64,000 bases of DNA from Symbiodinium sp. CCMP2592 (Eukaryota; Sar; Dinophyceae; Suessiales; Symbiodiniaceae), in the NCBI GenBank assembly GCA_905221615.1, contig CAJNDT010006023.1, positions 356,810 to 420,809 of the forward strand, in the 5' to 3' direction. Every line of letters starts with the position of its first letter. Position 1 is the stretch's first letter. A program made the position numbers and the translations under genes. Shown here piece after piece: positions 1-64,000 of the stretch. The notes below the pieces were generated by a model, which saw only the letters and a list, made by a program, of their open reading frames with translations, did no database searches and was not told the DNA's origin.

Positions 1-2745
1 TCATGCACGCATACATGCATACATACGTGTGTACGTACGTGTGCATGTTTGTGCATGTTCATCCATATGTAACATGAATATATCAATCAAATGTCGGATC
101 ATATGTCGGTTTCTCAGAGATTCAAAGGCGGGGCTAGCAGATATGTTTTCGTGTACATCGCTGTTCATGTTTTCCATTGTCTTGACTTGTGGTCATTTGT
201 CCATGTGACATTGTGCTTACGTGCGCACTCTTCGTCCGCCATCTTTCGCGAGCGCCAACATGTCCTAGCAACGGCCGAGTAGGGGTGGGCACACCCGCCG
301 CTGTGCATGCAGAGTTGTCAGCCGCGAAACCGCAACAGTGAGATAACTGCGGAAATTGCTTTTGGCCACACCTGGATACCTATGTTGTCTGCCTACCGGC
401 CTGCTAGTCTTGCTGCCCAGGTTAAATGCCTCTCCAGGTCTTAACCGCAACAGCAAACGTCTGTGCTGAAACGCATTGACTGCATCAGTCAAAAAACCGT
501 GTTTGCCGTCTTGGACGGCTAAAGCTGAAATGTCCAAACTTCTTGACTTCTTGCTGCCTTCCCGACTGTGCAACTAAATGTAGTTGATGGCTTGGACCAA
601 ATCCTACCAGAAGCAAGGGATTCGCTCCTTCGTCAGACTTATCTTCTGCTGACTAGCTTACTTTGATCGACTTGACTGGTGTAACAACTTGCACGGTTGC
701 ACAAACTAGCCCCTGCTTATCTCTCTAATGAATCAACAAAGTATTCGAGGTGTTTCACTCCTGATCTGGCGCCAAGGTGAAGCTGGCAATGAGAAGAGAG
801 CCAGGGAAATGGTGGGGCGACTCGTATGTATTATTGCAGTGCGCATCTTTTAAGCGCGGCGGCTTGGCATAATCATGTACAAATGGAAAACTTCCTAGTT
901 GTATTGGCCTTGTCGGGCCGGCAAATGCCGACCAGCTTTCTGCCCTTTGTATTTGCGGATGCTGACAGCGGCAAGTTGGCGTGCACAGGCCTGAAAATGC
1001 CAGTACAGCGCAAAAACCTTTTGACGGGCGCGCCAAAACCGCAACACGCAACTGCGTGTGCAGCTGCAAAGAACGCGATGGCCCACCGTGCAGAAATGCG
1101 ACTTGTCAGAAAATGCAGTAGCTCGGCAGATGCGTGCGTCATCCAGCATTTTGTTTGAGTGCGTAATCCGGCAATATTTTTGATTCACCCCACACGAAAG
1201 TCGCCATGCTGCCAGTTGCCTTGAAACTGCTGACCAGAAGCTAGTGTCGATCGTGCAGGTAGACAACATCAGTGACAACATCTATGCACTGCGCACACGC
1301 ATTCTAAACTTGCTGGACAAATGCTGAAGTTGATGACATGATCCAACACACTATGTATGCAAGGCTGCACTGTTTTCACATGGTTGCAAAACTACCGCGT
1401 GATTTGACCCTATTCCCCCCACTTTTGTATGGTAGAAGCAGGATACAGACCAACAAAGCTGCAGCCGCGCAAGCCTTTCGAATCTGCCGAGGTCGAAAAA
1501 ATCTGGTTGTAGAAGTCCGAGCATGTCATTCAGCTCTGCGACTTACTAGGTGCCTCTAAGATTTTCAAGCGAAGGTGTTTGGAATGTGAAGTGGTTTGTT
1601 CATAAAGCAACCTGCATAATGTCTTCGTGGTGAGATTGTGAGAAAGACGAAGAAAGCAAACGCACGCCTTTAGTTTGGATTCGCAGTGACAGCACGAAGC
1701 CGTCAGTGGTTGAAGCGGAGATTGTCGCAAGGGTCATAAGGGGGCCTGGACACATGCATGCTGCATACTTTTTGACTTTGGAAGCGCTGCTCGGCTGTCC
1801 AAAGCCTAGCGAGGTCAATGAGACAGGCGAATATACGCCCGGCCAATCGTGTCCTTGACACTCTCAAACGAGCTCCCTGGACCGTAGCACCAGAAAATGC
1901 AGCGATGGATGAAGACAACAAGATGCGAGGGGAGAGCTTGACGATCTGAAGTTGTGTATGGTGGGCGCGATCCGGGCACTGAAGCTTGTCTGAGCGGAGG
2001 TTGAACCGGGCCAGCTGTTCAATGGCAGACTGGCTGAGGAGGCGGAAAAAGGTATAGGCTTCCTGAGGTTTCGGTGCCCGTAGACCGATGTCTACGACGA
2101 AGGCTATGATTGGTGCTTCTTGCTGTTGAAGGCAAACAGCAAGAAGCGGGATGCATACGAGCTATGCTTGTGGTTGAGCAGCATGCTATAGGGATTGCTG
2201 CTTCTTGGTTCTCCGCGGGGGGGAGAAGAGCGCATGCGATGCGGAGCTCCCGAAGCCCGTCTCTGGGTCTCCATTGCCTCGTGCGACAGCGACAGCAGCT
2301 CCATGTCCTCCTGTACCGTGCCTTTCTTCTCGGCGTCCCAGGACAGACAGCTGCAGCACTGCAAAGACCGGCTTGAGCCTCCTCCTGCTTCTTCTCTCGT
2401 CGGTTTGGGTCTTTACTGAACCTCGTTCATCAGGAACATGCCTAGTGGACCCAGTGTCACTTTCAGTGACCGGCTGGTGTTCCACAGAGACAACTTGGCA
2501 TAAAGCTGAAGTTCTTGGCTGCTGGACGGTTGCTGTGATTTGTTTCCGGATCCATGAGGACAGCGTCCTTCGAGGTTCCCTTTGCCCTTTGCTCCTGGTT
2601 GGAGTTGTGGCGAGGGTGTTTGTTGGGTCTGTCGTCTGCTGCCTCGCTGCGTTGATGCTTGTGGGATTGCGACGGCTCCTCTTCCAGATCCTTCTCGTGT
2701 TGGTCCGAAAGGTTCCTGCCTCGCATGACTTGCGGGACTCCCTCT
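1..2745. other. No supported gene; simple repeat at the edge and one dispersed repeat
   Basis: Bases 1-60 are a degenerate CATA/ACGT-rich simple repeat. Open frames up to 2.1 kb are short and none resembles a known domain. From about 2.1 to 2.75 kb both strands stay open for roughly 185 codons, which looks compositional; one minus-strand frame (2463-2726) is rich in charged residues and Gln/Asn/His. The poly(A)-binding protein gene's missing 3' end could lie here, but I cannot place it. Confidence 0.4.
1768..1835 (+). repeat. Dispersed repeat, copy 1 (copy 2 at 19848-19915)
   Basis: This stretch reads TTTTTGACTTTGGAAGCGCT, then a CCAAAGCCTAGC motif and GAGACAGGCG. The same order of words recurs at 19848-19915 (TTTTGACTTTGAAGGCGCT, CCAAGCCTAGC, AAGACAGGCG). 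The copies are in the same orientation and clearly diverged. No coding sense was seen. Confidence 0.55.
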
Positions 2746-2746
2746 G

Positions 2747-2790
2747 CAAACCCTAAACCCTAAACCCGTAAACTCTGTAAAACCTAAACC
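2747..2790 (+). repeat. Interstitial telomere-like repeat (CCCTAAA)
   Basis: Two to three exact CCCTAAA units followed by decayed ones. CCCTAAA/TTTAGGG is the Arabidopsis-type telomere repeat, also reported in dinoflagellates. Too short and internal to be a chromosome end. Confidence 0.6.
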
Positions 2791-2989
2791 TTCTCGCCCT
2801 GTTGATTAAGTGGGACATCCCGTCAGCTGCCGCCGCTTATGACACCGGGGTAAGTTAAGGACCCTTGCGAAATTACAGATCATTGTCATCCTGGTCATCA
2901 GCATCGTCATCATAATCACAGTTAGCTCATAGACAATGCAACTCACTTCCCACGCCAAACTCACGAAGCTTCCAGCATGTATCTGGGGA

Positions 2990-3347
2990 CACGGGAGTGC
3001 AAAGAACTGTAAGGTGATGTAAGGCAAACGAGCAAAATGTAATGAATGGAATGGACTGGAATGCAAAATAAGGCAACGCAAGGCAAGTCAACGCAAGGCA
3101 ACGCAAGGCAAGGCGCGGCAACGTCACATAATGATACGTAATGCATGTATGTATGCATGCACATGCAGTGCAGGTAAGTCGGTAGGCATGTTGGCTGGTA
3201 GGTTGGTAGGTCGGAAGTTCGCTAGGTTGCTTGGTTGTTCGGTTGGCTGGTTGGTCGGGCAGTCAGGTAGTGCATGTGTATGTATGTATATATATATATA
3301 TATATATAACATACATACATACATACATACATACATACATACATACA

Positions 3348-3378
<31 letters not shown>
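2990..3378 (+). repeat. Simple-repeat block: GGCAACGCAA, GGTTG and TA/CATA tracts
   Basis: Three consecutive low-complexity tracts: GGCAACGCAAGGCAA-type repeats (about 3065-3122), GGTNGGTTGG-type repeats (3178-3265), then (TA)n followed by about 19 CATA units (3279-3378). Tyr/Met/Val- and Thr/His/Ile-rich open frames on both strands here are repeat translations, not genes. The block lies just 3' of the last recognised poly(A)-binding protein exon. Confidence 0.9.
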
Positions 3379-3434
3379 CTTTCACGTGCACGAACCATTG
3401 CCAAACTGCAAAAAGCTGATCATCTTGCGGTTGC

Positions 3435-8652
<5,218 letters not shown>

Positions 8653-8904
8653 GTCTGAAGGTGGGCTCCGTCCTTCAAGGAATCACACGATGCCGCACGA
8701 GAAGCCGCAGGAAGCACGCCGGCCAGGTCCTCAATCTGAACGAGATTGCGAAGTTTGCAGGCCTCAACTTGGAGCACAAGAAGATGCGGTCCCTTCTTGC
8801 AGCAAGCGCAATCGGTTAGAATGCGGACGAGCGGCGCAAGCCTGAGAGCTCTTTAGGCTTTTTTGGATTATGCTATTTTTATGATTTAAGATTTTCAGCC
8901 AGGC

Positions 8905-8925
8905 CTTGAGCCGAATAGCCACAGA
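8905..8925 (-). promoter_or_regulatory. Degenerate dinoflagellate spliced-leader-like sequence
   Basis: On the minus strand this stretch ends in CGGCTCAAG and lines up with the 22-nt dinoflagellate spliced leader (known to end TTTTGGCTCAAG) with 17 matches, four transitions and one missing T. It lies about 255 bases upstream of the poly(A)-binding protein start codon, in the same orientation. A relic leader of this kind is known where a trans-spliced mRNA was copied back into the genome. The match is short and could be chance. Confidence 0.35.
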
Positions 8926-9298
8926 TGAACTTCCGAGCTTTCAGAGTGGAAAGGAGTGGAACACGGGGGTTCTCGGCACATGACGGAGACTTCTGAGGGC
9001 CTCGCCCAAGCAGACCCTTGCGATTCTTTTGCCCATTCCTCTTCAAGATGGATGGCTGGATGGGTGAGCTCGCCATGGTGACTTATGTCCCAGACTGCCG
9101 ATGCTGCCTGTGCGGTGCCTCTGTCTGCTACGACTCGACTTATGTGTGCGCTTATTTAATCCAGTGGGTCCATTTCATGCGTTTTGCCCCGTGCTTATTC
9201 GAGCCAGTGCCAAAGAAAAGGCTGCTTAATTAATGCGTTCTTTTGGTGTGGGAGTTGTTGGTTTTTTTCTCCTGTCTGCTGATGGTCAACCTGAAGGC

Positions 9299-9740
9299 AC
9301 CCACGACCTAAACCCACTGTCCAAACCCTAAAAACCCCGGCCCTGAAGCCCGAAACCCACCCTACTTAAGCCAAACCTTAGATCACCCTTCAGCCCGACC
9401 ACTCCTGAATTAAAACCCCCAGTCCAAACCCTAAAAACCCCGGCCCTAAAGCCCGAAACTCTCCCTGAACCCGAAACCCACCCTACTTAAGCCCAAACCT
9501 TAAATCACCCTTGAGCCTAATCTCAATCCCCCTTAACCCCAAACACTCGACCCCTCCTGAACTAAAACCCCCCGTCCAAACCCTCAAACCCTGGCCCTGA
9601 AGCCCGAAACTCTCCGTAAGCCCCCCACAAGCTGCAGAACCCTCCTAAACCCAAGTACTTAAGAACCGAAACCTTACTAAGCCCTCCCAAGCCCTTTTGC
9701 TTAAGCCCCAAACCCTGGGACCCCCCAATCAAAGCCACCC
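9299..9740 (+). repeat. Degenerate telomere-like CCCTAAA-rich tract
   Basis: About 440 bases dominated by variants of AAACCCTAAAACCCC, CCCGAAACYC and CCTACTTAAGCC. A longer unit (AAACCCTAAAAACCCCGGCCCT) occurs near 9325 and again near 9430. It resembles an old, diverged interstitial telomeric or subtelomeric array. Confidence 0.65.
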
Positions 9741-11267
9741 AGGCCCTGAGCCCCCAGGAACTTCTACCCCAAGAGCGTCCGAACCCCGATCCGTGGGTCA
9801 CGAACACCAGACTCTTCAAGCCAAAAACTTTTGGTCGGAGGGGCTACTATTAAGACCGCGGCATTACGACGACTGCAGCGACCACTCCGTTTAGCAAGAC
9901 GACCACGACCGCCACACTATCCCCATGCATCGTCTGGTCCATGCTTCTCCAGGCGAGAAGGAGGACAAGCACGTACCCGTTGAAGGACGTTGTATTTAGT
10001 ACATCCTGCTCCTCTTTGCCACCGAAGTGCAGCCCTCGTGCCATCATCGGACCTGCCCTTATGCACGAGCACAACCACAACCCAGTCCTGCTCATGGCAA
10101 ATCGCGACTCCCCGTGGCTGCTGCTTCGCCTGCAGTTTTTGTTGGAACTCTGCACAAACACTCAGCACTTGTGTGAAAATGCTCGATGATTCTTGCAGAA
10201 TCTGCAAGGTTACTCAGAGGCGATCTTAGGCTGCATTGCTCTAGCAAAGTGCTTCGCGACCAAAGCAAATTCAGACCTGTTGTCTCGATCTGCATCTCAA
10301 ATTGCAGCTGCTATCTCTTGTGTCATGTCCGCCTTGCCTTTCGTTTATGGTGGTACACTAACATGTGCTACTGCTGTACTCCGTGAAAGCTCGCGATGCG
10401 CTGCTCGGCCTTTCGCCAGCAGGCATGCCCGGCTCTTGCCGGTAGCTGCCTAAGTTTCGGCTCAGTCGAAGGCCCAAGGCTGTGCAAAGCACTTAGTCGG
10501 ATTTCGCCCTTCGAAGACTGAGCAAAGCACCCATGGCAACCGTCGCCCCGCGACTGCAAACACAACAAAGCTACGACAACCGGACGACGTGGTAAGCTGA
10601 AAGCAAGTCCCTAGCAGTCATTCCGGCTGGTACTTCGTAACGCGGCGCTGCCTTCAGCGCCTCGCGCCACTTTGAGCTCTGCTCTGCTTGGCGACCCAGG
10701 GCAGAGCTCGCGCGGGACTAAAGCAGCTCTCGTGCTAAGGCTATGGTCGAGTTGTTCGGTGAGCTTGGAGCAGGGAGCCCGGATGGACCCTGCTGCCTTT
10801 CTTGTGGGCCGGGGGCAAGACGTACAGTCTGTCAGATGTGCTGACGGTATTGTTGATCACCTACAGTGACAGATGCTTGCTGAAAGCAAGGCCGACTGTG
10901 GAACCGTGAAGCTGAATTCCAAAAACGGCTAGGTCCTTTCTAACACCGGTCCTCATGGTGCCGGCAAGTTCTGAGCCACTGAATAGTTCGTGGCGAGGCA
11001 AAGCATCAAGCACTTACTGCTTGACACGTCTTGGCACGAAACGCACAACACACATGTACTGCACTTTCGGCTTTTTTCCAGCAATGAGAGAGAGATCTGG
11101 TTGTTGTGCATAGCTTCAGGATGCAAAGCCCCAACAAGACAAGCTTCTTCAAACCCCATCCTCTGCACTCCTTCGCTATGCACTCCCCGCAATCTGTCCG
11201 CACCGGCCACGAAGTCGATTTCAGCTCTGGCTTGCGCGATCGCTTGGCAAAGCCAAAGCCACACCGC
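9741..11267. other. No recognised gene between telomere-like tract and kleisin
   Basis: Only short open frames (up to about 105 codons) on both strands, none with a motif I recognise. Several shadow the 3' end of the kleisin gene. Parts could be intron or untranslated sequence of the kleisin transcript. Confidence 0.4.
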
Positions 11268-12695
11268 TCACTTGCACTCAGCGACCACGATGGAACTGAA
11301 GGGCTGCATCTGCTGCACATACAGGTCGCCCGCACTTGCAAGAGCTAGCAAGGCCGTGAATGTCAAGGCTGCCGTGGTTCGGTCGGCTTCACCAGGTGGG
11401 ACCAATTTCTCAAACTCAGTGCTGTGGCCATCACGCCGCAAGCAATCCAATATGATTTGTCCGACCTCTGCTGTGCGATCATCCTGCACCTCCAGGTTGG
11501 CATCGGGCATGGGATCATCATGCATGGCCGCGTCCATATCTGCATGCTGTGCAGCACAGGAGCCGAGCGTGTCTCCCATATGGTCTGCATCCCATGTTTG
11601 CATGCCGGGCTGAGTGTGGCTATGAGCGTCAGGGAACGGGAGATCGCAAACTCCTCCAAGCAAAGATTCAACCTGCGGAGGCTCTCCCTGATCTCTTCCA
11701 ACTCCTGGTTGGTGGTAAATTGCTGCATCGGGATCTGCAACTTGCCGCAGCCAAAAACCGAAGTGATCAGCTTCCTGCAAGGAGTCTTCCATCATCTCAA
11801 CCTGGTCCACTGCCCCAAGCCGCGCTCGACAGAGCCTGTCATCGTCGAGCTGCCAATCGGCAACTTTTTGAGAGGGGATCATCGGATCAGAGTCAAAGCC
11901 ATACACCAATCCTGGGCGAAGAAGCGCAGCCGCAGCTCTCTCTGCACGCCTTCTTTTGAGCGATTGAACTGCCTCTCTGTTGCCCTCTCCTTGGCCACAG
12001 ACCTGTGGGTCATGCAATTCAATTGCATTCGGAGCACCCAAGAGCTGCATCAGGGGGTCGTTCGCGAGCTTTTCTTCGGGGTTCTGTCCCTCGCCTTCCA
12101 CTCGCTGCGGCTCGAGAGGGCCCAGCTCGAATCTCGGGAGCCAGTCCATCTCCGCTTTGTGCGGCGCAGCCATATCAGAGGCATTTGGATCCAGCAACTG
12201 CGGCATGGCTTCTGCAAGCTCAATCGACGGGAGAACATCCTGAGCAGCAGCACCACCAAGTTGCAATAGGGCCCCTTCTTCCAAGGGAGCCTGTGTCCAG
12301 TTGAAGGTTTCACAGGCTTCAACTTTCGCAAGATCCAAGTCCAATGTCAGAGCAGCCTCCATGCGCTGCCTTTTGGCGGCTGGCAGTCTGATCTTGTCCT
12401 CCGTGAATGGCTGTCGCGCAAACATGAGTACCAATCGCTCCGAGTCAAAGTACAGGGCACGAGCTCGCTCATTGTTCAGAACGCAGAAGCCCTTGATCAT
12501 TGTTCCATAAACACGCAATGTGAGGGGCTTCTCTGTGTTAGGACCGTGCTCCTGAATCAATCGATGCACTCGCTCTTGAATGTCGATGTCCACCTGCTTC
12601 TTACGCAAGCGTGCAGTGGAGGTCGCTGCCATCCAACACTCCCGCCAGCGCTCGTCATAGAGGTCGAAGGCAATCTCGGGCATCTCTATGGACAC
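11268..12695 (-). CDS. Kleisin, Rad21/Rec8-like cohesin subunit
   Basis: The alpha-kleisin closes the SMC1-SMC3 cohesin ring that holds sister chromatids together. The frame of about 475 codons begins with a diverged Rad21/Rec8 N-terminal domain: a WMAA motif at about residues 21-24, then RLRKKQVDIDIQERVHRLI and LRVYGTMIKGFCVLN, in the place of the usual 'LRLSGHLLLGVVRIY'-type strand. The middle is acidic and Gln/Pro-rich, as in the family. The last 65 residues (LRRDGHSTEFEKLVPPGEA, then AALTFTALLALASAGDLYV) fit the C-terminal winged helix that binds the SMC1 head. The frame stays open upstream to about 12790, and a CAG acceptor-like site lies next to 12697, so a short 5' exon carrying the true start is likely. 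Length is near the family's low end. No intron is visible inside, in contrast to the neighbouring gene. Confidence 0.75.
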   Translation of the reverse strand: MSIEMPEIAFDLYDERWRECWMAATSTARLRKKQVDIDIQERVHRLIQEHGPNTEKPLTLRVYGTMIKGFCVLNNERARALYFDSERLVLMFARQPFTEDKIRLPAAKRQRMEAALTLDLDLAKVEACETFNWTQAPLEEGALLQLGGAAAQDVLPSIELAEAMPQLLDPNASDMAAPHKAEMDWLPRFELGPLEPQRVEGEGQNPEEKLANDPLMQLLGAPNAIELHDPQVCGQGEGNREAVQSLKRRRAERAAAALLRPGLVYGFDSDPMIPSQKVADWQLDDDRLCRARLGAVDQVEMMEDSLQEADHFGFWLRQVADPDAAIYHQPGVGRDQGEPPQVESLLGGVCDLPFPDAHSHTQPGMQTWDADHMGDTLGSCAAQHADMDAAMHDDPMPDANLEVQDDRTAEVGQIILDCLRRDGHSTEFEKLVPPGEADRTTAALTFTALLALASAGDLYVQQMQPFSSIVVAECK

Positions 12696-12999
12696 TCTGC
12701 GGAAGCTGGGAAGCTTGCAGCTTGCAACTACTGCGCAGCTACTGAGGTGCGGGAGAGACTTGAATCGAAATGCAGCCAGACCAGCAAATCAACTGCTGTC
12801 AGGACGATTACTCCATCGTGTGAACTCGGGAGCGTGATCGGGACAGGCATCGACGAGCGGGAGGCGTGTTTGTCCCCCCAGCATTTCGAAGGACAGCAGG
12901 CTGTCAAGCCAATATGTACAAAGGGCTGATGCGGGTTTTCCGGATCACACCCCGTCGAGTCGCTGCAGAAATCCATCCGATGTTTATCTGAAGACGGAG

Positions 13000-15900
13000 T
13001 CCGGCTGAAGAATCACCTGACATGCGCTCGCGAATGGTCTCTCCGTAATAGCTTCGGACATCGGGCGTGGGCCAGAAGGAGGTCGCCGGCGTGCCACGCC
13101 ACAGACTCGTCCTGAAACGAATTGCAATGACCTGTAGATGTGCATCCTAAGCACTGGAAGCAGCATCAACAAAAACTCGTCCTTGCCGCACGATGGGGTC
13201 AGCAAGAATCTCAGCCCCTGCAGACAACATTGCTTGGCTCAGTCTCGGGAGGAAACCGAATGTAGGCATGTTTTGGCAACCACTTGCCTGTGACCGCTGG
13301 TGCCAACCCACAAGCCTCGGAACGAGACCCGAAGGCTCAGCAACCGCATCTTCTACATGCAGCACTGAGACCCCCGCAGTCCACCTGACAACTTGACAAT
13401 TTCCTGAGTCGGAGATACTGTTTCTCAAGCTCGCCTTGCACTGTCCGTCCTACAATGCTGCGGATCACGCTTTTACCTTGACAGCAGTAACCACGCACAT
13501 GACAACAACCGGTACTTAAACCCACAGAGAGTCTCTAAAACCCGCAAACCCGTTCCTAGCGTGGTCTCATACAAGCTAAGGCTTCGTTGAGCTCCCGCCA
13601 GCTGGCACGAGCCAGCGCGCCGTAGCTCCGGCCTGGAAGTGCCAACCAAACACCGAAGACGGAAGAGCACAAGAGGAAGAGGACCCCACGTGAACACACA
13701 TTGTGACAACATCCACGAAACCTTCTCCTGACACTGCTGTGCCTCCTGCAAGTCCTCCCTTCTCCAAGACTGGCTCCACTGGAACGGCCTTGCACAGCGT
13801 GATGCAAGTGAAAGATCTCGGAAGCTTTCTCGCATGCCTGCAGTGATGGGCAGCTTGGCGACATCAGCACCATCAGCGTGTTGAACCTCCAAAAGTTTTT
13901 GCATTCCTAGCAGCTGGAGGCTCGAACCTGTACTGCTCAGCTCGCGACACGGCTGGCTCTGACATGGCCATAGTGAAGATTCCCGTTTCAAGCGCCTGCA
14001 CCAATCTTGAGATCATGGTAGGCTGTGACGCTGTGAAAACCGGGAAGGTTGAGCCTTGCTCCTGAAGAAGAAAGCAGTGTCTTGAAGCGATGCATTCCGC
14101 GCGACTACTTGCTCGGTGCGCGGATCAACCACCTCCCATGCCACGTTGCACCGAACAGGATTGTTGGGACGAGATTTGCCTCACAAATGATCTTGGTCTT
14201 CTTTCCGGTAGATGACCTCACCGTCTTGGAAAAGATTACTCGATGTGAACCGCACTCCAAAACCTGAGCCCCTCCAAGACCTAATGGACGCTTGTGGGTG
14301 CAGTTGTTGAAGCATGGTTGGAGGCAGGCCGTGACAAGGGCTCATGCTGGGGATTGACAGACATGTGGTCACGACATTTCAAGTAGCCTTGCATGTGCAT
14401 GTTAAGCTCTGCACATGCTGTCAAGCACGATGTCAGGTCGGATGTGACCATCTCTGACATTTTGTTCGATGCATCTTCCTGTGCCATGCATGGGCATTGC
14501 CTTCATCATCAAGCCTGTTGCCGGAGCTCCTGTATGCAAAAACATGCTATTGCTCACGAAAGTGCACACGGTTCTGACACATTCTCGATTCACCCGCCTT
14601 GCTGCGAAAATTGAGCTGTCCCTGCAGCCCCTTTAATCAGATCTAGGCCCTCTTGGCATCCGGCAGGACTTCCGTCTTCGCAGTCACCGCTCGGCAAAGC
14701 TCGCAGGCCTTTCACCACGAGTCCATCGATGGATGCTCTTGCAACATGAAATGACAGAAACTGCCTCTGATGTCGTTCTCACCAATTTGGCATCGCCATC
14801 CTCAAGGATGTCAGCAATAACCTCAGGTACTGAGAGTTTCTCGCATTGCAAATATGCTCGCAGGCGTCGCAGGCCCCAGGCGAGCAGGGATGCTAAGCAG
14901 ACCGAGTCCTCACGAGAATCAAAGTATGTCCAAGCATATCTAAGTCCAAGCGCAACAAGATCTTGCTACGTGCAAGCATCTGCGTGCAATCTGAAGAGCA
15001 CTGGTCAATGTGTCGTCACCTCAGCTCGGACCCGGCATGTCACAGATCTTCGCACCTCGCTACGTTTCATGATCTCAGTCTGGCCACCGACATCATCATC
15101 TACCGGAACCTGGCCGGTGCGCGATGTCTTCGATGCATGTTGTCGCTGCTGCGGTGTATGTTGGCGTCCACAGATGGAACCTAGACCTTGCCATACGCAA
15201 TCTTGCCAGCAACACTACACAGACAGACCTACATTGTCTTGGATGCGAAACAACTGTGATATCACTGGTCACAACTCCCAACAACGATCTCCGCGCATCA
15301 AACCGAAACGCAAAGCCTCTCTCGGGAGCTTCAAAGTCTTGCTCACTGCCTCCTCAGGATCGTCAGAAGTGAAACCCTGCATCTCCGCAAGGATCAAGAT
15401 TGCGGACGCCTTGCATGTTCCGTGCCAACGGGTGCACGACTTCGACCGTCACAAGCAATCATGGCTGTCATGTTCCAACATGATCCGCAGGAATGCCTCC
15501 CTCAGTGGCAAATCTCGGAGACATTTGCCCGATGTCCTTGGTCCGTAGCGATGCTCAATGTCCTTGGCTGCAAAGATTTTTTGCAAAAGAAGCACGAAAA
15601 ACGGTCGGCCAACGTCGTCCCAGCATCCAGGTTTGCAATCTTACGATGCCCTCCTTCGCAGCTCGGAAAATCTCGAGTGGACAGAAACGACCTTCAGTTA
15701 GGCAATGTGATGTTTAGCAAAATCAGCCTGGCAAGCCACCAGTTGATGCTATGCTTCGTTCTGAACATGTCTGAACATGAGTATGGTAACTACAGCGCCG
15801 TGGTGTCCGAAAATCGAACGAAAGCAGCGTTCCCGTCCTGTGAGTGCTTTCGATCTCTTGGACTCATTGCGCTCTGAAAGAACGAAGACCTTCGTGCCTG

Positions 15901-16750
15901 GCAATGCTTCAAAACGAGCCGTAATGTCGAATGGGAGCAAGCAAGCTCGAATCGTCGAAGCCTTTGGGAACTTGGGTGTCCAAGAGCACCAAGATGTCGG
16001 CGAGATCTTACGAAACACGAGGGTGCATCGTCGACTGCAATACTTCTAACGATCTGCATTCGGCCACCTGCTGGCCAGCCCACCACAACGATCGGGTTGA
16101 CTACTTCGGCCCGAATCTCCTGCCACAGGGCCCGGAACCAGGGAAGAGTTCAAGCAAAGTGTTCGACGCATTCATGATGCGGACTGTTCCAGAAGCTTCC
16201 CTGCTTTCTTCTGCGCAATTGCCTTTGGCAGTCGTGTTCGTGTCTCACAAGGGGTGGACACACATCTACCATACAGCCAAGGTTTACCTCAGAGTCCTGC
16301 CTGAGTTCAACGTTGCCGGTGCTCGCAACAGCCAGACCAGAGCCCGCCGAGCCAGTTTTTATTCCGGACTTGTCTGCAGTCACAATTGCGCCACAACTAC
16401 GCGACCTTACAGCGTCGAGTGGGTGGGTTTTTGTTGCAACGGTACAGCAAACGTTGTGCTGGGGTCCACCTACACTTCTGCTTCCAATTCCTTTCTCCTC
16501 CCTCAGCTGTGGAGGACTCCTGATTGAGCGGCGTCCACTTCGAGGAGGCTTCCAACAAAGTCCCGCAACAGACAGTGCGCTGTCGCACGAATGTCATCCA
16601 AGCCGTTTCGCACGTTGAGTCAAGTGGCTTACGGATTGAAGGGCAACGCGTTGCTACACAAATTGGCAACCGTGCCGTGGCGTTGAGCCTCTCAGATCCG
16701 TCCCTGACTAAGCGCCGAAGGCTTGCTGACTGTGTGCTGAAGAGAGAGGG
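13000..16750 (-). other. Probable multi-exon gene of unknown family
   Basis: Several minus-strand stretches read like exons: about 16610-16525 (NGLDDIRATAHCLLRDFVG, LLEVDAAQSG), about 15400-15270 (EMQGFTSDDPEEAVSKTLK, FRFDARRSLLGVVTSD), about 14960-14770 (LGLRYAWTYFDSREDSV, WGLRRLRAYLQCEKL, VPEVIADILEDGDAKL), and 14260-14050 (VVDPRTEQVVARNASLQDT). They lie on one strand, are helix-rich and look natural, but frames change between them as expected for short exons. I do not recognise the protein, and more than one gene may be involved. Sequence between the stretches shows nothing. Confidence 0.4.
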
Positions 16751-18600
16751 ATGATTTACATGGCACAGAATATTGAAACCTCAGCCTGCGAGCGACTATT
16801 AGACGCATTTGCTGGCCTTCTCAGCATCATCTGTCACTTTCTCCTTCGGCTCTTTCATGAAAACTGCGGTATTACCTGTCGGGCCCAGCCCTTGGACAAG
16901 CAGAACCGAGCGAAACTTGTTAAGGTCCGGGAGTAAGCAAACCCAATGTTATGCCTGGCAGTGGCAAGCACCACGGTGCTGCTCGGCCCACTGCGATGTA
17001 AGGGGGGAAAGCTAGAGATGCGTCACGCTGTGCGGGGACCCCCAAGGAACTGTCCCCGGTAATTCAGACTTCGAAGCAGGGCTGGTTCTCTCGCGGCTCT
17101 TTAACGGCTACTGAGTGTACAGCAGAATTTCAGTGGTCTTGCTGCCCCATGCACCTGCCATAAGTCTGGTTGTCATGGACGGTCCATGACCTCCGCCCCG
17201 CCAGTGCCACAGACTTCCAACATGAAGCTGCACATCCTGTCAAGAGTCGTTGCTGTTGAGAGCTTCCCACACCAGCACTGACATCTCAGGATGCAGCCTG
17301 CCAATCTGACGCCATCACCAACACACGCTCTCCTTCCTCCAACGTTGCACTAGATCCACCGTGCAGCAACTCTTCTCGATAGGTGGCCTTTGAACCAGCA
17401 CTGAGACCCAAACCACCAACAGCCGGTCACCCGGAGGAGCAAGTTCAATGCGCGTCCCGAACGCACCGTGCACTTGCTTTGTAGCCTGAAAAGGAGCATA
17501 TTATCTGGAAGATAGCCAGCTGCTGCGAAGCTTAGCATCCGGCCTGCACACCAATGCAAACAGCCTTGTCAAAGGCTGAGCATGCCTCTTGAAAGGTGTC
17601 CCAGCCAGTCTGACGTTCAACTACCTCGGCTCATCGACTGTCGCACTCTCGACTTGAAACGTCATGACAAAATGCCATGAAAATTGCCATGGCTCGTAAA
17701 GTTCATCACCAGCTGTGAAAGAGCAAAGGTCCGCAAAACAGGCTCCTGCATTGCACCACTACAACTAAGCGAGGAGTGGCCAGAAACTTCTCGTCTGTTC
17801 CTGCCTATAAGGTGATTCGTCGCGAGAAGACTCAGGACATGGTTGGAGGCTGCGCGTGCATGTATGACCTGCGTCTGGGCGGCGGACAAGCGGCAACACG
17901 ATCATGTGTGTTCAAGAGAATGCCCCCACGTGTTTGGCGGTGAAGCAAAGGCCTAAGGGAACATGCATTTTACCGCCCGTGACCCTCAGCGCCGCTAGAT
18001 GCCACTAGCCTGTCAGCGGCTTTAGCTTTGCTGCATGAGGCAAAAACATCTCCACGCGAGTCAAGCAGAACCTACACTGAACGGAACTCAAAGCGAAGCT
18101 TAGCATGCAAAGGGCGTTGGGATCTTGGGAGGGATCGTTTAAGATCGTGTGCACTTTGCTTCATTACCGTCCTGCACCATTGTAGCCCGACTTTTGCTTG
18201 GCTCAGTCTTCAAACCCCTTCGGTGAAGGCCTCAGTTTTGCCGTGTAGTCGCCTCAGCACTTTGCCCACCTCTTGCACCTGCGCCTGCAGTGCGAATTGC
18301 TGTCGGTCAAAAGACATAAAGCAAAGGCCTTAGGGCCTTCAGTCCAGGCCTCCGTGAAAATTCGGCAATTCACTCGCTGCCGCATTGAGGACAGGGCCAC
18401 CATGATGCGAGTCTGAGGGCATGGTCCAAACATGTCACCACGCACATACTCCGAAATAGGCGAGCTTGCCATGAAAGGGATGCCCCTTCATCCATATCTG
18501 TTAGTGCATGCTCAAGCTGTTCCGGTATGCCACCAGTGTAAACGATGTCTATGTATCTACCGACCTGTGTATTCATTTCTGATTTATTTGCGTACCTAAC
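16751..18600. other. No supported gene
   Basis: Open frames stay below about 100 codons on both strands and no domain motif is visible. No strong repeat is seen before the microsatellite cluster that starts near 18600. Confidence 0.4.
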
Positions 18601-19500
18601 TATATTGCTATCTCTCTATACCTACCCATGTATGAATGATGCATATGAACGTATTCGCATGTATATGCCTATGTACGCCTATGTACATGTTTATATACCT
18701 TCGTAAGTGCATATGCATATGTACATGTATGTGAGTCTTACGTATATGTGCATGTATGTGTGGATGGATGGATGGATGGATGGCTGACTGGCTGGCTTGC
18801 TGGCTGGCTGGCTGGGTGGCTGGCTGGCTGGCTGGGTGGCTGGGTGGCTGGGTGGCTGGGTGGCTGGGAAGCTGTGTTGATGGATGGATGGACCGATGTA
18901 ATGTATGCACGCAAGTACAAGCATAACTACATGCATATGCATATGATACATACAACAATTTATCTGCGTGTGAACGTTTGCATGTACGTATGTACAACAT
19001 GTGATTGCATGTACGTACGCATGATAATCAATAGTCGACCAAGAAATCATTCGACGAATCCTACCGTCAACCCAACCCACCCAATCCACTATCAAATCAA
19101 ACGAAAACACAAGACAAACACACTCAGTACAAACACGCATGCATACATACACACATACAGGCAGGTCTACATACACACATACAGGCACGCATACATGCAC
19201 ACATACACGCACACATACATACACACATACATACATACATACATATATCCGTCCATCCATCCATCCATCCATCCATCCGTCCGTCCGTGCATCCATCCAT
19301 CCCTCTTTCATACACAAGTCAAATTTGCTGCGCACACACCTGAATGTACACGTAAGTTCATACATGCAAACCACTACACAAACAAGCATACCTACATGTC
19401 TAAATACCTACATACGTACATACAAACAAAAAGGATATAACCACATACATAAAACCCATTCATGCATGGAAGGTGCATGCACTAACGCATGTGTACGTTA
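18600..19500 (+). repeat. Microsatellite cluster (TGGA, TGGC, CATA, ATCC)
   Basis: Includes (TGGA)n flowing into (TGGC/TGGG)n at 18760-18895, CATACA-type repeats at 19130-19250 and (ATCC)n at 19247-19305. The long Pro/Ser/Gln- and Cys/Val/Met-rich open frames on both strands come from the repeats. The 19030-19110 interval is less repetitive but shows no gene. Confidence 0.9.
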
Positions 19501-19548
19501 ATACTCACACGCATACGGACCGAGCCAGGCAGGCATGCAGACAGACAT

Positions 19549-19592
19549 AAACACACACACACACATACATACATACATACATACATACATAC

Positions 19593-19665
<73 letters not shown>

Positions 19666-19674
19666 TAGACATAG

Positions 19675-19742
<68 letters not shown>

Positions 19743-19791
19743 GTATACGTATACGTATACATATATATATACATATACATATACTTATACT

Positions 19792-19841
<50 letters not shown>

Positions 19842-19850
19842 CATACATAC
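19549..19850 (+). repeat. 300-bp ACACAT/ATATAC microsatellite
   Basis: A compound array of (ACAC)n, (CATA)n, (ACACAT)n, (ATATAC)n and (GTATAC)n units, pure enough that every frame stays open. It directly precedes a diverged dispersed repeat (19848-19915) and the left direct repeat of the retroelement region. Confidence 0.95.
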
Positions 19851-19915
19851 TTTTGACTTTGAAGGCGCTGCCTGGGGTCCAAGCCTAGCATCAAAGACAA
19901 GACAGGCGTTCATAC
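19848..19915 (+). repeat. Dispersed repeat, copy 2 (copy 1 at 1768-1835)
   Basis: Diverged copy of the sequence at 1768-1835, same strand. It sits between the long microsatellite and the left direct repeat, so it may belong to the same composite repeat family. Confidence 0.55.
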
Positions 19916-19920
19916 ATACA

Positions 19921-20240
19921 CACTGCTTGGTTCGGCCAAGAGCAAGAGTGAAGAAAGGAAGGAAGAAAGATGCATGTTGTACTTGCTGGTTGTGCATGTC
20001 AGATTGCGGCAAACGTGCAAAAAACTGGCTGAATGTTCACTCACGACTGCTGAATGATTGCTCTAATCTGGACACCACAGGGAGCCTGTCCTCAGACAAT
20101 CTTGGCACCACAAGGGGCTGCCTTGCAGGTACGTGGCTCCAACGTCCCGGAACCATATCAGCACACTCTGAAGAGCCTCTTTGTTAGATGCCCACTCTTC
20201 AGGTGTGGGGCTCCCATGTGCTAGGGAGGTTCACACACAC
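19921..20240 (+). repeat. Left direct repeat flanking the retroelement region
   Basis: About 320 bases that recur at 29889-30286 in the same orientation with roughly ten mismatches over the first 290 bases. Both start at CACTG(C/A)TTGGTTCG and end at TGCTAGGGAGGTTCACACAC. The right copy carries about 75 extra bases before the shared end. The repeats enclose 9.6 kb that contains the decayed reverse transcriptase element. They may be the element's terminal repeats or an independent dispersed family. Confidence 0.85.
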
Positions 20241-20412
20241 CCAGCCCCGATCGGGGCGAAGCAAAGTTTTGTTCCCATAAGCAATCATCGTTCGTTATCA
20301 GAATTGAGACGCTGAACTGTCGGGCATTCCCGCAAGAGCTTGAAATGACACTGGCAACGAAGGCCAGCACGAACCAGCATCTTAGCGCATGCTCTGGTAG
20401 ATCGCCTGTACT

Positions 20413-21184
20413 TTACCGGCGGGTACACTGTGTCATAGGGGGCAATGGAATCTCATGACCAGGGCTCTCTAGAAGGAGACCGATGCACAGGTGTAGCTGT
20501 AGGTGCTGTCGGTGTAGGGGATGCACTGGATGTTGACGACGAAAAGGTGCGAGGTTGTAGCTGATCCTTTTGGATTTTCTTCTTCTTGTGATCATGCCTT
20601 GTTGTGAAAATCGGTGACGAGTTTCTGGTTGAAGTTCGACTCCGGCGCTTCTTCTTCTTCTTAATGGAACCCGTAACGTTTGGTGTCATCTCAGATTTTG
20701 CAACGGTGCTGGAAGAAGCATGTTGGATGTCGTCTTTCCGCGTGAACGCTGCGAGTTCATCAGAGTCCCTAGAACTAATGTCATCTCCGCTATCCTTCTT
20801 CTTCTTGATGAAACTCGTAAAATTTGGTGCGACCTCAGGATTCACAACGGTGCTTGATGAAGCATGCTGGATGTCGTCTTTCCGCAAGAACGCTGCAGAG
20901 TTCATCAGAGCCCCCAGAGCTGATGTCATCCTCATTGTCATGAGGATGAGATGGAGGCACGCTGCGGGTCGGCATGTTGCTGTACCAAACGGCTGTGAAA
21001 TCAACAACAAGACGACAAGTTGTGCATGGCTGACACGTGACAACTCAATCGAAACTGTTTGCGCCCGCAAGGTGGTGCTGTATGTCAATGGCAATGCTCT
21101 GAACTGACAAAACCAACTTGCCTTTCGTAAGTTTGCCACAGCTTCGCTGTGCATGTTGGCCGCGGAAAGCGGCAATGAATGCAT
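20413..21184 (-). CDS. Lys/Ser-rich hypothetical protein with duplicated module
   Basis: An open frame of up to 243 codons. Its middle contains two copies of a module reading RKDDIQHASSSTV, then PN-T, then IKKKK, encoded by tandem DNA copies at about 20798-20935 and 20649-20790. The tail is rich in Lys, Ser, Thr and Pro with a basic HDHKKKKIQKDQ patch. No family recognised; it could be a downstream part of the decayed retroelement, with which it shares strand and low-complexity style. The first 90 residues are less convincing. Confidence 0.4.
20649..20935 (-). repeat. Two tandem copies of a ~145-bp unit
   Basis: Copies at about 20649-20790 and 20798-20935 share CTTCTTCTT, GCAACGGTGCT/ACAACGGTGCT, a TGGATGTCGTCTTTCCGC word and a GATGTCATC-like end. 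The spacing preserves reading frame, giving the duplicated protein module. Confidence 0.8.
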
Positions 21185-21196
21185 CTAATTATCAGC

Positions 21197-21631
21197 TCAT
21201 CTGTGTAATGCACGGAGTACGTGATCTCTTCCTCTTAAGTGTTGGGGAGGTCGAAGTAGTGGAGGAGGTTGCTCCGAGGTTGCCGTAGCAGGCGAGTTTT
21301 CAATTGGATCTTGTTGTTGCGTACGGCTGTTGATCCACTCTCTAGAAGCAACAAAGTATTCCCGCCGCCACGAAGAGCCATTGGTGGCCCAATGCCATCT
21401 CCACTCTGATGCTCGTGGGGATCTGGATCGGGTACTTCGATCCATGGGTCCAACACATGAAAGTGTGAGCTGAAAAGCTGCGAGGTTATGAATGTTGGTT
21501 TGAATTGTGAACGGTTGTGAAACACTGCACGGTGCGAAGGCGGTTGTTTTGCAGCGCAAGCAACTGTACAAAACTCTGGTCCATGCGTGCTGTTGGCCCT
21601 CATGTTCGCAAGAGTGCCTCAAGTCTGGCAA
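21197..21631 (-). CDS. Hypothetical Arg/Ser- and Pro-rich frame
   Basis: A 144-codon frame containing MDRSTRSRSPRASEW and a segment with several Trp residues, followed by a Pro-rich tail. An internal Met before DRSTRSRSPR is a plausible start. It lies downstream of the reverse transcriptase on the same strand and may be element-derived. No family recognised; coding status is uncertain. Confidence 0.25.
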   Translation of the reverse strand: MPDLRHSCEHEGQQHAWTRVLYSCLRCKTTAFAPCSVSQPFTIQTNIHNLAAFQLTLSCVGPMDRSTRSRSPRASEWRWHWATNGSSWRREYFVASREWINSRTQQQDPIENSPATATSEQPPPLLRPPQHLRGRDHVLRALHR

Positions 21632-22024
21632 CTCTTTCTTTCAAACCTGTGATTTCTCGTTCTGTTTGAACGATAAACTCTGCAAGGCGATCACGGAAAG
21701 CCCAATCACTGAAATGTGAAGATCTCACTGTCCGCGTCCGATGCATGCTCGCCGCGTTCGGTCAAAACTTCCAAGAGGGCCTGGGCAAGATCCTCACGTC
21801 GGATTTCAGCATCTGTGGGTGCCGATGTGGAGGATGTCTCCGTGGTTGCTAGAGGATTGTTCATCGCGGATCAACCTATGATTATGCTGCTTTTCCACAC
21901 GTGAGCCAAATACTGAGGGTACAAGCGACTGTGTTGTGGTGCTTAACACAATGTAATGGTGTTCTGCATAAGCTACAATGCTAAGCAACTTTTTCCGCGT
22001 CCGTTGCTGTCGCTGTGATTGCTA

Positions 22025-22430
22025 TTAGGACCAGTCTGGTGCGTCCTGCCTCATTAGGCTCTCCAAAATATCGAGTTGTTGTTTACAACTCGCCATGATA
22101 GCGGTAGTAGCTTCACGCTGCTTGGTCAAAACCGTCGTGGCTTGCTGGACCAACTGCTCCAGCTTTGCCTGTGCCTCGGTCGTGGATGTGTGAAACTGGT
22201 GGAAGAGGTTGATGACCTCACGTATGTCTCCCGAAGCAATCGGTGTGGGATCCAGGTTGTCCGGAGGGTATGGTGGAGTGCTCGGTGCCGGAATGTCCGA
22301 TGTTGGGACAGTTACCGGGTCTTCATCTTGTTCTTCCTGTTCTTCCGCAATGCGAAGAATCTGTGTTCGTAGTGGTGGATGCAATTGCAGTGTTTCGTGC
22401 GCAGATGACGCCTGTCGGCGTCGGCGCTTT
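22025..22430 (-). CDS. Basic plus coiled-coil tail of the decayed element
   Basis: Starts with a basic run (SNLKRRRRQASSA), then an acidic stretch (RIAEEQEEQDEDPV), a Pro-rich spacer and about 70 residues of likely coiled coil (EVINLFHQFHTSTTEAQAKL, LVQQATTVLTKQREA). The frame upstream may continue from sequence after the reverse transcriptase. No known family; possibly nuclear targeting and oligomerisation of an element protein. Confidence 0.4.
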
Positions 22431-22641
22431 AAATTGCTCCTTGTGGATCGGATTGTGCCTCGGTCGGCTGTTCAATGCTTTATGCGTTGGTCGCAGCTTT
22501 CCCGACATAGCAGTCTTGTACATCTTCGTAGGAGTCGTTATACTGAGATGGCTGCGGCATGTATAACAATCAATGTTAAAGCTTGAAAAACGGTGCATGA
22601 ACATGCGCAGCTCACACAGCACAGCATAGGTCCACGTTTTT

Positions 22642-23917
22642 CTACAGCTGACGGTCACAGTATCTAGCTGCCACGTAGAGGTCACGCATGGCTCGAATGG
22701 CAGTGTAAGCTTTGTTGCTGGGTGTGGTGACCCTCTGTACGAGTCGTGTGCGTGCCTGGAAACTGCTGCGAAGTGTTCGGCAAGCGGTGGCAGAATGAGG
22801 GTGCAAAATGTCTGCTCTATGCAGACTGCATTGGTATGTGAGGCTGCGTTGCTCAGGGTCAATGGCGAAGCCCAGGAAAATGTTTGCCGGTTCAGTTTCA
22901 AGCTAGACCGGAGGCTTGTAAAAAGATGCAGCTGTGAGTTGCTTAAAAGGAGGCAGCTTGGCCAAGTGTTTCGGCAGCAAAAGTACTCTGTTGTCAACGT
23001 AGCGAGTTGCGAAGAAAATGGCGTGGTCTTTGTGTGTGTGTGTTGAGGAAAGTACTTGTGTTTGACAAAAAGTTGACGGTATGTGTGGCGCCAACATTGT
23101 TCCTCTACCACCACCACAAGATTACATAAGGCCGGGCTGCACGGTGATCCCATGAGCACCACACGGAACTGCTCGATGAGCGTGTTTCCAACCGTAAAAT
23201 AGTTGAGCATAAGTACTGCTACAATGAGTTGTGGAATGTGTTGAAGTTGAATGCCGAGTTTGTTACCCGACGATGCTTCCTGTTGCTTTTGTCTGCTCTT
23301 GCCCCGATGTACTCTGTGCTTGGGGTCCTTCTGTGAATGGTCGATGTAGAATGCGTTGGAGTGGAGCGGGTTTTTCTCTCGGTATCATCGCGCAAGTATG
23401 CTGTACGCTGAGAGAAATCGGCTCTTGTCGACCGAAGTGAAGAAACCTGCTAAATCCTGATTGCACAATACGTATTCCGCGGAGTCTCGGAGTTTGTGTG
23501 TGTCTTGCAAAAAGGTTGCTGCTTGAGTTGAGTGATGCCATCTCCCTGATGGAAAGAATCTGGACATGCCTGTGATGTCATGAGTTGTAAAACGTCCGCG
23601 AGTGCTTCCCATAGTTTCCTGCCCAGAGTGTCGAGAAATGCTACTATGGGGCGTCCTTTTGCAAATTGCTTCTTGCGTTTTGGTAAAATGTATGCTCGTG
23701 GTATGCGGCCCCATTGCGGGAAGGCCCAGGCGTAGTCTGGGAGCATGTAAACATCATAATGATGCTCGAGGGGTGCGTGAGTTGAAATCCGAAAGACCTC
23801 CTCATCAAGAAAGGTATTGTGGATGGCAGCGCGGTACCAAGCTTGGCAGTACCACAGGAGTCTGTTCGGGAAATGGTCTTCGCAGTGGATGGCTCCGGTT
23901 GGGAGTTGTTGTTGCAT
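22642..23917 (-). pseudogene. Reverse transcriptase with YVDN motif, broken
   Basis: Would copy element RNA into DNA. Readable motifs in order: AYILPKRKKQFAKGRPIVAF (fingers), LCNQDLAGFFTSVDKSRF (motif A, Asp), VVLMGSPCSPALCNLV (motif B), FFATRYVDNRVLLLP (motif C with Asp-Asn instead of Asp-Asp), then IFLGFAIDPEQRSLTYQ and a tail (AIRAMRDLYVAARYC). Breaks: frameshift near 23515-23540, in-frame TGA at 23387-23385, frameshift in the CA-rich run near 23030-23045, and in-frame TAG at 22905-22903. The frame finally stops at 22644-22642. Breaks of every kind argue for decay rather than programmed recoding. Confidence 0.8.
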
Positions 23918-23929
23918 CTGCTTGACTGA

Positions 23930-25288
23930 TTAGACGTGTAAGGTGTTGTTGTGGGAGCAATGTTCCTTGTGTTGTGCTAATTGCTCTGCCACAAATTGCT
24001 TTGTGGCCTCAGCATTGAACGAAAAGCCATAGTGCTTGTGCCACGACCTGATGGATCGTGTGAGCTGAGCTGCAAGTTGTGATGGTTTTGGAAGGCAGTT
24101 GCTCTTGCCTGAGCAGGACAGAAATTCGTGTTGTGGCTGCAGTTCCAGTTCTGCCATTTGGATGGCAAAGTGGTTGTTGTAAATGTGTTCTGATGACACT
24201 TGGGCTTGCAGCGATGCGCACGTGCATGTCGGTTTGTGGCGTGGCTGCCATGAGGTATGAGCCGACCTCCAGTTGTGTAAAATTTGCTGAATCGGCGGAT
24301 GTTTTTTGTAAACCAATTTGGTGCTGGGTAGATGTAATAGTGGGATGTGTTGTTTGTGCTCGGTGAGAAGTGCACGTAACAACTGACGCATGTTGTCAGT
24401 GATCTGCGGATGCAGCAGCGTATGTATGTAGATTGGTTTTGTTGCTGGTGGAGTTGTAAGTCGTCTCTTCTTGAAGACTGTGTGAAGAGCTTTTTGTGCA
24501 TGTCTGCGGTCTCTGCGTGGTAAGTTGTTGGTAAGTTTGTAAAGTGCATAGACTGTGGAAGACGGTGTGTCGGAGCGCAAAAGTTGGCGCACCGTGTCGT
24601 ATCTGGTCCGTGTGTTGGAGCTGAGGTGTGAAACAGTAAGCCATGCTTGCTTTCTTGTCTCGAAAAGCGAGCTGGTGAAATTGCGCATGGAATGGTGTAG
24701 TTTTCGTCTGCGGAGTTTGGCCCACAGGGTGGCTGTGCCATTGTGCTTGTTGTTAGCCGCCTTTGTGAACCCTGAAAAGGCTCCTTTCATGTGTGATGTG
24801 ATGTAGGGGTAGTTGAGTTTTGCCTGATGGTGTTGCATGAGTGTGTTCTCTGTAGCTTCCAACTCTGTAGGGGAAATGTTGGCCTGCAGCACAGCTGGGG
24901 TGTATTGGCGGTAGCACTTGTGTTTGTGCCACCATCTGAGTGAAAGTTCAGCTTGCACAGTTTTGTGTTGCTTGAGTTGTTTGAACTTGCGGTTGCGTGT
25001 GCTTTCTCGCTGTGTCATTGTTTGACTAGTGCTGCCAATGTGATTAAATCGCTGAAGATGCTGTCTGGTGGATATGCGGCAGTAGACAACCTGTTGTTGT
25101 CTGAAAAAGGAAAGTGTGTAGGTTCGGTGTGAAACACCTGAGTGTGCAAAAAGTCGTTGCAGGTTGTCGAAGTGGCCAGCCTCATGTTTGAGGTGAAAAT
25201 ATTGAACCCGTGATAACAAAGAAAGGCCTTGTAACCATAAAATGATTGGATGCATCTGTCCCGATGTTTGCTCGGCCTGTGGTGCCAA
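23930..25288 (-). CDS. Pre-RT region of the decayed element
   Basis: A 452-codon frame rich in His, Arg, Gln and Thr. It includes WWHKHKCYRQYTPAVLQAN, a repeated-looking helix (LWAKLRRRKLHHSMRN) and a CTCASL Cys motif near residue 355. It ends at a TAA (23932-23930), but the reverse transcriptase frame starting at 23917 is the same frame, so the two were one reading frame before this stop. Function unknown; by position it is the N-terminal arm of the RT protein. Confidence 0.55.
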   Translation of the reverse strand: MAPQAEQTSGQMHPIILWLQGLSLLSRVQYFHLKHEAGHFDNLQRLFAHSGVSHRTYTLSFFRQQQVVYCRISTRQHLQRFNHIGSTSQTMTQRESTRNRKFKQLKQHKTVQAELSLRWWHKHKCYRQYTPAVLQANISPTELEATENTLMQHHQAKLNYPYITSHMKGAFSGFTKAANNKHNGTATLWAKLRRRKLHHSMRNFTSSLFETRKQAWLTVSHLSSNTRTRYDTVRQLLRSDTPSSTVYALYKLTNNLPRRDRRHAQKALHTVFKKRRLTTPPATKPIYIHTLLHPQITDNMRQLLRALLTEHKQHIPLLHLPSTKLVYKKHPPIQQILHNWRSAHTSWQPRHKPTCTCASLQAQVSSEHIYNNHFAIQMAELELQPQHEFLSCSGKSNCLPKPSQLAAQLTRSIRSWHKHYGFSFNAEATKQFVAEQLAQHKEHCSHNNTLHV

Positions 25289-25590
25289 AATTTACAGAAT
25301 GTTTCTGCCTTTGTCCAAAATTCGGATGACCTTCTTAAATTGTTTTGCAGTGAAGTTGGATTTGTGGCGACAAGATTGGCTCCTCGTTGGAGCGTGGTGC
25401 GAGTGCAACTGGTGTCGTAGTCATTCTGTCATTTGGCTGATGATAGCCACGAGTTTGACCAAAGCTGGTGTGCCGAATTTGCCAATGGCTTTTGTTGGCA
25501 CTCCCCAGGCCACTGCAGCGGTTTGCAGTGTTTGTTGTTGTGGCTCAGTCAGAGTTGGGAACTCTGATGCAACCAGATCCAAGTACTGTT

Positions 25591-27339
25591 TTACTTGGCT
25601 TCGCTGCTTTTCTGTGATTCCCTTGATAGCTCCGAACCACCGACTGATTCCTGACTCGGAGTGAACTCCTGCAAAATGGTCTTGGAACCATATGCTAGGT
25701 TTTGTGGGTTGAAGATGCGCTGCGGGTCCATCTTGGACTCCCTGTTTGATCCAGCTTTTGCACGTGCCAAGGTGGACTGGCGCTGTCTTTTGATTCCAGT
25801 GAGAGACCTGCCCGGGAAATGTGTTCCCGTCATCGAATCGGATGGTGTTGCTGTGGTGGACGGCGCTGTGTTGGTTGCTGGAGCTGGTGGTTCAACAGAG
25901 GAAGTAGAAGCTGTGTGTGAATGCAGGTTGTCCGTGTTGCTGTCGATAGTGAGAGCACGTTTTTGCCCTCGATGTTCGTTCACTGGCGAGACTTCAATGA
26001 CGGAGGGTTCTCCAGTTGGTTTTTGTGCTGTGGCTGCTGGAGTGCGACGCAGTGCAGAGGGCTGTACTTTTGCCTTCTTGGGTGTTGTGGGGTGACCACT
26101 GGTGGACCCCGCTGATTTCATTGCTTCGACTGCCTCCAATGCTGAAGCCAGTCGCGCTTCTAAGTCACTGTTCCGGTGAGCTGAATGTGGATCATGCCCA
26201 TCTTGCTGTGACTCCTGAACCGGGAGTTGGGGGCCCGGTTTTTCGGATTGCTGCTCCTGCTGAGTTTCTTGGGTCGTTGTTTCTTTGTGCTCTGGTGGAT
26301 GGGAGGCAGGTGATTTTGATGCCTTGTTGGCATCGTTGTACTGGTCTTGCAACTCTTGCAGATAAAGGACCAGTTCCTTGATCAACGTAGACATGGCCGG
26401 ACGTTTTGCAAGAGTTAGCTTCTCCTGCCAGCAGAATGCGGCGGCGGCTTGATCCAAATCTATTCTGCGGGCGCGAAACATCCTGAGAAGCTCTGTAGTG
26501 AAGACTGCCTCGCTGATGTGCTTGTTGCATGTGATGCGCAAATCATAGCCGTGAGCCGCGTACCTCAACCAGTACGACGACCAATTGTGTCGGAGAAAAG
26601 CCACCAAAGGTATGGTAGCGATCGGCAATCCTGCTGTTTCGTTTTGAAACGAATGCGGTGTTGCTTGAATGTGTCGGGGAAGATTCAGGCCAAACAACTG
26701 CCTGTTATCCCAATGCTCCGACGTTTGCACAAAATCATGTGGTATCTGAATGGGAAATGGTGTTGCCGTGGTGGTGTTGCTGCCGGTGTGGGATGTTGTC
26801 GGTGGTTGAGTGGTTGATGTAGTTGCGCAAGTGGGTGAAAAGGTAGGTGAAAGAGGTGATGGTGAGTAATGTGAAGGTGGTGGTGAAGTTGGTGGTGAAG
26901 GTGTGTACATCTGTGAATGAGGTGTGTGCGGGGGTGGGGGTGGTGGTGGGAAAGTCGGCTGAGGGCAGGGGTTGGTGGCTAACGGTATTTCATTCCATGT
27001 GAGCGGGGTGTGAAGAGCATGTGGTGTCTTGTCCGTAGTGCCCAGATTGTTGAGTGGCGGTGGATGAGGTGGTCCCCCTGGCCGAATCGGCATCGTCATG
27101 GATCTCTGTAGCGTGTTGATGGAAGTGCCCATGATACCTGTCGGTGGAGCTGTTGTCCACCGGAGTTGCGATGCTGGTGCATCTGCATCATGTGTGCCTG
27201 TTGCGTAGATTGCCTGTAGCTGCAAAAGGCTGCGGTTGACACGACAAAGCATGTAATCTGACAAAACCGTCATGCTGGCTCTGGCACTGCATGCAAATTC
27301 CCTGGCACCTATTTGGCTCAGAATGCGGGGTCGGAGCAA
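25591..27339 (-). CDS. Gag-like Pro-rich protein of the decayed element
   Basis: A 582-codon frame. Residues 70-190 are Pro/Thr/Ser-rich. Residues 195-330 form a folded-looking stretch (HWDNRQLFGLNLPRHIQ, VAFLRHNWSSYWLRYAAHG, FRARRIDLDQAAAAFCW) that may be the gag core. The rest is charged, with basic patches (KKAKVQ, IKRQRQSTLARAKAG). Its place upstream of a Cys motif and reverse transcriptase suggests a gag role; this is inference from order. After the stop, another frame continues with EPQQQTLQTAAVAWGVP, suggesting a frameshift. Confidence 0.5.
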   Translation of the reverse strand: MLRPRILSQIGAREFACSARASMTVLSDYMLCRVNRSLLQLQAIYATGTHDADAPASQLRWTTAPPTGIMGTSINTLQRSMTMPIRPGGPPHPPPLNNLGTTDKTPHALHTPLTWNEIPLATNPCPQPTFPPPPPPPHTPHSQMYTPSPPTSPPPSHYSPSPLSPTFSPTCATTSTTQPPTTSHTGSNTTTATPFPIQIPHDFVQTSEHWDNRQLFGLNLPRHIQATPHSFQNETAGLPIATIPLVAFLRHNWSSYWLRYAAHGYDLRITCNKHISEAVFTTELLRMFRARRIDLDQAAAAFCWQEKLTLAKRPAMSTLIKELVLYLQELQDQYNDANKASKSPASHPPEHKETTTQETQQEQQSEKPGPQLPVQESQQDGHDPHSAHRNSDLEARLASALEAVEAMKSAGSTSGHPTTPKKAKVQPSALRRTPAATAQKPTGEPSVIEVSPVNEHRGQKRALTIDSNTDNLHSHTASTSSVEPPAPATNTAPSTTATPSDSMTGTHFPGRSLTGIKRQRQSTLARAKAGSNRESKMDPQRIFNPQNLAYGSKTILQEFTPSQESVGGSELSRESQKSSEAK

Positions 27340-27530
27340 CGTTAGCCAACTCTAGCAGTCGGAAGAACGAAAGCATGGCATCGGAAGAACATGTAAACAG
27401 CTTGCAAACAACTCAGAAAACTTGGATCAAACTGTAAGACACGTGCACTTACTGAATGATGCCGAAGCCAACAATGCTGAAATCTCCAGCATGGAACCCC
27501 CGGCCAACGATGAACGCCTCTCGCCACATA

Positions 27531-28221
27531 TCACTGTATATACGAGATTTTATAATGTTGGAATTTGCTGCGGACTCTGCCGAAAACAAGGATGCCGTGC
27601 CGCCCCTTAGATCTGCGGGTAACCTGGTCCGCAACAATGTGGATGGTGTGCGCGCTGATGTCCCCCGGTGCGGCGTTGCCATATACCACGCATGCAGGTA
27701 TCTCGCTGTAATTGTCGCCAAAAGTATGCTTGATCGCCTCCAGCATAATTTTGGCAGCAGTGGCCATGCTTGTGCCGTGGGCGCACGTATACTCATAAGT
27801 GTCGCTGGGTGGCTCATTATGTGTGTGGCCGAAGGGCCGGCGTTGTTCGCCGTTCCATGGCACGAACAGCATCTGGTGGACCCCATCGCTGATGGGGGGT
27901 GACCACCGAATGTAGTTCTTCGCAAGCTTGTCGAGTCCCAGACGCCAGGACGCCGTAGGCAAATTCCTGTAATGTATTGATTTTGATCTCGGTTTTTGTC
28001 GCGAGATCGATCAATGTCTGAGTCAGCTTGTGGGCCTCTTCAAGATCAACTGCATGTTGCGTGGGCTTCTGATCCTCAAACAATTCCGAAAACGGAGTAA
28101 CATCCGTTTGCGGAGGACGAGTGTCCTTCCGCAACTGCTCAATGCTCCTTTGCGGTGCTGTGGGATCCACCGGAAGCGACTGTGTTGATGCAGTTGCAGA
28201 CTGCTGATTGGGGGGAGGCAT
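27531..28221 (-). pseudogene. Possible ADP-ribosyltransferase-like (HGT-motif) region, frameshifted
   Basis: The frame from 28221 (DLEEAHKLTQTLIDLATK, then INTLQEF) shifts near 27960 into a second frame reading LDKLAKNYIRWSP, then CAHGTSMATAAKIMLE and HGILVFGRV. A His-Gly-Thr followed by a helix of the form AxxIL is how Tpt1/KptA and PARP-type ADP-ribosyltransferase folds begin, and HGT modules of this kind seem common in dinoflagellate retroelement polyproteins. The remaining fold signatures are not clear enough to be certain. GTSMA also resembles the subtilase active-site loop, but the Pro after it and the other triad motifs are missing. Confidence 0.35.
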
Positions 28222-28260
28222 GCCATGCTGCTGGGGTGGGAGGCTTTTGCTTGAAATCGT

Positions 28261-29361
28261 TTAGCCACTCGCTGAAATTGCGAGGCTAGGCTCTGTGACG
28301 AATCCCCAGTTCGGTGGCGTTGCTGTTGTGGAACTGCTGGTGGAGTGGGCAAACGTTGTGTTTGCCGGGTTGGTGGAGTTCTGTCTCTGCGAAAATGCCA
28401 TCGATCTTGATTCCCAGACTGGGCTTGGACCGTGGAGTAGCTGCGAAGCACCACGGCGGGGGTCCTGGCTTCCGAAGACCCACGGCTGCTTCGGCTGCGT
28501 CTGTGCGTGTGTGTGTGTGTGTCTGCGCCTTGTTGTGGGCGTGCGGTCACGACGACGGCGGCTGTGAGAGTGCTGATGTTTCTTGTGGTGTTTCTTGTGC
28601 TTGCGTGGGCTGCTTCTGCTTGCTGTTCTTGCGTGGCTGTGGGCGCGGGAGCGATGCCTGCGACGTGGGAGACGTGAAGCCGGGTGAGGTACGTCTCCAG
28701 ATGCTGCCGGCGCCTGGGCGGACACATTCTGATCTCCCGTAGTCTGAGGGGGTGCAGATGTGTCCTGTGGGCCTTGGGCCGTGGGTGTAGCTGCACGAGA
28801 TCTGGCCGGTTGATCCAGCAGCAAATTTGGTACTGTTGTTGCAAAGCTGGGTGGAGATGTAGGTGTCTGCACCAATTGTGTTGGTTGGCTGTAGACCAAA
28901 GGAATGTTGTGTGATGGAGGTGTGGCTGTGAATGTGGTAGGTGTGGGTGGTGCTGAAAGTTGAGGAGACATGTGTGGTGGGAGCATCATAGGAAATGTTG
29001 GTTGTGGTGTCATGACAAAAGATGTCGTGGGTGGTGTCATGTATTGCTGTGGTGGTGCTTGTTGAAGTGTAGCTTGTACGGTGGGGTTTGGTTGTGGAAG
29101 CTGCACAGAAGGATGAAAAGGTGAGTGTGGTTGGTGATGAAATGGTGCTGATGGTCCTGGCATCGTTGGTGCGCCTTGAGGATTGCCGAATTGTGGCATA
29201 GACGGCTGCATCGTCTGTGTGGGGTGCATCTGTGCCGGGTAGGCTGGTTGTGTTGGATACGGTGTAGGTTGCACCCAAGGCTCATGCTGCTGTGGCTGCA
29301 CTGGGGGACGTGCTGCCGTGGGGTACGGTGAAGCCGGTGGCCAAAATTGCTGTTCCGGCAC
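28261..29361 (-). CDS. Pro/Gln-rich, then Arg/Ser/His-rich N-terminal part of the decayed element
   Basis: A 366-codon frame. The first 190 residues are rich in Pro, Gln, Thr and Met. Around residues 235-290 lies an Arg/Ser/His/Lys-rich block (RRRHRSRAHSHARTASRS, KHKKHHKKHQHSH) resembling SR-type or nucleic-acid-binding segments. The frame ends in a stop at 28263-28261 but resumes in the same frame within 40 bases, so the stop is probably a mutation within a longer polyprotein. No catalytic domain seen here. Confidence 0.5.
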   Translation of the reverse strand: MPEQQFWPPASPYPTAARPPVQPQQHEPWVQPTPYPTQPAYPAQMHPTQTMQPSMPQFGNPQGAPTMPGPSAPFHHQPHSPFHPSVQLPQPNPTVQATLQQAPPQQYMTPPTTSFVMTPQPTFPMMLPPHMSPQLSAPPTPTTFTATPPSHNIPLVYSQPTQLVQTPTSPPSFATTVPNLLLDQPARSRAATPTAQGPQDTSAPPQTTGDQNVSAQAPAASGDVPHPASRLPRRRHRSRAHSHARTASRSSPRKHKKHHKKHQHSHSRRRRDRTPTTRRRHTHTHAQTQPKQPWVFGSQDPRRGASQLLHGPSPVWESRSMAFSQRQNSTNPANTTFAHSTSSSTTATPPNWGFVTEPSLAISASG

Positions 29362-29888
29362 TGCTGAAAAAACTGCGGTTGGTGGTTCATTCCCGCTGGG
29401 CGATGCAGCAAATTACTCGTGCCACATGTCGGTGAAACTGGATTGACAAGCATACTGCTACACGCAAAGCTTCCGGTGCCTTGTTGTCTTGAGGGACGTC
29501 GCGAGTGCAAAACCGATGGCCGATTACTTCCCGCAGGAAGCTGCAATCACTTGCATTAGACGAGAAATTACCACATCTGCACTCATGTCAGAAACACATG
29601 CCCTTGCATTCCCTGAGAAGGAAGAGACAAAATGAGGACGGCAGAATAGCGAGGTAGTCCTGTGCATTAGCGGCCAGTTACTACACCAGACGCCAGTTAC
29701 TGCACCTGCACTCATGTCAGACTCACATGCAGGCATCAGAGAGAGAGGGGAATAAGTAGCACTGGGAGATCTGAACGTCTGAACCAGAGGTCTGAACAGT
29801 CCGGTTCATCACAAGTTCCCCACGAGGGGTCACCACGGCGCCATGACGGAAAGCCGTTGCTCTGGAGTCTCATGACCCACGCTGATCA

Positions 29889-30286
29889 CACTGATTGGTT
29901 CGCCCAAGAGCAAGAGTGAAGAAAGGAAGGAAGAAAGATGCATGTTGTACTTGCTGGTTGTGCATGTCAGATTGCGGCAAACGTGCAAAAAACTGGCTGA
30001 ATGTTCACTCACGACTGCTGAATGATTGTTCTAATCTGGACACCACAGGGGGCCTGTCCTCAGACTAATCTTGGCACCACAGGGGGCTGCCTTGCAGGTA
30101 CGTGGTTCCAGCGTCCCGGAACCATATCAGCACACTCTGAACAGCCTCTTTGTTAGATGCCCACTCTTCAGGTGGGGCATCCCCCTGCAAATGTACTGTG
30201 TAACATGTGAGCAACAAAACGAAACCAAGCAATCAATACTAGGAGTGACCCTCTGCTCCCATGTGCTAGGGAGGTTCACACACACA
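29889..30286 (+). repeat. Right direct repeat flanking the retroelement region
   Basis: Partner of 19921-20240, same strand, about 96% alike over the first 290 bases. Between GGTGGGGCATCC and GCTCCCATGTGC it carries about 75 bases absent from the left copy. It is followed at once by a CATA microsatellite (30287-30310), whereas the left copy is preceded by one. Confidence 0.85.
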
Positions 30287-30449
30287 TACATACATACATA
30301 CATACAGACATACACGCACGAACGCACGCCTCCATACATCCGTACAAGCACATATATGCACATATAACTACATTCACACACATACATAGATGCATACACA
30401 CACATATCCACACTTGAATACTGCCTGTCAGAAGTAACTGACGTCTTAG

Positions 30450-30635
30450 TTACGAACCCCATGTTAAAGCTGCAAGTACGATGGGATGACCAGTCCCACT
30501 ATCCTGACGTCACCGTAGAGAACTTCGTTGGGCAGAGCTCTACTGGCCTCGTCTGCCCCCGTGCCTTAAAACTTCATGTGTGCCACCTCCGACGGCTTCG
30601 GATCACTTTGCTATCAGGTTTGACACACAGGTATT
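30450..30635 (+). repeat. Diverged repeat, copy 1 (copy 2 at 33225-33410)
   Basis: Shares AAGCTGCAAGTAC, an exact GAACTTCGTTGGGCAGAGCT, CTGCCCCC, CTTAAAACTTC and GGATCACTTTGCTATCAGG with the downstream copy, same orientation. On the plus strand both copies translate to similar peptides (KLQV-W-DQS-Y, NFVGQSS-GL-CP), so the family may once have been coding. Confidence 0.75.
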
Positions 30636-30662
30636 TAAGCACTTTGTTGTGACAAGATGGAA

Positions 30663-31526
30663 CTATCCCGATCGCGCAGAGATCAACAAGCTGCGAGGCC
30701 AGAAAGCATATTCAAAGTACATACATGGAGCATTCAGAGAAAAAAGAGAAAAACCGGGCGCAACAAGTCTTTTCAGCAAATCAATCCGAGAAGATACATA
30801 TCTGTCTGCCCAAGGAAAATAGCATCGACTCAGCGTCGCTTCGCTTCGTTGATGCTGGAGGTGGGACCTTCTGTTTGGGCCACCCGAACTCATCAGCCAT
30901 GTGCTTGGTAGAGCATACATGTTTAAGTCAAAATGGCAAGCACAGCGGGTGCCGGTTCGAACCATCAGCCTGTCTGCGGCTAATGCGGAACCAGTGTTTG
31001 GGGTTCCTGACGTAGAGGCGACTTTAAAAGAAGTCTCGTCCCCACAGAGTAGTTGTTCCAGTGCGAAGTCGGCTTCCAGCTGCGAACTGGAACCGTCAGC
31101 GGCTTTTCGTGGCTTTGTCCGGGAATCCTTCTTGTTGTCCCGCGGGCGCTGCACCATCTTCGCCAGAGGATGACATTGAGAAAACTCAGCACACGGGTAC
31201 TGTACATCCCGTATTGTGGCGTTCCGGAAATCGCCGTAACATAGAAAAGAAAGTTGCATTGGCATTGGTCTGGCAGTAGGAGGTTTTTTGGCTCCTTTAA
31301 ACCGCAAAACCTTGACGATCAAGCTTTGTACGGAGCTTCTTGGAAACTCTTCCAAGTTGTTCGCCAATCTGGAGGGAGCATAAACATGAGATACAGAATA
31401 AAGACTGGAGCGACGTCTCCGTTGCATGTTGAAAGACGAAAGGGACCTTTCTGCAAGAACAGTGAGAATCATCCAGGATGATAAGACACCGAGGCTGTGA
31501 AGTCGTGCTGTGAATTCTAGGTGCAA
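30663..31526 (-). CDS. Hypothetical 287-codon frame
   Basis: A continuous minus-strand frame with a charged middle (QRPRDNKKDSRTKPRKAADG, then SQLEADFALEQLL) and scattered Cys and Arg. No signal peptide, repeat or domain motif I recognise. It lies between the two diverged repeats of the 30.45/33.2 kb family. Length alone makes it notable in this stretch; it may be an exon or a chance frame. Confidence 0.25.
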   Translation of the reverse strand: MHLEFTARLHSLGVLSSWMILTVLAERSLSSFNMQRRRRSSLYSVSHVYAPSRLANNLEEFPRSSVQSLIVKVLRFKGAKKPPTARPMPMQLSFLCYGDFRNATIRDVQYPCAEFSQCHPLAKMVQRPRDNKKDSRTKPRKAADGSSSQLEADFALEQLLCGDETSFKVASTSGTPNTGSALAADRLMVRTGTRCACHFDLNMYALPSTWLMSSGGPNRRSHLQHQRSEATLSRCYFPWADRYVSSRIDLLKRLVAPGFSLFSLNAPCMYFEYAFWPRSLLISARSG

Positions 31527-34400
31527 AAGATGCCCAATATGGAGAAGCGGTGTGTCGGCCGGATTGTGCGTAATCCGCTCCCAGCCCTAATAAAAGGAGA
31601 ATTGTCCACTTTTGAATTACACTGAGTTCCAAGGTCCGAACTTGGAGCATGGAGTCCATGCTGGCAACAGGAAGTGCAGCCTGTGACCCGAAACATTGGT
31701 TGGACACCAGGCGGTGCCGCGTTAGCTCAGCATGAACTAGCTTCAGTTCAATGAGCTGGCCCAGCTTACGAAGTCAGGAATCTTGTCGTTTGTGCGTCGA
31801 CACGTGGATCCCACATGAAACGTCGGGACCGATGTGAAAAAGTGGATCAAGCTCAACCTGTGCTACCGGTGCGAAACAAGGCTTTGACCTGGATCGCTGT
31901 TGGTGGATCACATCCTTGAAATTCTTGAGATCTGTTTGCCCCAAACCGCCACCGCGCAAATTCTGACTTGGTTATGGCAGGCTGCAATCCTAACTGCGAC
32001 CAGGAAATTACGGTCTGCAATTTGGCGCGGGCTTGATCATCACGTCGGCGTGTGTCGGATTGGGCATCTGGTCACGATGTGTGCACAGGCACCCGTCACA
32101 ATCTTAAAACCGATCAGCTCCGATAGCCCCGTTAAGGAGGCGAACTGGAAATCCAAAAGCTGCTGCCCTTTGTGGTAGCAGTTCTTTTTCTTCACCAGAA
32201 AGACCTTTTGTGGTGGTTGTCGCCTTTTTGAAGCTTTGAACCAACTCGCTTTCGAATTTCGGGCTGAAATGCCAACCCTGAATCTACTTTGACGTGGACT
32301 GGGGAATAGCAGACACCGGAGCTTGAGTGCCCAGTATCTTCGTAATCTTTTATTTTGGGGTCAAAGCCTTCTGCAGCAAACTCTGATCTTTGGGATCCGA
32401 TTTCGGTTTCGGGTCTCAAGCAGCAGATTTCAACAACAATAGGAAGCGGTTTTGAGCAGGCGTTGCCGCTTGAGGCAATCCATGCTTCCCGCTCGCAGAA
32501 GACAGCCGATGCATTGGACGGATCCAATTGTGCCGCCTGTGCCAACTGCCACTCTAACTCGCGGATTGGATCTTGAGCATCGGTGAGCTCTTGTTTTTGA
32601 AACTGTTTAAATTGCTGGAATAGGCATGCTTAATTTTGGAGCTTCTCTGCTGGAACTCGGCAGTCGCTGTATCCACAGAAACGGCATGCTGCTGTTGACA
32701 ACGTACATCTGTCATGTGATCCAGGTCGACTTTGTCTTCCGCGGAAGTGTGCATAAGGAGAGGAATAGACGTTGCTTTTCCGATGGAACGAGCAATAATG
32801 ATGCTGACATATCGTCCCTGAGCGAGGGCTCGGAGAGCGAAATTGTCGCTGTGGTGCTGCTGAGCCCAACTTGAAGGTTGTATCTGCCCAGGAAACTGCC
32901 GATCATACACTTGGTTCGCATCATCAACGTCTTGCGAGTGTCTAGTTCGTATTTATTGGAGAAACCCTGTGGGTTTCCAAACTCACGGGAGTTAGTCCAG
33001 TGCGGCGGCGTGGCGGGAGCAGTAACGGATTGCTGGCTGAACGTTTCATGTCGTGATGCATCCCATTCATCATGAGTGCGAGAACATGTTGAACAGAATA
33101 TTGGCTTCAAAATCTATGCCGTCACATTGGAACATAGTGCAATCAAGCGACTATGCCCGGCCCTTTGACTTGAGAGAATGCCGATCGAGAACACGGTTGG
33201 AAACTCCTTTTCAGGAGCAGCTAGGATTTTGGTGACGAACTTCATCTCAAAGCTGCAAGTACACTGGCATGATCAGTCCCAATATGAGGTCGCCATAAAG
33301 AACTTCGTTGGGCAGAGCTCTATGGGCCTCCTCTGCCCCCCTGACTTAAAACTTCGTGCAGCAGCCCGGACGGCTACGGATCACTTTGCTATCAGGGTTT
33401 GACACAGACACACACACACACACACGCGTCTTTATGTATTCGCATGGAGTTAGACTGCCGCCCAGAAATGCATGGTAGGCCCGCCGTCTCCAGATCTGCG
33501 GCTTGTGGATCCCCATCACGAGAAAGGATGATGATTTCCTGGAAATGTCTTGAAAGCACCTACCGCACTAAAGAGCGCTGCTTGGAGAGCTTTCCAGCCA
33601 GACCACTTTAGCAACACGCGGTTCCCCCTCAGGTGATTCCACATGACAACTGCCTGCGCACCCTGTCCTGAGCACGGACAGCACCAGCTCTGTCCAAGGC
33701 ATCCGTGTCGTGAGCGATGCCCTGCCGGATCTTCAAAGAGCTCAACATCCGCCAGCGCCTGCGGTACCCGAGAGCATGAATCGAAAGCCTTGTTAGGATA
33801 TCCACTCTGCATCATTTTACACCCCTACATGGCCCTACATGTTCGAAGCGGACTTCTTGATCTTGCCTCGGCCCCCTATTGGCGTGATCGCAACCGGACT
33901 CTCGAACGACCGGACAAACACAACAGCAGCAGCAAGGAACAGAGTAAGCAGAAAGAAAAAAATGCAAAACAAAAAAGATTGGCAAAGACCGTGACCGTAG
34001 ACTGTCAAGCATCTGACCCTGGCTTTGTCAACTGACAGATCCAGAGCTGGCATCTTCCAGCTCCAGTACAAGATGGTCTAAACTCCGCCAAGCTTGCATA
34101 CAACAAACTCATCGCCGAGCTGACATATGCCAAAGCTTTGTGCTGCCGAACCAGGAACACTGCTGTGCCCTTGGCTGCTACAAGGATACAAGTGCCAGCA
34201 ACGACCATGGCCTGTGCAACAGCAGTACCGACGAAAACACCGTTCTTATCGGTACCCCTCTCACTCTTGCTGACTCCGGAATTCAAGCCCTTCTTCCAAT
34301 TCAACTGAAGGACGAGATCACACTGTACGAAGAGAAACTCCTTGGTATCCGGTGGAGGCACTTGTCTCCAGTGGAGTTCCGCCAGATTCTCATCCACATG
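31527..34400. other. No recognised gene apart from a repeat copy
   Basis: Open frames up to about 135 codons on both strands without recognisable motifs. A repeat copy lies at 33225-33410 followed by a short CA run (33405-33425). A minus-strand frame at 34005-34397 has a hydrophobic stretch (GTAVAQAMVVAGTCILVAA) and lies downstream of the channel exon; it could be a later exon, but I cannot link it. Confidence 0.35.
33225..33410 (+). repeat. Diverged repeat, copy 2 (copy 1 at 30450-30635)
   Basis: Same landmarks as copy 1 in the same order and orientation; overall roughly three quarters of positions agree by eye. It ends in a short CA microsatellite. Confidence 0.75.
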
Positions 34401-34545
34401 TCATTCGCTTTCTCGCACGCATTGCGCTCTCAAGGCGATTATTGTGTTGTCTCGGATTTCATAACATGCTTATGAAATCCTTCTCGGAAGGCTAGGACTA
34501 TCTATGTTCACTCGAATTCGATCGGATCCATCGGATGCAAACTAA

Positions 34546-35313
34546 TCAAGCTTCATTGGGCCTGTCGAAGAAGCTCATGTGCTCCCAGAGCTGCAGGAAA
34601 TATTGCTGTATCTCCTGATGCATCTCAGCAGGGTCTCGGTCAGCCAGCACGACGACGCGCTGATGTTGCCCGCTGGCATAGTAAGCTTCGAAGAGCTCGT
34701 GGATGAGGTACAGCGTCTTCTCGCTCCATCCCAAGACCAAGACATGCTGTCCAAACCACACTCGACTTTGGGTTCGCGTCCAGGTGTCCTTGGGCGTCCC
34801 AAGACTAGGCGGAGGTACATTTGCAAAAACCACCGTCACTGAGGCAAAAGCCATGGAAGAGCGAATCCACTCTACCTCACGCGAATTGAGCTCTACAGAG
34901 CTTCCGAATTCGTGTCCATCATGTGCTGGCTTCTTGGGAGCCCACGATAATGCCAAGGAATGTCCTGGTCGCATTTCAGCAACACAAGGGACCCTTGCAG
35001 ACGCGGGCAAGTTGCCGCCAAGACTCAAGTTGTAGAGAAACCCAAGCACCGAAAACACCAGTGCAGCCAGCTTCACCTTGATGGGAGCATTGGCTGCCAC
35101 GCCTCGAACAGTTGTCTCAACAGACACGTCGAGCTGATGCCGGCGAAGGTTCTCCCCAACCTGTCTGTGTGCCGGGGTCGAAGAAGAGGCCCCAAGACAT
35201 CCACATGCTCTCTTCCCAGGATGGACCCGCATTGGGATCACCACCCACAGACGACCACACAGCCTCAGGAAGGGCTGCCGTGCCGGATCCATACGTCTCC
35301 ACCAATTAGTCAA
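34546..35313 (-). CDS. Castor/Pollux-type ion channel, partial (RCK-like exon)
   Basis: Castor/Pollux (DMI1) proteins are cation channels with a pore followed by RCK-like Rossmann domains. The stretch at about 34790-34600 reads GQHVLVLGWSEKTLYLIHEL, then RVVVLADRDPAEMHQEIQQY, closely matching the family's 'HTLILGWS ... VVVLAERDKEEME' entry into the first RCK domain. An AAG/G acceptor before DTWTRTQSRV may be the true exon start, so the upstream 160 codons, though open and containing a hydrophobic run (LAALVFSVLGFLYNLSL), need not all be coding. Pore and remaining RCK exons were not identified; 35.3-36.1 kb is the place to look for upstream exons. Confidence 0.55.
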   Translation of the reverse strand: MTNWWRRMDPARQPFLRLCGRLWVVIPMRVHPGKRACGCLGASSSTPAHRQVGENLRRHQLDVSVETTVRGVAANAPIKVKLAALVFSVLGFLYNLSLGGNLPASARVPCVAEMRPGHSLALSWAPKKPAHDGHEFGSSVELNSREVEWIRSSMAFASVTVVFANVPPPSLGTPKDTWTRTQSRVWFGQHVLVLGWSEKTLYLIHELFEAYYASGQHQRVVVLADRDPAEMHQEIQQYFLQLWEHMSFFDRPNEA

Positions 35314-38300
35314 GCCAAGTTGCTGTGCCAGACAGAATCAACACAACAGCCCCTACCTAAGACGAGCAGCAAAAACGCAGGCCAGCATGCTTCTCTGAGC
35401 AAGTCTGAGGATTGGGCAACCAGTGAGACAAGCTGCCCATGAGGATCACCCTGCAGCCAATCTTGCCTCAACCCACAACAATGGGCAAACATCTTTGCAC
35501 AGGGAGAGATGCAACTGATAAGGGGCCGGCCATCTTCGAAAACCCAGCCAAGTTTCCAACGCTTCTGCAAGAAAACACACTCCAAGACTGTAAATCTATT
35601 GGTGTGTCTGGCCATTCCTGTCTTGGCTGCCTCGGCAGCAGGAGCAGCAGGTCCTCCTGCGACGCCAAAATGTACGTGATCGGCCTGACAGCTTTTCAAA
35701 TCCGCCGCAGTTTGGCCAGAAAGGCAATGTCTGTCTACTCCCTGTGCCTCCTCTCAGACGCTCATCCTTGGAAGGAGACTTCCGCTGCAAATGCATCGTT
35801 GTGAACAAGAAAGCCAAGAGCGGGTCTCCGAGACTCTGGGAAAGACTTTGGGTGCCCCATGCCTGCTGAGCCATGCCTCAGTCACCGCGATACCCTGATC
35901 GAATCAGCTGTGGTGTGTGAAATCTCAGTGTTGCTCCCCTCTGTGACCCAAAGTTGGAAGATAGCTGAGCGCCGGACGGGCTCACGACATGGAGATGGTC
36001 TAGTCTATGACAGTATGCACATTGCCTCCCTTGTACTTGCTCCGAAGTTGCCTCAAATCGTACTTTCGTGCTGAGGGGTGGTCTGTATCCTATGTTTCTG
36101 AGCTGCAACGAGCCTGCATCCCTAAGCCGGACAGCAGCAAACAAAAATCGTGTTAACGGGATCAAGGCCGAAACCCGGAACTCTGAAAGGAGCTAGCCAA
36201 CCTTGAATGGTGTGGCTCCCACACCCTGAGCCCAAACGGAAGCGATCATCAGTTGGCTGCTGGCTCTCAGCCCAAGAACTACCCGACCCAAAGCTCTTGG
36301 AAGTGGCTCCCATAAACCCGAAGATCAAGCGGGGATGACCACCCCAAACCTGTAAGACATGGCCGCATGGCAGGGGAGATGACTAGCGGACACTGCAAAC
36401 ATGGCAAACACTACACCAAGGAGTGATGCACATCATGGAAAACCGGAATCTGAGCGAGAGCAGGGCCAGGGCGAGCCGTTTGCGACAGCCCAGAATGCAT
36501 CAGATAGCAAGAGTGAGACGCCTGTCAATTCACTTTGCTTGACGGCAATACTCACCGGTTACATGCACTCCGGGGGCCTACGCGCACGAAACAGGATGAA
36601 ACCCAAACCCAGCTCATCGCGAAGCATACCGGAGCTCGAAGCACAAAGGCATCACACAACGGCGCTTCTTGAACTGCTGCACGCTCGCCTCCATGCAAAC
36701 TGCCGGTGCAAAATTGCTGGAGCGGAGCTTGCACTTTCCCAAGCTGCTGGCAACTGAGACGGCATGGTGGTAAGCCATGGCCGACAATACACCTCCAAGT
36801 GCTCCCTCCGGCACTTCAAAGGCTTTGACACCGCTCAAAACTGCGGAGGCCGGGCCCTTGAGATCGAACCCGGAGGACCAACTTCCGGAGGATGTAAAGA
36901 CCTTCCATCACTTGGCGAAGATGACCCTCGCGTCTTGAAAGTGAAGGCGAAGCGTGGGCCTGGTGCTGCTGTGAAGGCTGCCTTCAAGAAACGAATTTCC
37001 AGACAAATCGTGGCTCATTGCTGCAACGTACGGATAAAGGGCAGTGACTGAGAGCCCAGTTGTGGTGACACTGAGTACTCCGACTTGAAGAGTAAACGGC
37101 ATCTCTCCCCCACCCTCTCGTGCGTGTGGAGCCCCCTCCACCACTGGCCCACTCGTGCACAATTCGACTAATCCGACGAAGGCGGCCATGGCTGTCTCCT
37201 GTGTCCACAATTAAGTTTTCGGGTCGCAAGCTCCGGTTCGCTCTTGCTGTATCCACGTTCCCGACATATCGGAACCACACATGTCGATAAATACCAAGCT
37301 GCTCTTCATGCGAGAGTGTCGGTGTTCGAATTCCCTCCCACTTCGAGATGCTGGGCCGTGAAACTTGTACCTTCTCAATGCGAGATTGTAACGTCAAAAG
37401 CAGGCCCTCTCAATATGTCTCCTGTGACATGTTACAACAGCTTAACATTTGATGGAACAAATTGGCGAGTGGTGTCTTTTACATTCAGGAACTCAGATTC
37501 TTCTTAACACTAGCCCGTGAACACCAGCAATCACTTGTGTAAGCTAGCATCACAACAACAAGACTTGGACAAATGCCTCAGAACTGACTCATGCTGTGCT
37601 TGTCGCAACGTTCGTATGCAGTATGTTCAGATGTACATAGGCCTGATCGTTGCCGTTGTAGCAGACTGTGTCTCGCCTGTCTCACTGACAAGCGTCGCTC
37701 GGCCGCAGATTCATGCAGGCAATTTCTTGCGCACTAAGGACGCGACGTGCAAGCACTGCGTTGAGCTCGATCTCCGCCTTGGAGTCAGTCTGCAAGCAGC
37801 AAGGTGCATAAGTCTTGTCGTGGCGAGCAAGTAACGCTGGACAGATACACGGCATAAACTTGCTCGCTGCCAGGCCTCTCAGACTGCAAGCTTTGAGCCT
37901 GCCACGGAAGTGGAGAAACCTCACAGCTAAGAGCTCCAGCTGCCAAGAACGTCTCCTCTTGCAGTCGCTCAGCTCCGCACCTGCCGAGCCTGCCGCGCCG
38001 GCGCGAAGTGACTGAAGGCCGGCACTGGCCTTCAGAAGCGATCAGTGTGGCCAAGTGGCCAAGGCCAAGGATGGGATCCCACCGCCTTGGAGTGATGGTC
38101 CGTGCGATCGGCACCTGCAAGACGGCTCTGCTGCAGCCAGGATCAAAACCCACCAAGCAAGGAAGAGCATGTCACTGTCAGGATGGCTGCCTGCATCACG
38201 GCCACCCCTTGACCTTCCACTGCACTGTCCGTCATGTGGCGCCCCAAGGATGGTTAACGCACTTCAAGCGACCGCCTTGCAACACTCCCCGAGCCGAAAA

Positions 38301-39350
38301 GCAGCGCTCCGCACCTGACTGAGGACTGCGGCTCGCCGGTCCGGTGTGCCAAAGGCATAGTCAATCGCAGCGAGATCCGGGCTCGGCTGTCGAAGGGCAC
38401 GAGGCCTCGGCTCCGTGCAGCTTCTAAGGCGGCGGTTAGGGGTTCTTTCGCGACCCTCACTGGCCCCCTCCCGGATCGGTGGCCTTCGCTCAGGGGTGCC
38501 CGGCCTGAGGTCCCACCGACTGCAGCGCTTCCGTGCCAAATGACCCGATCGAGGTGCTGACAAGAGCACCTCAGCCTCCTCCCTTTTCAAGGGCCTGGAA
38601 GAGCTCAGCGCATCGCGGACCTCTTCAAAACAACTTGACAGGAAAAGCATGCTTGCTTGACAGCGATTCCCAAACATGTGCGCACTCGGCCCTGCGCAGT
38701 CTCCTGGCGTGCAACGTCCTCCTGACCCCTGACATGCAAAAGGTCGCACAGAGTTTCATACAGATCTTTACAGGACACTGTTGCCACAATTCAATGCGCA
38801 CAATCTTTGCAACACTTGCCTTGAACAATGCTGAAACCTTTCCGTGACTATGTATGTGGTTGATTCAAACTCTTGGTTGAATCGTCCAAACACACGCTTG
38901 GCTCTGCCAATGCGGTTGAGACGATGAAAAGCACCGAAAGCAATTGGCTCGCCGGTGCACGCGCACCTGATGCAGTTATTACAAGGCGCGCTCCACCAGC
39001 AGCTCGGCTCTGCAAAGGCAAGAGATGGAGCTCACTGTGTTCAGGCGATCTTGGCCATCTTGAAGAACTCTTCCTTGGAATTGATTCCGACAGCCTGCGG
39101 TGCTCGCGTTTCCCCAATGTTTGCACCGGCCATCTTGCCATCAGTCAGGAAGCTTTTGCCGAGGTGCTCTTGGGCGAAGGTAATCACCTGCCAATTGCAA
39201 GTTAAGGGGCCTCGTCAACTTACTGATTGTTGGCTTACAAGCCCGAGGTCAACAAAAATCCTCGACCCTCGACAGAGCTATCCGGCCGTCGAATTATCCG
39301 AACGTCCCCCGTCAGCTTACCTTCCGTAGCTCTCGCAAAACCCAGCGTGA
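35314..39350. other. No recognised gene; possible unplaced exons
   Basis: Short frames on both strands. Minus-strand frames at 35310-35874 could hold upstream channel exons. Minus frames at 36984-37397 (WFRYVGNVDTARANRSLRPE) and 38264-38749 (Arg/Ser/Pro-rich) look partly natural but show no domain. No notable repeat. Confidence 0.35.
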
Positions 39351-39358
39351 CCGCAGTG

Positions 39359-40557
39359 TTATAACTTCACCAGAGAACGTTGTGGCATAGGCGCCTTGTC
39401 CATGGTGGGCGTTGGCACTTCCAGGAGCTCGGCGAGTCCTCGGGTGAAGCACAGACCTGTCGGGACATCCTCAGCGAGGTATCGGTACTTCAAGTCAGGC
39501 ATGAAGCCACCATCCACTTCCTTCATGGGATGCGTAAGGCCAGTGTAGGCACTGTTCGTGTTCATGGACAACTTGAGCGTGGAGTCATCCGCCATCTGCC
39601 CTTTGTAGGAGTCCAAGTACCATTGATGCAATGTGCACGCATCCTTCAAGTCGAAACCTGAAACCAAGGACTCCACCTTACGGCACACTGCCTGCACTTC
39701 GTCAGAAAGCCCCAGAAGGACGCCCTCTGTGAAGTCATCAACGCCCTGATAGAACAAAGGCTTCTCGGACAGCTTCTGACCATCCCACTTCTCAGAACAC
39801 CAGCGGCCATACATGACTCCTGCAGGGCGGTGCGAGAAGCAAATGACGAGTGACCAGCACATGCAATTGAAGCCTAAATCACTCGTGCTCCGGATGTCCC
39901 GCCTGGATGAATGACTTGTCCCGGGTTGCGCAAGCTGATGCCCAAGTTGTTGGGGCTCTTCAGCACCTCCGGAAAGACGCCCAACAGCCCCTGGAGGGTT
40001 GCGATGGCGTGGGAGGACTTACTCTCCGGCGTGACAGCAGCCAGAATCTGGCCCTTGGTGCCGAGGATCGTGGCCCTTTTGCCCCACTCGGTGAAGCGAC
40101 ATGCCCATGGCAGCGTCTCGAAGCCAACGAACGCCAAACTATCAGCCTTCTCCTTCATCTTTGATGCAAAAAGAATATCACCTCCTGACCGGGCTGGCAT
40201 GCATGCGACGATTGTGCCAGGCTTGATATACGGGTAGAAGGCTTCAAAGTATTGCCCATGTGCGAAAGAGGGAACCGCCAAGATGATAACATCAGCCTTG
40301 GCAGAAATGCTGGGATCGTTGGTCATGTCTGCTGGCATAGACACCACTTTCTTTCCTGTATCCAATGTGAGCTCCATACCTTCAACCTTGTCATGCCACC
40401 GGCCCTTCATGGCTTGCTTCCAGTTGGCGGCTTCGTCTGCATACAAGGAGATGGCGTACGTTTCGTACCGAGCCGCGAACATTGAAGTTGCCACCTGTGC
40501 CGCATTTCCACCTCCGCACACAAGAACTGTGAGACCGTTCTTCTTCTCGTCTGCCAT
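39359..40557 (-). CDS. Opine (octopine-family) dehydrogenase, one GC-AG intron
   Basis: Opine dehydrogenases reductively condense an amino acid with pyruvate or another 2-oxo acid using NAD(P)H, regenerating NAD+ under low oxygen in some animals. Exon 1 is 40557-39903 and exon 2 is 39819-39359; the intron 39902-39820 (83 nt) starts GC and ends AG. Joined length is 371 codons, near the family's usual 360-400. The start is secure: LTVLVCGGGNAAQVATSMFA places the NAD-binding Rossmann loop (GGGNAA) at about residues 15-20. Further family marks are VIILAVPSFAH, the NPGQVIHP motif, which the intron directly follows, and YRYLAEDVPTGL in the C-terminal helical domain. The exact opine cannot be read from sequence. 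The related bacterial nopaline/octopine family is an alternative source. Confidence 0.9.
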
Positions 40558-42990
40558 GGCTTGCGAGGTTGTTGCTCTGGCTCACAGAAGCAGGTCGAAA
40601 ATGCGGGGCGTGGGGAAAGCCGCCTGAACACTCGCAACGAGCACCTTGTCTCCCTATAAAGTTCAATCAACAAGTTATCATGATCAGAGCAAAACCGGCA
40701 CCTGCCTTGAAGATCGAAGGCCATCAGCCTCACAACAGATTTGTCAATCACATGTCGTGTCCCTCTTGCTCCACAGCTGCTCCACAGGCACCCGGCACTT
40801 GGGAGCCGAATGAGTTGAAGCGGATCTTCGTAGCTCACCCAATAGACCTGCTCTGCCGGGAAAAGGAATCCTTGACTCTTATGGCAGGGCAGCTTCTCGA
40901 AGGCATTCTGCAAAGCCCCGACGAGAACATCCTTGGGGCCGAAAACGTGGGCGCTGGCCAAACGCACGGCTGTCCCTGACCGCGCACTTCGCTTCCCTTG
41001 TCGTTGCGCCTAGTTGCACGCATGCAGCTGAGCATGTCGTGACGTCGCGACAACCCGTGTGGATCTTTGTGCGCGGTGTGGGGCAGAGGTGTGTGTACGA
41101 ATGCAGAACAGCGTGGAGTTGAATGAAGTTGAAGATTTACGGTCACTTCTGGGCAGAGACCTATCGAGCCACAAACCTCGTGAAGGAGGGGGCGATCGGA
41201 ATAACCCGCGCTGGTGACTTGCAAGACATATTCTAACTCAGCAGACTATTTGCCTAGAAAGTGGATTACCGAAATGCCGTTTACCGAAAGAACAAAAGCA
41301 AAACTCTCCACCTCCGAGCCATACTGATTGCATGCGAGTGTCGACCGTCAGACTAGAGCTGACTCACTCGAGCCAGCCATCAGTGTGTTTCAGATTGAGG
41401 CGAGCGGAGGTATGATGATGCAAGCCCGACAGAGAGCAGGCACGACCAGAAACCAAAATTGTGAAAACAAGACGGGTCTCGGTTGCGCATGTCCAGCAAT
41501 CTTGGCTTCTGACTTTAACTGAGACTTTGCAAGCAAATCTTCCAGCACAACCAGCCTTGTCTGCAGCTCTTACATAAGAGCCCTTCGAAGCTGTGCTCGG
41601 ACCGTTGTCCAACCTGCCGATTCTCGGCATCTCACCAAGATTGCATCGAAAATCGTCTCTGCCAAGGGGAGTGCTGCCCAGCGATGCTTAGCTTCGAGGC
41701 ATCCTCCTGGTGCAAGCTGAAACCACGCTTGGCTTGGAGCCAAAGAGCCGTGCCTCCGGAGCCTCCCCTGCGTCCGCTGCGATGGTTTCCGAGTGGTCGC
41801 CACTCGGCTCAAGGGCCTCCACAGCAAGCAGAATTCCTCGAACGAGTGGCGGCTTGGGTCTTTCCAGCCTCAGATTCAGCGCCATTAGCAGGCGGCTGCT
41901 GCTGCTGCTGGGAGTGCTGCACTTCGGCATGCGGCTGGACTTCAAGCTGCTGAAGCTGCTCGCTCGCTGCTGCGTCCTCCGGCGAGATGACCTCCTGTCG
42001 TGACAGCTGTTGGGATGGAACGTGTCGTCATCAACCTCTATCTGTGCAAGTTGGTCCGCAAGTCCCTGCAAGACCCTGATCGTGCGATTCGCCGCATGTT
42101 GAGCTACTGGAGAAGACTTGGCTTCAAAATTGACCTGCACTTTCTGTCACCCAATGCTTCTTACACCTGCTACCTCGAAGCTGAAGATCAAAACGAGTGG
42201 GAAGTCTGGACAAGTGGCAATTCGGAGAATGATAAGAGTTAGAGCGCCATGCGGGAGCCAGGGAATCAACTACTGAGTATTGATGGAACCCAGAAGCGAG
42301 ACAGAACGGAGCCTCCTGCGAAGTCTGTGCATCTTTCTTTTCACATCGAACGAACCTCGCGGCGGATCTCGAGAACTGCGCAACATGCCAAGACCCCGGT
42401 GCACACCTGCTGTTCCGCTCCAGTCGCAGACAGTCCTCAGCGACAACAGCTGAAAGACAAGAAAAACCGATCAGGCTGATGTACGCTTGCTGGTGTGGCA
42501 AGCCCTTTACGCCTTTTGATCCCTTATTCTTCTTCTGCTTGTGCCTTCTTTACGGCAGCAGTCTTCTGCAAGCAATTGAGCATAGACATGATATTACTTC
42601 TTGTGCCCGACTCCTCGCTCTCGCTCTATACGCATAGTATAGGCGTACACATAGTATGTACATATGTCAGATACATATTTATATATGTATATATAATATA
42701 CATAAAAGGCAAATCTAGTGGCTGCTCCAGTCTATGGTCGGGAGATCATGCGGAACGAGATTGGCGTCTGCAGTTTGAAGCCTAGTACTTTGTATTCCTT
42801 CGCGTTAAGCCGCCTTTCTTAGCCTTGGCTTTTGCAGTCTTGGACCCTGCCAATCCCGATACAGTGAATGAACCCTGGACGCTCTAGACGCTCTAGCCGA
42901 GGCCTAACCCTAAAATTTCATCAAATCTTAACAGATCCCGTTCCCTCCAGCCTGACCCGAAGACCGACGAGAGTCAGTGTGGCTTCCAGC
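40558..42990. other. No recognised gene
   Basis: Frames up to about 185 codons, all lacking known motifs; the one at 40407-40967 shadows the start of the opine dehydrogenase. A minus-strand frame near 41.9 kb reads as a Gln-rich stretch (VQHSQQQQQPPANGAE). A short TATATA run lies near 42680. Nothing else stands out. Confidence 0.35.
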
Positions 42991-42999
42991 CGACCCAAC

Positions 43000-45900
43000 A
43001 CAATTATTACGCACATTGAACCTGCTCCCGGCTTCTTCCTAAGCTTGGTATCTCTGGGTACACTGCAGCAGTGAGTTGTCAACAATGCAAACATCGTGAG
43101 CAACGTCTGTATGGTGCTGTTGCGGGCCGAGCACCCACTGGGTGCAGTTTCTGCTAACACGTTGCAGCAGAAATCCAAGAAGCCTTCGAGACCCCTGCAC
43201 AGCTACTACTGAGCAACGCAAATTGAGTCTGGCACCCGCAGATGACTGATTTCATCTTTGGCCTTCTGCAGTTCACACCTGCCCATGGACAAGACTTGCA
43301 GCAGAGCGGCGAAAAAGTAAGAGCAGCGCCAGTCAACCATGTGTCTTTGAGGAAAATTGATGTTGCACATGTGCACAACAAAAGAACCTCAAGTCGGTCG
43401 ATGCTTTTGTCTGGCAAAGGCCAGGAGAACAAAACGGTTGAGATGCACGCGGGCGGCTGTGAAAAGACTCAGCGACGACTGGCTTCTTCCGGGAGTTTGG
43501 TGACTCGCACCGACATGAAGGACCAATGATTGCGCCTCAAGCTCGCGGAGGTGCGCTGTTCGGCTTGTAGAGCCTCGGTTCTTTATGCAAAAGCAGAGCT
43601 AGGAGGAGGAGACGGAGCTCGAGAGCCTGGAACAAGTCGCTGATGCTCCAGCTGATGCCCCAGTCTCCTCCAACTGGAGGAACCGATCCATCCTTGCCTG
43701 CGATTTACAATTTGTGGCCTGTCTTTTGACTGTCGGCTTGCTGCACTGCCTGCTGGGCCGTAGCCATGCGGAAAGATCATGCTGTGCGATTCACCCGGAA
43801 ACACTCACAAGACATGGTTCAGGGGATCTGACATAAATGACCCTTCTCAAAATGGACCACTTCGAGGCTTAAGTCATGAGTCTGCAAAAGTTCTGGCACA
43901 TCAGGAAAGATCGTTTCGAACGTGCTTTCTCTGCAACGCCGGCCGCCTATTAAGAGAAGGTGTGGCACGATGGCTAGTGGCTAGCGAGCTCGAGCCATCA
44001 AAGCAGCTTGGGGTCGCGTGGCATGGCATCTCAAGAGTTCGTCGCACTGGCAATCTGGGACCAGTTGCAAAAGACACATTTGATCCAAGCGCGCAGGCCG
44101 TCTTCAACTCGGCGTGAACGGGGTGCCCAAGAGCTGACCTTGGTTGTCTTGCACTGCAAACCGGAAGCCCGGAAGCTCTGCACTTGGGCTGACTTCAGAT
44201 GCAGGCTCATTGCGTGAGAGATCTTGATGTTGATCTGGGCGAAGTTCTGGTCGGTTGCCAAGTTCCTGGTTCATGCAGTCAGTACCAGCCCAGGAAGAAG
44301 ACTGACAACTGCAAATAAAGCTCAGCACACTGTGTTTCCGACGCATGGTACATTAGCACGGCGCTTTCAACATCCTGCGGAGCATGTCCAAAAGTGCTGT
44401 GCAGCTCCATCAGAGGCAGCAGAACCTCTGACGTCAAGCCGAACTGGGTCTCAAACTTGGAGCCGATAATCGCCTAACTGACATTTGCAGTCGGGGCAGC
44501 AGACCGCCCCAAAACAGCAGATCTTTCGGCATTGGATGCCATTTGCAACCGCCTGCGCGGCAATTGTCACGGTCTTGGTGTCAAAGGCCTGCCGAGCTGC
44601 CCCGTAAAGCTTGCGTAAGTTTCTCGTCGATTCTGGCAATGCCGACTGTCAGCTCCGGCTGGGTGGATGAGAATGAAGAGACGAGATAGCAAAGGATACC
44701 GGACCACAGAGCAGGCCTCCTTGCTGTCGGATCCGGAATACTCCTTAATGAGCTGCTGAAGCTCCTGATTCCACAAGCCAGATGTCCCTGCGACCCGACA
44801 GAAGCGAGCCGCAGCACATGTCCTGGAGCATGAAGGTGTGGATATCAATAATGTCTTTCACGCTGATGGACTGGTATTGGAGAGCCAGAAGGCAAGAGTT
44901 CGCATGCGAAACGACGGCACGACGGCCTGAATCTTGTCGGACACGGCGTTTGTCGGATTTGGCCTTGGCCATTTGCAGAAATCAAGACTAAGACTGTCAA
45001 CACTACCAAAGCTGCTGGAAGACCGAAACTCGCAACGTGCATGCCGAAGCAACCTGAGCCCCTTGCGCACCCATGATTTTGGCAATGGCATCACCTTGCT
45101 GTGGCTCGTGTGGAACATTGCTGGTGCTTCTTGGCAAAACTTGCTTGAATGCTTGTGTGGGACTCTGGCGCACATCACTGTCATGCTGATGCTTCAACAA
45201 AAGTTTGTCGAAGTCCATGACTTTCCTCAGTGGAGCGATGATGAAAAGCTCTGTTTTGGGGGAGTTGCAACGTCAGCTTCCGGCAGACCACGACTCTCCA
45301 GGGGATCTGCTGGCCTTGTCAAACATGCAGCGCACGATGTCTTCCGAGATGCCAGGACATCTCTCTATCGAGGAACGGGTCAATCTCATCTGAGCGCGCA
45401 GCTGCACTTGCTTCACTCGCTGACAAGTTTCATGGAAGCTTAAAGCTGTCGTGCCGAGCTCCTTTGTGCAGCATACCAGTGATTCAGTATGTATATGCAG
45501 CGCATGTGTGCATGCAAATGCTCGTGCATATAGCCACACATCGTATCCAAACAGTCAGTAGCGGCAGTAGCGAGACCAGTGACTTGCGTTGATAGCAAAT
45601 AGAAAACTTGCCTAGCATTTAACCGGTCATTTGTTGTTCCCTGCTGGTTCGTTGCCATATGTGTTACTAGAGTGTGTTGAATCGCACGTTCTTCTTCATT
45701 TCAAGGATATTCGCATTCTACTGCTACCATGGTTGCTACAGCTATCATGAATGTTTGCGCACGTGCAGGCAAATCTTCAGAGTTGCATCCGCTCAAACGA
45801 AGAGATGTGTGTGTGTGTGTCCACGCTGAATCTACGCGAAATGCTATCAATGCGAGATGATATACGACGCAGTGCGAGATGGTCACATATCCTCTACAAT

Positions 45901-47100
45901 GAGATGCAATGTCAAGTGCTTGATGACTCTTGGCGGCAACAACCGACTCCCACTGGTGATGTCGCTCTGCGATAGGACACTTTGCGTATCAAACTCTTGC
46001 CCCCTTTCAAAAATAGCCTATGGCTCCTGTGTCAGCTCCTTGATGAAACTCTTCATTTGCTCCTGCCAGATACAGACCGACTGGACGAAGGTGAGGACAT
46101 GTCCAAAGAAACACATTGGAGCTGGCACCTGACACTTGATCATGTCTTTCAAAATCTGCTTGAGCTGCTCTTTGGCCGTGCCCTGCGGGCATGAGCATTT
46201 CTGATAGAGGATCTTCAAGCAAGAAGTTCAATCCCAACCAAAGATCCTCAGTCTCGTCGTTGTCGTGTCTCTTCTGCTTGTCTTCCTGTCGATTCACAAG
46301 ACGACCATGAACCAAATCAGCGACACCGCTCGATTCGACCAATAAGACACTGTGCACTGTGTGCGTTCCTCCCCGAAAACATCATCTGTGGCCAAGCTTT
46401 TGGACCCAACCTGTCAGCGCTTGAACGAAGGGCCAGCTTTTCAACACTGTGCTCGAGCCTTCCGGAGATACCAAACAGCGGCAGTTGCACACGCAGCAGT
46501 ACCAGCAGCCAGAAATACTTTCCGCCATTCCATATCGATACAGTTGCTGACTTAGTCGTCGAAGCTAATGCGGATCGTTGCTTTGAAGAATCCCGATTTA
46601 CCTGACCTTCTGCCATAAAGATCAATCAGTATGCACTGTGGTTTACAATGTTTACATTGGCTGTCGAAGGAGGTGGCACAGTTCGTGGAGTTTCGCAACT
46701 ACAGGGTTGACAAGTCTGGAAGCTGCAATTCGTTCGTGTCCAAGCCCAGCACCTCAATGGCTTTGAGCATTCGACGGCACGTCCTTTCGTCACATCAGAC
46801 TTTCAATGACAGCAGGCCTGACACCAACACAGTGACGACTAAAACGTTTCCTACAGCAACTGCATTTACCCAGTCGTTACCCACGATCCTAAACTTTAAA
46901 CCTCTTTTCAGACTGTGACTGTTTAAGAACAGCTCATGCGATAAGATACATGGTCTGGTTTTCAAGGAAAACACGAGGCAACGCAATAACTTGGCAACGA
47001 AACCATGTCTGCGCTTTCCACAAACTGGCCTCACAGTCTCTTTGAAAGCCTTCAAGGTCTCCACTCTCTTAGCACGCCTTCCAACCCTGCGGTTTCTGCA
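43000..47100 (-). other. Probable multi-exon gene of unknown family
   Basis: Minus-strand exon-like peptides in order: near 46780-46710 (KAIEVLGLDTNELQLPD), 46200-46020 (KEQLKQILKDMIKCQVPAP, then FVQSVCIWQEQMKSFIKEL), near 45200-45060 (MDFDKLLLKHQHDSD), 44910-44800 (NSCLLALQYQSISVKDIID, HTFMLQDMCCGS), 44790-44690 (GLWNQELQQLIKEYSGSDSK) and 44465-44300 (FGLTSEVLLPLMELHSTFGH, ESAVLMYHASETQCAELYL). They are helix-rich and consistent with one alpha-helical protein, but I cannot name it. Introns appear a few hundred bases long. Confidence 0.45.
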
Positions 47101-48180
47101 CGAGAATCTAAAGTAGTTTTACAGCAGAGGTAGACCCCGCAAGACTACACGTTTTCTCGTAGCGCTTGCAGAAGGAAGTCGGCCGTGCAAACTCTGTGAG
47201 CAGTGCCTTTGGTCAGTGAAAAAGACGGAATAGACTGCGGAAACCCTCCACATAAGAAATCTGAAGCAAAAAACTCAAGAAATAAACGAAGTACGTCCGG
47301 CAAGGAAATGCGAAGAGTTAAAATCATGCACTGAAGTGTTTACCATACCACGTCCAGTTGTCGAAGCACTAGCAGTAGTAGCAGCAGTTGCAGCGTGGTT
47401 GCACCAACTAGGACACGACATGCCTGAAATCCTCGCTTGCACAGCAACCGGCAAAGCCAAGGACTGTCCAAAAAAAAAGCAGCGGAGAAATCTAGAAAAG
47501 GGTTCCGCTTTCTGCCTTGGATGCTGGACGGCACAATTAGAAGTGCCTTCTTCGTGCACACGGCCAGCAACTACAAGCGAGACTAATCACGTTGAACATC
47601 CTGCTGTTTTGGTGGCTTGTGAAAAAACAAGCTAGAAGCTTTCATCTTGTAGCTAAGACATGGACCAACGTGGAACAGAGTTTGGCTTTTCGACAAGTCA
47701 AAACTGAAAAACGATTTCATCCGTTTCTGAGTATCTGAGCTGACCACACTTTCCGGCTGCAACGTGTTCGTGCAACATTCTGTGATTTCCCAAACGTCAA
47801 TTCCGTTGTCCGTCTTTCTTCACGCAGATGAAATGGAGGGCACAGGTTGCAAAAGTGCAAAAATGACGAGAAGGAAGAAACGCTTGACGCTTGAGAAGAT
47901 CAGAACCAAAAATATAGCTTGTGAAGAACGAGTGTCTGCGAAATCTGAAACCTTATAGATGTCTGAATGAAGCTTCTGAGCAGCAGATGAAGCGAGCATG
48001 GTTTTTGGAATGCTTCCAAACTCGGTTCCAACTCCGGGACGAAGTGCGTTGCACTCTTCTCCGGACAATGTTCAAACATGTTCAAACGTCAGACAGGTGG
48101 TGGACGACTGCTATACCACACGATCACTTCAATGTTGTTCTTTGAGTCGCTCGACGCGATTTAACTGAGGCTGGTCCCCC
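47101..48180. other. No supported gene
   Basis: Only frames below 100 codons on both strands, with no recognisable domain. Composition is slightly AT-richer than its surroundings. Confidence 0.4.
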
Positions 48181-48189
48181 CCCCCGGCG

Positions 48190-48768
48190 TTTAACCCAGG
48201 TTTGAACCTGGGTTTGAACCTGGGTTTGAACCTGGCTTAAACCTGGGTTCGAACTTGGGTTCAACCCCGGGTTAAACCCAGGTTATAACCCAGGTTTGAA
48301 CCCAGGTTTGAAACCCAGGTTCTAACCCAGGTTTGGAACCCGGGTTTAATGAACCCAGGTTTAACCCAGGTTAAAACCCAGGTTCAAACCCAGGTTAAAC
48401 CCAGGTTCCAAACCCAGGTTTGAAACCCAGGTTCCAACCCAGATTTGGAACCCGGGTTTTAAAACCACCCAGGTTTAAACCCAGGTTATAACCCAGGTTT
48501 GAACCCAGGTTTGAAACCCAGGTTCTAACCCAGGTTTGCAACCCAAGTGTAAAGCACCCAGGTTTAATTAACCCAGGTAAAAACCCAACCCAGGTTTGAA
48601 ACCCAGGTTCTAACCCAGATTTGGAACCCGGGTTTAAAAAAAAACAGGTGTAAACCCAGGTTATAACCCAGGTTTGAAACCCAGGTTCTAATAGGTTTGG
48701 AACCCAAGTTTAAAGCACCCAGGTTTAACCCAGGAAAAAACCCAGGTTCAAACACAGGTTAAACCCAG
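48190..48768 (+). repeat. AACCCAGGTT minisatellite with internal orientation switch
   Basis: About 580 bases of imperfect 12-17-base units built on AACCCAGGTTT. From about 48198 to 48262 the units read mainly GTTTGAACCTGG; after an AACCCCGGGTT centre near 48265 they read AACCCAGGTT, the reverse complement. Longer units of roughly 110-130 bases (ending TTTGGAACCCGGGTTTAA or similar) recur at least four times. No coding sense. Confidence 0.9.
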
Positions 48769-48849
48769 AAGAGCTTCAAGGCAGGCTAGGATTCTGTTTG
48801 AAGAAAGGCTTAACGGAGGCCTGAGGAAGCGACCTGAAGGAGGACTTTC

Positions 48850-49440
48850 TTCGACACGAAAGGAGACGCCCACACGAAATCGCTTAAGGGGGTTAAAAGC
48901 GAATAAAACAGAAGAAACATGAAAATTCAGACACACAAAGGCCGCATAAAATCGTTCAGCGGGCTTGCTCTGAGAAGCTCAATGGGGAGGGACTGCGCCC
49001 CCCCAACCCCCCCACTTGGTGTAAATTGCAAAATTTCCGCGCCTTTGAAGCCGCCTAAACCGTAAACCTTCAACTCCAACCCAAACCGTACAAAGGGAAA
49101 AAATGGCTTTGGGGGGCATAAACACGAACAAATTCCGCCTCTTTGACGCCGCCTAACCGCAGAGCTCCCAAACCACAAAGTGCGCCTTCTTCAACAAAAA
49201 AAGATGCCACATGAAATCGCTCAAGGGGGTTGAAAGCGAATGAAATAGAAGCAGAAACATGAAAATTCAGGCGCCCAAACCGAAATCTCAACTCACCCAA
49301 ACCGTACAAAGAGAAAAATTGAAGAAGAATGTGAACAGACGCCACAAATGCGAATCGCTAAGAATTAAAGTGAACAAAAACAGAAGTGGAAAAATGACAA
49401 TTCAGATGCACAAAGGCCGCTCATCGTTCAAGCAGTGTAC
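48850..49440 (+). repeat. Degenerate tandem repeat, about three copies
   Basis: Copies near 48850-48990, 49180-49290 and 49330-49440 share AAATCGCT(T/C)AAGGGGGTT, AAAGCGAAT(A/G)AAA, ACATGAAAATTCAG and ACACAAAGGCCGC words, in the same orientation. Between them lie two CCGCCTAA stretches preceded by CCGCGCCTTTGAAG/CCGCCTCTTTGACG. The copies are clearly diverged. Confidence 0.7.
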
Positions 49441-49449
49441 ACGTGAGGG

Positions 49450-50190
49450 AATTTGTGTCCACACTGCATGTGTGACCGCTTTCTAGCTCCGGAAACTTGG
49501 CCGCAGATGAGCCTCATGAGTAGTCGGAATGCACCCCCAATAGCAAGGTTGCTCTGGCATCTACTACAGCGCGCTTTGCACCAACGTTGCTTTACGGGGG
49601 TTAAGGGGGTAAAATGAAGAGAACCTCGAGCGGTCACCAACTGAGCAACAAAATTGGAATGCAATCTCCTCTCCTTTCACCCCAACTGAATCTGAATGCT
49701 GCATTCTGAAAACCTGAAATTCCCATACAACGACTAGGATACTAGACTGGCCTGAGGGCTAAGGAATGGGAGGGTAGAAGGGTCCAACCAAAAGTCGAGC
49801 TATAACCGAACCCAGGCCGCACCTGTACCCGTGACTCAGACTCCGAAATCATGAAGACTTGAAAATCTAAAAACCCTGATACCCGTAAAGCCCGAATGCA
49901 CTTAAGGAAAGTTGCTTCAGGCTTGTTCTAAGTCGTAGATGCTGGAGTGAGGCACAATTGCAACAGATGGAAAAAATCAGGTTGTAGGGCATGCGATTTG
50001 TGTTGGCAACCCATGTCGAATCAAAGACTCTTTTTGATGTGCAAAACTTGCAGCGCAAGCGATCTTCATTGACCTACTCGAAACCCAGAGACCCCAAAAT
50101 CCTGTTATTGAGGCACACAGTAAACTATAATAGGAGCCCTGATATGAGTTTAGTCACCAAATCCATGCCTGCTAGGAGGACGTTAGAAGG
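49450..50190. other. No supported gene
   Basis: Short frames only, no known motif and no strong repeat until the foldback that starts near 50193. Confidence 0.4.
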
Positions 50191-50192
50191 AT

Positions 50193-50505
50193 GCTGGGAG
50201 AAATCTAGAAACTTCTACGAGGACGTCACTGTCCCAGTCACGAAATCCCACGCCTGCTACGAGGACGGTACGAGGACATTACGAAGACATGTACAAATTA
50301 CTACGAGGACGCCACTTTTTCAATACAAAATATACATGTTCTTGATGTCAAAAAATTGAACAAGTGGCGTCCTCGCAGTTGTACATGTCCTCGTAAATGT
50401 CCTCGTGGCGTCCCCGTAGCGTTCTCGTAGCAGGCGTGGGATTTCGTGACTGGGACAGTGACGTCCTGTCCTTGTAGAAATTTCGACATCTGTCCCAGCA
50501 GAAAA
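50193..50505. repeat. About 300-bp imperfect foldback (inverted repeat)
   Basis: The left arm (50193-50324) carries CTGGGAGAAATCTAGAAA, GACGTCACTGTCCCAGTCAC, GAAATCCCACGCCTGCTACG, GACATGTACAA and GAGGACGCCACTT. The right arm (50354-50505) carries their reverse complements in reverse order. The loop is about 30 bases. Pairing is imperfect, with CGAGGAC/GTCCTCG words repeated inside each arm. It could be a miniature inverted-repeat element or a long-hairpin transcript source; no protein is implied. Confidence 0.85.
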
Positions 50506-52554
50506 AGCGTTTTTGATGGGTACAGATTCAAGGTTTGGAAAGCGGCTGACTTTGTCATTGGGTTGCACAGTGCAACAGCTTTTTGCTGTTCCCAACGCAG
50601 CACACATCGGAAAGAAGAGCATGAACGTAAATCACCCGTCACACGTCTTTGTTGTAAGAGGTCTCATTTCCAGGGTGAGAAAGTGGGTCTGTTTTGCTTT
50701 TTTGGCGTATGCGGGCCTCGTCGACTACGGCTGTAGCACGCGCACAAACAAACAAACAAACAAACAAAGAAAACAGCGGTGAAACCAGATACCTAATTAA
50801 AGAGGGCGAGACTAGCTGCGGCGCACAGGCTTTGCCGGTGTTTGCCGTTCAGCACCAACTACGAGTCCTCAGCGACCGTTCCACAACAACAGTGGGCCGT
50901 CGCCCAAAGCTGTCCAAGACCATCAGTGGAGCCCAAGACAAGGCTCCGGCCGCCGTTCTAGTTCCGTCGAACAACGGTCGGCCCCGAGGTCCTGTTGTGT
51001 CCCGATCGTGCACGGAAAAAATCCACAAGTCCAGAAGCCCAGAGCCAGTGGCAATGGCAGGACCCGTCGACGTATGTCGAAAGGTTGGAAACTGTGGCCG
51101 GCCAATGAGTATGCCTGAGAGGGCCACGCTTCTAGGTAGGGGGCCATTAATCGAGCACGCGCTGCATGTCGTTGCCACTTCGCGGAAAATGGGATTCTCG
51201 CAGAAGGTACAGCAATTGATACTGGCCCTCATCATACAAGTCTTTGAGACGGTGGAAGTCGTACTGGAGGGTGTCTTGGTCTGGTTCATGAAGATGCGGC
51301 ATAAGCTCAGTAGAGATGAATGGAAGCTGGATGCCAAGGCCAAGTCCACCCTGTTCAATGAAAGTCTGGGCCGCTGCACGCCACTCGTCTTGTCCCCAAG
51401 CGTGCCTGAGACGATACCGTGGTTGGTTACCGTCAGGCACCCTGATGATTCCTGTGCCACTAAGCGATGGATCAGAACTTGGGCCTGACAGTCCCATGCA
51501 TCGAAGTGGCATAGCGCCAAAAACGTTCGGGGAAGTAGAAGTCCATTTTCCGAGGGCCGCGTAACCAAAACACAACAACGGCACTGAGCTCCCAACCCCG
51601 GATGATGGCAGCCGTGCGGAGACAAGAGCAGGCTGCGCCCGCAATCCCATGGCAGGGAGACATCATCAAGAGGAAGCAAGAGGCGAAAAGTGCCCTTACA
51701 GAGGCCAGAGTAGGAAAACATTTGTGGATCGAAATCGCCGCGCCTTGCTGGGAGAAGTTCTCGATGAAAGCCTTCCATCATGCGGACAGCAATCACAATT
51801 TGGAGTTGGCCAACCAGAGAGGCCGGGACTTCCGCCTTGATTCTAAGTTCAACAAACTGCAGACCATTGTGCTCGACTGGTGCAACACGTACAAGCTGCA
51901 AGAGTGGAGCCGCCTCAGGCTCGTCGGTCAGAGCCCTGGCTAAACAGAACACAAGCTGCACAGGGAGCAACACACCACAATGGAGAAGAGGAGTGCCTTG
52001 CTGCGGATCTACGTGCGATCCGCCTGCAGCCGTGGGTCGCCGGATGTTTGAACCGGTGCCACGGTGGCGTTTGCCGCCTCGGCGGGCTCTCTCCGAGGCG
52101 CGAGAGACATTTGAATGAGGCTACCGTCGCGGACAGGTGATTTGACAACCGGAACCGGAGTCCATCCAGTTCGTCCAAAAGCAACCACCACCATATCTCC
52201 GGACGCGCCAACTCACACCACGATAGATCAAAAACTCGACCTTCAGGCAGCCGTAGCACCGGGTCAGACTAGGCGTGCAATGTCTCAGCATGAGTGCGCA
52301 ATCGGCAAAGTGTACCACACGTGCTCCGAAGTTCTGAGGGTTGATCTTCACTTCGCATGCCGATAAGCCCCTGTCGTCTGCCTGTGGCCTGAAAGTTGCG
52401 TAGGATTACATGTTGTTCTCCGAAGTCATCCTTCTCAGGCAGGACACTCTTGCTGGAGATTGCATCAACTCCTGGCACCAGGCGGTCAGGCGGGATGTCA
52501 ACGGCATCCAGCAATGTAGCCACTCGCTGGCTCCATGCAGTGTCAGGCGCCTTG

Positions 52555-52625
52555 GAGACGGAGGCGGCGCAACTTTGGCTGCGGAGCTCGGCTGTCAGGC
52601 CAGGATCCTCTTTAGTAGGCAATGC
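52555..52625 (-). repeat. Inverted copy of a KEDPxLTAELRSQSCA module
   Basis: The minus strand here encodes KEDPGLTAELRSQSCA. The plus strand at 53485-53545 encodes KEDPALTAELRSQSCA. The DNA is roughly four-fifths identical over about 55 bases, so the two are inverted copies 0.9 kb apart. Confidence 0.7.
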
Positions 52626-53484
52626 CGTCCTTCGGATCGGGTGTTGCAAATCCATCGGTATCATAGAGAGCACGGAGCAAAACAGGTGGTGGCAGCCGGT
52701 GGGAGAAGAGCATCTGACAGGCTACATTTATGCAGTAGCGTCGACACAAAGTGTTGGAGTCTCTCCAGCAAAACCGTGTCAACTGTGTCAGAAGCAATGG
52801 CATAAAGGTAGAAAACACCAGAAACGGAACGGAGGCGACAATCACCCCTGCAGCCTCATTTTGACTCCGACACACGTTCGCATGTCAATCATGATGTGTG
52901 CTCCGATTGAAGACCGATGATGCGGGGACGGAAGGCAGCATAAGCTCACTTGGGCGGCTTCAGGTCCATCCTCTTGTGCGAAGGCGGTGGAGGCCAAAGT
53001 GTGGCGGGTCCGTGAACTCCAGCAATCCACAGACGGAGTTCTTGGTGTCGAGCACAGAGTAAAGGTAAGCTGGCCAGCGGGGCCACTGTGCTCAAATTCC
53101 ACGCCTCTCAGGAGCAACTAGGCGGGATGCTAGGCAAGCCGCCAGCTGCAACTTGTGCGCAAGCATCACAGAGTGGCAACACAGTCAACAGACCAACGCT
53201 GATAAAACTCATAGGTGTTCTTGTCCTCTCGTTGCAGGTGCTGCGCTTCCAAACATGCAAGACCGTAGGCCTGCCTGTTGACGAAGCAGATATCCACCGT
53301 CCCCGTGTTGCCGGCACACACTGTGGTGGTAAATAGGTCAATGAGCACTCCTAATTCATTTCGGTGACTGTACGCCATGCCTCCTCTGAAGCGGCCTTGT
53401 TGCCGCCGGTGGCTGCTATGGGCCTTCCACGCACCCTATATAATCCGGCGGGAGCAGTACGCCCGAACCCAGGCACCGGAATGC

Positions 53485-53545
53485 CTGCCAAAGAGGATCC
53501 GGCGCTGACCGCCGAGCTGCGCAGTCAAAGCTGTGCTGTCTTCCT
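53485..53545 (+). repeat. Partner of the inverted module at 52555-52625
   Basis: Plus-strand copy of the module, preceded by GMPA and followed by VFLQLHLEKL in the same frame. It runs opposite to the surrounding coding-like stretches, suggesting a duplicated and inverted fragment. Confidence 0.7.
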
Positions 53546-54330
53546 TCAGTTGCACCTAGAAAAACTGCATGAGGTTTTAGCTTGCGCTTTGGTTGTCAAT
53601 GATCCCGAAGCGGGAAGATCGGGCAACCGTTGCGAAAATCCGAGAATGACGTACTTCAGCAACCAACCGGTGGCGCGGCGCCGGTATCTGCATTGGCTGG
53701 ACGTGGGTTGCTCAGTCCCAATCCATGTTTCAGAAGTTCAAAAACCCTGGTAGTTGGCGTGACGGCTGGAGTAAGGCGTCCCGGGCGCGGACAAAGCACA
53801 TCGCCAACGCGACTATGCCGGAGTAGGAAACGAAGCATTTTGCTTCCTGATAGTTCACGCAACATCCTCCAATGTCACAAAGATCCTCAACAAGCCCCAC
53901 CTCTACAGGGTCACCCGATCCGAATAGACACTCCAAGATAGACGAGCAAATAGTCAAGCTGGTACCAAGCTGGGCTATGGACAAGGCCTTCTGTCACATT
54001 GCGAGCTGCTGGCCACCTCTGATGGCCTTCTTATTGGACACATCACGGCAATTCTAGCGGTGCAAGCCACCAAGCCAATATCCTTGGCTGTGCTGGATCC
54101 TCCAAAACATTCTCCTTGCGGTGCGTACTTGTCTGCCTTGATGCCGTGTTGGAGCAAAGCGCGTGTTGGACCGCTCAGCAACACTCTGCTCTTATTGCAG
54201 TCGTGCGCATCGCTACCAATGATTGAGCCGGACTTTGACCATGTGCCGTTCACGGAGGCGGCTGAATGTGGCGGCAAGCTTGGGCAACGTTGCTATGGCC
54301 CGGCCGGACACCAGAGGCAGGAGGATGGGC

Positions 54331-54430
54331 CCCACCCCCTTTGACAAAGGGGGGCTTAAGCCCCCCTTTAAGCCCCCCTTTAAGCCCCTTTAAAGCCCCC
54401 TTTAAAGGGGTCTTCCCTAAGGGGGGGGTG
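54331..54430. repeat. C-run/G-run palindromic tract (CCCCCCTTTAAG units)
   Basis: Four to five CCCCCCTTTAAG-like units bounded by reverse-complementary runs (AAGGGGGGCTTAAGCCCCCC, and CTTTAAAGGGG before GGGGGGGG). It can fold on itself at several registers. It lies about 200-300 bases beyond the copia element's likely 3' end. Confidence 0.8.
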
Positions 54431-54639
54431 AGCCGATACACCCACAAGGAAATGCTCCTTGTTAGGAGGTGTATGACCAGTTTATTCCCTAAGGATCAAA
54501 GGGCAGCGCCCTGCACACGGACAGTAGTTGTTTTGTCTTGCTACGCAAGGAGAGCTTGTCTTGTCTCAATATGGTAAAACCACTGTGAGCCAATGGGCAG
54601 CGGAATGTATATGTATGAGCATGCAGCCATTGCTGTAGG

Positions 54640-54990
54640 TACCTGTTAGAGCTACCCCTTTAGAGGTTTACGCAAACAAACAGACACTAATTTTCTTTTA
54701 CCGGAAGCATGGCCGCACATTCACACATATACTATTATGCCCACTGTCACAGTTGCGGAGTTTGGACTCATGATAAAAACAGCATATTGTTTATGCTAGG
54801 TATAGCACTGAAGTACACTGTTGAAGTCACTCTTGAAATCACTCCTTTTGAACTCTTTCATGCACATTGGTCAGAGAGATCGTCTGTACAGGATCAGGTC
54901 TGGTAATGTTCTTCTATCGAATTATGCAGCCCTTCACTGTGCTCTTGTTAGAGCCTTGTGAGTCACTGTTGTGAAACTCTGAGATTTTCC
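54640..54990 (-). repeat. Candidate 3' LTR / 3' untranslated end of the copia element
   Basis: No gene is visible. On the element strand the sequence just after the ORF stop starts TCTGAGATAAGGAAAATCTCAG, a small palindrome. The word GCTCTAACA occurs at 54954-54946 and 54654-54646, and one of these could be the LTR end. No clear polypurine tract was seen. Assignment depends on finding the 5' LTR beyond 64000. Confidence 0.3.
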
Positions 54991-57900
54991 TTATCTCAGA
55001 TTTGGATCCAGGTTTGGATCATAGGCTCGAGCATAGACGTTCGGATGTGGTTCATCCGGGTCTGAGTGATCTTCTTCGGAACTTGAAAAGATTCCGAGTA
55101 ATCTGTTCTCAGCCCTGGTGAAGGCGGCGTCTGCAGTGTCATATCCATGGTTGGATGTAGTCGCCTTTGGCTCGGCCTTTGGTGCAGCTTGTGAGCTGAT
55201 TGGAGTTGCCTCGGCTTTAGCCGGTTGTGGCTGCTTAGCCTTTGCCCGTTCGGCCCTTCTTCTTTCAAGCTGTCCGTCTGAGGACGCCCATGATCTTTCA
55301 CTTTCATCTCCTGAGGGAGATAAGGCGTGGGCATGAAGGCTGTTCCAGTACTGTGCTGCAGAAGGAGTTAGGACTTCTTCATGGTCAGATTCTGACTGGT
55401 CTTCCTCAGAGCTTTGGTCGTCAAAAAGTGTCTCAAGGACATTTTTGAGGTTTTTATGTCTTCGCTCTATCTCTAGTGAGGAATGGACCAATTGATTGAA
55501 GACTGTTTTTGAGTCCTTCAGTGCTGTTAGAAGGATTTCCACTCTGGATAGAGTATCTTGGATGGTGTCAAGATGATCCTTTCTTTCCTCCTTGTCTCTC
55601 TGGATAGAGTTTCGCAATGATTGTGCGATTCTGAGGAGGTCGAGATATTTCTCAATAGGCATAGTTACCGTATGATTGTCATGTATGACAGTTGTTTCGT
55701 CGCTGCTCAAGTTCCTGAATAGGACTTCCACGACTGGTAGAAACTCCGTGCTCCACGGTTCCTCTTCATCATATGTTTCTACGTGCTGTTGCACGCGTTG
55801 TGTAAACTGCTCGGCTGCTTCTACCGTTGCATCGATAGAGCTGACGTGTCTTACTGCCATGTTTCGGCACATAGTGTTAATGGCCTGGCCTTGATTGGCT
55901 TCGCCAAGTGCAGCGTCTGCATGGTTGCAGAGTCCACTGTTATGGGCTTCTCTAGCTGCTTTTCGTTGAATGCGCCGATTTTGACCTCCTCTTCTGGTAG
56001 GACCTTTTGGTCTCGGAGGATCTGAAGGTACTGTTCCTTTCGCCTTTGGCGGAGGAGTCTTAGGTGGAGGTGACATGTTTGCCTTGTTAGGCACTGGTGG
56101 CATTGCCTTGGGCACTGACGACGATGAGGCACTTGCGAGTGCAGATGTACCTCTGGCTCTTGCCGAGGATCCCTTAGGGATTGATGTATAGGTAATCTGC
56201 ATGGCTTCTTCGGCCATTTGTGAATGCAATGCATCACTGAATAATTGCCTCATATGAGGAGTAGTACTTGCATCGTCATAGGTTTGAAACCGTTCAATGT
56301 CCCTTTCGGTGCCACGTGATCGTGTATCACCTCTTTGAAAAGGATCGTTCCTGCGAATCTCCGCAACTTGTACTGCCTGGAGGCAGGTTTTACACAGCAC
56401 CTTCCTTGAAACATCTTTTGCTTGCTTGAGCTGGTAACAGCTGTCTGAAAGATGGTAGACTTCGCTTCGGGAAGTGTGCCACACAGGTCGCAAATCCGTT
56501 GTTTCTCCAGAATTGACCCTGTTGGGTCCTAAAGGTTCACGCGTCTGTGGTTCATTCTCGGGTTCGAGAAATGGTGGTGGTCGTTTCGCTGCTGCTTTTG
56601 CATTTGATTGTTGGCGGTCCATACATCTGATGGGAGCCCTGGTGAGCTGCTTCCACATCCAGTGTAGGCCCATTAGCAGCAGAAACACATTCCACGCGAT
56701 GCTGAAGACGGAGAAGTCTTGCTCACTGGTTAGTGAGTTTGGAAGTGAAGGTTCATCAGTCTTGATAGACTCTCCCTTTGCACCGCCTTGATTAGGGTGT
56801 CCGAACCAGTTCGACAACCCTGCTGCTGTGGCAGCTGTTCGGAGTGCCTTGCTGCTCGGAGCAGACGGCGGTCGCGATGACTTCCTTCTTCTTCTGCGAC
56901 TGGAAGATTCTTCCTCCTGTTCGTCTTCATCTCTTTGAGCCGACATCAGGTTTGATGTTTCTCGTTCGTGCTCTTCGATATCACTTTTTGTTGGAGATTG
57001 TTCTTCCTCAAGTGTGTCCAGTTCCTCTAAAGACATGTTGAGCTTGTCAACAATATTGGTTCTTTGAGGTCTGGATCTCGATCTTGGTAGATCTTGTTGT
57101 GAAGAGGACGATGATGCCTGGCTCCTTCTTGGAGGAGAGCCTTCAGGCTCGCTGGGACGTTCAGGCTGTGGCCTTTCCCAGAATCTTCCATATCTGTGAT
57201 AGCTACCTTGTGGTTGCTGTCTGTCGTACCAGCTGTTGCCAGATGAATACATAAATGAGTCTTTGTAATCCCAGTATTCAGCATTACGCTGCTTGTAAGC
57301 CTGTCGCTTGTCAGCGATCTTCTGAACCTGGGCATCTGACCGGTTGTGTTTCCCTTTTGTAAGGATTGGTTGTATCGTGAAGCCCAAAGGGCTGTGCCAA
57401 TCTTTGTCAGAGGGACTCAACCACAGGTCAAGGTTAGAAAAAGTTGAATAGTACTGCTTGACTGAGACAAACAGACGGATATCGATATCCCTGTTTCTGT
57501 TCATGTCCTGCCACATATCTGAGACTCGTTCCCAGTATGTTCTTTCGGCGGCAGGTGTAGCATCTCTTGGACTAGGTGACGCCGTGTGCGGCGTTTTACT
57601 CCAGTCAAGGATATAACTGTTGATACAGTCGAGGTCAGCAACTTTCTTCGCCGGGTCCGGCGGTAGACGATCTGCACGTGCCAGTCTGTGCTGGTCAGAG
57701 TTGTTCAAGCAGAGGTGTCGCACTTGTGAGTGCCTTCCTGCTATTCTGTTGAATGCTGCAAGTTTCTTCTCCAGGTATAGAGAAAACAAACCGTTTCGCG
57801 GGTGAACGTCTCCACCTTTTAAGGTGAGCCTCGACGCAATATTATTGAGATCCCCCGCAATTACATCCGGTTTGAAAGGGAGAACCTCGTTGAGGAACGC

Positions 57901-60900
57901 GTTCACCAGTTCGCGCCTCTGTTCTTCCTTATGAGTCATGTATGAGTTGAAATGGACGATCGCGATGGTGATGACCTTGTAAGGCCCTTTTGTACACCAC
58001 ATCTCGTCAAGATCGTTTGATGCTTCTTGTGAGAAGATCTCTGCGTATGACTCAAAGTCTTCCTCTGGTGGCTCATCACCCTCGACATGGCCGTTCCATT
58101 CACAGAGAACCGGCGAAGGGTCGAGGTCCGACAGTGTCAGACACGCCTCTGGTGAGAGGTAAGAGCCATCAGTGGGTCCATCCTTGTCAGGATTTTTACC
58201 CTTGAGAGGGTCATATCCGATAATCTTCATGTACTCATCTCTCGTCATCCTCTGGCCGGAATATGGGTGGACCCATTCTTTTGCCTCCTTGATGGTACTG
58301 TGGTACCCAAAGGTGAGGCGGCATACCGCACCGTGGCATGCCCACAGTCGCTTCTTGGGACCACCAGCCTTAGGCTTCATTGTTCGGTGACGGTAAAAGT
58401 GGTGGACGAGAGAGATGTCTGTTGTTGGGTCACCCTTGACTCCAATATACATTGAGGGTGCCTCAGGCTCCTTGGGAGGAGAATGGATTAGCATCCCTCT
58501 GTATTCATGTTGTCGCATGGTTGCGATCGAATACTTTGACGCAAGTGCTCCTGCCTCGAGTACGAGGGTAATATGTGCTGAATTGTTGAAGCACATGTCA
58601 ATAAGAGGGTGGTAATCGAATCCCTTCTCAGGTTTGAGTTTCTTTTTGGGATTCCCTGCTGGCACTGGCGCTCGATCCATATTTCCCCAGTTGCATACCA
58701 CTAGGCTTAGTGATACGCTGTCTGGGTTTGAGCCCTCTATGTGTTCTCTCTTTTCGTTAACACCGGCCATCCTATTACGAACTATCTCGTAATGTGCGTC
58801 GAGCACCAGTTTGTCTTCGTAGCCAGTAAGAGAGAGAAAAGACGCCGGGTGGCTTGTTCTGGAGTCCTTGATATTGATGTGACCCTTGTTGATGCTCTTG
58901 TATTCCTCCAGGGTTGGAGCCTCTGTGGAGCTGGTGTAAGTATTAGGAGGATTATTCCTAATATCATCAAAGCTACATGGATCAACGCCTGGATGGGCTC
59001 TCATGAACGAATTCCTTGCGTGGTCGCAATACATGTTGATTTTCTGGACTGCCAAATCTACGTCCTCATGTGTGAGGATGGCCTCGTATAAAACCTGACG
59101 CTCTTCTGAGATCATTCCTGCTGACACTTTAGAGGTCTCGAGGCAATCGATTGGCAAGATGCACTCGCACATCTGTTGTTTACCCTGTGGGGTAAGTCGA
59201 CAGTCTGCACATACAATCGTACCACAGGAATAGCAAAAATAGCCTGTAGGCTGGTTGCAAAGATCGCAGAGAGGATTATCTGGTCGTGTCATCAGCCGTA
59301 TCCTTTGGTTAAGACTCATGGCTGTCCTGCGTACTCCTACAAATCTCTCCTTGGTAGGAGGTGCAGAGGAGGAAGATGCCGAATCTCTGGGTCTGTCCCA
59401 CTCCTCTTCGTCAGGAGCCTCAGAATCCTTGATCATGAGTGGACTTCGGATTTTTCGATTCCATCGACTAACCCAGATTCTCTCTTTCATTTCCTGTTGC
59501 ATAGCCGGGTTAGACGATGACTTCGAGATTCGGTGCTTGCGATTTTCTCGAAGTCGAGCGCTGATGCGCTCATGTTCTCTTACGAGATCTTCCTCATCAG
59601 CAGGTTCCTCGTATTCGAGGTTGAGCTTGCTTCTGTTGACTCGATAATAACTTTCTGTTTCAGGATCGAAGAGAACTAGGAATTTCTCCTTCTCCTTTTT
59701 AGGAGATTTTGGTTTCTGTGGCTCTTCGTCTGAACTCTGAACATATTCTGCTTCAGGCTTTGGTTGGTCAAGTTTGACCTCCTTAAGTTTCTCTGTGATC
59801 TCTTCCGTGGGAGATTCTTTCTTCTCCTCCGACGCTGCAGGTGCAGAGTTCGTCTTGTGAGACGGATTAACATCAACTCGGAGTTCTGAGGATGACGAAG
59901 ATTTTGAGCTCTTTTCGCTTGATGCCGACTCATCGTCTGATTCTTCGTCACGATCCTGGTTAGGATCCGGTTCCTCAGGTTCCGTCTCTGTTCCAGAAGA
60001 TTCTTCCTTGGGAGGAACTACGTTGGCGGAAGTATCCTGAACAGGTTCTGGAGGTTTGTGACCTGTCGTTATCTTAAGAACTTCGGTGGCGCTTCTGGTG
60101 CCGTCGGAGTTCCAGAGCTGTCCCATAAGACTGTCCGGATCCTTGTCAGCCTCGGCCTGCCGGGCGAGCTTGGATCTCGGATGGATCTCCTTTGCAGTAG
60201 TCTCCGTTTTCGGAGGTACCTCACCTGCAGAAGCGGTTTGCTCCAGGTTTGGAGCTGTGTCAGCCTCTGTCTTTGGCAGAGAAAAAGACTTCTTGTGAGA
60301 AGATCTAGCCTTGGGAGGCTCTGGTGGCAGATTTCGCCTTGCCACTTTTCGAAGTGCCGATTCGATTTCTCGGCCGTAATTTGCGCACCATTTCTTCGAC
60401 TCGTAAGTCGCTGACGGCATCTGTTCGGAGCAATGGTCTGCCCACCATGGTCCGATGCTCTTGAGCTCATCGTATTGCGATGATACCCAGAGTGTTTCAG
60501 AGGGTGCGAATACGGCGCTAAGAGTACGGGCATGCACTACATCTGGTGTAGCAAACATCCCTACTTGCGACTGCCACAGGTTTGTGACCTCGTTCACTAC
60601 GTTATTTGCATCGAATACCAGAAGCAGTGCCTTATTGGCACGCAACATGGTCGGATTGGGATTCGCCAGGTTTAGCGTTGAGAACTGAACAGTGTCCCTG
60701 TTGGAACGACTGTTTTCATTCACGAGAGCTTGGAAATCTGGTGCTGTAACCACCTGCGCTAGGAGGTTTGATGGTACCAGACCGTGCCTCAGGATTGAGG
60801 ATAATGCCTGTAGGTCCGTGGCATGCATGATGTAACAAGGGTTGTTCTGTCGAACAAAATCCTCCATGCCGACGGGCCTCGGCGCGTTAGTGGAGAGACG

Positions 60901-62130
60901 CTGTGCACGGGACTGCACTGGATTGCTCCCCGTTGCCATGAAGTCTGAGATGGTCATGTGTGACCTTGGTCTCTCTTCTTCAGGATCTGGTTCTTCAGCT
61001 CTTGGTAGAGTTCGTCGTGAACCGTGTCCTCCCACTGCCGAAAGGAAAATTTTGCTCATGGTCAACACATTTGCATCCGGTGGGATGTTAACGGCGGCAT
61101 CTGTGGTTTCGGCCTTGCCATCTTTGTTATAAACCATGGTGACCACAAACCTAGACTTAGTGTTGAGGAGGACACCAAGCGCGATCTCTTGTGGTGTATA
61201 CTGTGCGAGCTCTGCATCGGCCAACTTGAACATGTCCAGAAGATAATTGTGTTGGCCAGCAAAGAGATCTGGGCGCTGGTTCTGAAGGTGTCTTGTTGAG
61301 TGTGCCAACCACCTTCCGACTCTGTTGGTCTTGGAAAGAATGTGGAAGCACATCTCTGGTGAGAGACCTGTTACATCTGCCAGTTTTGGCACTGAGGAGG
61401 AATAGTCATATTCTCCGGATCCATCAAGGCTCACACATTGTTCTACCTCCGGTGGGAGGCCTGTCTGAAGGTGATGTGCAAGCATCGTACAGAACTGGCG
61501 TGGATCACGAGCGTGATTACCGACGTTGTTATCCCAGTATACAAGGGGACTGTTGTCCCATGGTCCTTGAAGGACTCCTTCGTAGAGCCTGACTCCATGT
61601 CTGGAGTTTAGAGTGAGCCTTGCTCCACTCGCATGGCCATATCGTGAGATCAATTGAGCAAGATCTCTTGGATGCGGATTGAACACCTGTTGGTGACCCA
61701 TGATGATGAATTGAGGCTCGTGATTTTTCTCACGTTTGTGAATTCGGTGTCCACCGTGTTCGGTGTTTCGACGTGATGCTTCCCGACGAGACTCGGGGTA
61801 CGAGCTATCCATGTGTGGATGTCGCTCATGGTACGCCTGCACTGCCCTGGGTAGGGCGTGTCCATCACGGCTACGGAAGTTTGATCGTGTGCTCATTACG
61901 GCACAATGACCAAACAGGATCAGGAACGCTTGGTTAGCCCGAAAGGCTGATTGCTGTGAGGCTCGAGGCTGAAAGCGGCTGCGGATGATACAGAACATAT
62001 AATTCTCATGAACATGTCCGATCTTAATGAAAACGCAGCTCGCAGACACAAATTTTCTTTTAGACGGAAAACAGTCTAAATAGAAAATCCAGCACATGGT
62101 TGTGCTACCAGCAAACGAGACTACCACCAT
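54991..62130 (-). CDS. Giant copia 3' ORF: possible ART-like, zinc, EEP-like and membrane segments
   Basis: An unbroken 2379-codon frame; the Met-Ser-Thr-Arg at residue 79 is an alternative start. Visible parts: residues 430-560, possible Tpt1/PARP-type ADP-ribosyltransferase-like domain (YIMHATDLQALSSILRHGLV); 640-820, acidic Ser/Glu-rich; 955-990, Cys cluster CxxC-x7-CxxC-x4-CxxC-x10-CxC, B-box or FYVE-like; 1138-1590, endonuclease/exonuclease/phosphatase-like domain (VVCNWGNMDR, LVLEAGAL, ITIAIVHFNS, DVIAGDLNN, then SDKDWHSPL); 1670-1760, Arg/Ser-rich; about 1804-1828, a hydrophobic helix (FSVFSIAWNVFLLLMGLHWM); about 1883-1916, a second Cys/His group (VWHTSRSEVYHLSDSCYQL, CKTC); and a C-terminal coiled-coil and acidic tail. 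Domain names are by eye. A 3' frame after copia pol recalls the env-like ORF of Sireviruses, but nothing here resembles an envelope protein. Confidence 0.8.
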   Translation of the reverse strand: MVVVSFAGSTTMCWIFYLDCFPSKRKFVSASCVFIKIGHVHENYMFCIIRSRFQPRASQQSAFRANQAFLILFGHCAVMSTRSNFRSRDGHALPRAVQAYHERHPHMDSSYPESRREASRRNTEHGGHRIHKREKNHEPQFIIMGHQQVFNPHPRDLAQLISRYGHASGARLTLNSRHGVRLYEGVLQGPWDNSPLVYWDNNVGNHARDPRQFCTMLAHHLQTGLPPEVEQCVSLDGSGEYDYSSSVPKLADVTGLSPEMCFHILSKTNRVGRWLAHSTRHLQNQRPDLFAGQHNYLLDMFKLADAELAQYTPQEIALGVLLNTKSRFVVTMVYNKDGKAETTDAAVNIPPDANVLTMSKIFLSAVGGHGSRRTLPRAEEPDPEEERPRSHMTISDFMATGSNPVQSRAQRLSTNAPRPVGMEDFVRQNNPCYIMHATDLQALSSILRHGLVPSNLLAQVVTAPDFQALVNENSRSNRDTVQFSTLNLANPNPTMLRANKALLLVFDANNVVNEVTNLWQSQVGMFATPDVVHARTLSAVFAPSETLWVSSQYDELKSIGPWWADHCSEQMPSATYESKKWCANYGREIESALRKVARRNLPPEPPKARSSHKKSFSLPKTEADTAPNLEQTASAGEVPPKTETTAKEIHPRSKLARQAEADKDPDSLMGQLWNSDGTRSATEVLKITTGHKPPEPVQDTSANVVPPKEESSGTETEPEEPDPNQDRDEESDDESASSEKSSKSSSSSELRVDVNPSHKTNSAPAASEEKKESPTEEITEKLKEVKLDQPKPEAEYVQSSDEEPQKPKSPKKEKEKFLVLFDPETESYYRVNRSKLNLEYEEPADEEDLVREHERISARLRENRKHRISKSSSNPAMQQEMKERIWVSRWNRKIRSPLMIKDSEAPDEEEWDRPRDSASSSSAPPTKERFVGVRRTAMSLNQRIRLMTRPDNPLCDLCNQPTGYFCYSCGTIVCADCRLTPQGKQQMCECILPIDCLETSKVSAGMISEERQVLYEAILTHEDVDLAVQKINMYCDHARNSFMRAHPGVDPCSFDDIRNNPPNTYTSSTEAPTLEEYKSINKGHINIKDSRTSHPASFLSLTGYEDKLVLDAHYEIVRNRMAGVNEKREHIEGSNPDSVSLSLVVCNWGNMDRAPVPAGNPKKKLKPEKGFDYHPLIDMCFNNSAHITLVLEAGALASKYSIATMRQHEYRGMLIHSPPKEPEAPSMYIGVKGDPTTDISLVHHFYRHRTMKPKAGGPKKRLWACHGAVCRLTFGYHSTIKEAKEWVHPYSGQRMTRDEYMKIIGYDPLKGKNPDKDGPTDGSYLSPEACLTLSDLDPSPVLCEWNGHVEGDEPPEEDFESYAEIFSQEASNDLDEMWCTKGPYKVITIAIVHFNSYMTHKEEQRRELVNAFLNEVLPFKPDVIAGDLNNIASRLTLKGGDVHPRNGLFSLYLEKKLAAFNRIAGRHSQVRHLCLNNSDQHRLARADRLPPDPAKKVADLDCINSYILDWSKTPHTASPSPRDATPAAERTYWERVSDMWQDMNRNRDIDIRLFVSVKQYYSTFSNLDLWLSPSDKDWHSPLGFTIQPILTKGKHNRSDAQVQKIADKRQAYKQRNAEYWDYKDSFMYSSGNSWYDRQQPQGSYHRYGRFWERPQPERPSEPEGSPPRRSQASSSSSQQDLPRSRSRPQRTNIVDKLNMSLEELDTLEEEQSPTKSDIEEHERETSNLMSAQRDEDEQEEESSSRRRRRKSSRPPSAPSSKALRTAATAAGLSNWFGHPNQGGAKGESIKTDEPSLPNSLTSEQDFSVFSIAWNVFLLLMGLHWMWKQLTRAPIRCMDRQQSNAKAAAKRPPPFLEPENEPQTREPLGPNRVNSGETTDLRPVWHTSRSEVYHLSDSCYQLKQAKDVSRKVLCKTCLQAVQVAEIRRNDPFQRGDTRSRGTERDIERFQTYDDASTTPHMRQLFSDALHSQMAEEAMQITYTSIPKGSSARARGTSALASASSSSVPKAMPPVPNKANMSPPPKTPPPKAKGTVPSDPPRPKGPTRRGGQNRRIQRKAAREAHNSGLCNHADAALGEANQGQAINTMCRNMAVRHVSSIDATVEAAEQFTQRVQQHVETYDEEEPWSTEFLPVVEVLFRNLSSDETTVIHDNHTVTMPIEKYLDLLRIAQSLRNSIQRDKEERKDHLDTIQDTLSRVEILLTALKDSKTVFNQLVHSSLEIERRHKNLKNVLETLFDDQSSEEDQSESDHEEVLTPSAAQYWNSLHAHALSPSGDESERSWASSDGQLERRRAERAKAKQPQPAKAEATPISSQAAPKAEPKATTSNHGYDTADAAFTRAENRLLGIFSSSEEDHSDPDEPHPNVYARAYDPNLDPNLR

Positions 62131-64000
62131 ATTCCTTGGCAGTAAAATAATCGGTAAATCTCTGTTGAGATATCAATTCCAAGGAAGGCTACCGCTGTGG
62201 CGGCATTCTTGAGATTGTCTATGATCCACCGAACAGTGAAAGCTTTATGTTGAAGAAGTTCACGGAAGGGTGGATGAATGTCTGTTTCTGGTAAATTCCC
62301 TGTTTCCAGAGCCTTGATAAGCTCATCAGGTTGCGCCGAGTGCTTTGTTAATGCATCAGCTAGGCAGTACTTCGAGCTTACATGAGCTAGGTCATCTAAA
62401 GATCCAGAGTTGGATTCCTTACGAAGCATCTGAATGAGGTGGTGAGTTTCCTTCTGCTCTGGAAGGTGTGTCGTGCCTGCTGTTGTCACAAGATTGTTCG
62501 CATCTGTTCTGATATGTATGGGTACGGTCTCTGATGAGAGATCTGCCCAAAGTCCCTTGAGGAACAGGCAGGTACCAAAGCAACGCATCAGTGCGTTAAG
62601 CTCTGCCACTGTTGTGGACATTGTGGTTGTCGTAATCTTGTGAGACTCATAATCCACCAGGCTACCTCTCGAGGATGTTTCCTTAATAGAGGATTCAGAG
62701 AAATCGTTCTTCTTGGAAGAAGCAGCTGCTGCTGATTGTTTCATTCCCTTTAGCTTTGGATTTCGATCTTCAGCAAGGAAAATAACATGTGCTCTCTGAG
62801 ATGATTTGTCATCATTGTTCCTGTAGGAAGCATCAGGGTAACCGAGGATTCTGAGATTTCCTTTCAGCGGCCAAAAACGCAGTTCTACTTCAGTAGACTT
62901 CAAAATCCTAACAAGCTTGTTCAATTCTCGAATATCACCGATAGTAGGCTTGGCAGCCTTACTCGCACACCGACTGAAGCGATAACAGATGTGAGCTTGA
63001 GTCCGGCTTTGTAGCCAGTTGATCTGTCCTAAAACACTTCTGTAAGCAGTGTGCTGCTGTGGTGTGCATTGTTGCTCATTGTTGAGCTTCTTATCAAAAA
63101 CAATTTCCTCTAGAGCTTCAACAGCTAGGTTCTGATTTACTGAGATATGTGCTGGTACCGATGCTGTAGCATCCTTCCAGACTAATCTCTGTCCTACAAA
63201 CATAATATCGTTCGTGTCTTCAGAACCGACTGCAAACTCCTTTTTGATCGATTCAATCACGGCCTTACGAAAGGTGTCATCACCGGCCATGCACAGGTCA
63301 TCTACATGTAAACAGACTACTCCATGTACCTGTCTACCCTTGGCATTGTTGCCTGCTATGGGATCTAGGAGATAGTCAATCGCTGATTCCATGGTCTTTG
63401 GCTGAGACTTCTTGAGCTCAGCATCTGCTGTTGCAGACTTCTTACCATACAGAACATATGTACAGCGATCCGCACGGGTTGGCACCAGGCCGTAAGACAG
63501 GAGTGCCTTATCAACGATGTTCCACCATCTTCGAGGTGCATCGTTAAGTCCATAAGCGGGTTTCTTCATCCTCGCTGCAATGTAGGGAGGATAACCTGCT
63601 TCAGGAGGAATCTGACAGATTATGTCTCTCGACTCATCATAGGCTTCACCCTGCAGAAAAGCAGTCTTTAGGTCGATGTGTGTCAGATTCCACAGCTTGT
63701 TAGCTGCTAGTTGAATCGCTAAGCGGAAACCTGGGCGACTCGCAGCAGGACTATCAGTTTGCTGTATGTCCTTTTGTCGATCCTGGAAACCTCTTAGGAC
63801 CCATCGGGCCTTGCACTTAAGGAAGTTTCCGTCCTTATCTCTTTTTAGAGTCAGGACCCATCGACCAGTGACATAATTTCGGATGTTTCCGAGTTTCCGT
63901 GTATCGACGAGCTCAAAGACATCATTGTCTAGCCAGCTCTGATATTCTGCTGCTTTCGCTTCATCAAACTGTTTCTTCATCTCACGCTTTTCTTTGGCGG
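62121..64000 (-). CDS. Ty1/copia pol: reverse transcriptase and RNase H, truncated by window edge
   Basis: Copies element RNA into DNA and removes the RNA strand. The frame is open to the window edge, so the Met at 63980 is internal. Counting from that Met: WVLTLKRDKDGNFLKCKARW at about 41-60, catalytic Asp103 in HIDLKTAFLQGE, YGLNDAPRRWW at about 143-153, and the Asp227-Asp228 pair in LHVDDLCMAG. RNase H follows with Asp383 (YPDASYRN), Glu460 (MSTTVAELNAL), Asp493 (RTDANNLV) and Asp542 (LADALTKH). All catalytic residues expected of copia RT and RNase H are present. The stop is TAG at 62123-62121, inside the start of the next frame (ATGGTGGTAG). Confidence 0.95.
   Translation of the reverse strand, partial: AKEKREMKKQFDEAKAAEYQSWLDNDVFELVDTRKLGNIRNYVTGRWVLTLKRDKDGNFLKCKARWVLRGFQDRQKDIQQTDSPAASRPGFRLAIQLAANKLWNLTHIDLKTAFLQGEAYDESRDIICQIPPEAGYPPYIAARMKKPAYGLNDAPRRWWNIVDKALLSYGLVPTRADRCTYVLYGKKSATADAELKKSQPKTMESAIDYLLDPIAGNNAKGRQVHGVVCLHVDDLCMAGDDTFRKAVIESIKKEFAVGSEDTNDIMFVGQRLVWKDATASVPAHISVNQNLAVEALEEIVFDKKLNNEQQCTPQQHTAYRSVLGQINWLQSRTQAHICYRFSRCASKAAKPTIGDIRELNKLVRILKSTEVELRFWPLKGNLRILGYPDASYRNNDDKSSQRAHVIFLAEDRNPKLKGMKQSAAAASSKKNDFSESSIKETSSRGSLVDYESHKITTTTMSTTVAELNALMRCFGTCLFLKGLWADLSSETVPIHIRTDANNLVTTAGTTHLPEQKETHHLIQMLRKESNSGSLDDLAHVSSKYCLADALTKHSAQPDELIKALETGNLPETDIHPPFRELLQHKAFTVRWIIDNLKNAATAVAFLGIDISTEIYRLFYCQGIWW

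Follow-up and report, generated by a model that had tools for sequence, protein, structure and literature searches.

A giant open reading frame behind a copia-type reverse transcriptase in Symbiodinium: a possible accessory gene with a B-box-like zinc finger and ART-like and EEP-like regions

Additional open reading frames in sense orientation, located after pol and ahead of the 3' LTR, have been described in plant LTR retrotransposons under the names aORF-3S and env-like ORFs; in the sections of that source used here, these ORFs are compared with ENV, some of them with transmembrane domains, an env-like role is proposed for some elements, and splicing is reported for some, for example barley Bagy2 (PMC7264820). 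Juno and Vesta of bdelloid rotifers are LTR elements whose ORF3 encodes an enzyme, a DEDDy exonuclease or a GDSL esterase, according to the part of the paper cited, and the term ADP-ribos is absent from its text (PMC5408684). In Symbiodinium, DIRS and LINE elements with DNA methyltransferases offer a further case of captured nucleic-acid-modifying enzymes, the Copia elements in the cited portion of that study being without DNMT (PMC5890265). KptA domains, an ART-type NAD-using module, are found in the proteins and polyproteins of some viruses; the section concerned names phages, certain DNA viruses and a small number of RNA viruses (PMC9503650). Accessory domains of retrotransposons are discussed for antiviral defence in the relevant part of an opinion paper (PMC6338049), and heat-activated copia elements are mentioned in a passage of a dinoflagellate genomics review (PMC11453091). 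Among the matches listed in a search of open-access full texts, a corpus outside which most subscription papers lie, and in the cited portions of these papers, there was no report of an ART (ADP-ribosyltransferase) or EEP (endonuclease/exonuclease/phosphatase) domain in a copia element.

The locus considered here belongs to Symbiodinium sp. CCMP2592 and lies towards the end of the window, by which we mean the whole 64,000-nucleotide stretch of DNA that was analysed. Like the plant elements it has an extra sense ORF behind pol and, like Juno and Vesta, an extra ORF with enzyme-like content. It differs from the plant sense ORFs by its size of about 2,300 codons and by having a zinc finger, an EEP-like region and an ART-like one, from Juno and Vesta by the enzyme superfamilies and the element group concerned (PMC5408684), from the DNMT-bearing elements of Symbiodinium by being of copia type with other enzymes (PMC5890265), and from the viral KptA proteins by the presence of a NAD lobe only, weakly supported, behind a copia pol. 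The reading we prefer, with a probability of roughly 0.55, is that the giant ORF is the copia element's own accessory gene, encoding a multidomain protein whose translation would begin at Met79 of a separate spliced mRNA and which would shield the element's intermediates.

The giant frame occupies positions 54991-62130 of the minus strand without interruption and counts 2379 aa from its first ATG (62130), or 2393 aa (54991-62172, minus strand) when measured from stop to stop. The longest run without a stop codon among 500 first-order Markov replicates of this stretch was 345 codons (mean 152), and the other five frames across the ORF contain 68-139 stops. It is preceded on the same strand by the C-terminal part, RT and RNase H, of a copia-type pol (62121-63998), whose match to PF07727 RVT_2 (E=1.9e-18) identifies a copia-type reverse transcriptase, and which carries HVDDL, YPDAS, VAELNA, RTDAN and ADALTK, which we take to be RT and RNase H motifs. 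The intact 2379-codon frame that the first-pass annotation had placed behind copia pol in the same orientation is therefore real and adjoins the RT/RNase H frame. The window ends at 64000 within pol, and the protease, integrase, gag, PBS and 5' LTR would fall beyond it; tblastn at E 1e-3 detected no second copy of pol or of the giant ORF within the window, the linkage between the two being a single observation at one locus.

The same annotation had the giant frame overlapping pol, which holds only for the open frame, by 10 nt when counted from the ATG and by 52 nt from stop to stop, whereas a true overlap is doubtful, the first 78 or so codons being non-coding-like. A codon model derived from the giant ORF from codon 401 on gave the 40-codon bins within codons 1-80 values of -0.285, -0.157 and -0.160, below all others among the 20 bins scored; codons 61-100 scored -0.076, codons 81-140 were positive, and the bins from codon 81 on ranged from -0.09 to 0.20. 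Between codons 121 and 300 the bins lay between -0.09 and 0.11, later ones being higher, with values near zero in some bins that look truly coding. The 224 nt from the pol stop to Met79 (61897-62120, minus strand) form a spacer that is non-coding-like by composition and codon scores, with a T content of 0.34 versus 0.20 in the remaining ORF. Because of this T-rich spacer and the non-coding-like first codons, we take Met79 (61896) as the likely real start of the extra gene, whose probable coding part would extend over 2301 codons to the stop (54991-61896, minus strand) inside an open frame that begins at 62172; the overlap with pol is then probably a mere property of the open frame. Expression by frameshifting from pol was considered and rejected in favour of a separate start: although the ORF occupies the -1 frame, inspection by eye showed no slippery heptamer where the two frames overlap, and codons 1-78 have a non-coding character. 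Two AG acceptor-like sites read by eye in the spacer, TTTCTATTTAG ending at 62076 and CGCTTTCAG ending at 61969, could allow the extra gene to be expressed from an mRNA made by splicing; the first ATG past the site ending at 61969 is that of Met79, which would fit a spliced or leader-spliced mRNA. None of four short exact DinoSL-like words was present on either strand.

Whether pol and the giant ORF form one element or are mere neighbours is addressed by their composition. The sense-strand A content is 0.302 in pol, 0.304 in the ORF and 0.296 in the 561-nt A-rich tail that follows it (54430-54990, minus strand) and that is, by composition, the probable end of the element; it is 0.21 in the next 2 kb of flank, and the spacer has the same value. 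The minus-strand A excess surpasses 0.16 in 10 of the 64 1-kb bins, four within 24-29 kb, where another stretch is flanked by repeats, and six from 55 to 61 kb. A composition equal to that of pol and unlike that of the flank favours a single element, though as indirect evidence. The alternative that retains the most weight, although we consider it unlikely, is an accidental adjacency in which the copia element would end soon after pol, its 3' LTR lost or hidden in the spacer, and the ORF would be an intronless host gene or a retrogene. It would account for the lack of an identified LTR pair in a window that stops within pol, for the non-coding-like first 78 codons and 224-nt spacer, whose composition resembles neither frame, and for an A excess that is weaker in the two bins holding pol (0.04 and 0.15, the latter value being also that of the bin at 2 kb) than in most ORF bins (0.18-0.30). 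It sits badly with an ORF and a 3' tail whose A content equals that of pol and departs from that of the flank, and with two frames lying on one strand at a distance of 224 nt.

The 3' end of the element may be marked by a candidate 3' LTR of 258 nt of the TG...CA form (54429-54686, minus strand), located behind an A-rich tract. At E 1e-5 neither this candidate nor the 3' tail has a partner elsewhere in the window, and any 5' partner would fall beyond the window. Tandem C-rich/TTTAA repeats are present at 54356-54405, next to the presumed 3' end.

Other features were noted elsewhere in the window. A 292-nt direct repeat, 96.6% identical between 19919-20209 and 29887-30177, brackets about 9.7 kb in which most bins show a minus-strand A excess and several minus-strand ORFs have no Pfam match at E 0.1. 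The frame 22323-23384 holds a GSPCSPALCNLVV stretch, presumably reverse-transcriptase-like, and the repeat-flanked stretch at 20-30 kb may be the decayed remains of a second element of LTR or DIRS-like type. The comparison of five of its ORFs, and of one just outside, with the giant ORF yielded noise only (best phmmer E 0.6). A 506-aa frame at 11268-12788 (minus strand) has a Rad21/Rec8 domain in its N-terminal part at E=5.3e-8 and is matched weakly in its C-terminal part (0.0044), which makes it look like a cohesin kleisin-like host gene, and a degenerate array of a 12-nt repeat (GTTTGAACCCAG), which also matches itself in inverted orientation, occupies 48189-48768.

The firmest domain of the giant ORF, and one that is fairly supported, is a B-box-like zinc finger at residues 951-979 (59194-59280, minus strand). 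The zf-B_box family matches a 200-aa piece with E=2e-5 and 25.1 bits, over the curated cut-off of 24.1, and the whole protein with E=4.1e-4 and 20.9 bits, under that cut-off; the zinc-binding-type cluster suspected beforehand finds fair support in this. A second possible metal cluster, H-x4-C ... C-x2-C, was read from the sequence at residues 1891-1916 (VYHLSDSC...CKTC; 56383-56460, minus strand); it resembles a small zinc-binding fold, and no Pfam family fits it.

The ART-like region is best understood by reference to Tpt1/KptA, a member of the ART superfamily (PMC9503650) which, in the part of the literature cited, is characterized by an HGT motif and by an Arg-His-Arg-Arg tetrad spread across both lobes, three of the four residues being in the N-lobe (PMC6333775). 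In the giant ORF, the region resembling a NAD lobe comprises residues 428-528 (60547-60849, minus strand) with an H-A-T motif (His436), the H-x-T form being a mark of the ART superfamily, and it comes nearest to Tpt1/KptA and DarT. Searched with residues 400-600, Pfam gave PTS_2-RNA (Tpt1/KptA) on top at E=0.013, followed by DUF7002 (0.021) and DUF4732 (0.041), all three spanning the same H-A-T stretch. The sole PADLOC match of the region is DarT, also a member of the ART superfamily, at E=0.02 and over profile positions 7-54 of 196 only. A profile of seven KptA sequences scored 26.5 against the region, a value reached by 0 of 100 shuffles (maximum 19.8), the reversed sequence giving 16.5 and five non-overlapping windows of the ORF 11-17; with HMMER the region obtained E=0.01, above all 200 shuffles. 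Taken alone, the C-lobe, which is the NAD lobe, had a score that none of 150 shuffles reached, and the N-terminal RNA lobe of Tpt1 a score matched by 30 of 150. A full Tpt1 identity, both lobes of which had first been read by eye, was therefore abandoned after the N-lobe failed this shuffle test, and only the NAD lobe is claimed; nor can the region be placed in the Tpt1/KptA family itself, since HAT replaces the hallmark HGT and the N-lobe scores no better than shuffles, the R-H, K-x-R and R candidates having been read by eye only. In single-sequence comparisons kptA ranked 4th of 38 E. coli proteins, the hhalign probability against KptA was 8%, and the whole giant protein had no ART match in Pfam at E up to 1. 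The matches at E 0.013-0.02 come from hand-picked pieces and can be chance, because unrelated Pfam families reach similar values elsewhere in the ORF (Stealth_CR4 0.019 in the EEP-region piece, MukF_C 0.028 in the C-terminal piece). The possible ART-like domain that had been announced at this place thus retains a signal above shuffles, but a weak one, and an ART fold is suggested at that strength.

The EEP-like region covers residues 1134-1590 (57361-58731, minus strand), on the evidence of a profile test and motif positions. Six motifs, CNWGN, VLEAG, IVHFN, GDLN, DLWLS and SDKDWHS, follow one another in the order of the EEP family, the catalytic set N, E, H/Y, DxN, D, SDH being in order, but with the last reading SDKDWHS. 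A profile of four EEP proteins scored 33.7 against residues 1120-1600, where 0 of 100 shuffles reached that value (maximum 23.4), and gave 15.0 with the reversed sequence and 14-18 with four non-overlapping windows of the ORF. When HMMER ranked 504 sequences, of which 500 were shuffles, the region came top, with only 8.8 bits; the hhalign probability was 25%, and Pfam returned no EEP match with the whole giant protein or with pieces of it. Searches of PDB sequences with the EEP and ART pieces, and NCBIfam and PHROGs scans with five ORF pieces each, gave nothing convincing, and tblastn of the EEP region against phage records found no match at E 0.01. Viral contigs scanned with pol and with each of three pieces of the giant ORF gave one weak match, over only 40 aligned residues on a contig whose ORFs look phage-like, which was treated as chance. 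Since both the EEP-like and the ART-like regions had been pointed out beforehand by the first-pass annotation, the profile tests support them and are not independent discoveries. Of the claimed EEP-like domain, the motif order and the above-shuffle score stand, at a weak level and without a Pfam match, and the fold is suggested with weak support.

The comparison of this region with the enzyme type used by LINEs, which had accompanied the claim, is probably wrong. LINE endonucleases are EEP enzymes of the Tyr type. Here His1393, in IVHFN, takes the place of the Tyr of exonuclease III; the E. coli EEPs YbhP and YafD also have His there, and membership in the LINE/AP-type group was rejected on this account. 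The step from this His to the G of GDxN is 33 residues; it is 33 in YafD and 32 in YbhP, whereas the Tyr-type exonucleases XthA and 2jc4 have 41 and 40. When single E. coli proteins, 38 in all, were compared with the region, YbhP was best with 28.7, the unrelated regulator YafC scoring 28.6, and YafD and XthA came 15th and 20th.

The remainder of the protein bears on another alternative, which we regard as improbable: an env-like or structural accessory ORF acting in membrane targeting, particle assembly or chaperoning, its enzyme-like motifs being degenerate or coincidental. Env-like ORFs occupy the same place, after pol and towards the 3' end, in the passages cited above (PMC7264820). The enzyme matches are weak, there is a membrane-like stretch, and residues 601-800, 1601-1800 and 2001-2100, likely flexible linkers, contain few hydrophobic and many charged or polar residues. 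However, the stretch that had been called a membrane helix (residues 1806-1824; 56659-56715, minus strand) is present as a hydrophobic segment of marginal strength, the highest 19-residue Kyte-Doolittle mean of the whole ORF being 1.56 at residue 1806; moreover, none of 100 shuffles equalled the score of either enzyme region, and the EEP motifs stand in family order with the His-to-GDxN spacing retained. An integration enzyme, in which the EEP would nick target DNA and alter the insertion of the element as LINE endonucleases do, is very improbable even for an EEP-like region within a retroelement, the motif being His-type like YbhP/YafD and not Tyr-type like XthA, and copia elements normally encoding their own integrase, in a region that here lies beyond the window. 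That idea could otherwise appeal to Exo_endo_phos, which is among the domains of the DNMT-bearing retrotransposons of Symbiodinium in a figure legend (PMC5890265).

The accessory-gene reading starts from an intact ORF, its place behind pol and its pol-like composition; the mRNA, activity, substrates and anti-host role of the protein, as we infer them, would be the following. The accessory gene, positioned between pol and the 3' LTR, would have a spliced mRNA of its own, with translation beginning at Met79. Consuming NAD+, the ART-like domain would attach ADP-ribose to RNA, to DNA ends or to a host factor, the B-box-like zinc domain would serve as an adaptor for protein contacts, and the His-type EEP phosphodiesterase would trim or cleave nucleic acid. 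The protein would be dispensable for reverse transcription and would guard the element RNA or cDNA against host silencing or decay. A more ambitious version, which we advance as a speculation and think doubtful, is that of a copia lineage equipped with a giant effector, in which a Tpt1/DarT-like ART and a His-type EEP would direct NAD+ chemistry at nucleic acids and so defeat host decay or silencing.

In conclusion, the giant ORF would, if the accessory-gene reading is true, provide a testable candidate for how copia elements resist their hosts, and if a copia element does encode a protein both ART-like and EEP-like, the range of NAD-based conflict chemistry would widen to include retrotransposons. 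Could an LTR retrotransposon carry a gene for counter-defence, as phages and RNA viruses are known to do? If the effector reading is true, this would be the case here.
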